A stretch of 64,000 nucleotides of DNA from positions 1,054,001 to 1,118,000 of the forward strand of contig JACGCN010000012.1 in NCBI GenBank assembly GCA_014905825.1. The letters are read 5' to 3'. Positions 1 to 64,000 of this stretch are shown here, one piece after another. The notes beneath the pieces were generated by a model, which saw only the letters and a list, made by a program, of their open reading frames with translations, was not told the origin of the DNA and made no database searches. Every line of letters starts with the position of its first letter. The stretch's first letter is position 1. A program made the position numbers and the translations under genes. The stretch comes from Lyophyllum atratum. Lineage: Eukaryota > Basidiomycota > Agaricomycetes > Agaricales > Lyophyllaceae.

Positions 1-1623
1 TTGTCAAAAGCGCTTTCTCTCTTGCCAGTGTCTGCGCGCTTGCTCCAGACATGCCACTTCTTTATCGTCTCCTCCCTTGGACAGACTGTGAACAAATCCT
101 CGCCATTCGGCCCTAGACAACTGTGAGTTACGGGGCCGAAGTGGGCGGACGTGAGGGTGAGGAGTCGTTTCCCAGAAGGGTACTCGTGAACGGCGATGGC
201 GTTAGCGAGTGGGAGCAGTTGGGTTCGTGGTGGAGCGATTGATGTTGAGCCGCGACCAGGCGCGAGCGCGGGTTCGAATGAAGAGCCATGCGTACTTAGT
301 AGCTCCTTGCAGTGGGGTGACCATTGAAGGGACATCACTGTTGTATTAAGGGATATGGTCTCGATAGGCTTGGGCACCGCTGAGGGCGATGATGAACTCC
401 AGATGCGAATCTTGCCCTCCGGATGGAAACTTCCTGTTGCAAGAAGATCAGGCTTCCACGGACACCATGCTAAGGCCTATCCCAAAAGAAATGAGTAAAG
501 ATCGACTTCAAAGTACTAGTCTGACCTTGACTGGACCGCGGTGCCTCATTTTCGAACCCTGGGTACCCTCTTCAAGAAGCTCCTTGCCTGCTCGCATGTC
601 CCAGATATAGACCATCCCAGAGCCATCGCTGCTCGCCATCATCGACCCACCTGTGTTCCACTTGACGGCATGCACTCTGCCTTTGTGCACTGTAACTCGT
701 TTCGCCTCTTTCTTCGAGCGCACATCAAATAGCGATAATGTGCCGTCATGAGAGCCCACAGCCAGCAAATCCCCATTCCAATCCATGCCACCGATGCCCG
801 TAAAGTGAGTCTCCCTCCACATCCTGAGGAACGACCCGCCACCCGTACCCTCACCTACGTCCCACACCTGTACAATCCCCGTGCTCGTCCCCAGGGCCAA
901 GGTAGATTCCCGACCGGGCCCAGCCCACGTTATCGTGCGCAGCTCTCCGGGTGTGTCCGCGTCTAGCTTACACATGCGATAAACGGCACGGCTGAGGAGG
1001 TTCTGATAGAAGACGTCGGTACCGCATGCGACTGCGATGAGGTTCTTCTGCGACCAGGAGATGGGGCTTGCGAAGGGGTCTTTGGATATCCCGGGGCCGT
1101 CCAGCGTCAACGTGGGTTGCTTCCGTTTGCTGAGGTTCTCGGTTACTGAGGACAACCGGGGTCGGGGCGGGCTGTGAAATAAAGAGGAGACGCTGCGCCG
1201 AAGCATGTTGTACATGTTGCTGTCGTCTCGGGTATGTGGCATGTTCTCTTGGCTTTCCTCCTTGAAGCTAAAGATTCGATTGTCGGAGAGACCAAACTGG
1301 CGGCTTATGCGGTTCGTTCGCGGCGTCACGTTAAGTGGCATAACATTCTTCGGTCGTGAGGGAACGAATCTGTCCAACTACGGTTCTCAAATTAGTCCAA
1401 GGCTGATACTAGGCTGCTGAAGTCGACTCACAGATCTTGCTGTATATAGTGCGGCTCCATCTGTATAATCCGGTTGCAAATCTAGTTCAGCGCCAAGCAC
1501 TGACAGTCTTCTCTTCTTCATAGAGGAACGTCTGGAGAGTGATGCATATGACGAGACGCGTTTCCTTGAGGGTAGGGGGGTTTCTGTCGTACATGATCCG
1601 ACAGGTAGTTCATTACTGGCCAA
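1..1623 (-). CDS. Cdc20/Cdh1-like APC/C activator (WD40), 3' end beyond window
   Basis: The model has exons 1623-1432, 1377-526 and 476 to beyond base 1, all joined in frame (at least 506 residues). Exon 1 is basic and Ser-rich. Exon 2 opens with LDRFVPSRP, a good match to the C-box region (DRFIPxR) by which Cdc20/Cdh1 proteins bind the anaphase-promoting complex. WD-type repeats follow (for example VQVWDVGEG, LSLFDVRSK, VYIWDMRAG), then ALAWCPWKPDLLATG. The family activates APC/C and recruits substrates in mitosis or meiosis. The C-terminus, where an Ile-Arg tail is expected, lies outside the window. Its neighbour at 2325 is a divergent paralogue with the same two intron positions. The sequence is quite diverged from textbook Cdc20, so a meiotic or otherwise specialised activator is possible. 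Confidence 0.85.
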
Positions 1624-2324
1624 GAATCAATACTATACGACGAAATAATCAAGATCTACGCACGCAGGCATTACTGTAGACCTTCCAGAGGTACTGGGCA
1701 GTGAGATGGATGAAGATGGTTTGGGGAGTGGAGTAGGTGGTGGCGTTGGTGGCAAGTGAATTTCAGAATCACTTTGTTAAACAGCTTGATCGTCCACGTG
1801 ACCGTTCGTCGATCAAATCTAATCAGATTTGAGATTACAAGTCCACCTAATAAGATAACTCTGTTCATGCAACGCTCTTGAAGCTTCCATAGACTCTATA
1901 TTGACCAAGTTTCACACCAGAATCGTCATGGATCTAGGGATTGGGGGTTATATAAGCGGTAGCAGAGTTATTGGTATTGATATTCTGCCTACATCAGACG
2001 CGTGCCAAGTGGTCAAAAACGTCCAACTTTCGATCATACCGAGGCGCTTGACAAAGGAGGGCTCCTTATAACGAAGGCCGATGGTATTCTAAGTATGTAA
2101 TTTCAGCAAACAATAGGCATGAAGACGTCCCATTCATAATTAGATAACGTTGCTTGGCATCGCCATGCAGGCAAACAACACGTCAATAGACACAAATCCG
2201 ATCACCTTCACTGGCGCTGGTCTCAGCTCTTGTTCCTTCACTGCCACCATTTCCGTTCGTTCTCATCCCAGTATCTCTTCAATCCCTGGAGGATCTCGCA
2301 GAGAGCTTGGCATAACCACACACC
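1624..2324. promoter_or_regulatory. Shared intergenic region of divergent Cdc20-like genes
   Basis: These 700 bases separate the start codons of two divergently transcribed paralogues, so they must contain both promoters. I see no ORF with coding character and no clear TATA box whose use I can support. Confidence 0.5.
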
Positions 2325-3999
2325 ATGAATTCATTGACCGCACCAAGGACTGCACCCATTGATGTGCCGCGCAAACGCCTGCTGTCGATGGGGGAGGACT
2401 CTGTGGGCCCTTCGTTGAGAAAAAGACCTCGCGTATCCTCTATATCTCGCGTATCAACCATGTCTGCAGAGTTTCTGACTCACTCGAGGGGAGGGTCACC
2501 ATCAGTTAACCCTAGCGTAATTAAATATTTTTCTCACCTGAACCCCCAACACCGCTGACCCTTGTTACCTTACAGCAACTAGATCGCTTACCCAGGACTC
2601 GTCCGCTTCATACGGATGACTTCGATTTTCCGAGCGTCGCACACCATGCGCGACCACTGAGCGGCAGCTCATCGTTCACGTCCGCATCAAGGGCGTGCAG
2701 TCCCGGCGATATTGGCGACCCACCCGGGAGCTCCGCGTTCATCGACCGCTCTGGAATGGCGCTGATGCGGAGTATTTCCTCCGCATCCATTAGCTCGACC
2801 GCGACCACCGGCCCATCATACCCCGAGTCCTCCGCTAAGCACCACCTCCGCAACACGAAGGTTACGTTTGATTTCTCCCCACCGCCCGGTGAAAACCTCC
2901 TCGAAGTCCCTCCTCCGCTCTTAAGCTGCTCGCGGAAGGGCGTTCTCTTCTTCAGCCGCGGGAACAGGATTCACTATAAGAACATGACGACATCAGAGGA
3001 GATTGGGCAGTTATGCAAGTTGCAGGACAGTCATGGGGATCTGCGGATCATAGAGTGCGGGGGCGCGGACCAGCCGGAGATTGTCGCGCTAGGAACAAGC
3101 AAGGGACTTATCCAGATATGGGACGTGAACGCGAAGAAGAAGACATCCAGCTGGACGACAAAGAGCGTCACCGCTATGCGATGGAACGGGCCTGTCCTCA
3201 CTGTCGGCGGTATGAAAGGTACTATACGTCACTACGACACGAGGATCGCCCCAACGAGCAAGATGAAGGAGCAAGTGCGCAAGGTCACGCGACACCAGTC
3301 GCGCATCACTAGCCTTGAGTGGAATGTCGATGGCAAGATCCTCGCTAGTGGAGACCAGGGCGGGACAGTATATTGTTGGGACTCTCGCGAAAAGGTGCCC
3401 CTGGATGTCGGGGAATTCATCCAACGTCGCAAGAAAATGCAACACGCCAGTGCGATCTCGGTAGGTCAAGAGCTCGTTGTCTCCCAAGCAATTATTGATG
3501 TCTCTGTTAGGCGTTGGCATTTTGCCCTTGGCAGCCAAAGCTGCTAGCGTCCGGGGACAACCAAGGAACGATCCAGCTTTGGAATATCAATGCGCTATTA
3601 TCCCACTCTAACGCCGCCACCCCCGGAAAGCTGGAGCTTGGCGCGCCCATCACGAGCCTTTACTTCTCTCCCCAGTGCAAAGAGCTCCTGAGCACGCATG
3701 GCTCTAAACCCAAGCCAGCAACGGAAACCGCGACCAATGCTCATGTCAGTGCCACTTCGCAGCTGTGGCCGAAGGCGACCATGGATAATTCTATCGCGGT
3801 GCATTCATATCCTTCGCTGCGCCATGTCACGACCTTCCTGCTGAACAACAAGCCGATCGGTAGCAGCGTCCTCAATGCCGGAGGAACGAAGATAGTCCTG
3901 GCGGTCCCGGAGGATGGCAAAATCAACGTGTGTGATGTTTGGGCGAAGAGGAAAGAGCTGAAGAAACAGCCGAGCTTCTTCAACTCCACCATCCGATAG
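2325..3999 (+). CDS. Cdc20/Cdh1-like APC/C activator (WD40) with Ile-Arg tail
   Basis: Exons 2325-2516, 2576-3460 and 3511-3999 join in frame to give 521 residues. WD repeats are visible (LIQIWDVNAKKK, VYCWDSREKV, IQLWNINAL). The protein ends STIR, which matches the C-terminal Ile-Arg tail that docks Cdc20/Cdh1 on TPR subunits of the APC/C. The C-box position after intron 1 reads QLDRLPRTR, a degenerate form of DR(F/Y)IPxR. Exon 1 encodes exactly 64 residues, as in the left-hand paralogue, and intron 2 falls before ALAFCPWQP in both genes, so the pair arose by inverted duplication of an intron-bearing ancestor. Role in APC/C activation is inferred; the weak C-box could mean altered or lost activation. 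Confidence 0.85.
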
Positions 4000-5156
4000 G
4001 GCTACTTGTATATTTGCCTCATGGGATGCGTCTGCATGACCCGGGGTTGTTCGCGACATTCTAGATCAATCCTTCTTTTGTTCAGAGGGCACGTTTTCAT
4101 TCTTATCATGATCGGCGTTTATCCCATTCATACATTACCTACACACGTACATCACTTTTATTGGTATCTCGTTCTTGGTTAGCTTGCTTTTGTTGAGACT
4201 CCTGTTGTAAAATCCAATCGAATCAAACAGATACGGTGACTTCGCTAGTGCTGGTGATACCATGCTACTATATGTGTTAGCGCACGCTTTTCTTGTCAGT
4301 GGCTCTACAAACAGTCGGCCTCCAACGTCGTTCCGTAATCTTCATTTAAACATATGTCTAGGTAGTAGGGTAAAGGGGGTCTCCAGTTTCCGAAGGGCGG
4401 TGAAAGTATATAGCGGAATGGGGCGACTGAGGAGTGGCAGGTCGAATAACCACCTGTGCCGTCAGCGTTTCCAGGTGGATCCAACTGCCTGCGCAGGCAC
4501 GTCCTTTAAGAAGAGGATCACACAACTAGCTTTAACGAAACTGAGCGAACTTCCAAAATATCTTCGACGATGATGCATGATAGCCCATGGACAAAGACGT
4601 TGGAACTTGGTCCGGAGAGTGCCGAGTGCGTCATCTTCTTCGCCAACTCTTTCCAACTCGTACTCATAGAACCTGTGGAATTTGGATTTTTTCTCCGCAT
4701 GAAGCCTTTGTTTCGAGAAATTGACGCCTCATGAGAGTCGCTTGAACTTGCGTCGTAGGTGATTTTGATGCCTAAGCTGACTTAAGAGTTGCAATAGGTA
4801 CGGGCAGATACCTTGGAGCAGTCGAACGGGGCTTTCAATTTGGTCCAGTAATCTGCTGGCGAATCGTTCGCTCTTCGTCAAGTAGAATAAATCATAATTG
4901 GTTACAATCGGTGTAGGTGAGTACAAATGGTGGTAGAAGAAATCGAATATGATAAATTAATCTCCGTAGTAAAGCCCACTGCCCTCCTGCTGCCCTCTCC
5001 AAACAAGCGGCTGATGGTAGATGAGTCATGTATGGGTGATGTCGATGAAAGAACGAAACTAGATCATGCGATGTCAGTTGTGGCCACTGGTCGTACAGGT
5101 CGAATTTGCGACTTACGGCGATGATGTCAAGGAAAGTGTTTGTTGCACGATAACTC
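4000..5156. other. Intergenic, no gene seen
   Basis: Only short overlapping ORFs without motifs. This is the 3' flank of the Cdc20-like gene and of the CaaX peptide gene, which converge here. Confidence 0.5.
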
Positions 5157-5327
5157 TTAGGCAACAACACAGTACGTCGTGTTTCCCGTTCCACCGTCCT
5201 CTTCGTTGGAGGGAAGGTCTTCTTTAGCGAAGACAACACAATACGTGGTGTTGCCAGTGCCACCGTCCTCCTCATTGGTAGGGGGGATGTTGTCGATGTA
5301 GGCGGCGACGTCGGTGAAGGAGTCCAT
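5157..5327 (-). CDS. Small CaaX peptide, pheromone-precursor-like, with internal repeat (copy 1)
   Basis: An uninterrupted 56-residue ORF that starts MDSFTDVAAY and ends TTYCVVA. The terminal Cys-Val-Val-Ala is a CaaX farnesylation motif, and MDSFT starts with CVxA ends are usual for basidiomycete lipopeptide mating pheromone precursors. The unit EEDGGTGNTTYCVV occurs twice, once internally followed by FAKED and once at the C-terminus. By family rule, processing would trim the chain N-terminally, farnesylate Cys and remove VVA, releasing a short peptide for a Ste3-type receptor. A TATA box lies about 85 bp upstream. No receptor gene is in the window, so this may be one arm of a MAT-B-like locus or an unlinked pheromone-like gene. 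It could also be another small prenylated peptide. Confidence 0.7.
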   Translation of the reverse strand: MDSFTDVAAYIDNIPPTNEEDGGTGNTTYCVVFAKEDLPSNEEDGGTGNTTYCVVA

Positions 5328-7100
5328 TGTAGGTGAGGACGAGGCTAGACGAGTATTGGATGGTGGTATTGGTTGGATAGCCTGCCAAACTGTTGCTCTT
5401 CGTTGGCCTCTTATACGTGCGGCGCCGTCTATGGGACCAGGTGTGGTCCAATTGTCTTTGCAGCACCATGCCGTTTTTGACTCGTGTAGGGCCCGCGACT
5501 GGAGGTGAAAGGTAACTCAACAAGAAAGCACATCTGGACCACTCGACAAATCGCCGATATTCCCCCAAAAATGGGTTAGGACAAGGCCTGGATAGGACGG
5601 ATAGAACTCATTTCATGTTCCAGGCACCTTCAAATTTGCACATTCATGTGCTGGTCTCCTGCATGGTCTGAGATTCGCCCCACTTCTGGCCTCTTCTGAT
5701 GCTACGGAAGGACGGTGCGGGTTTAACGAAATTGCATTGCCACCGCTCGGCGTGGACTTCAGATATCTTCGTGTCCTCACGGGCGCTGAGCAGCGTCAGT
5801 CCTGCAAATTTTCGGTGGTAGGAATATGTCATCAAGGTCCCCAAGAAAGCAGGGTCTACGGACTCCGAAGTCCCTCTCCTAGGCAAAATCTTGAGTCACT
5901 CGTTATCTCATCCCACCATATGATCGATCAAGTCTCCGTCTACCTCAGGTACCTGACATCACACGACAGCCATGACGTAGACAAGAAAGGCAAATTCCAA
6001 AATCAACGGCCAATAAAACACTGATCGTTCTTTTTGTTCTCGACAACTCAAATTTGAATGCTTATTGTCTTCGCCAAATGACAGGAACAAGGTGTACTCC
6101 CTTATTGTTCCACGCCCACGCACGGTTTAATTCAAATATCTCGCGACGCCTTGTCTTCATCGGCCGAGTTGATCTAGGGTTCCCTGCAAAGTTTCGACTG
6201 CCACGCCTTCCTGGGCGCCTAATGCTGCGACCCTCAACGGTTAAGCCTGCCTTTGGTGGCGCAATGGCGTCGTACTAACTCGATGCTCTCTCTGGTTTAT
6301 ATTATAACGGGCGATGAGGCACACATCTTCAGACGGCTTCAGACTAATTTATCGACACTTTGCAAGGTGTTTGATACTCCTCTTCGTACATCGTCGCCGT
6401 CATGGAATTCTCTGCCTACATTGCTGCTTACTGATTATTCCTCCTTCGTCCTAAATCCTCCAGATGGCTCCATCTCTCATGGCGAAGCCCTCTTCCACCG
6501 TGCCTATATTCAGACGCACGAAACTGCAACAAACTCATAGGGTATTCCTCGTATTTCTATGACATCTATTCGCGTCGACATTACCTGTTTATTTGCGTCA
6601 TCTAATTGGGGTTTCTATTTTGTCTATGCTGCAAGTCTCCATCGGTTGTAAGTATGAGAATATGACATGTTCACTGTAAGACCGTGGCGTGCGTAAGGTC
6701 GGCGGCAGAAGGTTAAACAGGTTTACTGAGGTATTTAAACACACGTGAAGCTCCGAAGAAGAAATCAGCACCAACATAACGTGTAAGCGCGTTCGTAGAA
6801 AACTAAACGCCATGCATTGAACCCAGATCCCAACCCAGACAGTTATTGTACGGAAACCACCTCAGAAAGCCCTGGTATAGCGTGTACCGACTCCGCTTCC
6901 CCAACCCCCCCGTCCTCCTCCAATAAACTCCTCCTCCTCCACCTCCTCTGTCAACCCCGTGTCACAGACCAACAAATGAATATAATATATGGTTTGATGT
7001 TCTGAAGTGAGCTCGTCAGGTGCGATCATAAACCGGTATGGGCAAAGGCGACATACAAATAGCGATAAATCAGCACGCGATAGCCAAGGCGCGAACGCAC
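5328..7100. other. Intergenic between the two CaaX peptide genes
   Basis: About 1.8 kb without a supportable gene apart from the TATA element. Short ORFs here have no recognisable motif, signal peptide or CaaX end. Confidence 0.5.
5411..5416 (-). promoter_or_regulatory. TATA box of CaaX peptide gene 1
   Basis: Reads GTATAA on the minus strand, about 85 bp upstream of the start codon. The second CaaX gene also has a TATA box close to its start. Confidence 0.5.
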
Positions 7101-7268
7101 TCAGGCAACGACGCAGTATACGGTGTTGCCAGTTCCACCATCTTCCTGCTCGGCGGGGACGTTGTCTTTGGCGAAGACGACGCAGTAGACGGTGTTGCCG
7201 GTGCCTCCATCCTCCTGGTTGGTGGGCTGAGAGTCGCCGGGGATGGTGATAGCGGTGAAGGAATCCAT
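7101..7268 (-). CDS. Small CaaX peptide, pheromone-precursor-like, with internal repeat (copy 2)
   Basis: An uninterrupted 55-residue ORF starting MDSFTAITIP and ending TVYCVVA, hence CaaX = CVVA. The unit QEDGGTGNTVYCVV is present twice, the first copy followed by FAKDNVPAE. It is clearly paralogous to the gene at 5157 (same orientation, about 1.9 kb apart), with Thr to Val changes in both repeat units of the same gene. The first-unit Cys is internal and could not be farnesylated unless the chain is cut after CVV. The Glu-Glu or Gln-Glu before each DGGTGNT could be a processing mark, as acidic residues often precede the mature pheromone. Absence of a Ste3 receptor nearby leaves the pheromone assignment unproven. 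Confidence 0.7.
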   Translation of the reverse strand: MDSFTAITIPGDSQPTNQEDGGTGNTVYCVVFAKDNVPAEQEDGGTGNTVYCVVA

Positions 7269-8099
7269 TGAGTGCAGTGAACTGTGTTCGGTAGGCGAGC
7301 CTGAGGACTTGAGGAGACGTTAGCGGAGCTTTTATAGAGAGTCAGGCTAGTGCGATAGCATGGCGGCGCGAGTCTGCGACAAAGATGTATTGTGTGCGGC
7401 CTTGTCTTAGTTTTTCCAAGGGGTGGAAGGCCAAAGATTACCTGGAAAAGGGACACCCGAAGCATGGAGCGCGATCGAGAGCTCACATGGGGCCAGTGCA
7501 TCTGACCAAAATTCGATATCGATATATCGGAGGTCCAGGGATACAAGATCACCTGTAAAAAAAAAGCATGTAGACAATAGACGATCAGGGGCAGATTTTG
7601 AGTAGAGACCTGGTCAGGGCATCGAAAATTGTCGGAACAAGAGTGGTTGGCGGCCGCCGATCGTCTACGCACATCTCAGCTTGATAAGCCTAAGGAAACG
7701 GGACACATGCCAGCTTTATCAATCTGGAACTGCTTTTGGCGCATGTGCATGAAGCTTGAGCTTGAAGCTTGAGCTTAAGCTTGAAGAGCGAGAGATTGAC
7801 CAACACGGAAGATAAGAACGGAGGAACTTCGATCAGCGGCCGAACCAAATTCCGGCCCCGAATCTGCGAGGGCCGTTGAATGGGCCAGCAAACTGTCTTC
7901 CACCACCAGTGACGATTGGGTTGGATCACTCCACAGGCGTCTGCAGGATTCTTATAACACGTTGATATTTAATGAGGATTTCAACTTGTGTTCCAAAACC
8001 GATGCTGACAATGTTCAAGCTGTCGAATTCCTGGTCTGCCCAAGACATTCATAATTTGCAGAATGACACAACCTCAGGGCTCCTAGTTTTTGCTTCCTA
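7269..8099. other. Intergenic, no further gene seen
   Basis: Beyond the TATA box of the CaaX gene, the stretch holds a short tandem of AAGCTTGAGCTTG-like units near 7751-7785 but no supportable coding region. Confidence 0.4.
7331..7338 (-). promoter_or_regulatory. TATA box of CaaX peptide gene 2
   Basis: Reads CTCTATAAA on the minus strand, about 62 bp upstream of the start codon, at a usual distance for a fungal TATA box. Confidence 0.6.
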
Positions 8100-8457
8100 C
8101 ATGTCGTATTTACCCGTGCCACTATCAGATACCCATTGATATTAGGCGCGAGTTGGATGATATGATCCATCGAGCCACCGAAGCCCCCTTCGACGCGAAG
8201 TTTCTTGATGAAGGTCCCGAGGAGGTTGTTCGCGCGAAGCGCACGTTCGAGAGCTTTGGCTTGTGCTTTAGGTGGTAGAGAAGAGGAGAGGATACGCGTA
8301 GCCAACTCTTGCACACTACGAGGAGAGCGGACGTGGATTCATTGTATCCGGAGAAGGGGGAGACATGCGCTGTGCTGCGAAATGTATCGTCTGACACATT
8401 GAGGACGGGTGATAGGATTTCCTTGATTATTTCGTCTGGAAGGTTGCATCCTGCCAT
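8100..8457 (-). pseudogene. Truncated F-box gene relic
   Basis: Read on the minus strand from an ATG at 8457, the frame gives LPDEIIKEILSPVLNVSDD and LLVVCKSWLRVSSPLLYH, closely matching the N-terminus of the F-box gene at 52233-54704 (LPDEILKEILSPILQVSDG, LVVCKSWLRVTTPLLYN). Homology then jumps frame at about 8270 into PKAQAKALERALRANNLLG and KKLRVEGGFGGSMDHI, where the intact gene has about six more residues and no frame change. The homology ends near 8100. A small deletion plus frameshift and loss of about 500 residues indicate a dead 5' fragment. Confidence 0.75.
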
Positions 8458-8592
8458 GGTGGTATGTAGAGTGAAGAACGCGTTGACGCGACTCGGATCA
8501 GCGATCGACGGAGTTCCCACGTACCTTTATTTATACCTCCATCTGTCCAACCTTTGCGGCGCCAATGATTCGAAGCATTGACGCCATCCTCG

Positions 8593-10698
8593 ATGTTGTC
8601 AGCGACTGACTCCGCAGCCTACAACAAGAAGCTACGCGGGTGGCTAAGCTACGCTTTCGCGAGGTACCTCCCCACTTCCCCAGCTCCTCGTGAACCCAGT
8701 TGACGGCTACAACTTATAACAGTGAAGTCTTCGTCATCGTTTCATTGACGCTCTTTCTCCCAATATGCCTGGAGCAATTCGCAAGGGACAATGGATACCT
8801 GCTACCTGACCGGACGGAACCTTGCTCATCCGTGGCGAAGTCGATTCAACGGGGGGAGGAGTCCTTGAATATACCGCCGGCCGCGCGGTGCGTGGTCAAG
8901 ATCGGTTGGGCGTGGGTAGACAGTGCGAGCTTCAGGTGAGTAAGTGTGATCCAAGCACCTTGCATATAGCTTCCTGACGAGATTTAGTTTATACGTCTAC
9001 TCCATATCCGTCGCTCTACAGGCTCTGACCGTCATCTCCATGGGCGGGATTGCCGACCATCGTACGTCCCACCTCCTCCTCCTCACCCGAGGAATGACCA
9101 GTCGTCTCATCACTCCCAGCACCCCATCGCAAGCGCCTCTTATTCTTCTTCGCCCTCCTCGGCGCATCAGCCGCTACAACCTTCCTCATCCTCCCCTCAA
9201 CATCCCCCCTCTGGTTCCTCGCCGCACCTCTAGCCGTCCTCGCGAACGTCGGGTTCGGCGCCTCCGTCGTAGCAATGAACGCCTACCTCCCCGCTTTCGC
9301 TAAAGAATCCCCAGAGGTCCGAGCCATCCAGGACGAAATCCAGAACAAAGCCGACACGCCGTCCACCCCACCCACTCCAACCAATCAAGAAGCATACGAC
9401 CGGGTACTGAGCCTGGACCCCAGCTCGCCTTTGATCCACCGCTCCCCCTCGGAAGAACTCAAAGCCAAATACGACTCCGAGCTCTCCAGAGTCATGTCGC
9501 GCATCTCCTCCCTCGGCATCGCCCTCGGCTACGGCGCTGGGATCCTTCTCCTCGTCATCGCGCTGATACCCGTGACGATGCTGCACGGCTCGACGTTCGC
9601 GTTGCGCCTGGCGATAGGGCTGAGTGGGATTTGGTGGGCTGCGTTTTCGGTGCCCGCTGCGCTGTGGTTGCCTGATTCTGAGAGTCCTCGGATGAATGGG
9701 GCGTCTGCGTGGGATGGTGCGGGAGCGGAGACTTGGGAAGGAGGGTCGGGCTTTGGGGAGTGGAGCACCAAGAGGGAGATAGTGCTGGCGTGGAAGAGGC
9801 TTGGGAGCATGTTGCGGTGGGGAGAGATGAAGAAATTGAGCAATACGTTCAAATACCTCGGTGCTTGGTTTCTTCTCTCAGATGGTACGTGCCCCGCCTA
9901 CCTCTCTCTTGTATCCACTAACGCGCCCCGCTGCTCAGGATTCACCACAATCACATCCACCGCCATCCTATTCGGCAAGACCACCCTCAACATGCAGCCC
10001 CCCGCCCTCATCCTCGTCGGGATCCTAACCCCCACCTCCGGAATCCTCGGGTCTCTCGCCTGGCCTTTTCTCCAACGCAGATACGGATGGACGAACCTCA
10101 AGGTTATCGTGATCCTCGTGATGATGGCCTCGGCGATCCCGGCGTATGGGTGTTTAGGTTTTTTGGGGGTGTTCCAGGGTGATGAGGGGAGGTTTGGGGG
10201 GCTGACGAGGCAGGGGGAGATGTTTGGGCTTGCTGTGTATTTTGGTGAGAGGGGATTGGTTGTTGTTGAGGGAGCAGGGGGCTGATTTTTGTGTGGGGTA
10301 GGATCTGTGTATGGTGCGTTTCAGGGATATGCACGAGCTTTTTACGCGGAGCTCCTGCCACCTGGGGAAGAGGCTCGATGGTGAGACGGTCCTTTCCCCT
10401 TCCTGGTCAAGCAAATTCTTATGGGTCTCTGCGTTAGGTACGGTCTATTTTCTATCACGGATAAGGTATGCTTCTCTCCTCCCTCTTGAGTATGGGCGTA
10501 GGAGGTCTGATGGCGGTGTAGTCTAGCTCGTTCATTGGACCACTGATCGTGGGGGTGATTGCGGATACGACGGGGAACATTCGATATGCATTCTTTTTTC
10601 TTGTTGGGATGATTTGGATGGCTATACCGGTACTTGTGAGTGTGGATGTGGAGAGGGGAAGGAAGGATGCGAGAGGTTATCGGTATACCGTGACTTGA
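8593..10698 (+). CDS. ATG22: Atg22-like vacuolar amino-acid permease
   Basis: Eight exons (8593-8663, 8723-8935, 8988-9061, 9120-9884, 9939-10244, 10302-10380, 10438-10465, 10522-10698) join in frame to 570 residues. The start MLSATDSAAYNKKLRGWLSY leads into SEVFVIVSLTLFLPICLEQF and DNGYLLPD, characteristic of Atg22. Many hydrophobic segments follow, then FQGYARAFYAELLPPGEEAR, FSITDKSSSFIGPLIVGVI and the family-typical ending VDVERGRKDA. Atg22 proteins are MFS-type permeases of the vacuole that export amino acids released by autophagy. A loop of about 60 residues (around 9320-9480) is rich in Pro, Ser and acidic residues. The neighbours are unrelated. Confidence 0.9.
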
Positions 10699-10983
10699 TT
10701 GTTTTGATACCTGTTGTTCTGTACTCGTTTGTTTTTCTGTATATACCTGTTCTTCTGTATTCGTTTTTTGTCGGGATTGGGAAGGCTTTGTACCTGGAAT
10801 TCGATGATGGACTTGACTTTGGTAGATGTACGTCTTGGGAAGGAGATCTTGAAAGGCGACGTCCAGCTTAGGTTTGATGAAAATATCGTGATATTGGAAG
10901 GGCTACAAGGACGTATCGTCAACAGTACACTCTGAAGGATACAAAACACCTGGAAGGCAAGTCCCAAGCAATGCTGCTCATTA

Positions 10984-12043
10984 TTATACGTAAGAGGTCA
11001 TTGAGATGCAGGGCGATCTCTGCGGTCTGTCTTTGAGGTCTAAAGGGGTCCGCGTCAGCAATTTCGAAACGAGATCATTTAGCATACGCACGTCCGACGG
11101 CCCACCAAGATTTGCCGATTGACGCCTAATGCGCTCCTCTTGCTGCCTTTGTTCCCCTTGAACCTTCAACGTATGCATATACACCGCCCACGCATACCGC
11201 AGCACATCGCGTTCAGCATGATAAAGCAGCGTCATCGCGTCTTCGTACGTCGTCAAGTGCGACGAATACGTCTGTTCGTCTGCCATGCCCGTTCCCGCCT
11301 TGTGCACCTATAGCACATGGCAGGGTGAATGAGAATCGAAGAGGCCTAAGTTCTGACGGCGACACGCACTGCGGCTTCGGGGATATGACCGACGTACCAT
11401 GACGTCAGGTACTCGCCTCCCGATTTCCTGTTGCCCTGGCCTGGCGCCCATTTGGCGAGGGTCATGTACACGGGCTCGGTGTTGGGTCTCTGGCGCGCGG
11501 CTGGGTCGCCCGGAGGCGAGGGGGCGTGAGAAGGGGTATAGAGGGGCAACAGCTCGACCTCGTAGCCTGACTGTTACTACATATTAGGCGTGAATCGCGA
11601 ACGGAGATCAAGACAAAGGGTGTACGCACCTCCTCATACGCCTCTCTAAGCGCCGCACTTTCCAGCGATTCCCCCATATCCTTCCGTCCCTTCGGAAGAA
11701 ACCAGTATTTGGACCGCGAGTCGTACACGAGGACGAGTTTATGGCTGGATGGCTGGATGATGACCATCCCGGCGCCGAGCATGAAGTTCTCAGAAGCCCA
11801 TCCGCTATCTGAGACGGCGGGAGAGGAGAATTGCGATAAGGGTACGGAGTGCTTGACTGGGATTTGCGGGCGGGGTTTCGAGCCGTGGGTCGGGGCTGCA
11901 GGGTCCTTGGCTTGGGGCTGCTGTTTGAAGGGAAAGGCCATTAGGTTGTGGACCGCTGAGAATAAGGAGCTGGAGCGGGAGGGGGATGGTGGATTTGGGG
12001 GGGCTTGTCTGAGTAGGACGGCTTCTAGCTCAGCTTCTGCCAT
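10984..12043 (-). CDS. Nudix hydrolase
   Basis: Exons 12043-11630, 11570-11370 and 11307-10984 give 312 residues in frame. The Nudix box is visible at the end of exon 1: GRKDMGESLESAALREAYEE matches Gx5Ex7REUxEE, with the motif continuing across the intron as SGYEVELLPLY. The upstream strand reads VLVYDSRSKYWFLPKG. The N-terminal 90 residues are Pro/Ser-rich and probably disordered. The C-terminal exon encodes a predicted helical region (YEDAMTLLYHAERDVLRYAW). Nudix enzymes hydrolyse nucleoside diphosphates linked to other groups; the substrate cannot be told from sequence. Confidence 0.9.
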
Positions 12044-12395
12044 TTAGAGCAGCAGATGTGGAGTTGTGCGCGGCCACACGTGAGATCCTGGTGATGTATC
12101 GCGTTTATTGGAGTTCTGTAGGCGATCCACCTAGGGTACTCCGTTGGGCATAGAGTATGCCGCGAAGATTAAATTTAAAGGACGGAAGGCGGTGTTCCCA
12201 CCAGAGCACCAGCTGCTGCGGTCCGGGTCATGGTCGATATCAATGTCAAGTCGTGACATGTGACGTGATACTAACGTTTCTCGACGACCACCACCACTAC
12301 AACCTCGTAGCTCTAGCCATACTCAGGCAGCGTCCAGGACGCTGTTGCTTCAATTCAAAGCTCTAATCCAGCTATTCCAACCGAATTTGTTGAGC

Positions 12396-12841
12396 ATGGC
12401 GCCCGTAAACCCAGGAGGTCAGTCCATAAGTGACTTGGGATTACAGCTTCGAATGAGACCAGTTCCACAGAACCCCAGGAGACGACGCGTCCCCAGCCAA
12501 TAGGCAGCATGCCCATGATTATCCTGTTCACAACGTGCACGATGTGCGTCTTGTTCCTGATATGGAGGCGCGCGGACTCCTTCCGCCGGATCGTTTCACA
12601 CCAGTGCGTCGTTTCTCATATTCCTAACTGTGCGTCTGGGTGCTGAACGTATATAAGGCTTAAAACGATGACGAAACCTGAGGGCCGGATACGGTTGAGT
12701 GTGGACGACGGGCCGCCTGCACGAGAGTTCCTGGAAGATGACTATGATGACGATCATGAGCCTTTGCCGCAGGGCGGACTGCTTCCTCACCGAGTGGCGG
12801 AAGGCAATGCCAGGGGTGCCTCGAGGACTAATTCAAGTTGA
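12396..12841 (+). CDS. Small single-pass membrane protein, conserved-looking, unknown function
   Basis: Three short exons (12396-12417, 12447-12603, 12658-12841) give 120 residues with consistent phases. A Pro/Thr-rich N-terminus is followed by one membrane segment at about residues 29-47 (MPMIILFTTCTMCVLFLIW), a basic patch (RRADSFRRI), then IRLSVDDGPPAREFLEDDYD and a polar tail. The basic side suggests an N-out, C-in topology. I recall similar small proteins in other mushrooms but know no function. The reading rests on splice consensus and the frame agreement of all three exons. Confidence 0.6.
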
Positions 12842-13965
12842 GAGTTAGGGTCTTAGCTGTTATGCTTGAGACTTTTGTGTAAGTGTTCCCCTTTTCGAGG
12901 GCTCCATTTGCATTCTAAATTGGAGCGACAGATTAGTATCTGTGGTGCATATATTAATGCTATACCCATTTAATATTGTTATTGGACAACCTCGTTAGCG
13001 ACGACGCGTCTTGACAGCTTTTTCCAAAATTTGGACATATTTCGGTTGGCTTTGCTATCCAACAGTCAAACCCGAAAGGTTTCGCGGCTTCGTGAGTCTG
13101 CAATCACGACCAACAACCACAACCATTGGTCGTCTCCAGTTCCCCGACGCCAGCCCACCCAGATTGCTGTCCGTCCCTCCGGTATTTGAACTGAGTCCAT
13201 GTTATTTTCGTTCCTGAAACGATTCGTGTTCGTATCATTTACTTATGATTATGGTTCAAGCTTCCCAGAAGTTACGCCGCTCGCGGCCTCCACGCCATCC
13301 TTCCGGAAGATAGGAGGTTGAGCGGCCCGCGATTCTAGCCTGCAGTCGGCATAATGTCAAACGTCGCTTAGCGAGCTGTATGCCCCCCTTTCACCAGATT
13401 GCACCCATATTTTGGTGAGCATCTCAGGCTCACATCTTGCCTCCTGCATTACTGACATGATATTAAGTTATCTCCCCGGGCGCGTCGACCCACGTTATAT
13501 CCTCTTAAGCAGATTTTCCGCTCAGGGGCGGGTCAGACACGGCCCACCCTCAGTAGACGCTACAACCCACGCCAAAGGAGCAGACATTTCACATCACTGG
13601 ACTCCGGAGGTACGTTATATATGACTTGAAGCATCAGAAGAGCACAACTTCATTGTCGGAACAAATAGGATAAACATTTAAACACCAAGATAGCGTCCGC
13701 GAGGCTCGCCAGCCCAAAATGCCCTCAGCGCAGACACCTGTTGCACATGGAGCACGATGATCACAGACGTCGGGCCGCTCTGGAACCGCCGATACGCACC
13801 TCCGAGATTTCTCCAGCCGTCACAGGATGATCCCCGCGTCCTCGTGACTTGTGGGGGTGGCATGAACGCTCGATAAATTTAAAACGGCTTTCAAGTACAA
13901 GAAGCCGACGACGGGAGAGTTCTCTTCGCTGAACTACCCTGCAGCGTGAGCCCTCGCTCCCCGCC
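12842..13965. other. Intergenic, upstream of GH115 gene
   Basis: 1.1 kb with no supportable gene. It presumably carries the GH115 promoter; I could not assign specific sites. Confidence 0.5.
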
Positions 13966-16900
13966 ATGTTGCGCGCGTCGATCCTCGCCACAGGCGTGTG
14001 TGCGCTTCTCAGTGTCATTGAAGTCTACGCAATCGGCCAGGACGCATGCGTCTCGTTCAGCTCTGCGGCATCCTCCACCCTCCCCGTCGTGAGCAAAGGC
14101 AAAGCCTCCCCCATATTCACATCGCCCGACGACTGGCCCGGCGTGCACATCGCAGCCGCGAATTTCGCCACCGATATCCAGCGTGTAACTGGTGTCAAAC
14201 CCGCGCTGACCAACTTCACCACACCCCCCTCAGCCTCGGCCAAATCCACCCCGATCATCATCGGAACGCTCGGGAAGTCGTCTCTCATATCGCAGGTGGT
14301 CAATGCGACGCAGATGGATGTGTCCTCGATTCAGGGGCGTTGGGAGGCCTTCCTGGCGAGGGAGGTGAAGGACCCGCTTCCTGGCGTCGATAGTGCGTAT
14401 GTCATCATTGGAGCTGACAAGCGCGGGACGATATTCGCGCTGTACGACCACTCTGAACAGTTCGGTGCGTAGATCCTCTTAAATGCCCTATTAAGCACAT
14501 GCTTCTGAGCTTCTGGCGATCTGCATATAGGTGTTTCGCCATGGTATTGGTGAGGCTTGAATGGTTCATCCGGAGGGGTGTGCTCATGGGTAAGGGTCGC
14601 TCTTATCTAGGTGGGCGGATGTTCCGACGACGAAACATGCGGAGGTGTTCGTGAGCGCGAGTGGGTGCGCGCATGGGTCGCCTACAGTGAAGTATCGCGG
14701 GATATTCTTGAATGATGAGCAGCCGGCGTTGCAGAATTGGGCTATGGAGAAGTTTACGAATGGCACGACGGCGTCGCCTTTGGGATCGCCCTTTAATCGT
14801 CTCTTTTATACGAAGCTGTGAGTGATTGGTTTTGGGTGTGGATATGAGGGGTTCTGAGGTGGGATGTGATAGGTTCGAGTTGATGTTGCGGATGAAGGCG
14901 AATTATCTTTGGCCTGGTGAGTTCTCTTTGGATAATGGTCTGTGCCAGATCACTTCTGACTGGGATTATAGCGATGTGGGGAAGGTACGCTTCCAGCATG
15001 CACGGGGCTAGATGGAGATGCTGACCTTTCCCTTCTAGTGCGTTCGCGGTCGACGATACTCAGAATCAATTCCTCGCAGACATGTACGGCATCGTAATGG
15101 GGACAAGGTCAGTCTTCTCACACTCATACATGAGGGGAAGCTAAGCTATCAAAACCCATCAAGTCATCAAGAACCAATGATGCGTTCCACACCCAACGAG
15201 TTTAACCTTTTTGGCAAAGGCGCCTGGGACTACGTAGGCAACACGCAGAACATCAAGGACTACTGGATGGCCGGTGCGCAACGGGCCAAGCCCTTTGAAT
15301 CCGTGTACACCCTTGGCATGCGCGGTTTTGGGGATTGTGGGTTTGGCTTCTGTTTTGACGAAAAGTCGTGCTGAGGAGTGTCTTTGGAATGAAGTGCCGC
15401 TCTCGCAAGACACGAACATCAAGCTCCTTGAGCAGGTCGTCGCTGACCAGGCGGACATACTCAAGACTGTTTATGGCGCTGATAATGTCGCGAGCCTTCC
15501 CCAAATTTGGACCCTCTGTTTGTCTTCTTCCATCGTTCCTTCTGGTGTTGCTGAATGACTTGCTGTTAGATAAAGAAGTCGAGGCGTATTATGATGCTGG
15601 CCTGCAGGTGCCGGATTATGTCACTCTTTTGTGGGCTGACGATAAGTGCGTGGCTTGGTTTTTCTTTCTTTCTTTCTTTGTTGATGTTCGCTGATGGCTC
15701 TTTAGCTGGGGCAATATACGCCGATTCCCGCTTGCGTCGGAACGTAACCGGACGGGAGGTGCGGGGGTGTATTATCATGTAAATGTCAATACTTTTTCAG
15801 CATGAGTCCTAACTCACTCACGACGTGCGACAGGTTGACTACGTATGTCCAGCCTCTTGTCCAATAAAGAAGAAGGCACTAAATCGACACTTTACAGGTT
15901 GGTGACCCCCGTGACTACAAGTGGATTACTGTAAGTGACTCACCATCGAGGTACTAACTGTCGCTGACATCCCCGACCAGTCAAGCCAAATTTCCAAAGT
16001 GCGACCCTTCACGAACGCACATCATCGAGTGCCTTACCCGCTTCCTAGATCTACGAACAAATGTCCATCGCGGTCGACCGCGAAGCGACGCGCCTTTGGA
16101 TCCTGAACGTCGGAGACCTCAAGCCATACGAGCGGGAGACGGAGTTCTTCCTCAACCTCGGCTGGAACGCCACGCGCTGGACCCCCGACAACCTGGATAC
16201 CTATGTTTCGAGCTGGGCACAGCGCGAGTTCGATGTTTCGCCTGCCGTAGCGGCGAATGTCGTTGATATCGTTGGGAATCTGACACGTTTCAATGCGAGG
16301 AGGAAGCCGGAGTTGCTGAATACGACGACGTATAGTTTGATCAATTATCGAGAGTACGTGCTGCTTTCGTATTTTCTACGGACGTTGCTGAACTGTGTCT
16401 CTAGAGCTGATGGTGTCCTTGCGTCCTGGGCTACCCTTAAGGATGCCTCGACCAAGATATATAACAGTCTCTCAGCTGATATGAAGCCGTCGTTCTTCCA
16501 ACTTGTCCACCACCCCGTCTTGGCCAGTGCTAATGTGGCGAACCTGGTAGGTCAACCATCCCTCCAACCAGTGTTGCCGTTAATGACCTTCGCAGCTCAT
16601 CACAGCTGGTATGAACAACATGAGGGCATCACAGGCCAGAGTAGGGCATATCCGAATGTTTACCAGGGTATCATCAACTGATAGGTCCCCCAGTTGAGCG
16701 CGAATGCGTTGGCTGATCAAGCTGAAAAATTCTTCGAACAAGACTTCGATATTGAGACTCAGTATCACCAACTGCTGGATGGTGAGCATCCACTCTTTAC
16801 ATTCTATGGATTCCAGCTCATGACTTGGCTCTCAAACAGGAAAGTGGAACCAGTGCGTATCTGTAGAGCCTTGTTCATACCGGAATTAATACGTATTCTG

Positions 16901-18374
16901 GCGAATTAGCATGATGGACCAGACCCGTAGGTCGTCCCCATCTGTTGGAAGTACGTACCGCTGATTCTACTGTTCAGATCTTGGGTACTACTACTGGCAA
17001 CAACCCATGACCAACACGTAAACTTGTTTCTAGCCCACTATGCTCAGCCCTACTAATCGCATGATCTCAACAGTATGCCAGCTGTCAACCGGGTCCAATC
17101 TCGGAAACAAGCTCTTGCAGGCGTCATGCGAATCGTCCCAGAAGGTACTCTCGGAGCCTGGTAAGCCTCACCCTTCCTGGCCTGCTCTTCGTTCTTACTC
17201 AGCTTTCTTCCCTACCTTAGGCCCGGCGACAACCCGAACCAATGTGCCCAAGGTTACGGATGCCCCGCGCCATCCTTGTCTCTCGACCCCTTCACGCCCT
17301 TTGGTAATCGCTATATTGACGTCGGCGCTGGCGGCCCCGCGCCGTTCACGTTCACTGCTGCTGCTGACCAGTCTTGGCTCGCACTCTCCCCTGCGAAAGG
17401 CTCTATCTCGCCGAGCGCGCCGGAGCAACGCGTGTTCGCGAGTGTGAAGGACTGGAGTCAACTCAAGGACGGTGCGAACACGGCGACGATCACGTTCACG
17501 GCGACTGCGGCGGGACAGCCGTCGCTCAAAGTGACTGTTGGATTCACTGCAAATAAGCTCACCGTACCCAGTGGATTCAAAGGTACATTATCACCTCTGT
17601 TTCCCGGATATGTAAAGCTTACTTGTATGGGCTTGTAGGTTCCGTTGAGGGAGATGGTGCGGTCTCGATTGAAGCTGCCCATGCAACGCGCAACTCGACC
17701 GTCAACGGTGTTGCATGGAAGGAAATAACCGGGTACGGACGTACACTGTCCGGCGTCTCGACCTTCCCTCGCCTCGGGAACAACGATGCTGCATTCTCCG
17801 CCGGTTCCGGACCCTCATTGTCAGTCCCCACTTTCTCCTTGTTTCCCGTCTGCAGTTTCTGACTCCTAACTTATAACAGGGAATACGACTTCTATGCCTT
17901 CTCCAACAGCAATCTCACCGTCACAACCTACGCTGCGCCCTCCTGGAATGCCGGCGAAAAGAACCGGCCACTTGCCTTTGCGGTCCAGCTCGATGGCGGT
18001 GCAGCGCAGACCCAGCAATTCATCCCCCCTTCCCCACCCGGCGGCCTCTCCGCGGCATGGGGCGGGCCCGATGGGTTTGTGGCGAATTCGGTGGTGAGTG
18101 TCGTAACGCGATTTGCGGGGGTGCAGCCCGGGGCGCATACGCTCAAGGTAAGCGGGGTTTAGAGTGGTTTGGCTGATAGATGGGACGCTGATTTGGTTGG
18201 TGTACAGATTTCGGCGATCGAGCCGGCGGTTGTGATACAGAAGATTGTCATAAGTCTGTATTCTTGCCTCCATACCTCGGGACTGTGTATGATACTGATG
18301 CTTGCCTCCGTCCAGATACTGGTGGTGTGAAGCCTAGTTACCTTGGCCCGCCGGAGAGCGTGATCATCCATTAA
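13966..18374 (+). CDS. Secreted glycoside hydrolase family 115 (xylan alpha-1,2-glucuronidase type)
   Basis: Twenty-six exons give about 1,002 residues in one frame. A signal peptide (MLRASILATGVCALL...YA) opens the protein. GH115 landmarks include FALYDHSEQFGVSPWYWWAD, LMLRMKANYLWP, VDDTQNQFLADMYGIVMGTS, HQEPMMRSTPNEF, YTLGMRGFGD and RLWILNVGDLKPYE, followed by a C-terminal beta-sandwich-like part ending PPESVIIH. The family removes (4-O-methyl-)glucuronic acid from glucuronoxylan, outside the cell. Several exons are extremely short: 15834-15842 (9 nt), 14972-14984 and 16840-16852 (13 nt each), 16910-16926 (17 nt), 15981-15998 (18 nt) and 14531-14549 (19 nt). The intron after GMRGFGD starts GTGGGT and ends AAG. 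No break was found. Confidence 0.92.
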
Positions 18375-18808
18375 AATGTGGTCTGGACAAACTTGTGTTG
18401 TTGTAATCTCATGTTTAGAACGCTTGTTCGTACCTCGTTTTGTGCACTATCACTATCACTATCAGTAAGGAACGGAATTTCAATCTCATTATTGTATCAA
18501 TCGGTTTCCATCAGGTCTGTACCCAGTACCTTCCGACAACCTCAACAGCTATATTTCTTAGCTTAGGAAGAGATCGACACTTCGCCTACAGTGGCAATTG
18601 AACTGACGTGGAGGTCGTTATACCAGTGATGCTAGCGCCCCGTTGATGTAGCGGTCAAATGGCGGGATGAAATGGTCGGGAGGCGGTATGAAGGCTCGTT
18701 GAGTAGCATTGGACGACACCGAAAAAAATCTCAAAAGGCGCCCGCAATTTCCTAGTGATATTCGCAATCTGAAGCTCTTCAAGGCAAATCATATGATAAG
18801 GAACGGGG
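18375..18808. other. Intergenic between convergent genes
   Basis: 3' flanks of the GH115 gene and the DUF6534 gene. A (CACTAT)n-like short run lies near 18448-18462. No gene seen. Confidence 0.5.
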
Positions 18809-20436
18809 CTACGTAGCCGATTTAATTTCATCTTGACCGAGATCTGTTCCAGTACTCGACTGATCATGATGGAACATTCTGCGAATCTAACAAGCCCGGA
18901 GGTACGTAGTAAGAGGAGAAGAAGGTAAGTCAGATAGCCGGAACCTACCTCAATGCTGTGAGCCTCACTGACGTGAGTGCGTAAATGGACGTTATTGAGT
19001 CCTATAATGTCCACATTTTCACGCTGAAGGCAGGTGAGCAGGCGGGTAAGCGCCAAAATTCAACGACGTACTCCAGGGGTAGATACTTCCCCATTCGTTC
19101 CGTACGACCTCTTTATCTGGTAAGAGCGAAGCTGATTCCTGGCGTTAAGGGTCCACAACATCGAGAAAGCATATAATTTTGGCAAGATCTGATTGAAGGC
19201 CGATGAGATGAGGTTCTTGTCCCCAGTGTACGTTTGAGAAAATAGCAAGTTGAACATGGCGCTGAGAGATCAAAATTAGTCTCGGACTCAATGGGAAAAC
19301 TGATAAACGTACCATAGGGCGGCGGGGGCGGCGGTTTGGAACGTGAGCCGCACGAGGCTATTGATCAGGCCCACAGTACTGGATACTGGCTGTCAGGTAT
19401 AACTCTACAGAGGAAGATGGATGAACAGACTGTGGTAATAGATCCTTCCGCGACCGAAGCAGGAAATAGGCGGTCCACACGGTGATTAGCAGATCCCCAG
19501 CTGCAAATAAGTCATGATGAACGAGACGCGTGCGGTGCATATCCTTCTAAACATACCGAAGACGGAACTAAGATGCGCAGCAACTGAAGAAAGTTGGTGA
19601 GTGAAGAACGAGAGACACGTCCACTACGCACACCAGGTTCGAATGTTTGGGCCGGCCTTGGTGCCCATGGAGATATAGTAGGTCTGGCCACAAGCATCAG
19701 CATCCGCTGGGCACAAGCGGCTGGGGATTTCGGGATACACTCACCGCGAGGCATATGGATATAAATGCAAATACGAGAACAGCAACAATGGGAGCTATAA
19801 CCCAATGGTTTTTCCGTGAGATGATCCAGAGGCGGTAGCAAAAGAAGGCCTGCACGTAGACCCCGATGCTCGCTACCTGTATTGTTATGCATTATTTTCC
19901 CAACCAACTAGAAGACGACGACTTCGAGGAGATGATTCACTTACCATAATACCACTATATATCAACCACCACGTGTTGTAACTAAGTAGGATCGCACCAT
20001 TCAGGTCTTTGACATGAATGATGAAGATGGTCCACAAGGTTGCACTAGAATTTGTGGACCTATTATTATTCGAGCAAAAAGTGAAAACGAAGACGCCTCA
20101 CAAGGAATGGATGGACTTGAGCGTCGTCAGAACAACGAGCCCTATAACCGCGAGTCGAGTACCAAGCTTGTCGGAATTCCAGTATTGCTCCAAGTAATGG
20201 CTGAACTGACATACAAACGGATTGTAGAACTCGGTCGAACGAAGCTGAGCATGCTCAGGCTCACCTGACAAAGCAAGACGCCCTGCAGAAAGATATCCAG
20301 AGCGCAACCGATCAGCTGCGAATGGTACTGTTAGGCGATTATTTTTTGGATGTCATTGAACGGTACAGACTCGAGGTCCAAGGATGAAAATGGCCAGCTG
20401 GTACTCATCATGGGTCAACAAAGGGCCTGCGGGCAT
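18809..20436 (-). CDS. DUF6534-type seven-TM-like membrane protein
   Basis: Twelve exons (20436-20371, 20327-20265, 20205-20102, 20044-19945, 19876-19745, 19683-19634, 19567-19557, 19500-19431, 19378-19313, 19261-19072, 19023-18949, 18886-18809) give 334 residues in frame. The N-terminus MPAGPLLTHD leads into membrane segments including LIGCALDIFLQGVLLCQ, VYVQAFFCYRLWIIS, APIVAVLVFAFISICLA, GDLLITVWTAYFLLRSRKD and INSLVRLTFQTAAPAAL, ending with ILPKLYAFSMLWTLNAR, the usual DUF6534 closing motif. These proteins are abundant in Agaricomycetes and of unknown function. Exon 7 is only 11 nt. The last two small exons (polar tail) are less certain than the core. Confidence 0.85.
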
Positions 20437-21350
20437 TTCGCTGCCTTCTACAACAATCTCTGGTGCTTATAGCATGGATCTGATGCCTGTAAGAGGAAGG
20501 ACCAGGTTGGGGAGGGCCAGGGAAGCGTAATTCGCAGGAGGAACCTCGAGACCGCTCCTTGATGGAAATTTCGTACCATATACATTCGGTAACAAGAAGT
20601 TGCTGTGGCGTATGGTGTGCAACGGCGACCCTTGATGAGATGTGGTGCCTGGGAGGAAGTGGGGTTACATGGCGTATGGTCTCTGTCTGGTCTCCGTTCC
20701 CTGGTTGATGAGGTAGGAATCAGAAGGAGAGTTGGAGAGGCGGGTTGAGCTGTTCTAAGGGTTAATTTTAGGTGCTATTGCATTTAGCATGAATTCGCAC
20801 CATGCCATTGGGAGCACTCATGGGAGGACGTTGCTATTCGACGTTGTTCATCGGGTCCCATCAAAGTCAGCACCTGTCACTTTCGTCAACTCCCGAACTA
20901 ATCTATTTCATCGTGGTGCCACCGGCTGGCCACCGGTTGAAAGGATCATCCAAGTCCGAAATTCGCGATCACCTGGTTCTCCTCCTGAGTCCTCTCCACC
21001 ACCTCGATTGGCAAAACACATGGCCTTCTTTCTCTTATGTACTGTTTATTCCACCATTCTCGACACCTCAGCGTTCTTAAATAAGCAGCCCACGCCGAAC
21101 TTACCGCATCTCATGTTCTCGCGCGAAGAAGCCGTTGCCTAGAGATCTATCTTGTCCCGTAGCCGTCACGCTTAATGGAGGGCGTGTCCAAGGCGTGTCC
21201 ATATGTGCTGATCTGGCAGTAAGTAACCCAATGCACGACCGCATCGACCACAAATCACCACTTTTCCACCCTTCTACGCATTTACGGGACACTTAAGTGG
21301 TCATGTAGGTTGCACACACTCCTTGTGTCGCCCCCGTTACTCACATTCAG
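20437..21350. other. Intergenic, no gene seen
   Basis: No coding region that I can support. Possible 5' exon(s) of the gene beginning before 21351 may lie here, but no ATG-donor pair was convincing. Confidence 0.4.
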
Positions 21351-21770
21351 CACAGGAGCAATCTGACTACATTCGAACTCCCCACACCCCCATCACTCTC
21401 TACACCTCGCTATCCCGAAGGCGCCCGCGTCCCACTTCGCGTCTTTGGCTGGTGCTTCACAGTAGATGACCTGATTAAGTGGGCCGATGAAAACGAATTT
21501 GCCGTCGGTGAGGCGAGGCATCACAAGTATTCACTTGCCATGGAGGAGATCCAGTCAAGGCTTCCTGTAGGCCATCGGCGACTTGTCCGCGTTTATGACG
21601 AAAAACACCTCGATATCGGCGACGGTGTTCGGCCATGTTTCGTTATCGGCTCCAATAAAAAGCAAGAGCACCTAGATATGGCGCAGGATATGAAGGTCAT
21701 CAATCAGTTCCGCGCCGTCCTGGGTGCCGACGCACGACTGAAGTGGCACAAGTTCCTGCGGGTGTATTAG
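21351..21770 (+). CDS. Hypothetical protein, 5' end unresolved
   Basis: A 140-codon open frame runs from a likely splice acceptor (CATTCAG at 21344-21350) to a stop at 21768-21770. It reads TFELPTPPSLSTPRYPEG, VPLRVFGWCFTVDDLIKWA and, near the end, NQFRAVLGADARLKWHKFL. No ATG occurs early in this frame, so a short first exon is probably missing from the model; an internal ATG at 21540 would cut off the FGWCFTVDDL part. No membrane segment or signal peptide. I do not recognise the family, although the coding character is good. Confidence 0.5.
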   Translation, partial: HRSNLTTFELPTPPSLSTPRYPEGARVPLRVFGWCFTVDDLIKWADENEFAVGEARHHKYSLAMEEIQSRLPVGHRRLVRVYDEKHLDIGDGVRPCFVIGSNKKQEHLDMAQDMKVINQFRAVLGADARLKWHKFLRVY

Positions 21771-22369
21771 CTGTCCAGGTCCCCGTTGCGAGGTGCAAGA
21801 TCAGCTCTACTACCTCACGCAGCCAGCATCTGGTAATCTGTCTACTTACCGAGTTTTCGCTGTTCTTTGTTTCATTGCGCGTTTCTACTACTCTTGTCAT
21901 ATCGGAAATGTATGTATTACCCAGCAGAATCGATACCAGCAACTTAATTTCACTTTGTACTCTGCCACCTCTGTAAACATCACCTCTGTAAGTGGTTCGT
22001 AACGAATCACTTGTATTTTGCAGACATACAAAATTTGCGCCTTTCTATTCTATCTTCAATGTGCGACTGACATATATCATGCCCACCCATGTCTGTAAAT
22101 AATCGGGACGGCCCATGGTATGACTGCTTTGCCGGCACTCGGTTAATCAGCCTTCCCCTGCGAATCAGACGCGGCGACCACTCACAACACCATGGGTGAC
22201 AAGTCACTGGGGTCCTTTCGATACAGTGGATGACTTTCAGCGATTCTTGGGCCACGAACACGTGTATACGGTATAAGTACTATCCAAATTATCGCGACAG
22301 CTTCAAGAAGACCTCTGGGCGAGTCAACAGGACTGTTTTCACCCACGGAGATCTCGGAAATAATTCAAG

Positions 22370-22490
22370 CATTGCCATGCCCAAGCCGAGTTCCAACATT
22401 TTGTAGCCCTATACATTGTTCAGGCTGTCCATACTTAGTAGTAGGTGAATACACAGCAAGCATTACGACGTTGCGACGATGTTACGACAA
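22370..22490 (+). repeat. Dispersed repeat, copy A
   Basis: This stretch, containing TATACATTGTTCAGGCTGTC, resembles 37881-37990 (TATACATTGTTCAAGCGACC) over about 110 bp with many substitutions and small indels. The function is unknown; it could be a fragment of an old mobile element. Confidence 0.5.
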
Positions 22491-22647
22491 GAGGTGGATG
22501 ATCTTGATCGTGGCGAACAATGGCCAAGCAGCGGAGATTCCGAGATCTATTTATAGATTGAGGTTATACTTTTTTATTTGGGTGGAAAAGTTTTGCGAAT
22601 TTTTGAAATCTATTTATAGATGGACGCAAAAAAGCTTAATTTTTAGA

Positions 22648-22778
22648 AGCATGGTCACGTGAATGCATGTGACTTCCTCGTCTGGACCATCGTTTACATA
22701 ATGCTCGTCTTTTCCCACCCATTCATGAATCTATTGAGTCCGAGTCCCAGAAAGTGCACCCCATCTCTCTTTTTCCTT
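22648..22778 (+). repeat. 131-bp direct repeat, copy 1
   Basis: Starts AGCATGGTCACGTGAATGCA and ends CTCTTTTTCCTT. It is repeated at 23497-23627 with only a handful of substitutions and no indels. The two copies flank about 720 bp that includes the CACTA-type MITE. Confidence 0.9.
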
Positions 22779-22813
22779 AACAACTTTTAATTGTTGGGCT
22801 CTAAACGCTCTCT

Positions 22814-23076
22814 CACTGCGGGCATTGGCCTATAGATCCATTGATAATAGTGGGAATAAATCCTGATCTATTTTTGAATGTGTTCAGTGTATGTCCACTG
22901 ATCATAGTCTGATCTTATTGGAAAGAAGGTCAATTATTCCAATATGATCTCAATAAGATCAATATTTTACAATATGATCACGTTGTTATCGTGGTTTTTA
23001 TTTTGATGATATTGGACATATGATCACAATCCGTTCCCTAGGTTATCGCTGATCATATAGGCCAATGCCCGCAGTG
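22814..23076. mobile_element. CACTA-type MITE (non-autonomous DNA transposon)
   Basis: The 263-bp AT-rich element has perfect 21-bp terminal inverted repeats beginning CACTGCGGGCATTGGCC. It is flanked on both sides by TCT (22811-22813 and 23077-23079), a 3-bp target duplication. CACT(A/G) ends with 3-bp duplications are the hallmark of the CACTA/EnSpm superfamily. The inside has repeated TGATCATA/ATGATC-like subterminal words and no coding capacity. Confidence 0.8.
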
Positions 23077-23496
23077 TCTTGTCCGTCACGGGGACAGGAC
23101 TCGAGCCAGCGACTATAGGAGCTATCTAAGGGACGTAGTCACGTAGTGGAATGAAATGTAATGTGAGAGTCCGTGAATATGTAGGGAGTGGTGGGTGGAA
23201 TCGAAATTTGCGCGTCCGGGGACGGTGATTTAGCATGTGCTGCAAGGAAGTGCGTGAGACGTGAGACTGGTAAATAAATTGTAAGCTACTGACCTGCGAG
23301 GAAGTGCGTGAGACAAGGGATTGTCTATGCCCCTCGCAGGTTTATAAGTAGGGTTCGGAACGGAATAAAGTGATTGATAAAATAACTAGGGGACGAATAG
23401 GATCGTACTTTTGGTGGCGGGATGTTGAGCCAGGGCTTGCGGAGTTCGGCGCACGAACATTGACCCGCTGTAGACACCCACAACACTACAGCGATC

Positions 23497-23627
23497 AGCA
23501 TGGTCACGTGAATGCATGTGACTTCCTCGTCTGGACCATCGTTTACATAATGCTTGTCTTTTCCCACCCATTCATGAATCCATTGAGTCCGAGTCCCAGA
23601 GAGTGCACCCCATCTCTCTTTTTCCTT
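23497..23627 (+). repeat. 131-bp direct repeat, copy 2
   Basis: Near-identical to 22648-22778. No TG..CA ends or target duplications are evident, so it is not a good LTR. It looks like a local tandem duplication later opened by other insertions. Confidence 0.9.
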
Positions 23628-23939
23628 TACATCACTTGCTCATCTGGATCCAACTATGCCCACTCACTGCCTCAACCATCTGATATATGTTTGTGTTCAT
23701 ATCCTTCATCAGTCATAACATATCTCCCTGTCTTATATAGTCCCATATGTCATTAAGGACATAACATCAATCTGGTTCTCAACAGGGCGGGTGTGGTGTT
23801 TGGGCCGAGTTGGGGCTGAGGCAATGGGCATCAATTCAGTTTGTGGGTAACCCCGCAGGTGCGTCATTGTGTCCATTTTTTTCCCACCAAATTGGGGGTT
23901 TATTAATTATTGTTCAATAGCGCGACACAACCGAAGCAG

Positions 23940-24870
23940 GAGCGTTCACCTCAGCTTCACTACGTCTTCTGGGACATGAACCAAATTCCCGAAGCCATAT
24001 CAGCACTAGGAAACCGTCCGCTCTACGCCAAAAAGTGGGTCGCGTTCACCAAGGAGGTCACTGCAATGGTCATGTATACAGTTGACGGAGAAGTGCAGTC
24101 ATACCCCGTGGTCGAAACGATACATAAAGATGACATCTGCCACTTGTCTTGGCACCCTTACACAGTCACGATCCCACCTTTATTGGTGCGCGCGTGACAT
24201 CACTGAGGCTGTAGTGAAGATGTACACGGGCACCAGCGTATTTGGTGTGGAGATATTCCTCATGGAGGATGGTAGGTCCATCGCATGTCTGTATGCATAC
24301 CTGCACTAACATCTACTTAGGTTGCATACACAACAGTGAAGTCGCGCCTCATTGACACAACTACGGGCACTACATCATTGAGGCAATATGTGAGACATCA
24401 CAATACGAGGACCACCTCCACGTGATTCTAAAAAAAACCACTTGGATTCACTGCCCTCAAAAACCCATTGACGGACGACGGTGATGTTAAGCCTGATTGG
24501 GCACGCTTCCTCCATGGACCGGATAATCAACTCCAGCAAAGTGAATCTTACCATCCCCAGCACCTCCACCCATCTCTACGGGAAGTTGGAATGCCGCAAA
24601 GGCCGCAAGATGGGCCACATCACGATCATAGCTGATCCTGATTCCAAGCACTGCAGACAAGATCAACCTATACGCACCCCCTGCCCCCACGCTCAGGTCC
24701 AGATTCCCAGACCCCCATCCCTTGTCAGAATAATCAAGGGCTCTGACTCCAATCTGCCCGTCATGCTCCCTGCTGCGCGCATCCTCGACCACTTCCACAT
24801 CCCCTACACGCTCAACCAAGTTGACTCATTGACCGTAAACCATATTTGGTCACAAACTGACATCGCACCT
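23940..24870 (+). pseudogene. ADE2: Decayed ADE2 copy (phosphoribosylaminoimidazole carboxylase)
   Basis: Fragments of fungal Ade2 appear in correct order but in different frames and with stops. The ATP-grasp part reads RPLYAKKWVAFTKEV and DGEVQSYPVVETIHKDD (about 23960-24145), then VFGVEIFLMEDG (about 24238) and HYIIEAICETSQYEDHL (about 24368-24420, preceded by an in-frame stop). HLYGKLECRKGRKMGHITI is at about 24570-24627, and the start of the carboxylase domain, SDSNLPVMLPAARILDHFHI, is at about 24746-24805. Intact Ade2 is about 560-570 residues and catalyses AIR carboxylation in purine synthesis. Here the N-terminus and most of the carboxylase domain are missing. An intron-like stretch persists near 24270-24319, so the copy arose from genomic DNA rather than a processed mRNA. 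Confidence 0.8.
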
Positions 24871-25290
24871 CCGAATCAAAGTCGTTTGTTCTCCTGTATG
24901 ACATTAGAAAAAGTGTATTGTAAGTTACGAAGCACAGGTAGCAGAGAGTAGTTTATGATAGTTAATATAGTAGCTAAGTTAGCTATGGATACACTTCTGC
25001 AGCTTTAAGAATGTCCGTGAATCCCTGGTTCTTGTTCCACCCAAGAAGATTGGTGAATGCACGGGACGTCAAGTGTTCATAATGTTCGCAAAGGAACCTC
25101 AATGCCAGCGCGACATCCCCGTTAGGTTTCTTTGACAGTTGTTGAACCAGATCCACCACCTTGTTTCGTCGTGTGGCCTCGCTCTTTAAAGCCTTTACGT
25201 TGCCTATCCACTTTGCCCCCCAGCCCTCGTCGAGCTCTCGAACCGAAAGCTGGCCATTGAGGCCCTCCGCATGTTCAGCCCAGATATCCG

Positions 25291-25478
25291 TGTGGGGTTT
25301 CGAGAACGGCTAGCCGCGAATCACGTGATTTCACAAACATGAGGAGGACATGCATTGTAGACACTGTTTCTTTAGCTCAATCACGACGAGGCAATGACGC
25401 ACTCTCAGTTATCGGCCTATCGTTTACGGCACTTGAATCCACACCTTTGTCGCACTCGGACTATTAGTAGTCACCACA
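25291..25478. repeat. Left LTR of TRIM-like element
   Basis: 188 bp, TG..CA ends, matching 26576-26763 with scattered substitutions and no indels. Confidence 0.85.
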
Positions 25479-26575
25479 TCTGGAGCCCACCGCTTCGGAA
25501 GGTTGTTGGATTGTTAGTTTCACACAACCGCAATGCGAATCAGATTTATATCCGTCGCACGCCCATCGTACCATTCTTCGTGATTTGCACCAAATTTATC
25601 AGCTGGCAGGGGAGAAGAAGATTCACGAGACATTATCGAGATACACGATGGCTGCATTCCGCATCGAGTCTGGTTCAAGAGGCGCATTCTGCGCACAATC
25701 TTTGCTCGGGCAGGAAATGGTGTGCCACTAGACACAGGAACATCTCGGTCACCACGCGCAATTGATGCGTATATTGAGTACCGCTACTACGAGGAGTACT
25801 TTCGCATATTCAATTCTTTCATTTGCCACCTCGACATCCACGTTTCCTCTCATGACGATGCCACGACTCAACAAGCCTATCATGACGCCCGCCAACGCCA
25901 TCTCACGGTCTGCAAGTACGTTTATAAATTGATACCGACCCCAATCCGTCTGCAGCTTATCTGCGACGATGTTGCACCATGTACTACGCCGCTGCTGACT
26001 TCCGATTCCAACGCCATGCCGTGTCCGACTCAGTATGACCTACAGTGGTGCTCATAAATTCTGCACGTGACTTCGTCATGTCGCTTGTTGGAATCGACAA
26101 GAACTTGACACGAACTCGTTGTAGCACTTAACCTCGGAGGAGAAAAATGTTCATAAATATATCTAGTTTCATGGTGTATAACATCAGAGAGTGAAGTGGT
26201 CTTTTCACTGTGCTATACAATGATCTTTCTCAAGTGCTTCCGAAGTCATGTGCAGGATTTATAAGCGCCACTGTATGAACCGCTGCAGAGATCCTGGCGA
26301 CGCAAGGACAGATCGCGAGGTTTCAGGGGCTGAATAAGAAGAAGAGAGGGAAAGAGACGAGAGGACTTCGACACCATGAGGGTACCAGACCACAAAGACG
26401 CCGTCGCACGCGCCAAACACGCAGGAGTTTCAACAGTGCGCTCGTACTACCGCCGACTGACGCAGTCGTCAACTACTACCGCGAGTTCTGCATAGATTTT
26501 GGGAATGGTGGCTGAAGGATTTGTTCTGCTTGAGGATCAACCAGGGACGGTTGATATTCGAAAGTATGGGGGAAA

Positions 26576-26763
26576 TGTGGGGTTTCGAGAACGGCTAGCC
26601 GCGAATCGTGTGATTTCACAGACATGAGGAGGACATGCATTGTAGACACTGTTTCTTTAGCTCACTCACAACGAGGCAATGACGCACTCTCAGTTATCGG
26701 CTTATCATTTACGGCACTCAAATCCACACCTTTGTCGCACTCAGACTATCGGTAGTCACCACA
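26576..26763. repeat. Right LTR of TRIM-like element
   Basis: 188 bp, preceded by the purine run at 26568-26575 and followed by TCCG, also found left of the element. Confidence 0.85.
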
Positions 26764-27505
26764 TCCGTGACCTTCTTCATGGTTGCATACTCGTAAACGG
26801 GCAGCCAGCACTCGCTTTCTGGGATCCACTTCCACTGGTGTTTCAAAAGCCACTCCTCAGTGTACCTGACTATCAGACGACGCCACGCTACAGCCTCCTT
26901 CGGTTTCAATAGCGGTGTGGGAATCGGACCATGCACCGGGGGTGCTGGAGCAGCGGACACAACGGATGTCGAGAGGGAAGCAGGTGGATAAGAGGAAAGG
27001 GATAGATCAAGTCTGGTGAGATGAACACAGAAGAAACGCTCGGTGCTTCCGCAGCATGAGAAGACGGAGGTGAAGGGGAAGATGTACCAATGGCTGAAGG
27101 GGATAGGACAGGGATGGGTAGGTCCGTGGGTATTTCTAGCGCCCATGGTGTTGCGGCCTGCACCAACAGAAGGGGTGTGATGCAAGGAGGGGTTAGTACC
27201 GCTGCAACAAGCAGATGTTCAGTAAACATTAGCGGAAATGTCAATTGATGAGCACTCACTTGCACTGTGTTGGCTTCTGCGATGTGATGTCATGTTTGAA
27301 GCGATAAGCTCTGGTCCTCCTGCTGTTTGAGGGCAATCCTGGCAAGTATTCCCTGTAGGGAATTAGCCATCTGCTTGGAGAGGTTCTGAAAGGCGTGGCG
27401 AGCCTCTTCCTCTGCACGGTCACTACGAGAGGTTGAGTCTTCTGCGAATTTACGGAATACTTCTGTGTTGAAAGGCTCATAACGGAAAATAGACAATATC
27501 AGCAT

Positions 27506-29023
27506 TCTAAATGAGACAATCTGCTGCTTTGACTTACAATGTCTGCAACAACTTGAAGCAAGACTGTCGAGAGGGGCACCAGTCGCACGGGAAGCACAGT
27601 ATAGGTAAGGGTCGATTCTGCTGCAAATGACAGTGGGTCCCCGCTAGTGAGGGACAATTACCAGCGGTGACGTGGCCCAGACGCAAATCCGCTGTGAATT
27701 CGGAAGGGTTGCTAATGCACAAAGGTAAAATTATGTCCGAGTGGAGGGACAGATCATGCACTTGAAGCAGGAAGGAAGATTCAGGACTTGATGCTATAAA
27801 GTACTGGTATTATCTTCGCTGTTGAGAATCCTTGAAGGATTTCTCGGTTTTGCTTGGAACTTCCTCGACTGCGTCTTGAACTGTTCACATCCGCGTGGAT
27901 TCCAGTTGAGGAGGAATTGGGATCCTTGGTGGTGACAAATGATATGGTGGAAGACTACTTGATTCGAGTCCTAAGTACAGTAGCGATTTGAGGTGCGAGA
28001 TAGAGTAGGAACAGAGAAAACAGAGATGAAGTTTTGACGACGCGTGGTACCGTTTATGGAAATTACCACGATTACGATCCTTGGTCTGGGCCCTCACCTA
28101 TTTGAGCCAGGTCTCAGAGACTCCTCCAAATAGGCGTGTATTGGGTTGGAGACCTTCGGCTAGCTACGCGGGGGTCTCCAGCAGGGTCTCCAGCGCAGTG
28201 TGGAGACCCAGAATACACTCTATGTACCAAGCTTACAGAAACCCCCGGATTTAGATCTCGGCCACGCCATGCTCGCAATGGCCCATACTCGCACGTCAAA
28301 TAGGCTTTGAATCCCTTTCCAATTTCTTAGCTCATGCCGGCCCCACGAACAAGTCTTCTTCCTTCACCGTACCTTGCTATCCTGCACGCTAGTGCTCCTT
28401 GTAATAAGAAGATTTTATATTCCTCTGCATTCGCACAAAAGTTCAAATACAGTGGTAAACCTCGGGAATCTTCCCGCCCTCTCCACATTATAAAAAACTA
28501 TAAACTTTGCGCCTCGAATGCACCCGTGCACGCCACCTCCTCCAGAAATTCCACTGCTACAAATGCAAATCTCACCTCCTTCCCCACGTCATGCTCTAGC
28601 CTCGAAGAGTTGGCACTGCGGGTGAACCTCTTTCAATAAATGTCTAGCTTCGCGCGACTAACAACTACTATAGCACGTCGTGTGTTCCGCAAATTCAATC
28701 CTTGCAGGAGGGGATGGCGCCAGGTAACTGCTTCGCTGGACATCCGCTTTCTAATCTTTCCAGGTTGGACGCGAAGCGTGCATGTGATGCGCAACGCGAC
28801 CTCAGCAGTTTCAGGGAGGGCCCGAGGGAGCTACTGTGTGCGACTGGGGGAGCTCGCTTTGCGATACCATTGCTTGAAAGATGAAGATCATACTTTGTTC
28901 TACGCCTACAGGTACACCAAGAATTCGTAAGGAAACGGGAAACGCGCGGCGGAACCACTTAGTCAACAGGGAGACTCGAAGAGAACCATTGCTGGCCTTC
29001 GTTGACCTATCACGTCGTCAGCA
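27506..29023. other. Repeat-rich intergenic stretch, no gene modelled
   Basis: Includes several GGAGACC / GGTCTCC words in both orientations at 28105-28210, capable of pairing (for example GGGTCTCC at 28181 with GGAGACCC at 28202). Open frames at 27534-27761 (minus) and 28334-28930 (plus) lack motifs. The former may be an upstream exon of the disrupted GCR1-like gene. Confidence 0.4.
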
Positions 29024-32000
29024 TCACAATTGCCAAAAGTCCGCCGCACAAACCTTGACACCATACGCCGGCTCATACCCGATTGTGCTAGCCAAAGATC
29101 CCACTTCGATGAACACATGTCCGTTCCTCCCTGTCCTAGTTAAAACGACAATGAGCACCAAAGAACAGATTTGTTGATTTCATTTGACGAACTGTGAACC
29201 CCAACTGTTTTGAACGATCCAGTACAGGCGAGGGATAGCGCCACAGGGATCGTCGGAGCGTGTGTAATGCGAGTATCCAACGACCGTCACTGAATAACGG
29301 TCAATTCCGTCTAAAGACCTCGCAAGAAAGCAGGGACGTACTGGCGTGATTGCCGTAGCCACACTTCCCCGGATAAAGAGCATCATAGAAAATTATCTCC
29401 ACAGGACTGTAACGAAGATCATCTACGTATTTTTTGAACCCGTCGTGCACAGTGAACTATTCCGTTCTCAGAGGCTGCTACTGGCGGTAAGGTAAAGCAA
29501 TACTCACCGACATGTAAACTGGTCCGACGTTCTAGTTTCAAGTAAGCTTCAGAAAGACACCTCCACACGAGCTCACCTTGATCCAGTCCTTGATGTCTTC
29601 TATGTCTGTGACACCCCCAAATGCAGCATAGGCGTTTATCAATACGAACGACTTGGTACTGGTTATGTAAGGAAGTTTGCCGTATTGGCTGGCAGCGCAT
29701 TGATTTTCCTGCAAGAAAGAATTCAAAAATGGACGCCTTGCAGTGCATATAATTTGACGTGCCTGGCACATAGGGACACCGGGAAAGACCCATGCATGGC
29801 ATGCAACCTTCCGTTGCAAAATAGCTGTTGCCTATCTTTCCATAGACATACTGAAAATCAGTGCCTGCCTATGATGTCAGACTCACCAGTGACCATGGAT
29901 AACTAATCAACACTCACCTAGGTCTGTTGACATTTCTGAGCGGCAGGCATGAACCCAAAGGGGAGAAAGATCCTTGGTAATGCCTACACGCATGTATGTC
30001 CTCTTGACAGTTGCCTGATCAAACATCAGAATAAAATATCGAATGAAGGGCAAAGCCACCATACTTCAACCAAGGTTGTTGTCGTGAAAGAAACGCACGC
30101 GGAACTCCCGCCCTGGTTCTTCACCGTCGTTCCGTACGTAAAACGTAGATCAACTGTATCAAGAGCACGTGGAGTCAGCTCGCGGTTTGCCAGACCAGTG
30201 ATGTTTCCGTTGCGTTGTTCGCGCCGTTCAAGCACCGACGATATCAGACTACGCCTTTGAGGAGGACCCGTGGGACAAGAGTCGGCTCGCTTTTGCGCGC
30301 CAGTCATATACTACACCCGCGAATGAGTACTCTGTGCAAACACTAGTGAAAACGCCCTCACCTTCTTGCTGTATGACCATGAGCGCCATTCTCCCCATAA
30401 CTGGTCATTTTGCATCTGTGCTAAAGGACGTGGCACATATCCTTTGGGGACAACGGGGCATATCGGATTCTCCGGTGACCCGACAGGCACTGAACGTAGC
30501 TTGATTAGAGATGTAAAGTTACTGGACGGCCATTACGCACGTCCAATTACTTTGAAGGATGCAGAACGTTCTTGTTGAACCCTGGTAGTCATGCTCTTCA
30601 ACACCTTACAAGTGAGAGTATCGTCGGTGGACGCGGGAGAGACACTGAAGCTGGTTGAAAACTTCAGCAAGCTAGAAAGACTGAAACATCGACACGTACC
30701 CGACGCAGCCAGTGAGGTTTGAACATTTGGATCGGCACGCCGCCACCCCGTTCTCTGTGGTAGTAGACTGACCATTATCTGAATAGTAGTATCCCTCTTC
30801 TGCCTAGAGGAAAATGACTAGGATGCATGCGAAAACGTTAGAGATACATACTGTGTACTTTAGTGCGTCACATGAACAGCCTTCGGTACTAATGCAAGTG
30901 TAAGTCGTTGCCAGAACGGCGAACCTACAACCCACTTTATCTTATAACCTAGATAGCAGGTTAGCTACCAAGTGAGATTGTCAAATTATGGGAGAAGTAC
31001 ACAGTGACGAGCACCCGAGGAATCCACAGGCTTTGGCGCCGTCCTTAAACAGCCCTCGACAGCTAGAGGAACATGTGAGAATCCAACATCCTTCTAATGT
31101 TTTGACTTACCTGTCATCGTAAACTTTCTCCCCTCCCTCAGAGCAATGGGATGACCAATGATTGCCTAAATTCCGTGAGCAGAATCACAAAACTTGAATA
31201 ATGTAGCGCACCTAGAGCGGCACAAGAGGAGGAGTAGTACATATACGCAGAGCACTTGGGCTCAGGCTTCCCGCCTTCGCGATCCCAGAAAGTGATGTCC
31301 AAGTAGTCCAGCAGTTCGCCTGCTTGTTGGCGACTCTTCTTTTCCATTTCTCCCATCATTGTTGCAAACGATGCGATGGCGAGAAGGCCTATAAGACCTA
31401 AGATGAGCAAAGGAATAATACCTAGGAAAGGACCGATTAGCTGCCGAAATGACTATTATACGTCTGTCCCTACGTTTCTGAGGATGACCAAGTTCCCGTT
31501 TTACTTGATTCCCAGTGATGGATGCCTCTGTGGTTGCTTGCTGGGCCTGTCCAACAGCGCTCATGTATTCATCCTCGCTGATTTTCCCGTCCCCTGATAT
31601 CAAGTAAAATTTGCTACAAGTTGAATCGGCAAAAACCGTACCATTTGTGTCGGATGAAGTCATGATGTGTTGAGCGAATTGTTCAGCATCGTTGATGCCC
31701 GTCACGCCGCGTGCGGAGGAGGGACTAACTGCAATCAAGGTGCGCAACTCATCGATGTCGAGTACCCCATCACCGTTGATATCGGCCTTTGAGAATGTAG
31801 ACTTGTGCGAAGAAGTATCTGCGAAAATATCGAGTCAGCGTTAATGATGGCAGGATACGAAAGAGCGAAACTACCGACGTTGAAATATAAGGTCTCCAGC
31901 GAATGTGTTTCGTGGATCATTTGAATTCAGATAAGCGGCGACCGGTGACTGAGGGATGTTATCACCTGGCGAGAATACGGGGTATGTGTCCCGTGGGGTA

Positions 32001-32930
32001 TAAGTCGGGGTAGAGTCGTCCGGGGCTATTTCATCCGGGGGTGCTACGCAAAGTGTTTGATCGGCCGCAAGGTCAGCACAAGAGAGTCCTGGATTCAGAG
32101 TGTCGAGTTGACCGCTTTGAAGAGAAAAATCCCCTTCGATCTTAGCACACCAGTCTCCGCTCTGAACCTAAGATTCGCGCCACGGTGATAAGTAACATAT
32201 GTCAGGACTGATTCCCGGTCCCTCACCTTGTAAATGTTCCCGCATGCCGGAAGAACGCAAGCAATGTCGCCGGCTTGCAGATTTTCGCACACAAGATTTC
32301 CATTCATCGACGTAAACTGTGATAGTTGAATTCCGTGTGCTACAGCAAGGCTGTAGCATGTATCGCCCTCCGTGATGGCTATTTTACCTTGGCACGCGAT
32401 GGTGGGATAAGGGTCGGCTGGAAGACTAATCGGGGGAGGTTCTGTCGAAGGGGGTGCAGGATCGGCGACAGGGGGTGCGATGCAAAGTCGTTGCCCAGCA
32501 AAGATCTCTCCACACGTAAATCCAGGGTTGAGCGACAACAAATCGGCCTCAGCGATGTTTTGCTCATCCTCGATCTTCGCACACCAGTCACCAGACGCAA
32601 CGACATACATTTTCGAGCACGGAAGAGCAAGGCAAAGACCCTGACCCACCGCCAGCGTGGCGCAGTCCAGCGAAGGGTTCAGTGCGGCGAGTTGCGCTTG
32701 AGTGATTCCTGCAGAGTCCGCGATCGCGAAGCAGCCATCTCCAGACACAACGGTATATAGTGTACCACAGTCTGACTGCAGCTTTGACACCTGCAGCGAA
32801 TGTGATGCGGCATGGACTGGGCAGAGATGTTAATCGGACGGATAGAATCAGAAGTTCGAAAATATGCACCAGTGAGCACCAGACCGCCGACGACCAAAAA
32901 ACGTTTCGCCAGTGTGACGACAAGAGCCAT
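29024..32930 (-). CDS. Multidomain LysM / EF-hand / hydrophobic segment / papain-like (C1) peptidase
   Basis: About 20 exons; most junctions keep frame, but those between 29917 and 29709 are unresolved. A signal peptide (MALVVTLAKRFLVVGG...) is followed by four LysM-like modules: YTVVSGDGCFAIADSAGIT, MYVVASGDWCAKIEDEQNI, IAITEGDTCYSLAVAHGI and YKVQSGDWCAKIEGD. Two EF-hands follow (DINGDGVLDIDE and DTNGDGKISEDE), then a hydrophobic segment (LIGPFLGIIPLLILGLIGLL). A Cys-rich part comes next (STEGCSCDALKY, GVAACRSKCSNLTGCVGF). The C-terminus is a papain-family domain with VKNQGGSSACVSF (Gln and Cys), CGYGNHAMTVVGYS (His) and YWIVQNSWGS (Asn), so all catalytic residues are present. LysM binds chitin or related glycans and C1 enzymes cut proteins. 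It is divergently arranged with the chitinase gene at 34763. Total about 960 residues. Topology is puzzling because Cys-rich regions lie on both sides of the hydrophobic segment. Confidence 0.82.
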
Positions 32931-34762
32931 ATGAGTTTGTGGACAATTATTCGATAGGAAGCCGGAGTCCGAACTGGAGTCGCTGTCATTTTATGATTTA
33001 TCGGGAGGCACCAAAAACATCCACCAACTTGTAATTCCCAACTTAGGCTTCTGACCAGTGCTTTCATCGTAGGGCAAGGGGACTTCGTTTCTCCGACGGA
33101 ACAGTCACCAATCTAGGGCAGAGGTTCTTCTTCCAGGCGAATCTGTTGTGCATGCGTAAGTTAACATGGGCATCACTGGCAAACGGCTCGAATGGGACCA
33201 GTACCTCCGACACGTAGGTACCTGACGCATGCTATGATACATAGAAGTTCTTCAACATCAGAATGGCCTCCCGACGATCGCCGTGAGTTGTGCTGGGCAA
33301 CCTGCTTCGAGGGAGTCTTGGCTACATCGCGAACTGGCCTGACCAATTGTTAGCCTTTGGCTAGCCCTTCAAATTGCTGCCTTTGTCGCCAACTTCTTCT
33401 CAGGCCGAATGTTGTTTGTTCAAACTGCTGATACGGATAGGATGAAACAAATTACAACATCATGTGGCACGGCAGGCACAGCAGGCACAGCGCACATGTT
33501 CCTATTTTTAGAGTTCCGTAGATCGCCGACGCTTCGCCAAGGTCAACCAGAGCCAATGCGCACCTATGCGCACAGCTCAGCGTTCAACTGGGTGACTTCC
33601 CGTAAGGATCTAGAGTGATCTAGGAATTCTAAACTCGTAACGAAGGGTCGTCGAAAAAATCTGGAGGATGGGTCGTCAAACCGTAAGACACAAAACTTCA
33701 GATCTAGAAAGCTGTGGCTCAACCATTTGGACTGAAATTTAAGATCCGCCATACGGGGGATCGGGGAAACGGTCAATATTCGAGTGATAGACGAAGGTAA
33801 GCGATGATAAGCGAGTTCTGCAGGATGTTTTTGAGGCTGCAGAGGGGTCGGGATACCTCTGTAGATTCAAATGACTAAAATTAGCTCCTTGACGACGATG
33901 AAGTCTGGAGAGCCCAACTTTCGACTTTCGCCATCATATTCGACCTATTTGGGCCCCGGCATCCCGGCTGATGGGCATTTCTACGATTTCTACATTCTAA
34001 ATCGTTTCCAGATCCTTACGGGAAGTCACCCACTGTCTTCCAACCTCCAAACATGTGGTAAGCGCTACTTCCAATTTGGCCCTCTCCCACAACCTCCGAG
34101 GTCAACCGAGCTCTTGGCTGCTCTCAACCGCCTCCTGCTCCGCCGATCGGCAAAACATAATCTTCTTTGTGACCTTTGAGCGGTCTTCAAGGTCAACTAT
34201 CCAAGAATCTGCAAAATGAATGGTATTTGAACTCGTTACTTCGTGAGTCACTCAATCCGTGTAACAGCTTTTGGGAAGTGACGGATCTACTTTCAAGTCA
34301 TCGCCAACTCATCACTTCTACGCCTTTTCCCATCTGTTAGGGCAGATTTCGTTTCGCGACGGATTCATCACCGGTCTATGATGAAAGTTCTTTGCGCCTA
34401 ATTCTATGACTTGTGTTACAATGGCCATGCCCCATCATCATCCGAAGATACTTAGCTTCACCAGGGTCAACTTCAACACCAACCCAGACAGGCCGCTCTA
34501 GATCCAGGTTCAGGTTCTTCATCATAAATGGCACCTGAGACTCCCGACGACCTCCGTGAAGTGTATTGCAGTGTATTGCATGGCACCGTGCCTTCTGGAT
34601 GGTCTTGGCCGTCTCCTGACCCTGCATGACCATGTGCTTCCGTTCCTCGTAGTGTTCAACCACCGATGCATACCGCTGGTACCGATACGGCGAAAGAGCA
34701 ATACATTTATACAATGCGACAGTCCAGGATTTGCAGCCCAACCCCACCAAGAAAGTGCGTAG
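32931..34762. promoter_or_regulatory. Shared intergenic region of the divergent LysM genes
   Basis: 1.8 kb between two start codons on opposite strands, containing both promoters. A short GGCACA tandem (GCACGGCAGGCACAGCAGGC) occurs near 33467-33490. No gene or clear TATA box could be assigned. Confidence 0.5.
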
Positions 34763-37701
34763 ATGAAGCCCTGTCTTCTGCTTTCTGCCTTCGCGGGGAT
34801 CCCCCTGCTGGCCATTGCGTCGAATCACATCCAGTTTTCGCACTATGGCAAGCGAGCAGATTGCAGATATATATCTGTCGCTTCTGGGGATGGATGTGCA
34901 AGTCTTGCGACTAAATGCGGCATCACAGCAGCGGAGTTCACGTCCTTCAACCCGCAATTGTCTTGCTCGACTCTACAGGTGGACCAGGTAATTGAATCAA
35001 ATACTCATTCCAACTCTATACTCATAAACCTGTAGTGGGTCTGCTGCAGTTCGGGAACGCTGCCATCCAAGTGATTCACGCCGCACAACGGTGCCATTCT
35101 TCATAGGCAGCAATCACTAATTTTCTGCCAACAGGCGCCCTTCGCCGAACCCCGACGGCTCATGCTTCGCCGTGGACGTCGTCGACGGCTCCGATTGTTC
35201 TCAATTTTCCGTCAAATATGATGTCTCGCTGACCGAAATCGATACTTGGAACCAGCAGACCTGGCGGTATGTCGTGACCTCTGCACCTTTTCCTGCACTC
35301 CTTAGGCATCACGCAGATGGACTGGCTGTTCTGGTCTCCAACCTGGCATGAAGATTTGCATGTCGGCGGGTACATCCCCCCTTCCTGCACAGAACAGCAG
35401 TGAGATGCATGATTCGTCCTAAAACTGAACATATACTGATGTGGTATGCCCCCTCAAAGCGATTCCGTGTGGACTTGAGAGTGTGGGCAACAAAGAATGC
35501 CCGCTCAGAGCGTGCTGTGGGAAGTAAGCTCAACAATAATTCCGTGGAAATCTTGGAAGATTCATGCTCACGGATGCGTTCAATAGATGGGGCTACTGCG
35601 GTCTGACGTCAGGGAATTCAGATATCTCACGGTTTTAGATTTGCTGAGACGTTTACTAGTGACGACTTCTGCGAGACCAGCAATGGCGCACCCGGAACTG
35701 GCTGCCAATCTCACTGCGAGAAGATTAGCGAATTCGATAACGTTGGACTTAGCACTGGTAAGTGTTTTTCTGCAAAGTACGAGGTCGGGAGACCTAATGC
35801 GCCCGAATTCAGCCAATCCCGGTCGCAACATCATCGGGTACTACAGCAACTGTACGCGTCTACCTCTAATCATGACCCATTCTTTCCCCATTGTTTACAT
35901 GTATAGTTTAGGGTCTGCCCACCGTTCTTGCAGTGGTGTTCCCAATACCGTCCTTCCCGCCGTGCGACCGAGCGAATTAGATGCGAACTCGTTCACACAC
36001 ATCGTCTATTCATTTGCATCAGTTTCGCGCGGAGACTTCAGGCTGATAGAAACGCAGGACGATGACAAAGACCTTATTGCTGAGCTCCAGGCGCTGAAAC
36101 AGATCAATCCCAACCTTAAAACGATGTGGGCCGTCGGTGGTTGGGCTTTCAATGTAAGCTTTATTCGTCCTGTATTTTAGTCTCGCAGTAGGCTGAGGCT
36201 TTACTAGGATCCTCCCACCCAAGATATATTTTCTTTGGCGGTTCGCACGTCCTCCAGCCGAACAACATTCGTCAACAATATCATCAGCGGGTTGGCTTCC
36301 TACGGTTTCGACGGTATCGACATTGTACGTACGTTCTTTATGGATCACGACGCTTGAACATGACTGGACTCTTACGCAGGACTGGGGTACGTCCTTCGTG
36401 TTCTGCCCTTGACTACATGCACTGATGACGGTTGCCACAGAATATCCGGGAACCGAACGGGGTGGCATCGAGGCTGACGGCCAAAACTTCCTTGCTTTGT
36501 TACAGGAACTCTACGCCGCGACTTCAAGTAGAGGTCTTCAGATCAGTTTTACCGTACCTGCGTCTTTCTGGTGCGCTTAAACTTGACTGCACTGAATACA
36601 TACTCACATCACCGCTTTAGGTACTTGCAACAGTTCCCAATAGTCGAAATGCAAGATTATACGAACTGGATTAACGTGATGACATACGTGAGCATCATAA
36701 GACTATATAAAAATCGTGCCGCGCTAAAATACCACTTAGGACATTCACGGAAGGTTTGCAGGCCATAACTTACAGACTTGTCCATTTTTTGACCTTATGC
36801 GCAGCTGGGACATCAAATTCGGCACCGGCGTGCTTCCTCACACCGCCATCCCAGAAATCAACGCAGCAGTAAACATGCTTCTCAAAGCCGGTGTCAACAT
36901 CGGCAAAATCAACCTTGGCATCGGCTTTTATGGTCGCTCCTTCACCCTCTCCGATCCTGGCTGTAAAGTCGCTGGATGCCCCTTCACTGGAGGCGGGACC
37001 GTGGGGCCATGTACAGGTAAGTCTGCCATGATAGCCTCCGCAAACATTTGCCAATGGTGCGCTAGGCGGAGAAGGGTTCCTATCGTACGGAGAGATAGAC
37101 TATCTCATTCAATCTAAAGGCCTTAAACCGACATACAACTCTACCAGCAAGACTATGACTTTGGGTGAGTTTCCACGTTATGTTCCATGACTCAAGAGGC
37201 TGATCAGATGGGGTTTCCAGTCTACGACGACCAGTGGATTGGGTATGTATCGTATTATCATTATGCAAGATATTATGGTGCTAACCAATTTCGGAGCGTA
37301 GGTACGAGGACGCTTCAACATTGGCCACAAAACTGGAGTACGTTCTGAAGCGTACGATGCCCGGCGTCCTCATCTGGGCTGTCGATCTGGATAAAAACAA
37401 TCAATTATTAAGCGCGGCAAGTACAAATCGTAGTGATGATACTGAGCACGTCTTATAATAACGTCATCTACAGGTCGTCGGTCACTCCCTGATTCCCGTG
37501 AAATCCGCAACGGATTGCCCCGCTGATGGCATATGGAAGACGACAAGAGCCGGCCAGACAGCGAACGTGCCGTGCTTCTCCTCCAGCGATAATCCACATC
37601 GCAGTCGGCGGTGTATTGGGCCAAATTGGGCAGATGAAGGACAGTCGTTCTGTGGAGCGAGCCAGATGATGCTGGCTGCATTTGGTCACTGTGGGTTGTA
37701 G
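34763..37701 (+). CDS. LysM-CBM18-GH18 chitinase (killer-toxin alpha/beta-like subgroup)
   Basis: Nineteen exons give 649 residues in frame with all phases consistent. A signal peptide (MKPCLLLSAFAGIPLLAIA) is followed by LysM 1 (YISVASGDGCASLATKCGIT), then WVCCSSGTLP and LysM 2 (CFAVDVVDGSDCSQFSVKYD, TWRWTGCSGLQPGMKIC). A type-1 chitin-binding domain comes next (CPLRACCGKWGYCGLTDDFC), then GH18: NIIGYYSNWSAH, MWAVGGWAFN, the catalytic motif DGIDIDWEYPG with intact Glu, and GIGFYGRSF. The tail is Cys-rich. The order matches fungal subgroup C chitinases related to yeast killer-toxin alpha/beta subunits, which degrade chitin outside the cell. The catalytic motif is split by a 7-nt exon (36380-36386). 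The last intron (37417-37473) begins GCAAGT and ends CAG. The neighbour LysM gene is divergent. Confidence 0.92.
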
Positions 37702-37880
37702 ATGGTAGAATAGTACTGGTCTTCATACCATGTAGTACATATGCAGGACCGACACAAATTGAGTACTTGCAGGATTGAGGTCAGAGGACATCATAGTTCC
37801 AACTTGTCTATAGATTAGTACATGCAGTAGTAAGATCATTTGAGCATAGGGATATGGAAGGCTGTGAGTGACAAGTCTAG

Positions 37881-37990
37881 CCTTGCCAGCGCCGAGCAAA
37901 GTTCCAGTATCCTGTCTATACATTGTTCAAGCGACCCATACTTGGTAGGTAGATACAAAGCAAGCACCGCGACTTTGACGCTACGACAAG
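37881..37990 (+). repeat. Dispersed repeat, copy B
   Basis: Diverged counterpart of 22370-22490, lying in the 3' flank between the chitinase and the next gene and just touching the latter's stop region. Confidence 0.5.
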
Positions 37991-39781
37991 CCCTCCCACG
38001 CCGCCAGCCCCGCAAAGAACACTCCAAGCGAAACCAGCGAAGCACTGTACACCGCCGCTGGTGCACCCACACGCGGTAGAAGTGGTGGAGTCTGCAGCAG
38101 GGCGAGACTAAGCTGAATGACGACACAAAGCGGCACAGCGACTGCCAAAGCAACATTTGATCGGTCGGCAAGTGCTCGGGGTCTTGACGAGTATCGAGAG
38201 GTGACGGTAGTTGCGAGAGTAGAGCGAAGATAGGCTTGGGAAAGGAGGAGGTATATGCCGAGGGTGAGAAGCATGATGTTCATGCGTTGAAGGCAGGACA
38301 GGAACACCGGTATGTGCTGTTCGAAGCATAGTCAGTTTACATGTGCAGAGAGGAGGGAAGGCAAGGAAGTTGGACCGTACAATGATAGGCACACCATACG
38401 CCTCCTCTAACTCCTCCCGAGCCCGTATGGCAACGAGCGCCTCCAGCTCATCCTCCACCTGCATCTTGATCGCACTTCCATCTTCTCCGTCCCTCCTCCC
38501 ACTAAGCAACGGCTCCCACTCTCCCGCATCCTCCATGTCCTCCTCGCTGAATGTCCGTTGCGTGAACAGACCAGGCTCCACGACCCCTTCGAACAACCCA
38601 ACAACGCCCTGCCCGTTAGCAGACGTCTTATCCCGTGCTCGCGGCGTCTGCGGGCTCCTAGAACCCGACCCCGACCCCAAACCCGACCCACCAATCGGGC
38701 CTAATGGCCGTGCCTCAGGTTTTGGTCCCCCGTTCCCCACATTCGCCTCAGCCTCCACGTCAACATCCATGTCGGGTTCGGCCGATGCGGAGCGGCGCAC
38801 GGAGACCATGACGTCGCGGTAAAGTGCACGGGCGGCGTAGCCCTGCGCCACGGCAACGACGGCTTCGGCGGCGGCCCAACCGAGGGCAAGCCACCATACG
38901 CGACGGAAGGCCGCATCATGCGTTTTTGGGTGCGGTGGGGCGTATCGGGCGATGAGGAGGATGGGGAGGGCTGATTGTTGGAGGGCGAGGGAGAGGACGG
39001 TATGGATGGCTGTGGAAACTGCAGCAGGGACCGAGGAAGGGGAGTTGGAGAAGAGGTAGGTGGTGATGGTGGCTAGGGGTTCGCGTAGGAGGTGTGCTAG
39101 CGAGAATAGGGCAGCTGAGGTGAGAAGTTCTGGAACGGGGTGTGGGAGGTACGGCACTGATGGGTATGGCCAAGGTTGTTTTAGAGGATATACGAAAGTG
39201 GGAAGTGCGGCGAGAAGTGCGAAGAATAGGAGAGACGTTATGGGCGTCAAAGTGTATAGAGCCATCAACCGATGGTAGGAGCCTATGGACATGTTAGACT
39301 GGACGACTTAGACAGATATTACATGCATACCTCTGTATAGCCCACGCTCCTCCAGTTCCTCGTCCAGCTCCCATTCCTCTTCCTCCGAATCTGGTTCGTC
39401 GTCATCACCGTGCATGGGAATACCACCCGTATACCGCGATGTCCGTACATCTTCGTCAGACGAGAATTCCATCATAATACGATCCTCTGGTACAACGTTC
39501 AAAACCGTACCGCTGTCAGAGCGGCGAAGACGCTCCGGACTTGCTGTGACACTGCTGCGAGGCGACCTAAAGGCGTCTGGGGAAGTCGAGCCGTAGTCGT
39601 TGCGGGGGCTTGAGTATGGCCCTGGAGAGCCACTGTACAACGACGAGCGCTGTGGCGAGTTCGAGTGAGAAACCAAGCACGAGACGCTGCGCCCGTCATT
39701 GGATTTGGAATTCGAGCTTGGTGGTGGCTCGTGCCGGCTTTGGTGATCGGCAGCCACCGCGGAGCTGAGTACAACGTTCAT
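37981..39781 (-). CDS. Multi-pass membrane protein, unknown function
   Basis: Exons 39781-39331, 39282-38381 and 38316-37981 give 562 residues. The first 150 residues are Ser-rich and end in a strongly acidic run (DDDEPDSEEEEWELDEELEE). Hydrophobic segments follow: LYTLTPITSLLFFALLAALP, VWWLALGWAAAEAVVAVAQ and others. A 130-residue polar loop with GSGSGSRSP repeats and an acidic patch comes next. The final exon holds at least three more membrane segments (INIMLLTLGIYLLL-like, VALAVAVPLCVVIQLSLALL, VSLGVFFAGLAAW). The layout suggests an endomembrane protein. I do not recognise a characterised homologue. Confidence 0.75.
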
Positions 39782-41011
39782 TTCAAATCGACGCACTTGC
39801 AGTTCTGTTATTCACGTCCGTTGTCGTTTCGTTTGTTCTATTGGGGGTCTCAGAGAGAGAGAGAGAGGATATGTCTGAGCCCCTCAACAATGGGCCTGGA
39901 CCTGGTGCTCGGTCAGGAATTAGGGGCAGTGGAGGTAAAGGGACCTTCCATGCTCCGCCTTCTGAGAACCGCTTGCGGAGGCAGTTCTAACAACAGCTTC
40001 AGGCCTGGAATCCGAAGGAGGTCTCGTGGCTGCAAAGACGACATAGAAGTCATAGCTAGGTCATGTTTGGATCATATGTTGGCCGTGGCGCCATTGCTGT
40101 AGCCTGTTCCCAGGTAAGTGCCCAGAAGTGCCCTCGGCAGGACCCCAAGGAGACTCTTTCTTATTTTGCAAGTAAGTATAGGATTTTCCTCTGACTCCAC
40201 AGGCACTGTAAGCTGTCTACGACCGCATGCGCACTTGGCGATACGAGCAAACACGCCGCCTTTCCTGTTCTTAGTCAAAAATGTCTGTCCCACAACTTGC
40301 TCTGCATCACATCTCTTGCACCCATCGCTCATGCGTTACATAGTTCGAAGGACGATGTTTTCCACCACCACTTCACACAGGTAACCAGGCCAAAAAACGG
40401 ACTGAACCAGCATATCATTTCCTCTCTGCAAATCGCCGCGAAAGCCCAAAGTGCCTGTCATGGACGATACAACAGAGGACCGTACGATTAGAACAGAAAC
40501 GAGGCATCACCCTTCAAAATGGCAGCCTTATCCCTGCGCCGCATAGGACGAGGGGTACATAGTGCGCTATCATGTCGATTCACGTGGGGTCGCTGATGAA
40601 GTGGAACACCTGGGATCGCGATTGGGCGTCGCGTCAACTTGAACGACTCGCAGATCCTCGAGGAACCACAGTGCGACCGGCGGAGTACGAGTGAGTGGCA
40701 GATTACAACTCGCCGGCGAATCAGGATACCGTTACTGACGGCTTGCACACACAGAAGTCGCGGATGTCGATAGATGTTCGTACTAACGGCTCTGTAATCG
40801 ACGTGGTGCTGGACGAAGTAGCTACTGCATTCATGCACGACAGAGATGCTCCACCCTGCGGGCTCAACACTCAACCTGCATGACTAGTAGCTCGGAGTGA
40901 GATGGCAGAACAAGTGCAAAGGTGGATGCAAGTGTCAAGTAGATGAGCAGAACCCATGCGCCCCGCAACCGTACCGGCGTCCCATGTTCTAGGATGTTAC
41001 CTCAAACGAGC
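39782..41011. other. Intergenic, no gene seen
   Basis: Contains a (GA)n run at 39852-39868. Short ORFs at 40072-40332 (minus) and 40695-40883 (plus) have no supporting motif. Confidence 0.4.
39852..39868. repeat. (GA)n microsatellite
   Basis: About eight GA units in the 5' flank of the membrane-protein gene. Confidence 0.9.
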
Positions 41012-42733
41012 CTACGTCAAACTGTATCTATTGGGGAGGCTACGGCCATCCCGATGTGCCCGGAAACCTTGAGGTTGCCAGGCATCGTCATGTAGGTGGT
41101 CAGAAATATGGATATACCTCAACGGCGTGAAGATGGGCATAACGCTAGAAGCAGACAACGGTTCGTCGTATTTGAGATGGAGCTTGAAACCCATCTCAAG
41201 GACAGGCGCCAGATCGGGATAAATGTCGCGTTGCAGGTAGCGTCGGAAAGTGAAACTCGCGCGTCTGAGACGCACCACGCCCTCGGGCGCGAGGGTCGTT
41301 CTGGATAGAATGAATCGAAGTATGTCGTCGTCCGTCACGTTGGTACTAGGAGGGAATAGAAGTTCCACTTCCTCCAACAAAGGGCATAAGGTCGTCTCTG
41401 TCGTCGGAGAAGCTGGGTGAAGACGGCTGATGAAGGTCGCAGAAAGGCTAGGTAGGGCCTCCGGAGGATCCTCCTCACTCATGAATGAGGAGTTGAGGTA
41501 TATCCTCTTGAGGGAAGGGGCCATATGGAGACATTCCGACAGGTCGTGTACAGTGCTTGCCGTGACATCAAATGCCATGGTGTCGATTCTGTTCTGGGGG
41601 CAAAGTAGGGGTAGGAAGGGTGGCCGACGAATGTAGGAAGCTTCCGTCAATTCTATGTGTCGAAGCTGAGGAAGATCCAGGCTCGCAAAAAACCTTCTGA
41701 GCTGTTCCTCGGTAATCTGCCAGGTTGTTAGTTTGACCCTCAATTCTTGTAGATGGGGAAGGCTGATAGTATGTGTAGATACGATGCCTGCTTCGTCTTG
41801 TGAGACTTCACAGACGAGTATAGCGAGACGTGGACACTTGTTCAAGATGTTCAAGATGTCGTTTAGGGTCCAGCGAGAACTGTTGTACGAGTACAGTGAC
41901 TGTATGAAATAAAGTGAGGTGAGAACTTCCCATCGCACGTGAAGGGTAGACAATGCCTGGGACAGATAATCCCAAAGAAAAAGTTTGCGGATGGACGGAG
42001 AATGCAAGAAGGATAAGAATGGGAAGGCTGATCCGGGCGGAGCATTTACGAGCTCGAGTTGGACAGTTTCGAGGACCGGAACATCATTTTCAGTCAGACG
42101 GATAAAAGCAACCCTATATTCCTGGAGGATCCTAGAATTGAAATGCTTCCAGCGGTGTGAGAACCGGAGAATAACGTCAAGAAGGTAACGCGCATCCGTC
42201 GACACTGGGCTGTCCGGATCAGGGGGGTACTGATCTTCCACGAAGGAGATGGAAATGGGAAGGCTAGCAGAGCGACTTAACCATGCCTCGATTGCTTCAC
42301 CATATCGCACCAGCAAGCCGTTTTTGTCTGGTCCATGATCGTAGGGAGGGGAAATGTGGAGGGATGACCATAGTTGCGGGGTAGAAAAGCTGATCTGCCG
42401 CCACGTACTACATACACGACCGAGTGACAAGGGAGGCTCTCCGGAGCTCATCGCACAGTTCCTCGAAGGAAGACACCAGCGGAATATTGTTTGCATCACT
42501 TCCACTGGCAGTTTACGGATTCCAGAAATGAGAGCGCGATGGTTGTGGATGTGCTCATCCAGTTTTTCCAACTGGAGATGGAGATCGTCGATGAGAGCGG
42601 AAAAGCGTGATATCCTCTCTTCGATACGCTGGCGTTCTTCCAAGGAGTCGGAGACGATCAGACGAATCTCGGGAACCTCAACATCTGTGGCATAATAGTT
42701 GGTTTTGATTCGATCCATAAAAGGAGACTGCAA
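41012..42733 (-). CDS. F-box protein, single exon
   Basis: A 573-residue uninterrupted ORF, unusual in this intron-rich window. Residues 28-60 form a probable coiled coil (EERQRIEERISRFSALIDDL, LQLEKLDEHIHNHRALISGI), followed by an F-box-like motif IRKLPVEVMQTIFRWCLP and LGRVCSTWRQISFSTPQLWS. The rest has leucine-rich blocks (LPHLQELRVKLTTW, LPQLRHIELTEASY). F-box proteins recruit substrates to SCF ubiquitin ligases. This coiled-coil plus F-box arrangement is a large, expanded mushroom family with unknown targets. The start could also be the ATG six codons further in. Confidence 0.85.
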   Translation of the reverse strand: MQSPFMDRIKTNYYATDVEVPEIRLIVSDSLEERQRIEERISRFSALIDDLHLQLEKLDEHIHNHRALISGIRKLPVEVMQTIFRWCLPSRNCAMSSGEPPLSLGRVCSTWRQISFSTPQLWSSLHISPPYDHGPDKNGLLVRYGEAIEAWLSRSASLPISISFVEDQYPPDPDSPVSTDARYLLDVILRFSHRWKHFNSRILQEYRVAFIRLTENDVPVLETVQLELVNAPPGSAFPFLSFLHSPSIRKLFLWDYLSQALSTLHVRWEVLTSLYFIQSLYSYNSSRWTLNDILNILNKCPRLAILVCEVSQDEAGIVSTHTISLPHLQELRVKLTTWQITEEQLRRFFASLDLPQLRHIELTEASYIRRPPFLPLLCPQNRIDTMAFDVTASTVHDLSECLHMAPSLKRIYLNSSFMSEEDPPEALPSLSATFISRLHPASPTTETTLCPLLEEVELLFPPSTNVTDDDILRFILSRTTLAPEGVVRLRRASFTFRRYLQRDIYPDLAPVLEMGFKLHLKYDEPLSASSVMPIFTPLRYIHISDHLHDDAWQPQGFRAHRDGRSLPNRYSLT

Positions 42734-43626
42734 ATTCTTGTGTGTAATGTGATTCAGTGTTAAATTAGTCGTCAGATTGATCGTCTGCGTACATTTTCGC
42801 CCATGGCTGGGTAATGAGGAGGCTGGAAGGGAAAGATGACTGACGCCCTGATCAGGAGCTTGCCCAGCCTTCTTTAAAGTTGCTCGCCCATGGTGATGAT
42901 GGTTGTCATTTGTGTATGCTTCTGCTTGGCAAAAACCTTACTAGTACTTGCGCACTCGGAAGAAGTGCAATGAACTTGTTTGACCGCCTAGACGCAGCCT
43001 ACTAGGATTGGTACAATAGCCGCGGAGGATTCACGTAAATTACGCCAGTGACCTACCCACAAACCTACTAGTCGGTGGAATCGATACCATCGGCTCCTCA
43101 TCGTCCCCTCCCACCGAAATCCAATCCCACCACAACTAACAATACACAATTCGCATTCGCATCTTCATTTCTTCAACCACCACAACACACTCTTCAAACG
43201 TACGAGTATGCATGTACAATATGTACGATCCACAAATATCAAACATAAAAAGAACTCGAAGAAAAGAAACAGAAAGCGTGCGTCGAGCAGAGTCAGAGTG
43301 GAGGTATATAAATAAAACGTGCGTGAAGTGGAATCGAGTCTATACGTGTATCAATATGCAGACGGAGGGGAGGAGGTTGGAATTCGAGTACATGTTGAAT
43401 TCGGCAACCGGTGGGTGGTGGGGAGGGAGCTTGGGACTGTATGCGCAAGATATATAGCGGGGAAACGAAGTGCAGAAAAGCACAAGAATCTATGAGAGCC
43501 ACGCAAAATCAGGAGGAAAAAAAAGGAAAGCACGACAAGAAACAAAAAGCATGAGGACCAAAAAATCCCAACCACCCCCCCCCCCCCCTCCCCAAACAAA
43601 AACGAAAGCACCCCCCCACCCCAACA
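42734..43626. other. Intergenic with poly-C tract
   Basis: No gene seen. A run of about 15 consecutive C sits near 43575-43590, followed by further C-rich sequence that continues into the gene on the other strand. Confidence 0.5.
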
Positions 43627-46302
43627 TCACGCCCGTATCCGCCACCCATCCCCCTTCCTACTAACCTTCCCAATCCCCCCAAACCCCTCCCTCACAACGA
43701 GCCACATCGCCGTGCTGCACACCACGTCCTTGATCTCCTCCGCCGTGAGCGTCAGCCCGCCCCACTGCACCGCGGTGGGGTTGGGGGTGGGGTTGGGTGG
43801 GCCTGTTGGAGGGGAGGGGGGTTAGTATGAGTGGGAGGTTGTGAGGGGGGGAGCGAAGGAGCGAAGGGGAAGGAGGCAAGGCAACCAGGCACAGGGACGA
43901 GGGGACGTGGGCAGGGAAGAACAAGACCACGCGAATGACAGGCACGCGTCATGGCGTCATGATCATGATCCCCATCACCTCCACATCTTCCACGATGAAG
44001 TGAAAAGGCACAAATGCAAAAATGCGCCGCCCACACAAAGGGCATCCCACATCCCCAAACCCTCAGATGAACCAAACAGAAAGAGCGAGAGAGGACGAGA
44101 GCGAGAAAAGAAAGAAACAACTTACCACCACCGCCCCTCCTCACAACCCCCATCCTCTCCACCTCCACATCCGGCAACGGAAACGGCACCTTCAACATCG
44201 CCACCACCTTCGGATGATGCGGCGTCGGCGACAGCGTACCAACCTTCACCCTCAGCACCTGCGCCTGTTGCTGGGGGAGCACACCCATCTCATCCCCTTC
44301 CCTTCCCCCTCCCCTGTCTTCATTGCGATACCCGTTCCCTTCGGTCGGCTGGCGAGAGCGCGCAGACCGAGTAGTGAACCCCGAAGAAGTCGTCCCCACC
44401 CCACCCGCGCCAGTTCGGCGAAGCTTGAGCGTACACACCCAAGGCGTCTCCGAATCCTCCGCGTCGCTCTCCTCCGCCTCGGCCTCATCCTCCTCTCCCC
44501 GATACGACCCCCTCCTCTCCCTCTCCCTCTCGCGCGTAGGCGTCCCAGCCCGATGCCCATCCTCCGACGCACTAACGCTCGTGCTCACACTCTGATGCGA
44601 AATAATCGACAGCCTATTCTCCGCCGCCCCCCTCCCACTCCCCCTCCTCTCCTTCCCCTCCCCCTCCCTCCCCTCCCTCCCCCTCCTCTCCCTTTCCCTA
44701 TCCTTCCCTCTCCGCCCCTTCCCCTTCCCCCCACCCCTCTTCCACTCAAACCGCACCTCAACCCCCTCCCCCGCCCCTCCCTGCCCCCCCCCACCCCCAC
44801 CAACACCAAACCCACTCCCAACCCGCGCATGCACAATCCCCAACAACCCCCCCTCCCCCCCCTCATCCGCCCTCTTCTTAAGCCACCTCCGGACGAACCA
44901 CACGTACATCAGCGCTCTCGCGCTTTTCCCCAGCCCACTAAGCGGTATGGGCTCGGGCAGGGACACACCACCCCCACCGGGCCCGGGGGTGAAGGAGAAG
45001 GAGAGGGTGGGTTGGATGCCGAGGACGGGCGGGCGGAGGAGAGTCTTTTCGTCCCCCCCTGTCTGCGGCTGTGTGAAGCCAGAGGAGGTGGGTGTACCCA
45101 CCCCCCCTCCCCCGCCCCCGTGTGCGAGGTCAGAAGAGCTCCCGCCCCCCGTGGTGGAGCTGTGTCCGTCGTCTCCCGAAGCAGAAGGAACCTTCAGGAG
45201 CCCCAGCCCCAGCCCGAGCCCCCGTGCGTTTGGGTTAGGCGAGCTGGAGCGCCCGCGGAGCTTGAGACCGGGGGAGAGGGCGCCGGAGAGGTTGCGCGCG
45301 TGGGATTTGGCGGCGGCGCGGCCGGTGGGGGTTGTGGAGGGGTCTTGGGAGGGGGAGAGGATGGGCGGGGAGGGGTATCCGGGGGCGGAGGCGGGGGAGG
45401 GGGAGGGCGGGGGGGAGAGCAGGGAGATGGGGTCTTTCTTTTTGAACATTTTTCCGAAGAGGTTGCGTTTTGCTGGTGGAGGGATGGGCTGGGGATGGGA
45501 TTGGGAGGTGGGTGTTGTGGATGTTACGGAGGACAGAGGGTGCGGCGTTTGGTTTGGGTGGGAGGTGGTTACTGAGAGGGAGACGAGGGAGGAGTCTGCG
45601 GTGGTGGAGCTGTAAGCGCTTGGATCTGGTGTCACCGGGCGGCTGCTCCGCATGATCCCACCCGTGGTATTCGCATTAGCACCCCTCGGTCGTTCGCTCC
45701 ACACCTCCACGGGCTCGAGGACAGCCAGGTCGATAAGCTCGATCCCGCGTTTCTGGAATTTAGCAATCTTGGCGTCGGTGCCCGCGTCGACGATGGTGTT
45801 GGTCATGACATTGTGGGCTTGGAGGTTGTACAAAGGGATGATGGTGCGGCGCGTGGAGGTGACGGAGGTGGTGGAGGAGAAGGAGGCGGTGGAGCCGTAT
45901 GAGGAGGTGTCGGAGCGGTTGGAGGCGGTGCGGGTGAGGGAGACGGAGGTGCCGCCGTCGCTGCTGTCGTCGAGGGACTGCCGCGGACCGCGCGTCGCGG
46001 GGGGCACGAGTTGGACTTGGAGATTGAGCGGGTGGTTCGATTTCGCGGGGGGTGGTCGTACGACAATGAAGGTCTGATGGGGTGTTAGCACAAAGTGTCG
46101 TACGATGATAAATAGAGTATACCTCGTTGACGGTCTTTGTCTTGCCTTTCTTTGCGCTGGTGTCGTCTTCGGCGGGCTGGGTCTTGTACGCCTCTTCTTC
46201 TGCGGCGTTGTCAGTGGGATCGGGCGGGTGGGCGAGGTTGCTGCTGCTGCGGATGTTGCTGAGGGGCAGGGAGGGCAGGAACGACGCAATGGACGAGAAC
46301 AT
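43627..46302 (-). CDS. Low-complexity protein, probably conserved in basidiomycetes, unknown function
   Basis: Exons 46302-46123, 46073-44126 and 43802-43627 give about 767 residues. Start MFSSIASFLPSLPLSNI. Globular-looking islands are TFIVVRPPPAKSNHPLNLQV, TIIPLYNLQAHNVMTNTI, IAKFQKRGIELIDLAVLEPV, ARALMYVWFVRRWLKKRAD, TPWVCTLKLRRT, HPKVVAMLKVPFPLPDVEVE and LTLTAEEIKDVVCSTAMWLV. Between them lie long Ser/Pro-, Gly- and Arg/Glu-rich stretches, which make the complementary strand open as well. The ordered islands suggest one fold interrupted by disordered inserts. I can assign no function. Confidence 0.7.
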
Positions 46303-46594
46303 GGTGCTCGTGGTCGGTGTTGAGGACAAACCTGCAAAAATAAAAGGGCTAGGTTGCTATTCGCATAACCAGGCGCTAGAGATCAGCGCGGTTATTTGAA
46401 TTGTATGTCGGTTGGCTTGGCGTCCGCAGGCGATGCGCAGTCGTGATGTGATGTGCCGCTGGACAGGTGAGACGATGATGGGGGTGTGCTCGTCGTCGTT
46501 GCTGCAGACTGTGACCTGAGAAAAAGAATGTTGAAGGCTGGGAGAGCTGACCTCGGAAGCTCTTTCCACCTCTGCTGATTTTTCGTCATTGCTT

Positions 46595-46945
46595 ATGTCA
46601 CCACGGCACCTTACTCGCCTCGGCCCCCGTCTCTGGACATCGCGCACTATCCTTCCCCATTCGAGGGTTAACGACCTCCGTACTGATAATCTCTCTCATC
46701 ATACGAAATCAGTCACGCCCTCCGCGCTCCCGGATGCTTTGTCTCCTCCTCCCTCGCAGGACGATCGCGATCTCATGCCAAGCCCCATCTCGAGCCCCAA
46801 TCCACCATCGATCATCGACACGATGTCATCGATTGCGCATCAGCACCAATCACAAGCCTCCAATCCCCCGATATGGCATCATCTCGGCGATCGGCTTTCG
46901 TACCTCCCGGCGCCGCGTTTTCCTCTTTGTTGCATCCGCGTCTAA
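46595..46945 (+). CDS. Possible small protein with mitochondrial-type N-terminus
   Basis: Divergent from the gene at 43627-46302. The frame from ATG 46595 begins MSPRHLTRLGPRLWTSRTIL, which is basic, lacks acids and fits a mitochondrial presequence, then becomes Pro/Ser-rich and ends PRFPLCCIRV. Other frames are also open here, and further exons downstream are possible. Weak support. Confidence 0.3.
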   Translation: MSPRHLTRLGPRLWTSRTILPHSRVNDLRTDNLSHHTKSVTPSALPDALSPPPSQDDRDLMPSPISSPNPPSIIDTMSSIAHQHQSQASNPPIWHHLGDRLSYLPAPRFPLCCIRV

Positions 46946-48417
46946 TTATAGCTGCCCACATGCTGCAAAGGCGTGTCTTACGAGAGGTTTTGGAGGTAAG
47001 AGGGGATTTATGACAATGGTGAGTTCACATGAATCTATCACAAGACCCCGTCCGCAGTATTCGAGGATCAGAAAGGCATTCATCTAACTCTGCCCCGCAC
47101 AATTCATCAGATTCATACGTTCTGAATGTCATGGTCATTAATACATATGACGGAGATATTATGTAATATCCATAAACACTGCAGCCAATCTGGTGCCTGG
47201 ACTCGACACGCACGAACCCGCTCGTGCGATTAGATCCTACCGCCCATGGAACCGACCACTCGGACATGCCACGACGTACAGCGACGCGTCCATCTTACCA
47301 CGGACGCGCGGCCAACTCCGAGAATGCGATTGTCGACATACCCGAACTTAAAAATGATACATATTTACTACCTCCTCCTCAAGCCCTGCGACCCCAGAAC
47401 TCCAGCCTCCCTCCTCGAGGCTCAACCCCGCTGTTCACGCGGGCACCCATCACCCCTACTCCATATACTTAAGCACGACCAGCAGGACGGCTAGACGCCG
47501 CCTTTACAGATTCGTAGCCCAGTTCTCGTCATCCCATGGATCACTATTTCCAACATGACTCAGACCCACTTTCCTCGGACTTACCCTCTCCACAACCCCG
47601 ACGCCACCGCCCGCCTTACACTGGGCTTCGTGTAAGGGCAATTTGGAGGCACGAACCCTGCGGTCGCGAATGTCATGCCGGGCTTCTCGTGCAGGGGCGT
47701 GTAATAGAGGGCCGTCGACAAGATCCGCGAACAAGGGAGGGTGGTGGGGAAATCATAGGATATTGCGCAACCCATTAGCGAGGTAAATCTCTCAGAATTC
47801 GGCTTTCCAAACGCCCCTGTTTTCTGATATATGGCTGGACCTAGGCGCTCGGATCCACGTGGCCGAGGTGGTACGCCACTAGTAGTAGCACCATCATCAG
47901 GTACCAGCAGCGCCACGGTAGGAAACCCAGCCGAGGTCGAAGTCGCTTCGATGTGCGGAGTTATAACCTCCAGGCCATATAACTCAACATCCAGATAGAA
48001 AAGCAGCTTCCGACAAGTGGAAACACACCTCTACATGCCATAGTCTATGTCTTGTTCCCTCGCGACCTGGACGCGCAGCGACTCTTGGCCCAGAGCTCCC
48101 GGAGGCCCATCCTCATACGTAGGCGGACAGCGAGAGAGGCAGGACGAGTGGTCTCACCCACGATACAGAGTATCAAAACGGACGCATCACTTGGAGTCCC
48201 AGCGTGCAACGGTCAGGTGCCCAACAAGCTTCGCCATCGAAGCAACGTCATGAATCGAATCTGATCCATCCTTATGCCTGTGCATGTGCAACGACCCAGA
48301 TACCACCACGAACGTTCGCTCCCTCTGTCCACGTGGTCGACATGGGCATGGGCGATGGGGGGTATAAACCGGCGGCCAACCTCGACCTTCGAGGACATCG
48401 CAGCTTCAGTCCCAACT
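46946..48417. other. Intergenic, no gene seen
   Basis: About 1.5 kb without a supportable coding region. A TATA-like GTATAAAC at 48362-48369 lies about 50 bp upstream of the histidine-phosphatase start. Confidence 0.45.
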
Positions 48418-49861
48418 ATGGCTCTCGCCGCCGCCCCTGGCTTGTCGACACTCTCAGGCTTTCACGGCCTAGTAGGAATCCGAAATTACACAGTCAGTAC
48501 CCAAGCCCTTCTTCCAGGCCCTTCAGTCTCCTCACCACCGTCCCACCACCATCCCACCACCAATAGCACGTCCCCGGTTTCTTCGCGCAAGACAACCTCA
48601 CCGCCACCGGAATTCCCGCCGTACGTCCTTCCGCCCAACCTCCCATCCCATCCCATCCCATCCCATTCCATCCCATCCCATTCTTGGGGTAATGGTACCT
48701 AAATGCGAGGCTCTGTACAGATTCCGCCCCGCTTCGGACTCCTCGACGATGGAGAGGATAGATGGAGCCGGTTCTTCGACCATATCAAGGGTATGAATGC
48801 GCGTGCGGATCGGTTCACGTCGTATAAGGCTTTTTTCATTGCGAGGCACGGGGAGGGGTTCCGTGAGTCTTCGTGCAGCTGCTGAAAATGAAGCCATGTG
48901 TGCTAATTTAAACGGGAGGTAGATAATGTTGCAGAAGCGAAGTACGGGACTCCAGCTTGGAATGAGTGCGTCTCTCCGACTCCTTCGCCCGGGGACGAGG
49001 TATCGAAGGCTCATAGTGTTTTCGCAGTGTTTGGTCCAAGCTCGACGGAGACGGTGTCCTAGTATGGGGCCGTATGTCATCTTCCCTCCCCCCCACCCCC
49101 CCGGTCTCACGCCCTTTTATGGTACGCATATAGCCGACGCGGAACTGACGCCCAATGGAGAAGCCCAAGCGGCTGTTGCGCGTGACGCGTGGAGGAGGGA
49201 GAGAGAGGCGGGGATTCCCCTCCCGGGGAGGTTTTATGTCAGCCCTTTGTCGCGCGCGTTGAGGACGCTGGAGATTACGATGAGGGGTCTCCTGTCGGAG
49301 CATACCGTAAAGCCGATAGTCACAGAGGTGGGTAGAAGTGACCCCCTTCCTCCCTGAGGCTGACGAGGATGTGTGAGGAAGAACTGCCGCGAGGTGTACG
49401 GCGTGCATACGTGCGACCAGCGACGGAGCAGGGCGTTCATCGGGGCGACGTACCCCGCCTTCCGCATCGAGCGCGGTTTTGCGGAGACGGACCAGCTCTG
49501 GACGCCTGACGTGCGTGAGACGGATGCGCATGTTGCTAAACGTGCGAGGGAGGTGTTGGATTCGGTGTTTTGGGGGGACGAGGAGGGGGAGATGTGTGAG
49601 TACTAGGCTCCGTTGTTGGGTGTTTGGATTGGGGAGTGGATGCTGACTGGTGGTGCAGTTATCTCGGTTACGGGGCATGGAGGGATTACGAATGGGTTTA
49701 TGGCTGCTGTGGGGCGGCCGAGTTATAGTTTGCCTACGGGAGGTGAGCCTATCTTTTCTTTTTTTGGTTGGGGGGATGAGATTTGGGCTTATGACTTGAT
49801 GCTAGGGATCTTGCCGATCGTTGTGAAGTCGGTGTTCACCCCGCGGGGTAGTAGGCCTTAA
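48418..49861 (+). CDS. Histidine phosphatase (phosphoglycerate-mutase-like), copy 1
   Basis: Nine exons (48418-48492, 48567-48620, 48721-48862, 48923-48965, 49028-49071, 49134-49327, 49382-49595, 49659-49742, 49806-49861) give 301 residues. Catalytic features: ARHGEGF (phosphohistidine), SPLSRALRTLEIT (Arg) and SVTGHGGITNG (second His). GFFAQDNLTATGIPA near the start and the ending GGILPIVVKSVF match fungal phosphoglycerate-mutase-like proteins. The substrate is unknown; such proteins act on phosphomonoesters. The first exon (MALAAAPGLS...) is the least certain; it has a GTCAGT donor and keeps frame. A (CCCAT)n repeat lies in one intron. The next gene at 50862 is a tandem paralogue with the same intron positions. 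Confidence 0.85.
48641..48682. repeat. (CCCAT)n pentanucleotide repeat inside an intron
   Basis: About eight units, some varied to CCATT, in an intron of histidine-phosphatase copy 1. Confidence 0.9.
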
Positions 49862-50861
49862 ATTAAAGAGTTTGAGGGGGTGGCGAAGGGGCGTTCGGCT
49901 GTCGTGCGTGAAGTCAGTCGATGTGCCCTCTACTAGGTGGAGGAGAATGTTCGGAATGTTGCTACGCTGCGACCTCTATGGCGAACGAGAGGGAAACTTT
50001 GGGAAAGTTGATGAAGCGTAGAGCTGGCAAGGAATTTTTTAGAAATTATGTATTATGCTCTGCAATTGAGATCGGGTACGCAGGCCTCCTCTTTCCTCCG
50101 AGTGTTAGTGGACCCATACGACGAGCTAAGGGTTCCGCGCCGTCGAGAAACTCGAAGCAAGACAAGTAATCTCTCAGCCCAAGCCATATCATCAGCCAGC
50201 CTATCACTGCGATAAATTTACGGGAGCAGGTGATGTCGATGCGGTCCCTTCGCTGGCGGACCTTCCAAGGGGCGCCTCATTGTCGTGAAGGGGATCTCGC
50301 TGCAGTCCTCGGAAGGAACTTTTGAATCCGCTGAGTTGTGCATGCATACTGCTGGCAAGAACGAAGTGGTCCAGCGCTACATCTATTATCGGGCCGGAGC
50401 TGCTTTTGGGTATTGGGTAGTCTGAGACGCACAGGCCTCGACGTGAGCCGGGTTGGAGCCGGGGTGACTGCTAAGCTCTAAGAATTAGTAGCTTCCATCA
50501 CCAAGCGATGGTTCGTAGAAATTCACGCACCACGATGTAGATATGGAGGACTGTGCTCTCTACCTAGTAATTCTTGGAGGTATGATTAGTAGTAAATCCA
50601 AATACGGTCGACACAATCCAATCATTGAATTTGGTCAACTGAAGTTGAGGAGAATTGAAGATGTTCATAGCGTGGCACGTGGCAGACGCGTCGCGCAAAT
50701 TTTAAGCTCCGCGGTTTGTTCCTTTTCACGCTTGCACGTCCATGGCCGACGATACGGTGTTAGCCGTCACCTATACCCCTGATTCCCTCGTGGACAAGCA
50801 GAGAAGATCATATTCTGTCAGCCTCCAATAATAGACTGACAACCCATCATTAACCAAAATC
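49862..50861. other. Intergenic between tandem phosphatase genes
   Basis: 1.0 kb, no gene seen. It should carry the promoter of copy 2. Confidence 0.5.
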
Positions 50862-52070
50862 ATGCAGACCGTTGCTGGTTTTTTCGCACAGGATGATCCA
50901 ACCGCCTCTGGAATCCCTGCTGTAAGTGCTCCTGAGCCAATTTGTCCAATGGAAACAATTGAGACCATGCCTCGAATTAGATCCCACCACGATTTGGGCT
51001 CCTGGACGATTCCTCTGACAGGTGGAACAAGTTCTTCGCTAAGCTTGAAAAGCTCAACAGGGACGGTGATCGGCGTACTTCGTACAAGGTCTTTTTCTTT
51101 GCAAGACATGGACAAGGCTTCCGTTCGTATATATCGCTCTTTCTAGCCTCTGTTACTCAAAGGACATCATAGATAACGTAGCGGAAGCGAAGTATGGTAC
51201 ACAGGCATGGGATGAGTGCGTTTTTTCAGTAAGCTGGTCTAACTCCCGGATCCTCAACTGTTTGCTTTCCTAGTTATTGGTCGAAGCTAAATGGCGACGG
51301 GGAGCTTGTTTGGGGCCGTACGTGAATGACTCCATATTTTTGCAGAGGCATACACCAACGAACATTACAGCTGACCCTGAGCTTACCACCTTGGGCAAAG
51401 GCCAAGCGGTCGACGCGCATGACGCTTGGGAGGCTGAATTGGCCTTCGGTATTCCCCTTCCCCAAAAACTTTATTCGAGTCCAATGACACGTGCATTGAA
51501 GACCTGTGAGGTGACGTTCAATGGTCTTCTGTCCGATGAAAACAGGAGACCTACAGTACTCGAAGTAACTTTCTTTCTCGCACACCCTTCGCCCTATTCC
51601 TGACCAAGGGTCTTCTCACCAGAACTGTCGTGAGGAGAACGGTGTTCATACATGCGACAAGCGACGGTCGCGATCTTACATAGAGAAAACGTTCCCTCAC
51701 TTTCATATCGAACAAGGCTTCACGGAGGAAGACTTGTTGTGGGACTCTGATCTCCGCGAGACCAAGGCGCTACTCGCTGACCGCGCGAAGCTAGTTCTCG
51801 ATCACATCTTCGAGAACGATGAAGAAACCTGTAAGTGTAATTCCCTCTTCGGTCATCTCGGTGTAGATTTTGAACTTGTTCCTGGAGTCATATGCTTAAC
51901 AGCCCATGGAGGGATCATCAATGCATTTCTGGCCTCGGTAGGACGTCCCAGTTACGTTTTACCCACTGGAGGTGGGTCCGCAAATTGCAAATTGAATCGA
52001 ACTTACCAACGTCGATGCAGGGATCCTGCCAATCGTCATTGGTTCAACGTATACCCCAGAGAGATCTTAG
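50862..52070 (+). CDS. Histidine phosphatase (phosphoglycerate-mutase-like), copy 2
   Basis: Eight exons (50862-50921, 50981-51122, 51173-51215, 51274-51317, 51371-51564, 51623-51830, 51867-51971, 52021-52070) give 281 residues. MQTVAGFFAQDDPTASGIPA opens the protein. ARHGQGF, SPMTRALKTCEVT and LTAHGGIINAF supply the catalytic His, Arg and second His. Exon lengths 142, 43, 44 and 194 equal those of copy 1, showing tandem duplication. One intron uses a weak donor (GTTCGT at 51123). Copy 2 has an extra stretch (YFELVPG) before the second catalytic His, depending on the acceptor chosen. Confidence 0.87.
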
Positions 52071-52232
52071 ATACATAGTTCAAAGCCAGCAGGATGGGAC
52101 GCAACATATCATCACGTTTTCGCTTCCACTTGTTTAGGTTCGTTCAGACCGCTGGCGGAATAGATATTATCTCATTGTTCGTACTATTGTATGGCATGGA
52201 CCGGGCCGCCTCATGACTATGGTATCATACTA

Positions 52233-54704
52233 TCATTTCAACCGAGGTCTCCAATGCCTACCCTCCCCGTCCGTCAACTTTATATTCCATCTCGAGAGGT
52301 GCTCCGAGAATTTGATCCAGTTGGCTTTCTGAGTATTTGATATCTCGCGCCTGAATGGGATCACCATACAGTGAACAAGAACGGAAACTGCAGGTAAAAT
52401 AAACGCACTCTGTGGTGGGCCACTCGCATTGATGCGCCTGAATTTCCTGCAACGCCGGGTACCGTCCTCCGAAATCGACTTCCCCAAGCTCTTTGAATTT
52501 TGACTTGTATTTCTCGCCGCGAGAATAGCTGGGCCACGGTTTTCAACCCTGTCTGAAAATGAATGTTTCAACTGAGCACTCACGTCGTGACATCGGTCAA
52601 CACGATCTTAGTAAGTGTTGCGTGCGGTTCAAAGGATGATGGGATCTGTAAATGGATGTTGTGTGCTATGGTACTGAAGCTGGTTGTAGGAGCTCACATC
52701 CGATAGGTGTAAAACAGACAGCGCAGGGCAAAGGGCAAACCAATGTCCACTAGCACTATTGGCCGTGAACGTCTCCAATTTCGCTCCATGGATTCCGAGA
52801 AATTTGTTCGTCGCCACCATTCTTGCAGCCTCGTACGAAAGCGTGACCTGTCGTAGTGCGGGAAGCCTTAAGCGCTCATTATCGTCAATAACAGAAATAG
52901 TGGTATAAAAACAATAGAGAACTCACTCCATACATCTCAGGAGTCGTATGAACGAGTCATCGTTAGAAGCATATGAAAGAATCTCTAGATTCGCCAAGGC
53001 GCCGGGAGGGACTTCCGCGTCTTTGAACCGCAAAGTCATATGGCTGTTCCACTCCAAGGACCGAAGGGAAGTGAAGGCATACAGCGGGGTAGCTATACCA
53101 AAGGACCCCTTCGTACCAATTGTTAGGCCATCGAGGATCAAAAGTGAGCGACTTGCGACAGTGGCCAAGGTCTCTATTACATGAAAGTCTACAGCAACAT
53201 GCCAGGGCCACCCCGCACTCAATCTTTGGAGACGATGCAAATAAGGAAGGATTTTGGGTAGGTGACTTGATAGCACGCGATCTGTGAGTTGATGGTGCCC
53301 GACTGGGTCGATAACCAGCGAGAGTACATAGGCTCCCAGGGAGGGATCTTCTTTCATGTGATTCGTAAGGTGTTTGAGCTGGAGGCGCGTCTCAATGATT
53401 GTATGTCTGTATAAGTGTTGTAGTGCGAGTTTCTAGGGGCGGCAGCAATGGATAATGCTTGACATCAGAACAGAAACATTCGATAGACAGAGAAGAAAAT
53501 ACCCGGAAACGTTTCGACACCAAGAGGATATTTTTCCTCACCATCTTGTCCCCATCCTCCGCCACAAAGCCTATCAAATCATCATCCCGCAGGGCAGCAC
53601 GCCTTGGAGTCTGAACGACTTCATGAGGATCTCTAGTTAGGCTGAAGCAGATGACAAGGCTGAATAGGATGTCCTTTATTTCATCTGGTGTCGATTGCAA
53701 GGCAACGAATGACGGGTCAAGGGCCAGTGCAGGACTGCTCGGTAGGCGTATCGGATCGGCAAGTGAATCCCTGTTCAAATTCAGGATATAAACAAGTCAG
53801 GAATGCTAGGACAAGGACACCCGTATGAAAAAGCCCCACTGACTCAAGGTCGGATCTTGGGTCCTCGAAACGCACGAGTTTTTTCAGTAACGTATCCCTT
53901 TGTAATGAAGACTCCAAAGCCTTATACCCGTCATTCCGCCTCACAACACAGACACGCTGCAAAAGGGGGTTCTTTGTCACCACTCGTAAAGCGGTCACTG
54001 AAATTTGCGGATTTTGCAAAATGAGAGTCTTCAGATTGGGGGCCCTTCTCAGAGCTTGTAATATGCCGCGATCTCTATCGCATGGGTGCGCGATGTCCCC
54101 ATTAGAATAAGGCAGGGTAAGAGTGTCCTGTACAGAAATTGATTCAGCGATATCGTGGCGGGGGCAAGTCGTTCCGGCGTACCATATTTTTCCAGGTTTT
54201 GATGCATGTGGACAGAGTATCGGCGAGCTGGCGAACGGACGCGTTCTCCTTTGGGAAGTCCTCTCGGATGCAGATGATGACTCGCCGCGGGTCCAACTTG
54301 GGCAGACCACGACACAAGCCCGCGACATTGTCTGAGGACCAGAGGTTGAACGTCAACCAGAGGTCACTAATGTTCGGTGACATCTGTAGAACTGAGGCCA
54401 TGACTGCTCCAAAGCCTCCTTCGACACGCAGTTTGCGGACAAAGGTCCCAAGCAACTTGTTTCCACGCAGTGTGCGCGCAAGAGCCTGTGCTTGAGCTTT
54501 GGAGCGAAGCACTACAACATTGTAGAGGAGTGGGGTAGTAACGCGGAGCCAACTTTTGCAAACCACAAGGATGGTAGAAGTGGATTCCGAGTAACGGCAG
54601 AATGGGGAGGTGGGCGCCGATATATCACGGAAGGCTCCATCGGACACCTGAAGGATAGGGGAAAGGATCTCTTTGAGTATTTCATCGGGAAGACGTGTCG
54701 ACAT
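52233..54704 (-). CDS. F-box protein with leucine-rich region
   Basis: Eight exons (54704-54183, 54127-53844, 53770-53503, 53390-52927, 52866-52698, 52645-52584, 52528-52409, 52350-52233) give 668 residues with consistent phases. The F-box-like start is LPDEILKEILSPILQVSDG and LVVCKSWLRVTTPLLYNVVV, followed by FVRKLRVEGGFG, SPNISDLWLTFNLW and LRRAPNLKTLILQNPQISVT. A second box-like stretch reads TPDEIKDILFSLVICFSL and LLVSKRFR. Leucine-rich blocks follow, ending KLTDGEGRHWRPRLK. This is a large expanded mushroom family, probably SCF substrate receptors. The acceptor at 53391 (..TTGAG) is non-standard and could instead mark a frameshift. A dead fragment of the same family is at 8100-8457. Confidence 0.8.
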
Positions 54705-55309
54705 GGCGGAAGAGCTTACAGGCGGCCGCCACTCGACGCGTCTTTATCCAGTCAGGAGTGGCCACCCTCGGCAGGCAGCGGCAGGCTTGCTCGCGTTTGT
54801 GTGCACGTGGTTGACGCGTCGCGACTTCTGACTCCGAGTTGAAATTCCGACTCGTCTCCTTTCAACTTCAAGTACTCCAATAATAAACGGCAGACAGAGC
54901 GTCCGGTCGCGTCTGAAATTCCTACTGTTCATTACCCTATGTTTCTCTGAACCAGAAAACACGACTCTCAGTTCTGCATAGATCCTTCCCTGGTTTAGAT
55001 TCGCTGGTAGGTCGCGAGCTCGGTGGCACAGATCAGGACGGCTGATCGATGTACCGCGTGCAAGGTATATTTTCTTGGAAGACAGACACGGAGAAGGATC
55101 ACGGGCGTGTACGTTGCTCTGTATTCATCGACAGGCGTCCCGTAGCATTGGTAGCAACGCGGGACCGCGCATGAGGTGAGTTAATCACATCCTCAGCACC
55201 TCTGCACGATCCTTAACCTTGTTTCATCTTAAATACTTAGTGGTTGGCCAGTGCTAAACTGAGATTTGGGATTGTTGGGGATTCACGTCACTTTCGTCCT
55301 CGTAAGTAG
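54705..55309. other. Intergenic, no gene seen
   Basis: 5' flank of the F-box gene and left side of the phosphatase relic. Confidence 0.45.
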
Positions 55310-55935
55310 GGGGAACGACTGTGACAAGGGCCGCAACCAACAGCCGATCTGGAGCTTACAGCGACTTGAAAAAAGACCAAGCTATAGACGCCCGAGATGC
55401 CTGGGAGGCCGAACTGGCCTTTGGACTCCTGTTTCCTGGGGAGCTTTATACCAGTCTCTTGACACGCGCCTGGCAGACCTGCGAGATTACCTCCGAAGGT
55501 CTTTGTCTGACCAAAATAGACTCGTGTTGCCCTCCCCGTTGTTTTGATTTCTCTTTAGCGCTGTATACACCAGACCCATCATTAAGACATCAGACTTCAT
55601 ATATACGACGGACGACGGACGCGATGGTGCATAGAAAAGACTCAGGCACTCTGCGCAGAGCTGCGTCTTGACCACATTTTCAGACACGATTGAGACACAC
55701 GCGAGTATGCCTCATTCGGCCTGGCAGGTCTGTCCGATGCCAATCACCTCGAAAATGCAGCACTCTGCATGACATGGCATAGCGGAAGTCATCAATGAGT
55801 TTTGACTGCAGTACATGGTCCCAATTACGCGTTGCCTAATGGTGTTGAGCCGTGAAATTATGCCCAAGATCAGACGAATCACTCAACGAGAATGCACGGA
55901 TCCTCCCGATCGTCGTAAGAGCAGTATATGCCTAG
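55310..55935 (+). pseudogene. Broken third copy of histidine phosphatase
   Basis: The frame at 55380-55500 reads QAIDARDAWEAELAFG, LFPGELYTSLLTRAWQTCEI and SEGLCLTKID, matching copy 2 (GQAVDAHDAWEAELAFGIP, MTRALKTCEVTFNGLL). The exons with the catalytic RHG motif are absent upstream. Downstream only scraps remain: CCCAATTACGCGTTGCCTAA near 55822 (for NYALP) and ATCCTCCCGATCGTCGTAAG near 55898 (for ILPIVV). It is therefore a truncated, frame-broken relic of the tandem array. Confidence 0.8.
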
Positions 55936-56119
55936 AGTAGATCTCAGGATTTCATGTATGTATTATATGAAAATCTTTCGTTGATCGTACAGGACCTACT
56001 CAAAGTCTTGCGACACGGGTATTCCAAAATGACGTTCGATGATTAAAACCCTGCTTCACATTCTCCTATTGACGTGATATAAAATCAACTATAGTTCATT
56101 TTCACCTCCTGCAATATGA

Positions 56120-57043
56120 TCAACAGCTATCGCCACCATCATTGTTCAAGCCGGCAGGAAGCTGAGAGGCGATGCATGATCGAGGAACGAAGAACCAGAT
56201 GACCTGACCCCATTCCGCGACATTAGCACGCACCATGCTCGCGGCCCCGTCTCTCGTCGTGTACCTGTACCCTGCATTCGATGTTGTTGCCATATTGAAC
56301 GGCACCCGATCCTGGAACGCGCCGCTTTGGAAATTGGAGTCCTTCATAAAAGAAAAGATCAGGCGAAGAAACCCACGACAGGTGTTTGAACGTACCACGA
56401 AGTAGTTATAATACCCGGGGCATGCCGAAAGATTTAACGGGACCACCACAGCGCCGTTACCCTGGTGGGGCGGAGAATCAAAGTCTTTGCCGAATGCCTG
56501 GCGATTACACATGGAGGCGGCAGTATCGGTTGAGCAGGACGTCGCAACAGAAGTCGCGGAATTGAGATCGAGAGCCTAATAGACATTCCGGTTTAGAGAA
56601 GAAGTTCTATCACAAGCGAGCTGATTTTCTTACCGAAGGAACGAGCCAGGTGCAAAAGTTCCCGCCTGTGCCACGGTACCGACCATAGTGGTAATTGGTA
56701 CTATCAGTCGAATGGACATCGAATTTTTGACCCGCCATAGCAGTACCTGCAATCGATGCAAGGTTAGTTATGGCATGTCAAACTTGAATGGTGCTAGCGA
56801 TGTTCGACTTACCCATGATATAACCACATCTCTTATTAGCTATCCAACCTCCCGACGGAAGTGTGCCCGAGTTACCACAGGTTCCCGGCTTCGGAACGTT
56901 GCCTGTCAAGCTGTTAAGCGGCGGCCAGAGTCAAATGTGAATTATAGCTGACCTATTGTCGTATATTGATTGATAGCGTTGGCGCCAGAAGGAGCCATTG
57001 CAAGGAGGCATAGTACCGCAGAGGAAACGGTAGCGAAAAGCAT
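56120..57043 (-). CDS. Small secreted protein, unknown function
   Basis: Five exons (57043-56953, 56902-56813, 56746-56634, 56575-56396, 56341-56120) give 231 residues. A clear signal peptide (MLFATVSSAVLCLLAMAPSGANA) is followed by GTCGNSGTLPSGGWIANKRC, STNYHYGRYRGTGGNFCTWL, LDLNSATSVATSCSTDTAAS, NLSACPGYYNYFV and VIWFFVPRSC, ending NDGGDSC. About ten Cys residues suggest disulfides in an extracellular protein. I do not recognise the family. The exon model is supported by phase agreement at all four introns. Confidence 0.7.
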
Positions 57044-58292
57044 ACTTGCTAGAATGGCCACTGGAATGTATGGCCGAGTGAGCAAGGTTGCAATTTATAT
57101 AGCTCCTCGGCTGATATCCATCTGTATTTTGCGGTCCATTTGAATCCTACCGAGACAGGTGAAGCATACGAACAACATAGGAAGCCATCGTGACAAGCAC
57201 GGATCCAGAAGCCAGCCGGTCAGCGTGATGTGGCCATCGTGGCGACGCACGTCATGGTTTCCTAGAGAGAATGGGAAGCGGGCAATTCAGATAGTGGTTT
57301 CCTACCATATACTTCGGTGCAAACATGCTGTAGAATTGCGACTAGTTTAAAGGTTGTTTTTCGACATGGCCATTCTACCTTCACGGTTTTCTAAAAATGC
57401 TCATGATGGTGGTTTGGCCCGTTTGGGTCGAAAATCGTGGGAACGACCTTGCCAAATTGAATGGCCGCCTTCAATCACCCTTGATGAAATTGCCCAGTTT
57501 TTCAGACCTGGTCCACCACTCTGTCATCGTGCATCGACACTTCATAGTCTTCGAGACTCATTAGAAGCCCTCATCAAAACATTCGAGCGCGCGGCAGACG
57601 TAGCATCTGACCTGCAACCATGCCCCTCCTTCTGTCAACTGCGCGGCCCACTTCTCTCGTGACTCGTCGACTCTGATTCAAGTGGAGTTCGGTTAGATGA
57701 CAATGTCTGCATAGGACTGTCATAAATAGATTTCTACGTCCATCCTCTGACATCTGTTCAGCGAGATTTTCATGACATCTGCGAACGTCTGTCGCTTGTG
57801 GGGACACCTCGCCAACCATGGTCCATTCCGCGCCGTGTATTTAGAGTCAAGGAATTCCTGTCAGATTCCCAAGACCAATGCACCCACTCCTTCACAGCAA
57901 TCTACCAGATTGAGCTTCGAGCGATGAGTCCATTGACTTAGTGATGGCACTAATGGGAAGGATCTTCCCTTGCGTCTGTGATCATCAAGAACGCGAGATG
58001 GTATAATTAACCTGCCTCCTTCGATATTAGTAAGTAATCTGGACGGACAACATCAGAAGAACGCGTCAACTTTGCGCGGGCCGTTCAGCAGGATTTCTCG
58101 TTCATCCTCAATTTGAATTTGACCGGATAGGCATTCCGACTTGGCCCACATGACGCGTCTTCCCTAAACTTCATACTTCTCGACCCCTATGGGTACCGGT
58201 CTTCTTCATGCACAACCACATGCGAGCTTGATCAAAAGCTCAGCGTCCGGGAGGAGCATATCAGTTCACTCATTCCTAACGTCCCAGCACAA
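57044..58292. other. Intergenic between divergent genes
   Basis: 1.25 kb holding promoters of the secreted protein and the GDSL esterase. No gene seen. Confidence 0.5.
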
Positions 58293-59672
58293 ATGCAGCT
58301 CAAAAGCCTTGTACTTTTAGTTGCGCTTAGCGTATCCCCGTCCATCGCGTCTGTCCTTGACAGCACAAGATTCATTTTCACGTTGTAAGCTTTGCATCGC
58401 GTTTTAAGCAAAGTTGAAAATATCTAACCTACGTATCTTCCAACAGCGGAGACAGGTGATCAAGGCAGCCCTAGATTTTCTACGTACACTCTATGCTAAA
58501 TACGGGGCATCCTTGATTTTTCAGTTACAGTCAGTCAACATTTTGAGATGTAATATGCAGTGACCTAACTCCAATGTGGAACATAGCTACGGAAGGATGG
58601 AACGGCGCAGGAGACCCTCTTTTGTCCACTCCGACGTGGTGCTCGAGCGCAGGACCGAATTGGGCCCGACAATTCACGACTCTGACCAACAACACACGGC
58701 TTCTTGACGTACGTGGTCTTATTTTTGCACCATAGTAATGTCTAATAACCACGGCCTGATCTTAGCTTGCTGTCAGTGGCGCGACCTCGAATAAGGATAT
58801 TGTCTTCGCCTCTCCTCCTGATTTCAGGAGTCAAGTGACTTCCTTCACCACCTTCGTGGCTCCCTTCCCGGATAAGGTTGCTTGGACCGCGAAGAACTCC
58901 ATCTTCACCGTGTCTTTTGGCAGTAAGCTGTTGATACAATTTTCTTGTATATCCTTTTAACGACGGATACTCTAGCCAATGATGTGAATAATTCTTATAA
59001 GAATACTGTCGGCAACGGAACGTCCCTATATTCTCAAGATCTCGATTCATATTTCGCGACAGTCGACAAACTATACGTCGCAGGGGCTCGTCGCTTCTTA
59101 TTTAACAACGTTGTCCCGTTCGATCGCGCACAAGCCGGCGTCAGCCAGGGCGCCACACTTCAAGCCAAGTTGAAAGTACGTGTTACCTGTGTTTGCGGAG
59201 CGTTATAGTAGACTGTCTAATAACTTGCGTCAATAGGGCAGCATTCTCGACTTCAACTCTCAGTTGGCGGCGAAGGCTAAAATTTACTGCGCATCGAAGG
59301 CTGGGATTACCTGCGCTCTATTTGACACCCGTTCGTCTATTCCTCGCTTAACTTGATTATTTGCACATTGCTGAGTGACTCGATGGGCAGATGCGCTGTT
59401 CACCATCGTGATGGACAACTTCCGCAGCTTTGGCTTCGCGACTCCTGATGGCGTATGCAACTCGTATGCCAACCGCGGTGGTTGCACAGTTGACCCGACA
59501 GTTGACCCGACGTGTCTCGGGCCTGTGTCAGCCTGTAAGTTCGACCAGGTATTACCCGGGGTTGTAACTAATGTAATCCTTAGATGTTTGGAAGGACGGC
59601 CTGCACCCAGCATGGGCCGCAGATACGCTTTGGGCTAAAGGGGTGATAGCTCAACTCTCCACGATTAACTAG
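58293..59672 (+). CDS. Secreted GDSL esterase (CE16-like)
   Basis: A signal peptide (MQLKSLVLLVALSVSPSIAS) precedes RFIFTFGDS (block I, nucleophile Ser), split by an intron after FT and continuing in a 9-nt exon 58447-58455. Later exons (58561-58708, 58766-58922, 58976-59175, 59237-59330, 59391-59534, 59584-59672) give LTPMWNIATEGWNGAGDPLL, VSGATSNKDIVF, SFGTNDVNNS (block III Asn), YVAGARRFLFNNV, and WKDGLHPAW with the catalytic Asp and His. Architecture fits CE16 acetylesterases acting on acetylated sugars. The region 58456-58560 is unresolved: either one intron, leaving GDS joined to DLTPMWN, or an additional tiny exon. Confidence 0.85.
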
Positions 59673-59861
59673 AGGATCCCTGCTTCCATATTTTATTTCT
59701 TTCTCTTTTTTGGCATATCTCCTTACTCTGTGTAAATCGGATGCGAAGTGCTGAGTGATTCGATATTTTGAATAATAAGGTTGTTCATCGATCGGTTCAT
59801 TGAGAAATTTGACTTGGTCCGTATTCTAAATCTCGGTGTTCTTTGTACCACCAAGAAGAAT

Positions 59862-60644
59862 CTAGAATAACCCTTCCAATGCCTCTCTCACTTTACCCAA
59901 TACAACCTCATTCCTCCTCTCATCTCCTGGAAGTCCAGCTTCATCTCGTGCTTCCAAGACGAGCCCCGTAAGCTCCCACAAAGTCTCAGGTAGTTCCGTG
60001 ATCCCCTCCACTGGCCGCTTCAACTCCCTCGTCGTCTTCGAGAATCCCTGGACGCTAACTTCGTGCAGCCCAGTGGCTGAACCCGAAGACGGTATGAGCA
60101 GCCTATCAATAGGCTGGCTTGTGAAGGGATGTTTGATGGACCATGTGTTCCGGAACTGTTCAGTTGGTGGTAATGCTAAAGCTTCTTTCGCTAGTCCCAA
60201 AATGCCAGCAGCGTCTTTCTCAGACACGATAAGCACGCGGCCGAGAGCGTCAACTGCTACTGTTTCGCTGTCATAGCCATCGCCGGTCGGTTGGGAGAAC
60301 AAGGTGAGGGTTATGCCTTCATTCTCAATAGGGGCGTTCAGAAGAACGGCTAATTGAAGATTATGGCGGGTTGGTGTGAAAGCATCGGGGGATGGGTGGG
60401 GGGTTTGGAGCGCTCGTTTGTGCCATGAAGCAAAGGGTGATGACCAGGATTGCGTCGCCATCGTCGTCAAGCTCGAATGATGTGTGGGATCGTGGTAGTA
60501 ATAGAAGAGGGTGATTGCACCGAGGATAACTGAAAAGAACAGGGTTCGGAGCATCGATGAGCGACGTATGCAATTTGGAGCCTTATCAAGCCTTAAAGAG
60601 TGCTGCACAGTGCGCAGTCGAGGTAGCGTGACCTTCGTCGTCAT
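59862..60644 (-). CDS. Single-pass membrane protein, unknown function
   Basis: A single-exon ORF of 260 residues. A basic N-terminus is followed by one membrane anchor at about residues 31-50 (MLRTLFFSVILGAITLFYYY). The rest is soluble: RHNLQLAVLLNAPIENEGIT, GYDSETVAVDALGRVLIVSE and WELTGLVLEARDEAGLPGDE. The ATG at codon 31 could be the real start, making the anchor N-terminal. I recognise no domain. Confidence 0.6.
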   Translation of the reverse strand: MTTKVTLPRLRTVQHSLRLDKAPNCIRRSSMLRTLFFSVILGAITLFYYYHDPTHHSSLTTMATQSWSSPFASWHKRALQTPHPSPDAFTPTRHNLQLAVLLNAPIENEGITLTLFSQPTGDGYDSETVAVDALGRVLIVSEKDAAGILGLAKEALALPPTEQFRNTWSIKHPFTSQPIDRLLIPSSGSATGLHEVSVQGFSKTTRELKRPVEGITELPETLWELTGLVLEARDEAGLPGDERRNEVVLGKVREALEGLF

Positions 60645-63600
60645 TTTGAATCAGAACACCTGGACCATGCTGCCATCACAGAACCACATGGATTCACCCT
60701 TTGGAGCATGACAAGTCAGAGGGTGTCTACAGAGTAGAACACCGTTAGAATCCAAAGAGCCCGACACGAGAAGAGGTTCAATAAATCGCTCCTGAGGCCT
60801 GAGGCCCGAGTACGTACTGGGTGCAACCGTAATATCATCAACTTCAAGGACTACAGGGCCCGCGGGAATCGGGGTACCTTATTTGAATGACAAGACGATG
60901 CCAAATATGGCTGGACGCTGCTGTGTTCACAGTACTTGTTGAACTTGTTAACACGCCCTTCCAATTTGTTCCAAATCTCGGTCCTACTCAGATCATCGAC
61001 CAAGTGAATTCACAGTGCTGCGCATAAGCTCTTGTCTCGACCGAGTTCAGGTTTCCCGCAGGCGCTAGACTCTTGTCACTGTTTTGGACTCGTCACGGAA
61101 GGTTTCCTGAAGATAGCTTTATGCGAATTTCGACATTCACTTGTCGAATCCCATCCCATTGTCGTGATCTCCCAGGAATTCTCCATGTCTCCCCCATTCG
61201 ATGGAACATCGGCGGCTTTCGAAACAGTCTCAAGTCAGCGCTTCACGCTCATGTCCAAAGATCTACTCAAATAGATCTGGGAGTGACAGTCTTGAAGAGT
61301 AGCAAGCATCTCTCCGGACCGCTGCTGCGTACAGGAACATGTGAATTTAATTTCCAGCTGCATCGGCAAATCAACTAGCCTCCAACCACTGGTACGACAT
61401 GCACGGAGGAACCATGAGCCTAATCAAGTTGGGCTCATCCCCTGGATCTTTATTGCAGTTGCAAACTATCGCGGACAGGATCTATCGGATCCAAGTAGGC
61501 ATAGTCCTCAAGGGGACCGTAATTCTTAAACCTTCAGGCATGTACCGCCCGAACTACCAGACACAAGTTGATAAACCCTCGTAGGATCTACGTCAACTTC
61601 ATGAACAGGGCGGCATACTAGGGTCACCGTATACCGGCCTCCTTCCCTCTACATCTGGCAGGCTTAAGGGCTTACGTGGATAACTGCATGCCAAGTTATC
61701 TACGCTGGGGTTCTCTTCTATGTAATCAACAACACTCAACATTCAAAACGCAACTCATTCCTGTCGCTTGACATGGTTGGCGACATGTTACCAGAAGCCG
61801 ACAGACCGTTTTCTAACAACCCTTTTCTAACAATGCGTTCGCCACAGTGCGCCGCTCTAGACCCTTCACTCTGGGCACCCTTCGCGGGATTGTTCACGGT
61901 CTTACAGGCTTAGCGGCCTAGAGTTCTTAAGTCATGCTCCTCTTGCGCATTGGCGGCCTTTTCCGATGATCATTCTTAAAGAGCTCAGCGATCAGACACG
62001 AGGCGATCTCTTGATTACGCAGCCCATCGATGAGATATCTTCCACGCTATTCCTTGTTGTTCCTCTCCCCTTAGCCTCAGCCGAAAACTTTGCTCCTCGG
62101 TGCGTCTCTAGGCCGACCATGGCGTGGTACGGGGCATGCACTAAGCGTTTTGACATTTGGCAGTGACATCTTTAAAATGGCCTTTGTATGTTTTATGTGT
62201 ATGTGCTAGGCCTTTCATTTTTGTCGGCCTCGAGGCAAAGATGACGGACGTCGCCACGAGGAACAGGTCGACGTGAACCGGTCTTTTGTTCGGGCGCTAT
62301 ATTTCGGAGTCCGCGAGAACATATGAACCCTGCCTTGTCCCCACCGCCCAGCACGCCGCGACTAGAGTAAGCAAGACAACGCGTAACTCTAATATATCCT
62401 TTCTTGGTGTGGTATTCAGGCTGCTCTTGCCCTCGCAAACTGCTCATTGATTTTGTAGATCTTTTATCGTTTTATCGACCCTGGTCCATGCTTTCATAAC
62501 CCACCTCACCCACAGTCAGGCTCGAATACTGCGTGCCATCCTTTTACTCGGCAGGAATTATGCATTTTGGAGAGGGCCCGATGTCGGCCTCGACGGGTCT
62601 CATTCCTCGCCGTCCGAATTACGCACCTGGACACACTACAGGGTCGACACGACGTGCCTGCCCTCCATTTTCTCCTTTCTCTCCTTAATTTGCGGCATTA
62701 TTCAGGAAAACCCGTATGGCTGTGTATCACATTATCTGATCTCTCATCGCTATTCCCCTTGGTGCATTCAAGGAGAGATACCCTCGTCTATTTTTCTTAT
62801 TATTCATGACATTGTTGTACCCGTCTACTACGTCATTCGGCATACCAGTGGGGACACGGCGCTCCAATATTTTTTCTATGCACAACCCCGCTTATTTTTT
62901 CTTCTGTAGGTCCTCTTTTATGGGGTACGGTGGTGACGGGCAGAGAATCTCGCTTCGCTTCGAAGCTTTTACCCTGTCTCGCACGTTGCCCGAAAGTTCG
63001 AGAAAGGCCTCTCATGAGTCCCTTGTTTCCCCTCCTACCTTCGCTCCCCATAAATTTGTCCATACCGCCATTGGACCGAGGAAATCGCCCAGTCCTCGAA
63101 CACGGCATCTTCCACTTGGTAGACCCTACACTGATCGTGTAGCGAGCTAATCAATTCCGAGTCGGCCTTCCTTCCCGCGAGCGCCTCAACAAGGCCGAAC
63201 CTCCGTTCTACCTGGCGGTCTCCGAATTTCACAACCCGTGAAATGAGGCACTGTGGATGGGATTAAGTCATGCGCATCACCATGACCGGGGTGATTGGTG
63301 TTATCTAAGATGTCAAGGAGCGTAATGAAGTGGCGGTGCCAAGGTGAATGACTTTATTTCGCAATTCCCAAACCCCGTTGACGGTGTGGTATGATGCCGG
63401 AAATTTACTGGCAAGTGGGGCGAAGGACAAAGAGAGGATCCTCATTCAAATTCGAAATTCACTGGTTGAAGTCTTGCTGGGCCGATCAAGGACACGATCA
63501 TTAACCAAGAACCAGTTCTGTGGCCTGCGATCGTCTTTCACCATAGATTGAAATTCATGGCCGAATCATTCCATGCCTCGGACTCCGTATCGAGGTCGGG

Positions 63601-63840
63601 CTACGCCTAAAGTTTATATGTTTTTGACCACCCTTCGCGGTCGAACTTCCCGCGACCTTCTGGAAGTCCGGATACTAGGAGCAGCAGCACCGCGTCATTT
63701 CTATTAGAATGATGACGTTCACTTTCTTCCTTTGACTGTCGACATGAATCCCTGAACCACTCAGGTTTGAAATTCGAAAGGGTTGTGGCGGGTCGCTCCT
63801 ACAAGTTTCATGCGTACGCCGTTTCACTTCCGGAGACGAG
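60645..63840. other. Long gene-poor stretch
   Basis: 3.2 kb with only short overlapping open frames in all directions, none with motif, signal peptide or consistent splice structure. It may hold decayed repeats, but I saw no terminal repeats or target duplications. Confidence 0.5.
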
Positions 63841-63847
63841 TATAAAG
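63841..63847 (+). promoter_or_regulatory. TATA box
   Basis: TATAAAG, 58 bp upstream of the ATG at 63905. Confidence 0.55.
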
Positions 63848-63904
63848 TGTTCGTTGCTCACAAGTATCCAGGCCAACTCCCTCTCCTCCCCAATCGCCAT
63901 TAAT

Positions 63905-64000
63905 ATGTCGACATACTCTTCACAAGTGAGTTTTCACTTCCTGTTTCGTGACATATTCTTATCCACCATAACAGTCCAACGCTCCGAACACCCAGAACCT
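63905..64000 (+). CDS. Start of a gene cut by the right edge
   Basis: ATG at 63905 opens exon 63905-63925 (MSTYSSQ), ended by GTGAGT. An acceptor (CATAACAG) at 63967-63974 starts the next exon at 63975 with SNAPNTQN. The TATA box and canonical intron support a real gene start, but too little is present to identify it. Confidence 0.5.
   Translation, partial: MSTYSSQVSFHFLFRDIFLSTITVQRSEHPEP

What the first reader, a model, noticed from the sequence alone, without database searches (positions are those of the whole stretch)
29024..37701. Divergent LysM pair: LysM/EF-hand/papain protein beside a LysM/CBM18/GH18 killer-toxin-like chitinase
Seen: two large secreted multidomain genes share one 1.8-kb intergenic region and both carry N-terminal LysM modules. 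Known: in several ascomycetes, subgroup C chitinases sit next to LysM-protein genes, an arrangement compared with the chitin-binding alpha/beta part of yeast killer toxins. Inferred: here the partner carries a papain-type protease, suggesting a two-component chitin-docking system with one enzyme for polysaccharide and one for protein, for attack on or defence against other fungi, or self-wall remodelling. I do not know this combination from basidiomycetes.
Basis: partly seen in the sequence, partly recalled or inferred. Interest (0 to 1): 0.85.

Follow-up and report, generated by a model that had tools for sequence, protein, structure and literature searches.

The report
Mushroom chitinase paired with LysM protease
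In a mushroom genome, a chitin-cutting enzyme gene sits back to back with a gene for a chitin-binding protein that carries a papain-type protease, and the pair has been duplicated together and seems to recur in other mushrooms, which suggests the two proteins act together on fungal cell walls.

Summary
The minus gene runs 32930→28959 (22 exons, 963 aa): four LysM, EF-hand pair, hydrophobic helix, Cys-rich part, C1A papain domain with Gln-Cys-His-Asn intact. The plus gene (34763–37701, 19 exons, 649 aa) is LysM–CBM18–GH18 with its catalytic motif intact. The genome matches Lyophyllum atratum. A second, mirrored copy of the pair lies about 86 kb away; both pairs are on both haplotypes, under constraint. 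Tags and contig lengths suggest linkage in Pleurotus djamor, Crepidotus, two Mycena species and an unnamed contig; not in L. shimeji. Precedent: Trichoderma tal6/tac6; the papain fusion is the difference. New here: dibasic sites before the helix (14 of 17 homologs) and at the protease's mature N-terminus (10 of 16; not in L. atratum, which has PR), so the protease may be cut loose from its LysM anchor; a diverged direct repeat behind both genes; a faster-evolving papain part; a 444-bp transposon-like insert in this haplotype's promoter. Against: public annotation splits the protease gene, the window allele may be frameshifted, and function is inferred only.

The parts
28959..32930 (-). LysM/EF-hand/papain gene, 22 exons, 963 aa
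   Evidence: spliced model without internal stops; Pfam; allele and paralog models in frame
32050..32769 (-). four LysM modules (outer limits approximate)
   Evidence: PF01476, 4 stretches, E 5.6e-37; coordinates
31600..31800 (-). EF-hand pair (limits approximate)
   Evidence: PF13499 E 2.3e-9 at residues 319-385
31366..31475 (-). dibasic KR followed by hydrophobic helix IIPLLILGLIGLLAIASFA
   Evidence: dibasic in 14 of 17 homolog rows with that column; mean hydropathy 2.65 over 19 residues in the window protein
30541..31254 (-). conserved Cys-rich part with micro-exon 30936-30948; no Pfam family over its cut-off
   Evidence: PAN_4 at E 0.08 in one of four homologous pieces scanned
28959..30169 (-). 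C1A papain domain; Cys about 30095, His about 29346, Asn about 29207
   Evidence: PF00112 E 1e-14; PDB cathepsins by sequence; Gln/Cys/His/Asn the same in every row with a residue there
32931..34762 (.). shared intergenic region
32941..33495 (.). papain-side copy of a diverged direct repeat
   Evidence: score 73.4 against a maximum of 46.4 in 200 dinucleotide shuffles
34191..34747 (.). chitinase-side copy of the same direct repeat
   Evidence: also found in the allele L009 and in pair 2 (L010)
33589..34032 (.). 444-bp inverted-repeat element (26-bp arms; ACTG reads as target duplication), absent from the other haplotype
34763..37701 (+). LysM-CBM18-GH18 chitinase gene, 19 exons, 649 aa, intron 18 GC-AG
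35468..35690 (+). CBM18 (limits approximate)
   Evidence: PF00187 E 2.1e-8
35825..37400 (+). GH18 catalytic domain with DGIDIDWE starting at 36310 (limits approximate)
   Evidence: PF00704 E 2.3e-66

Best explanation
A conserved Agaricomycete two-gene module that acts on chitin-containing (fungal) cell walls. The plus gene makes a secreted GH18 chitinase that binds its substrate through LysM and CBM18. The minus gene makes a secretory precursor with four LysM and an EF-hand pair in front, a hydrophobic helix and a Cys-rich part in the middle, and a cathepsin-like C1A protease at the end. Most likely the precursor is cut at basic sites in the secretory pathway, giving a chitin-binding LysM/EF part and a freed or disulphide-held papain enzyme; the chitinase opens chitin while the protease degrades wall or enemy proteins, in confrontation with other fungi or in recycling dead mycelium. 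Shown by sequence: gene models, domains, catalytic residues, duplication as a unit, constraint, faster papain evolution. Indicated by tags and contig lengths: linkage in other species. Inferred: secretion, cleavage, co-expression, target and role.
For: Domains and catalytic residues. Pair duplicated as a unit, both copies on both haplotypes, under constraint. Linkage: consecutive tags ONZ45_g15347/15348/15349 in Pleurotus djamor; equal contig lengths for papain-type or LysM/EF hit and chitinase hit at 5,570 bp (unnamed source), 284,129 (Crepidotus variabilis), 254,483 (Mycena vitilis), 1,195,854 (Mycena vulgaris). 10 of the 21 family proteins found carry LysM and Peptidase_C1 in the precomputed Pfam column. 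4 of the 5 Peptidase_C1 matches in the genome (E up to 1, none over the cut-off, exon by exon) are these two genes on two haplotypes; an ORF next to the fifth matches Peptidase_C1_2. Basic site at the mature papain N-terminus. Direct repeat behind both genes. Precedent: tal6 beside and co-regulated with tac6 in Trichoderma (PMC4392113, passages); in the Podospora non-self reaction more GH18, CBM18 and LysM genes go up than down (PMC3689799, passages).
Against: No expression or activity data. Public L. atratum proteins hold the LysM part (P0082, 330 aa) and, for pair 2, the papain part (P0079, 435 aa) separately. The window allele may be frameshifted in exon 16. L. shimeji homologs lie on contigs of different length; no shared length was visible for Rhizoctonia, Ceratobasidium or Mycena polygramma. 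6 of 16 homologs lack a dibasic at the mature N-terminus, and L. atratum is among those without; 8 of the 10 with one are Rhizoctonia/Ceratobasidium proteins; dibasics are also common elsewhere, e.g. 9 of 17 rows a few residues inside the mature domain. Internal helix plus signal peptide could instead make a membrane protein. Faster papain evolution also fits relaxed constraint.
Confidence: 0.6

Rival explanations
1. Own-wall remodelling or recycling: the pair serves autolysis, fruiting or nitrogen recovery from the fungus's own mycelium, with no antagonistic role.
For: Fungi use chitinases on their own walls (PMC4392113, passages); both genes are under purifying selection.
Against: The papain part evolves faster than the rest of its protein (dN/dS 0.46 against 0.18 with L015, 0 of 1000 permutations; 0.39 against 0.18 with L016, 2 of 1000), which fits conflict but equally relaxed constraint.
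Confidence: 0.22
2. Two separate genes, a LysM/EF-hand gene and a papain gene, joined only in my model, or one locus with a short LysM-only splice form.
For: Public proteins of L. atratum and Crepidotus are short and separate. P0082 ends just after intron 3, which fits a donor 4 bp beyond mine.
Against: Frame open from LysM to papain in the three other copies, and in the window allele with a shifted donor. Single annotated proteins with both parts in Pleurotus (957 aa), L. shimeji (901), Mycena polygramma (868) and Rhizoctonia (up to 962). P0002 is 963 aa on a 3,095-bp contig, which leaves no room for 21 introns, so it looks like cDNA.
Confidence: 0.1
3. Killer-toxin-like delivery: LysM parts and chitinase breach the wall, the hydrophobic helix enters the target membrane and the papain part is a payload.
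For: Hydrophobic helix with a dibasic before it (14 of 17) and a basic cut site at the payload's start (10 of 16); fast payload evolution.
Against: No entry or toxicity data; two homologs with that region, P0010 and P0077, lack the helix; a Cys-rich payload suggests an extracellular enzyme.
Confidence: 0.12

Closest known systems
Trichoderma tal6/tac6 (LysM-protein gene beside subgroup C chitinase gene)
   Same: a LysM-protein gene next to, and co-regulated with, a LysM/CBM18/GH18-type chitinase gene (PMC4392113, passages)
   Different: Tal6 has seven LysM and is treated as a LysM effector, i.e. without catalytic domain; here the partner adds EF-hands, a hydrophobic helix and a papain protease, and the chitinase is 649 aa, far below the 150-250 kDa given there for subgroup C
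Kluyveromyces lactis killer toxin alpha/beta part
   Same: its alpha subunit is likened to the architecture of subgroup C chitinases (PMC4392113, passage); dibasic cleavage between parts is recalled, from no call
   Different: a gamma subunit was not searched for; the candidate payload here is a protease on the neighbouring gene
C1A papain-like proteases (cathepsins L, K, H, C)
   Same: Gln-Cys-His-Asn, start of the mature domain, profile match to procathepsin L at 2.4e-19
   Different: no inhibitor prodomain family reported in the scans; LysM/EF/Cys-rich front end; active-site Cys not followed by Trp
Rhizoctonia solani 'killer toxin alpha/beta' protein P0030
   Same: in the same 15-row clade as the window chitinase; LysM and GH18
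   Different: name is the depositor's; no CBM18 found in it; linkage to a LysM-papain gene not visible

Membership tests
subgroup C (killer-toxin-like) fungal chitinases | LysM and CBM18 modules in front of GH18 | tested here: met
   a second LysM-like stretch is below the cut-off (14.1 bits)
subgroup C (killer-toxin-like) fungal chitinases | GH18 domain placed in clade C by phylogeny | tested here: inconclusive
   tree of 36 of the 60 hits plus the window: own 15-row clade of Agaricales and Cantharellales (99/99), next to two chytrid rows, apart from the ascomycete LysM/CBM18 row P0053 and LysM row P0039; four other Agaricomycete rows (P0037, P0046, P0052, P0060) fall elsewhere; backbone 46/85; no clade A/B references
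subgroup C (killer-toxin-like) fungal chitinases | large size, 150-250 kDa | tested here: not met
   649 aa; size from PMC4392113 passage
subgroup C (killer-toxin-like) fungal chitinases | active-site DxxDxDxE | tested here: met
   FDGIDIDWE in the window protein
LysM effectors | several LysM and no catalytic domain | tested here: not met
   papain domain in the gene model; the front half alone would fit if cleaved or if P0082 is a real product
C1A papain family | Gln, Cys, His, Asn of the active site | tested here: met
   16/16, 16/16, 15/15, 13/13 rows with a residue there, of 19 rows; window protein read by eye
C1A papain family | papain fold | tested here: inconclusive
zymocin-type killer toxin | separate gamma subunit | not tested
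   no search for it was made

The most novel reading that the evidence does not exclude
A mushroom killer system in which a chitinase and a LysM/EF-hand docking module open and hold the wall of another fungus, and Kex2-type cleavage frees a papain protease, preceded by a membrane-entering helix, as the toxic payload: a protease-armed counterpart of yeast killer toxins, spread through Agaricomycetes.
Probability: 0.13. Interest if true: 0.9.

Novelty: new variant of a known kind. Interest (0 to 1): 0.6.

Why it matters
How mushrooms fight or digest other fungi is little known at the protein level. If right, this adds a protease arm to the known LysM/chitinase gene pairs, gives a small two-gene system that can be tested in cultivable Agaricomycetes such as Pleurotus, and asks whether LysM modules anchor a protease or are shed from it. 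It also shows that the public L. atratum models of both genes look truncated.

Tried and rejected
Tried without use: full-length structure prediction of P0002 (mean pLDDT 47); PAN/Apple reading of the Cys-rich part (E 0.08 in one of four pieces); NCBIfam scan (LysM- and EF-type hits below cut-offs, a GH18 hit below cut-off). Literature: searches and, for the species, 30. In their listings (titles, starts of abstracts) I saw no report of a fungal LysM-papain protein beside a chitinase; (killer toxin and Kex2) found no paper. Passages only were seen of PMC4392113, PMC8042737, PMC6773873, PMC8510539, PMC3689799, PMC13220806 and PMC6690862; no paper was read whole, and most subscription journals are not held. 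The two searches for the papain partner are word-based and scored capped candidate lists, so finding named hits only in Agaricomycetes does not show absence elsewhere.

Rejected: chance neighbourhood (unit duplication); an inverted promoter repeat (inverted scores below the shuffle maxima); the Peptidase_C1 match at C108 as a third C1A gene. The intergenic alignment is spoiled, because the start of the L012 gene was not found; only the window and L009 lengths were taken from it. The first minus-gene model lacked the micro-exon; the protein scans and searches, and the dN/dS, rest on that version. The allelic count (25 of 28) was inflated by 9 codons that my window model reads out of frame; one search gives 17.5 of 20.5 without them.
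Full report
What is there. The window is C24:1054001-1118000 of a 64.8-Mb assembly in 151 contigs; C81 carries an allelic copy of the locus. The window chitinase matches a Lyophyllum atratum protein at 100% over 88% of its length, and that protein's contig has the length of C24, 1,602,564 bp, so the genome is taken to be that species.

Gene models. Both genes were spliced by hand and checked on an allele (L009) and paralogous copies (L010, L012 for the chitinase; L015, L016 for the papain gene). The minus gene has 22 exons, 32930 to 28959, 963 aa, no internal stop. An earlier 958-aa version lacked a 13-bp micro-exon, which the stretch CYKIN of P0079 and P0002 revealed. The plus gene has 19 exons, 34763 to 37701, 649 aa; three further copies read through with the same exons. 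Its intron 18 is GC-AG: the Crepidotus homolog P0018 (650 aa) continues across that point as modelled, the public L. atratum proteins P0017 and P0019 stop there. In L009, L015 and L016 exon 16 of the minus gene ends before a GC donor; the public protein P0079 (pair 2) is spliced that way. The window allele has a 4-bp insertion there and needs a GT 7 bp upstream to stay in frame. Whether it is intact is open.

Domains. Minus protein: LysM (four stretches, E 5.6e-37), EF-hand pair (2.3e-9), Peptidase_C1 (1e-14). Plus protein: GH18 (2.3e-66), CBM18 (2.1e-8), LysM (3.6e-8); a second LysM-like stretch is below threshold. The papain part matches cathepsins of the PDB by sequence (best single-sequence hit dipeptidyl peptidase I, 2e-10; profile to procathepsin L, 2.4e-19). 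In 19 of the 21 family proteins aligned (P0080 and P0082 left out), active-site Gln, Cys, His and Asn are the same in every row with a residue there (16, 16, 15, 13 rows). A model of P0081 is weak (mean pLDDT 50); the matches listed for it are C1A proteases or papain-fold proteins.

More than chance. A second divergent pair lies at about C24:988.7-996.7 kb, mirrored, some 86 kb from the first, and both have alleles on C81. The duplicated stretch is about the pair itself: 81-82% DNA identity from about 28.9 (28.65 with L016) to 37.7 kb, with an unaligned middle of the intergenic region. dN/dS between duplicates is 0.23-0.26 for the papain gene and about 0.16 for the chitinase. 20 of 28 LysM matches in the genome lie in the two pairs. 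A further LysM/GH18 locus on C100 has no Peptidase_C1 match or further LysM match on its contig.

Relatives. Two searches for the minus gene (residues 395-958; profile A1) gave 15 proteins each, 21 different ones; all that bear a name are from Agaricomycetes: Pleurotus, Mycena, Crepidotus, Lyophyllum, Rhizoctonia, Ceratobasidium. Ten of 21 carry LysM and Peptidase_C1 in one protein by the precomputed Pfam column. The chitinase search listed 60 at E up to 1e-90. Linkage, read from tags and contig lengths: P. djamor g15347 (papain), g15348 (chitinase), g15349 (LysM/EF, no papain); 5,570 bp for P0010 and P0032; Crepidotus variabilis 284,129; Mycena vitilis 254,483; Mycena vulgaris 1,195,854. Equal contig length is a fingerprint, not proof of adjacency. 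Against: L. shimeji 191,861 versus 1,566,531; no shared length seen for Mycena polygramma, Rhizoctonia or Ceratobasidium, where the tables show one contig per cluster only.

One gene or two. Public L. atratum proteins split it: P0082 (LysM, 330 aa, this locus) and P0079 (papain part, 435 aa, pair 2). P0082 ends just after intron 3, which fits a donor 4 bp beyond mine; it could be a real short form. Long single proteins in other species, the open frame in the other copies and P0002 (963 aa on a 3,095-bp contig) speak for one gene. A transcript would settle it.

Processing. KR or RR stands right before the hydrophobic helix in 14 of 17 rows with that column, and at or next to the start of the mature papain domain in 10 of 16 (8 at column 804, P0003 and P0077 one column on); the 8 are Rhizoctonia/Ceratobasidium proteins and so not independent. 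Other columns also hold dibasics (767: 4 of 4; 800: 5 of 16; 813, inside the mature domain: 9 of 17; 1058: 4 of 14), so the two sites are not unique. By the match ranges, the residue after RR in P0003 falls on residue 1 of cathepsin K chain 1atk_A. The window protein has KR at the first site and PR at the second. Cutting by a Kex2-type protease is inferred. If it happens, LysM modules would not anchor the protease unless disulphides hold the parts together.

Tempo. L009 against L015: papain part dN/dS 0.46 (0.29-0.70), rest 0.18 (0.13-0.23), 0 of 1000 permutations reach the difference; against L016 0.39 and 0.18, 2 of 1000. Between the two alleles of this pair, leaving out 9 codons that my window model reads out of frame, 17.5 of 20.5 amino-acid-changing and 15.5 of 30.5 silent differences lie in the papain part, so both kinds are raised there. 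Allelic identity falls to 88.7% in one block (29327-29520) against 97.4-100% in the other 21. An arms race or relaxed constraint would both fit.

Promoter. The two sides of the intergenic region share a diverged direct repeat: score 73.4 against a maximum of 46.4 in 200 shuffles and 40.4 in 59 random window pairs; allele 66.2 against 49.8; pair 2 89.4 against 55.6; inverted orientation below the shuffle maxima in all three. Being in both pairs, it probably predates their duplication. Relative to each gene's direction the copies point opposite ways. Shared regulation is possible, not shown. The 444-bp element at 33589-34032 has 26-bp inverted arms and four full-length matches at 98-100% in the genome, itself included, among 18 matches.

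Placing it. The kind is known: LysM-protein genes beside subgroup C chitinase genes, tal6/tac6, co-regulated (PMC4392113, passages). Clade C-I chitinases occur in six orders of Agaricomycetes (PMC8042737, passages). In a tree of 36 of the 60 hits plus the window, chosen by me, the window chitinase belongs to a separate Agaricales/Cantharellales clade of 15 rows (99/99), not among the ascomycete rows, while four other Agaricomycete rows fall elsewhere (weak backbone). The papain fusion, EF-hands, helix and basic sites are the new part; the searches named in Tried and rejected listed no report of it.

Noticed in passing
window 33589-34032: 444-bp inverted-repeat (MITE-like) element inserted in the shared promoter of this haplotype only; three other full-length near-identical matches in the genome.
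   Followed up: yes
window 29327-29520: Allelic divergence peaks (88.7% identity) in the papain domain just before the catalytic His; the other 21 blocks are at 97.4-100%.
   Followed up: partly
window about 29770-29800: 4-bp insertion in exon 16 of the window allele, absent from three other copies; splice shift or frameshift.
   Followed up: partly
window 37417-37473: GC-AG intron at which the public chitinase proteins P0017 and P0019 end.
   Followed up: yes
L014 (C100:112500-122499): Another LysM/GH18 locus with no LysM-papain neighbour among the matches.
   Followed up: partly
Pleurotus djamor ONZ45_g15347-g15349: By tag order a chitinase gene lies between two LysM/EF genes, one of them (602 aa) ending before the papain part; true loss or annotation error unknown.
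   Followed up: no
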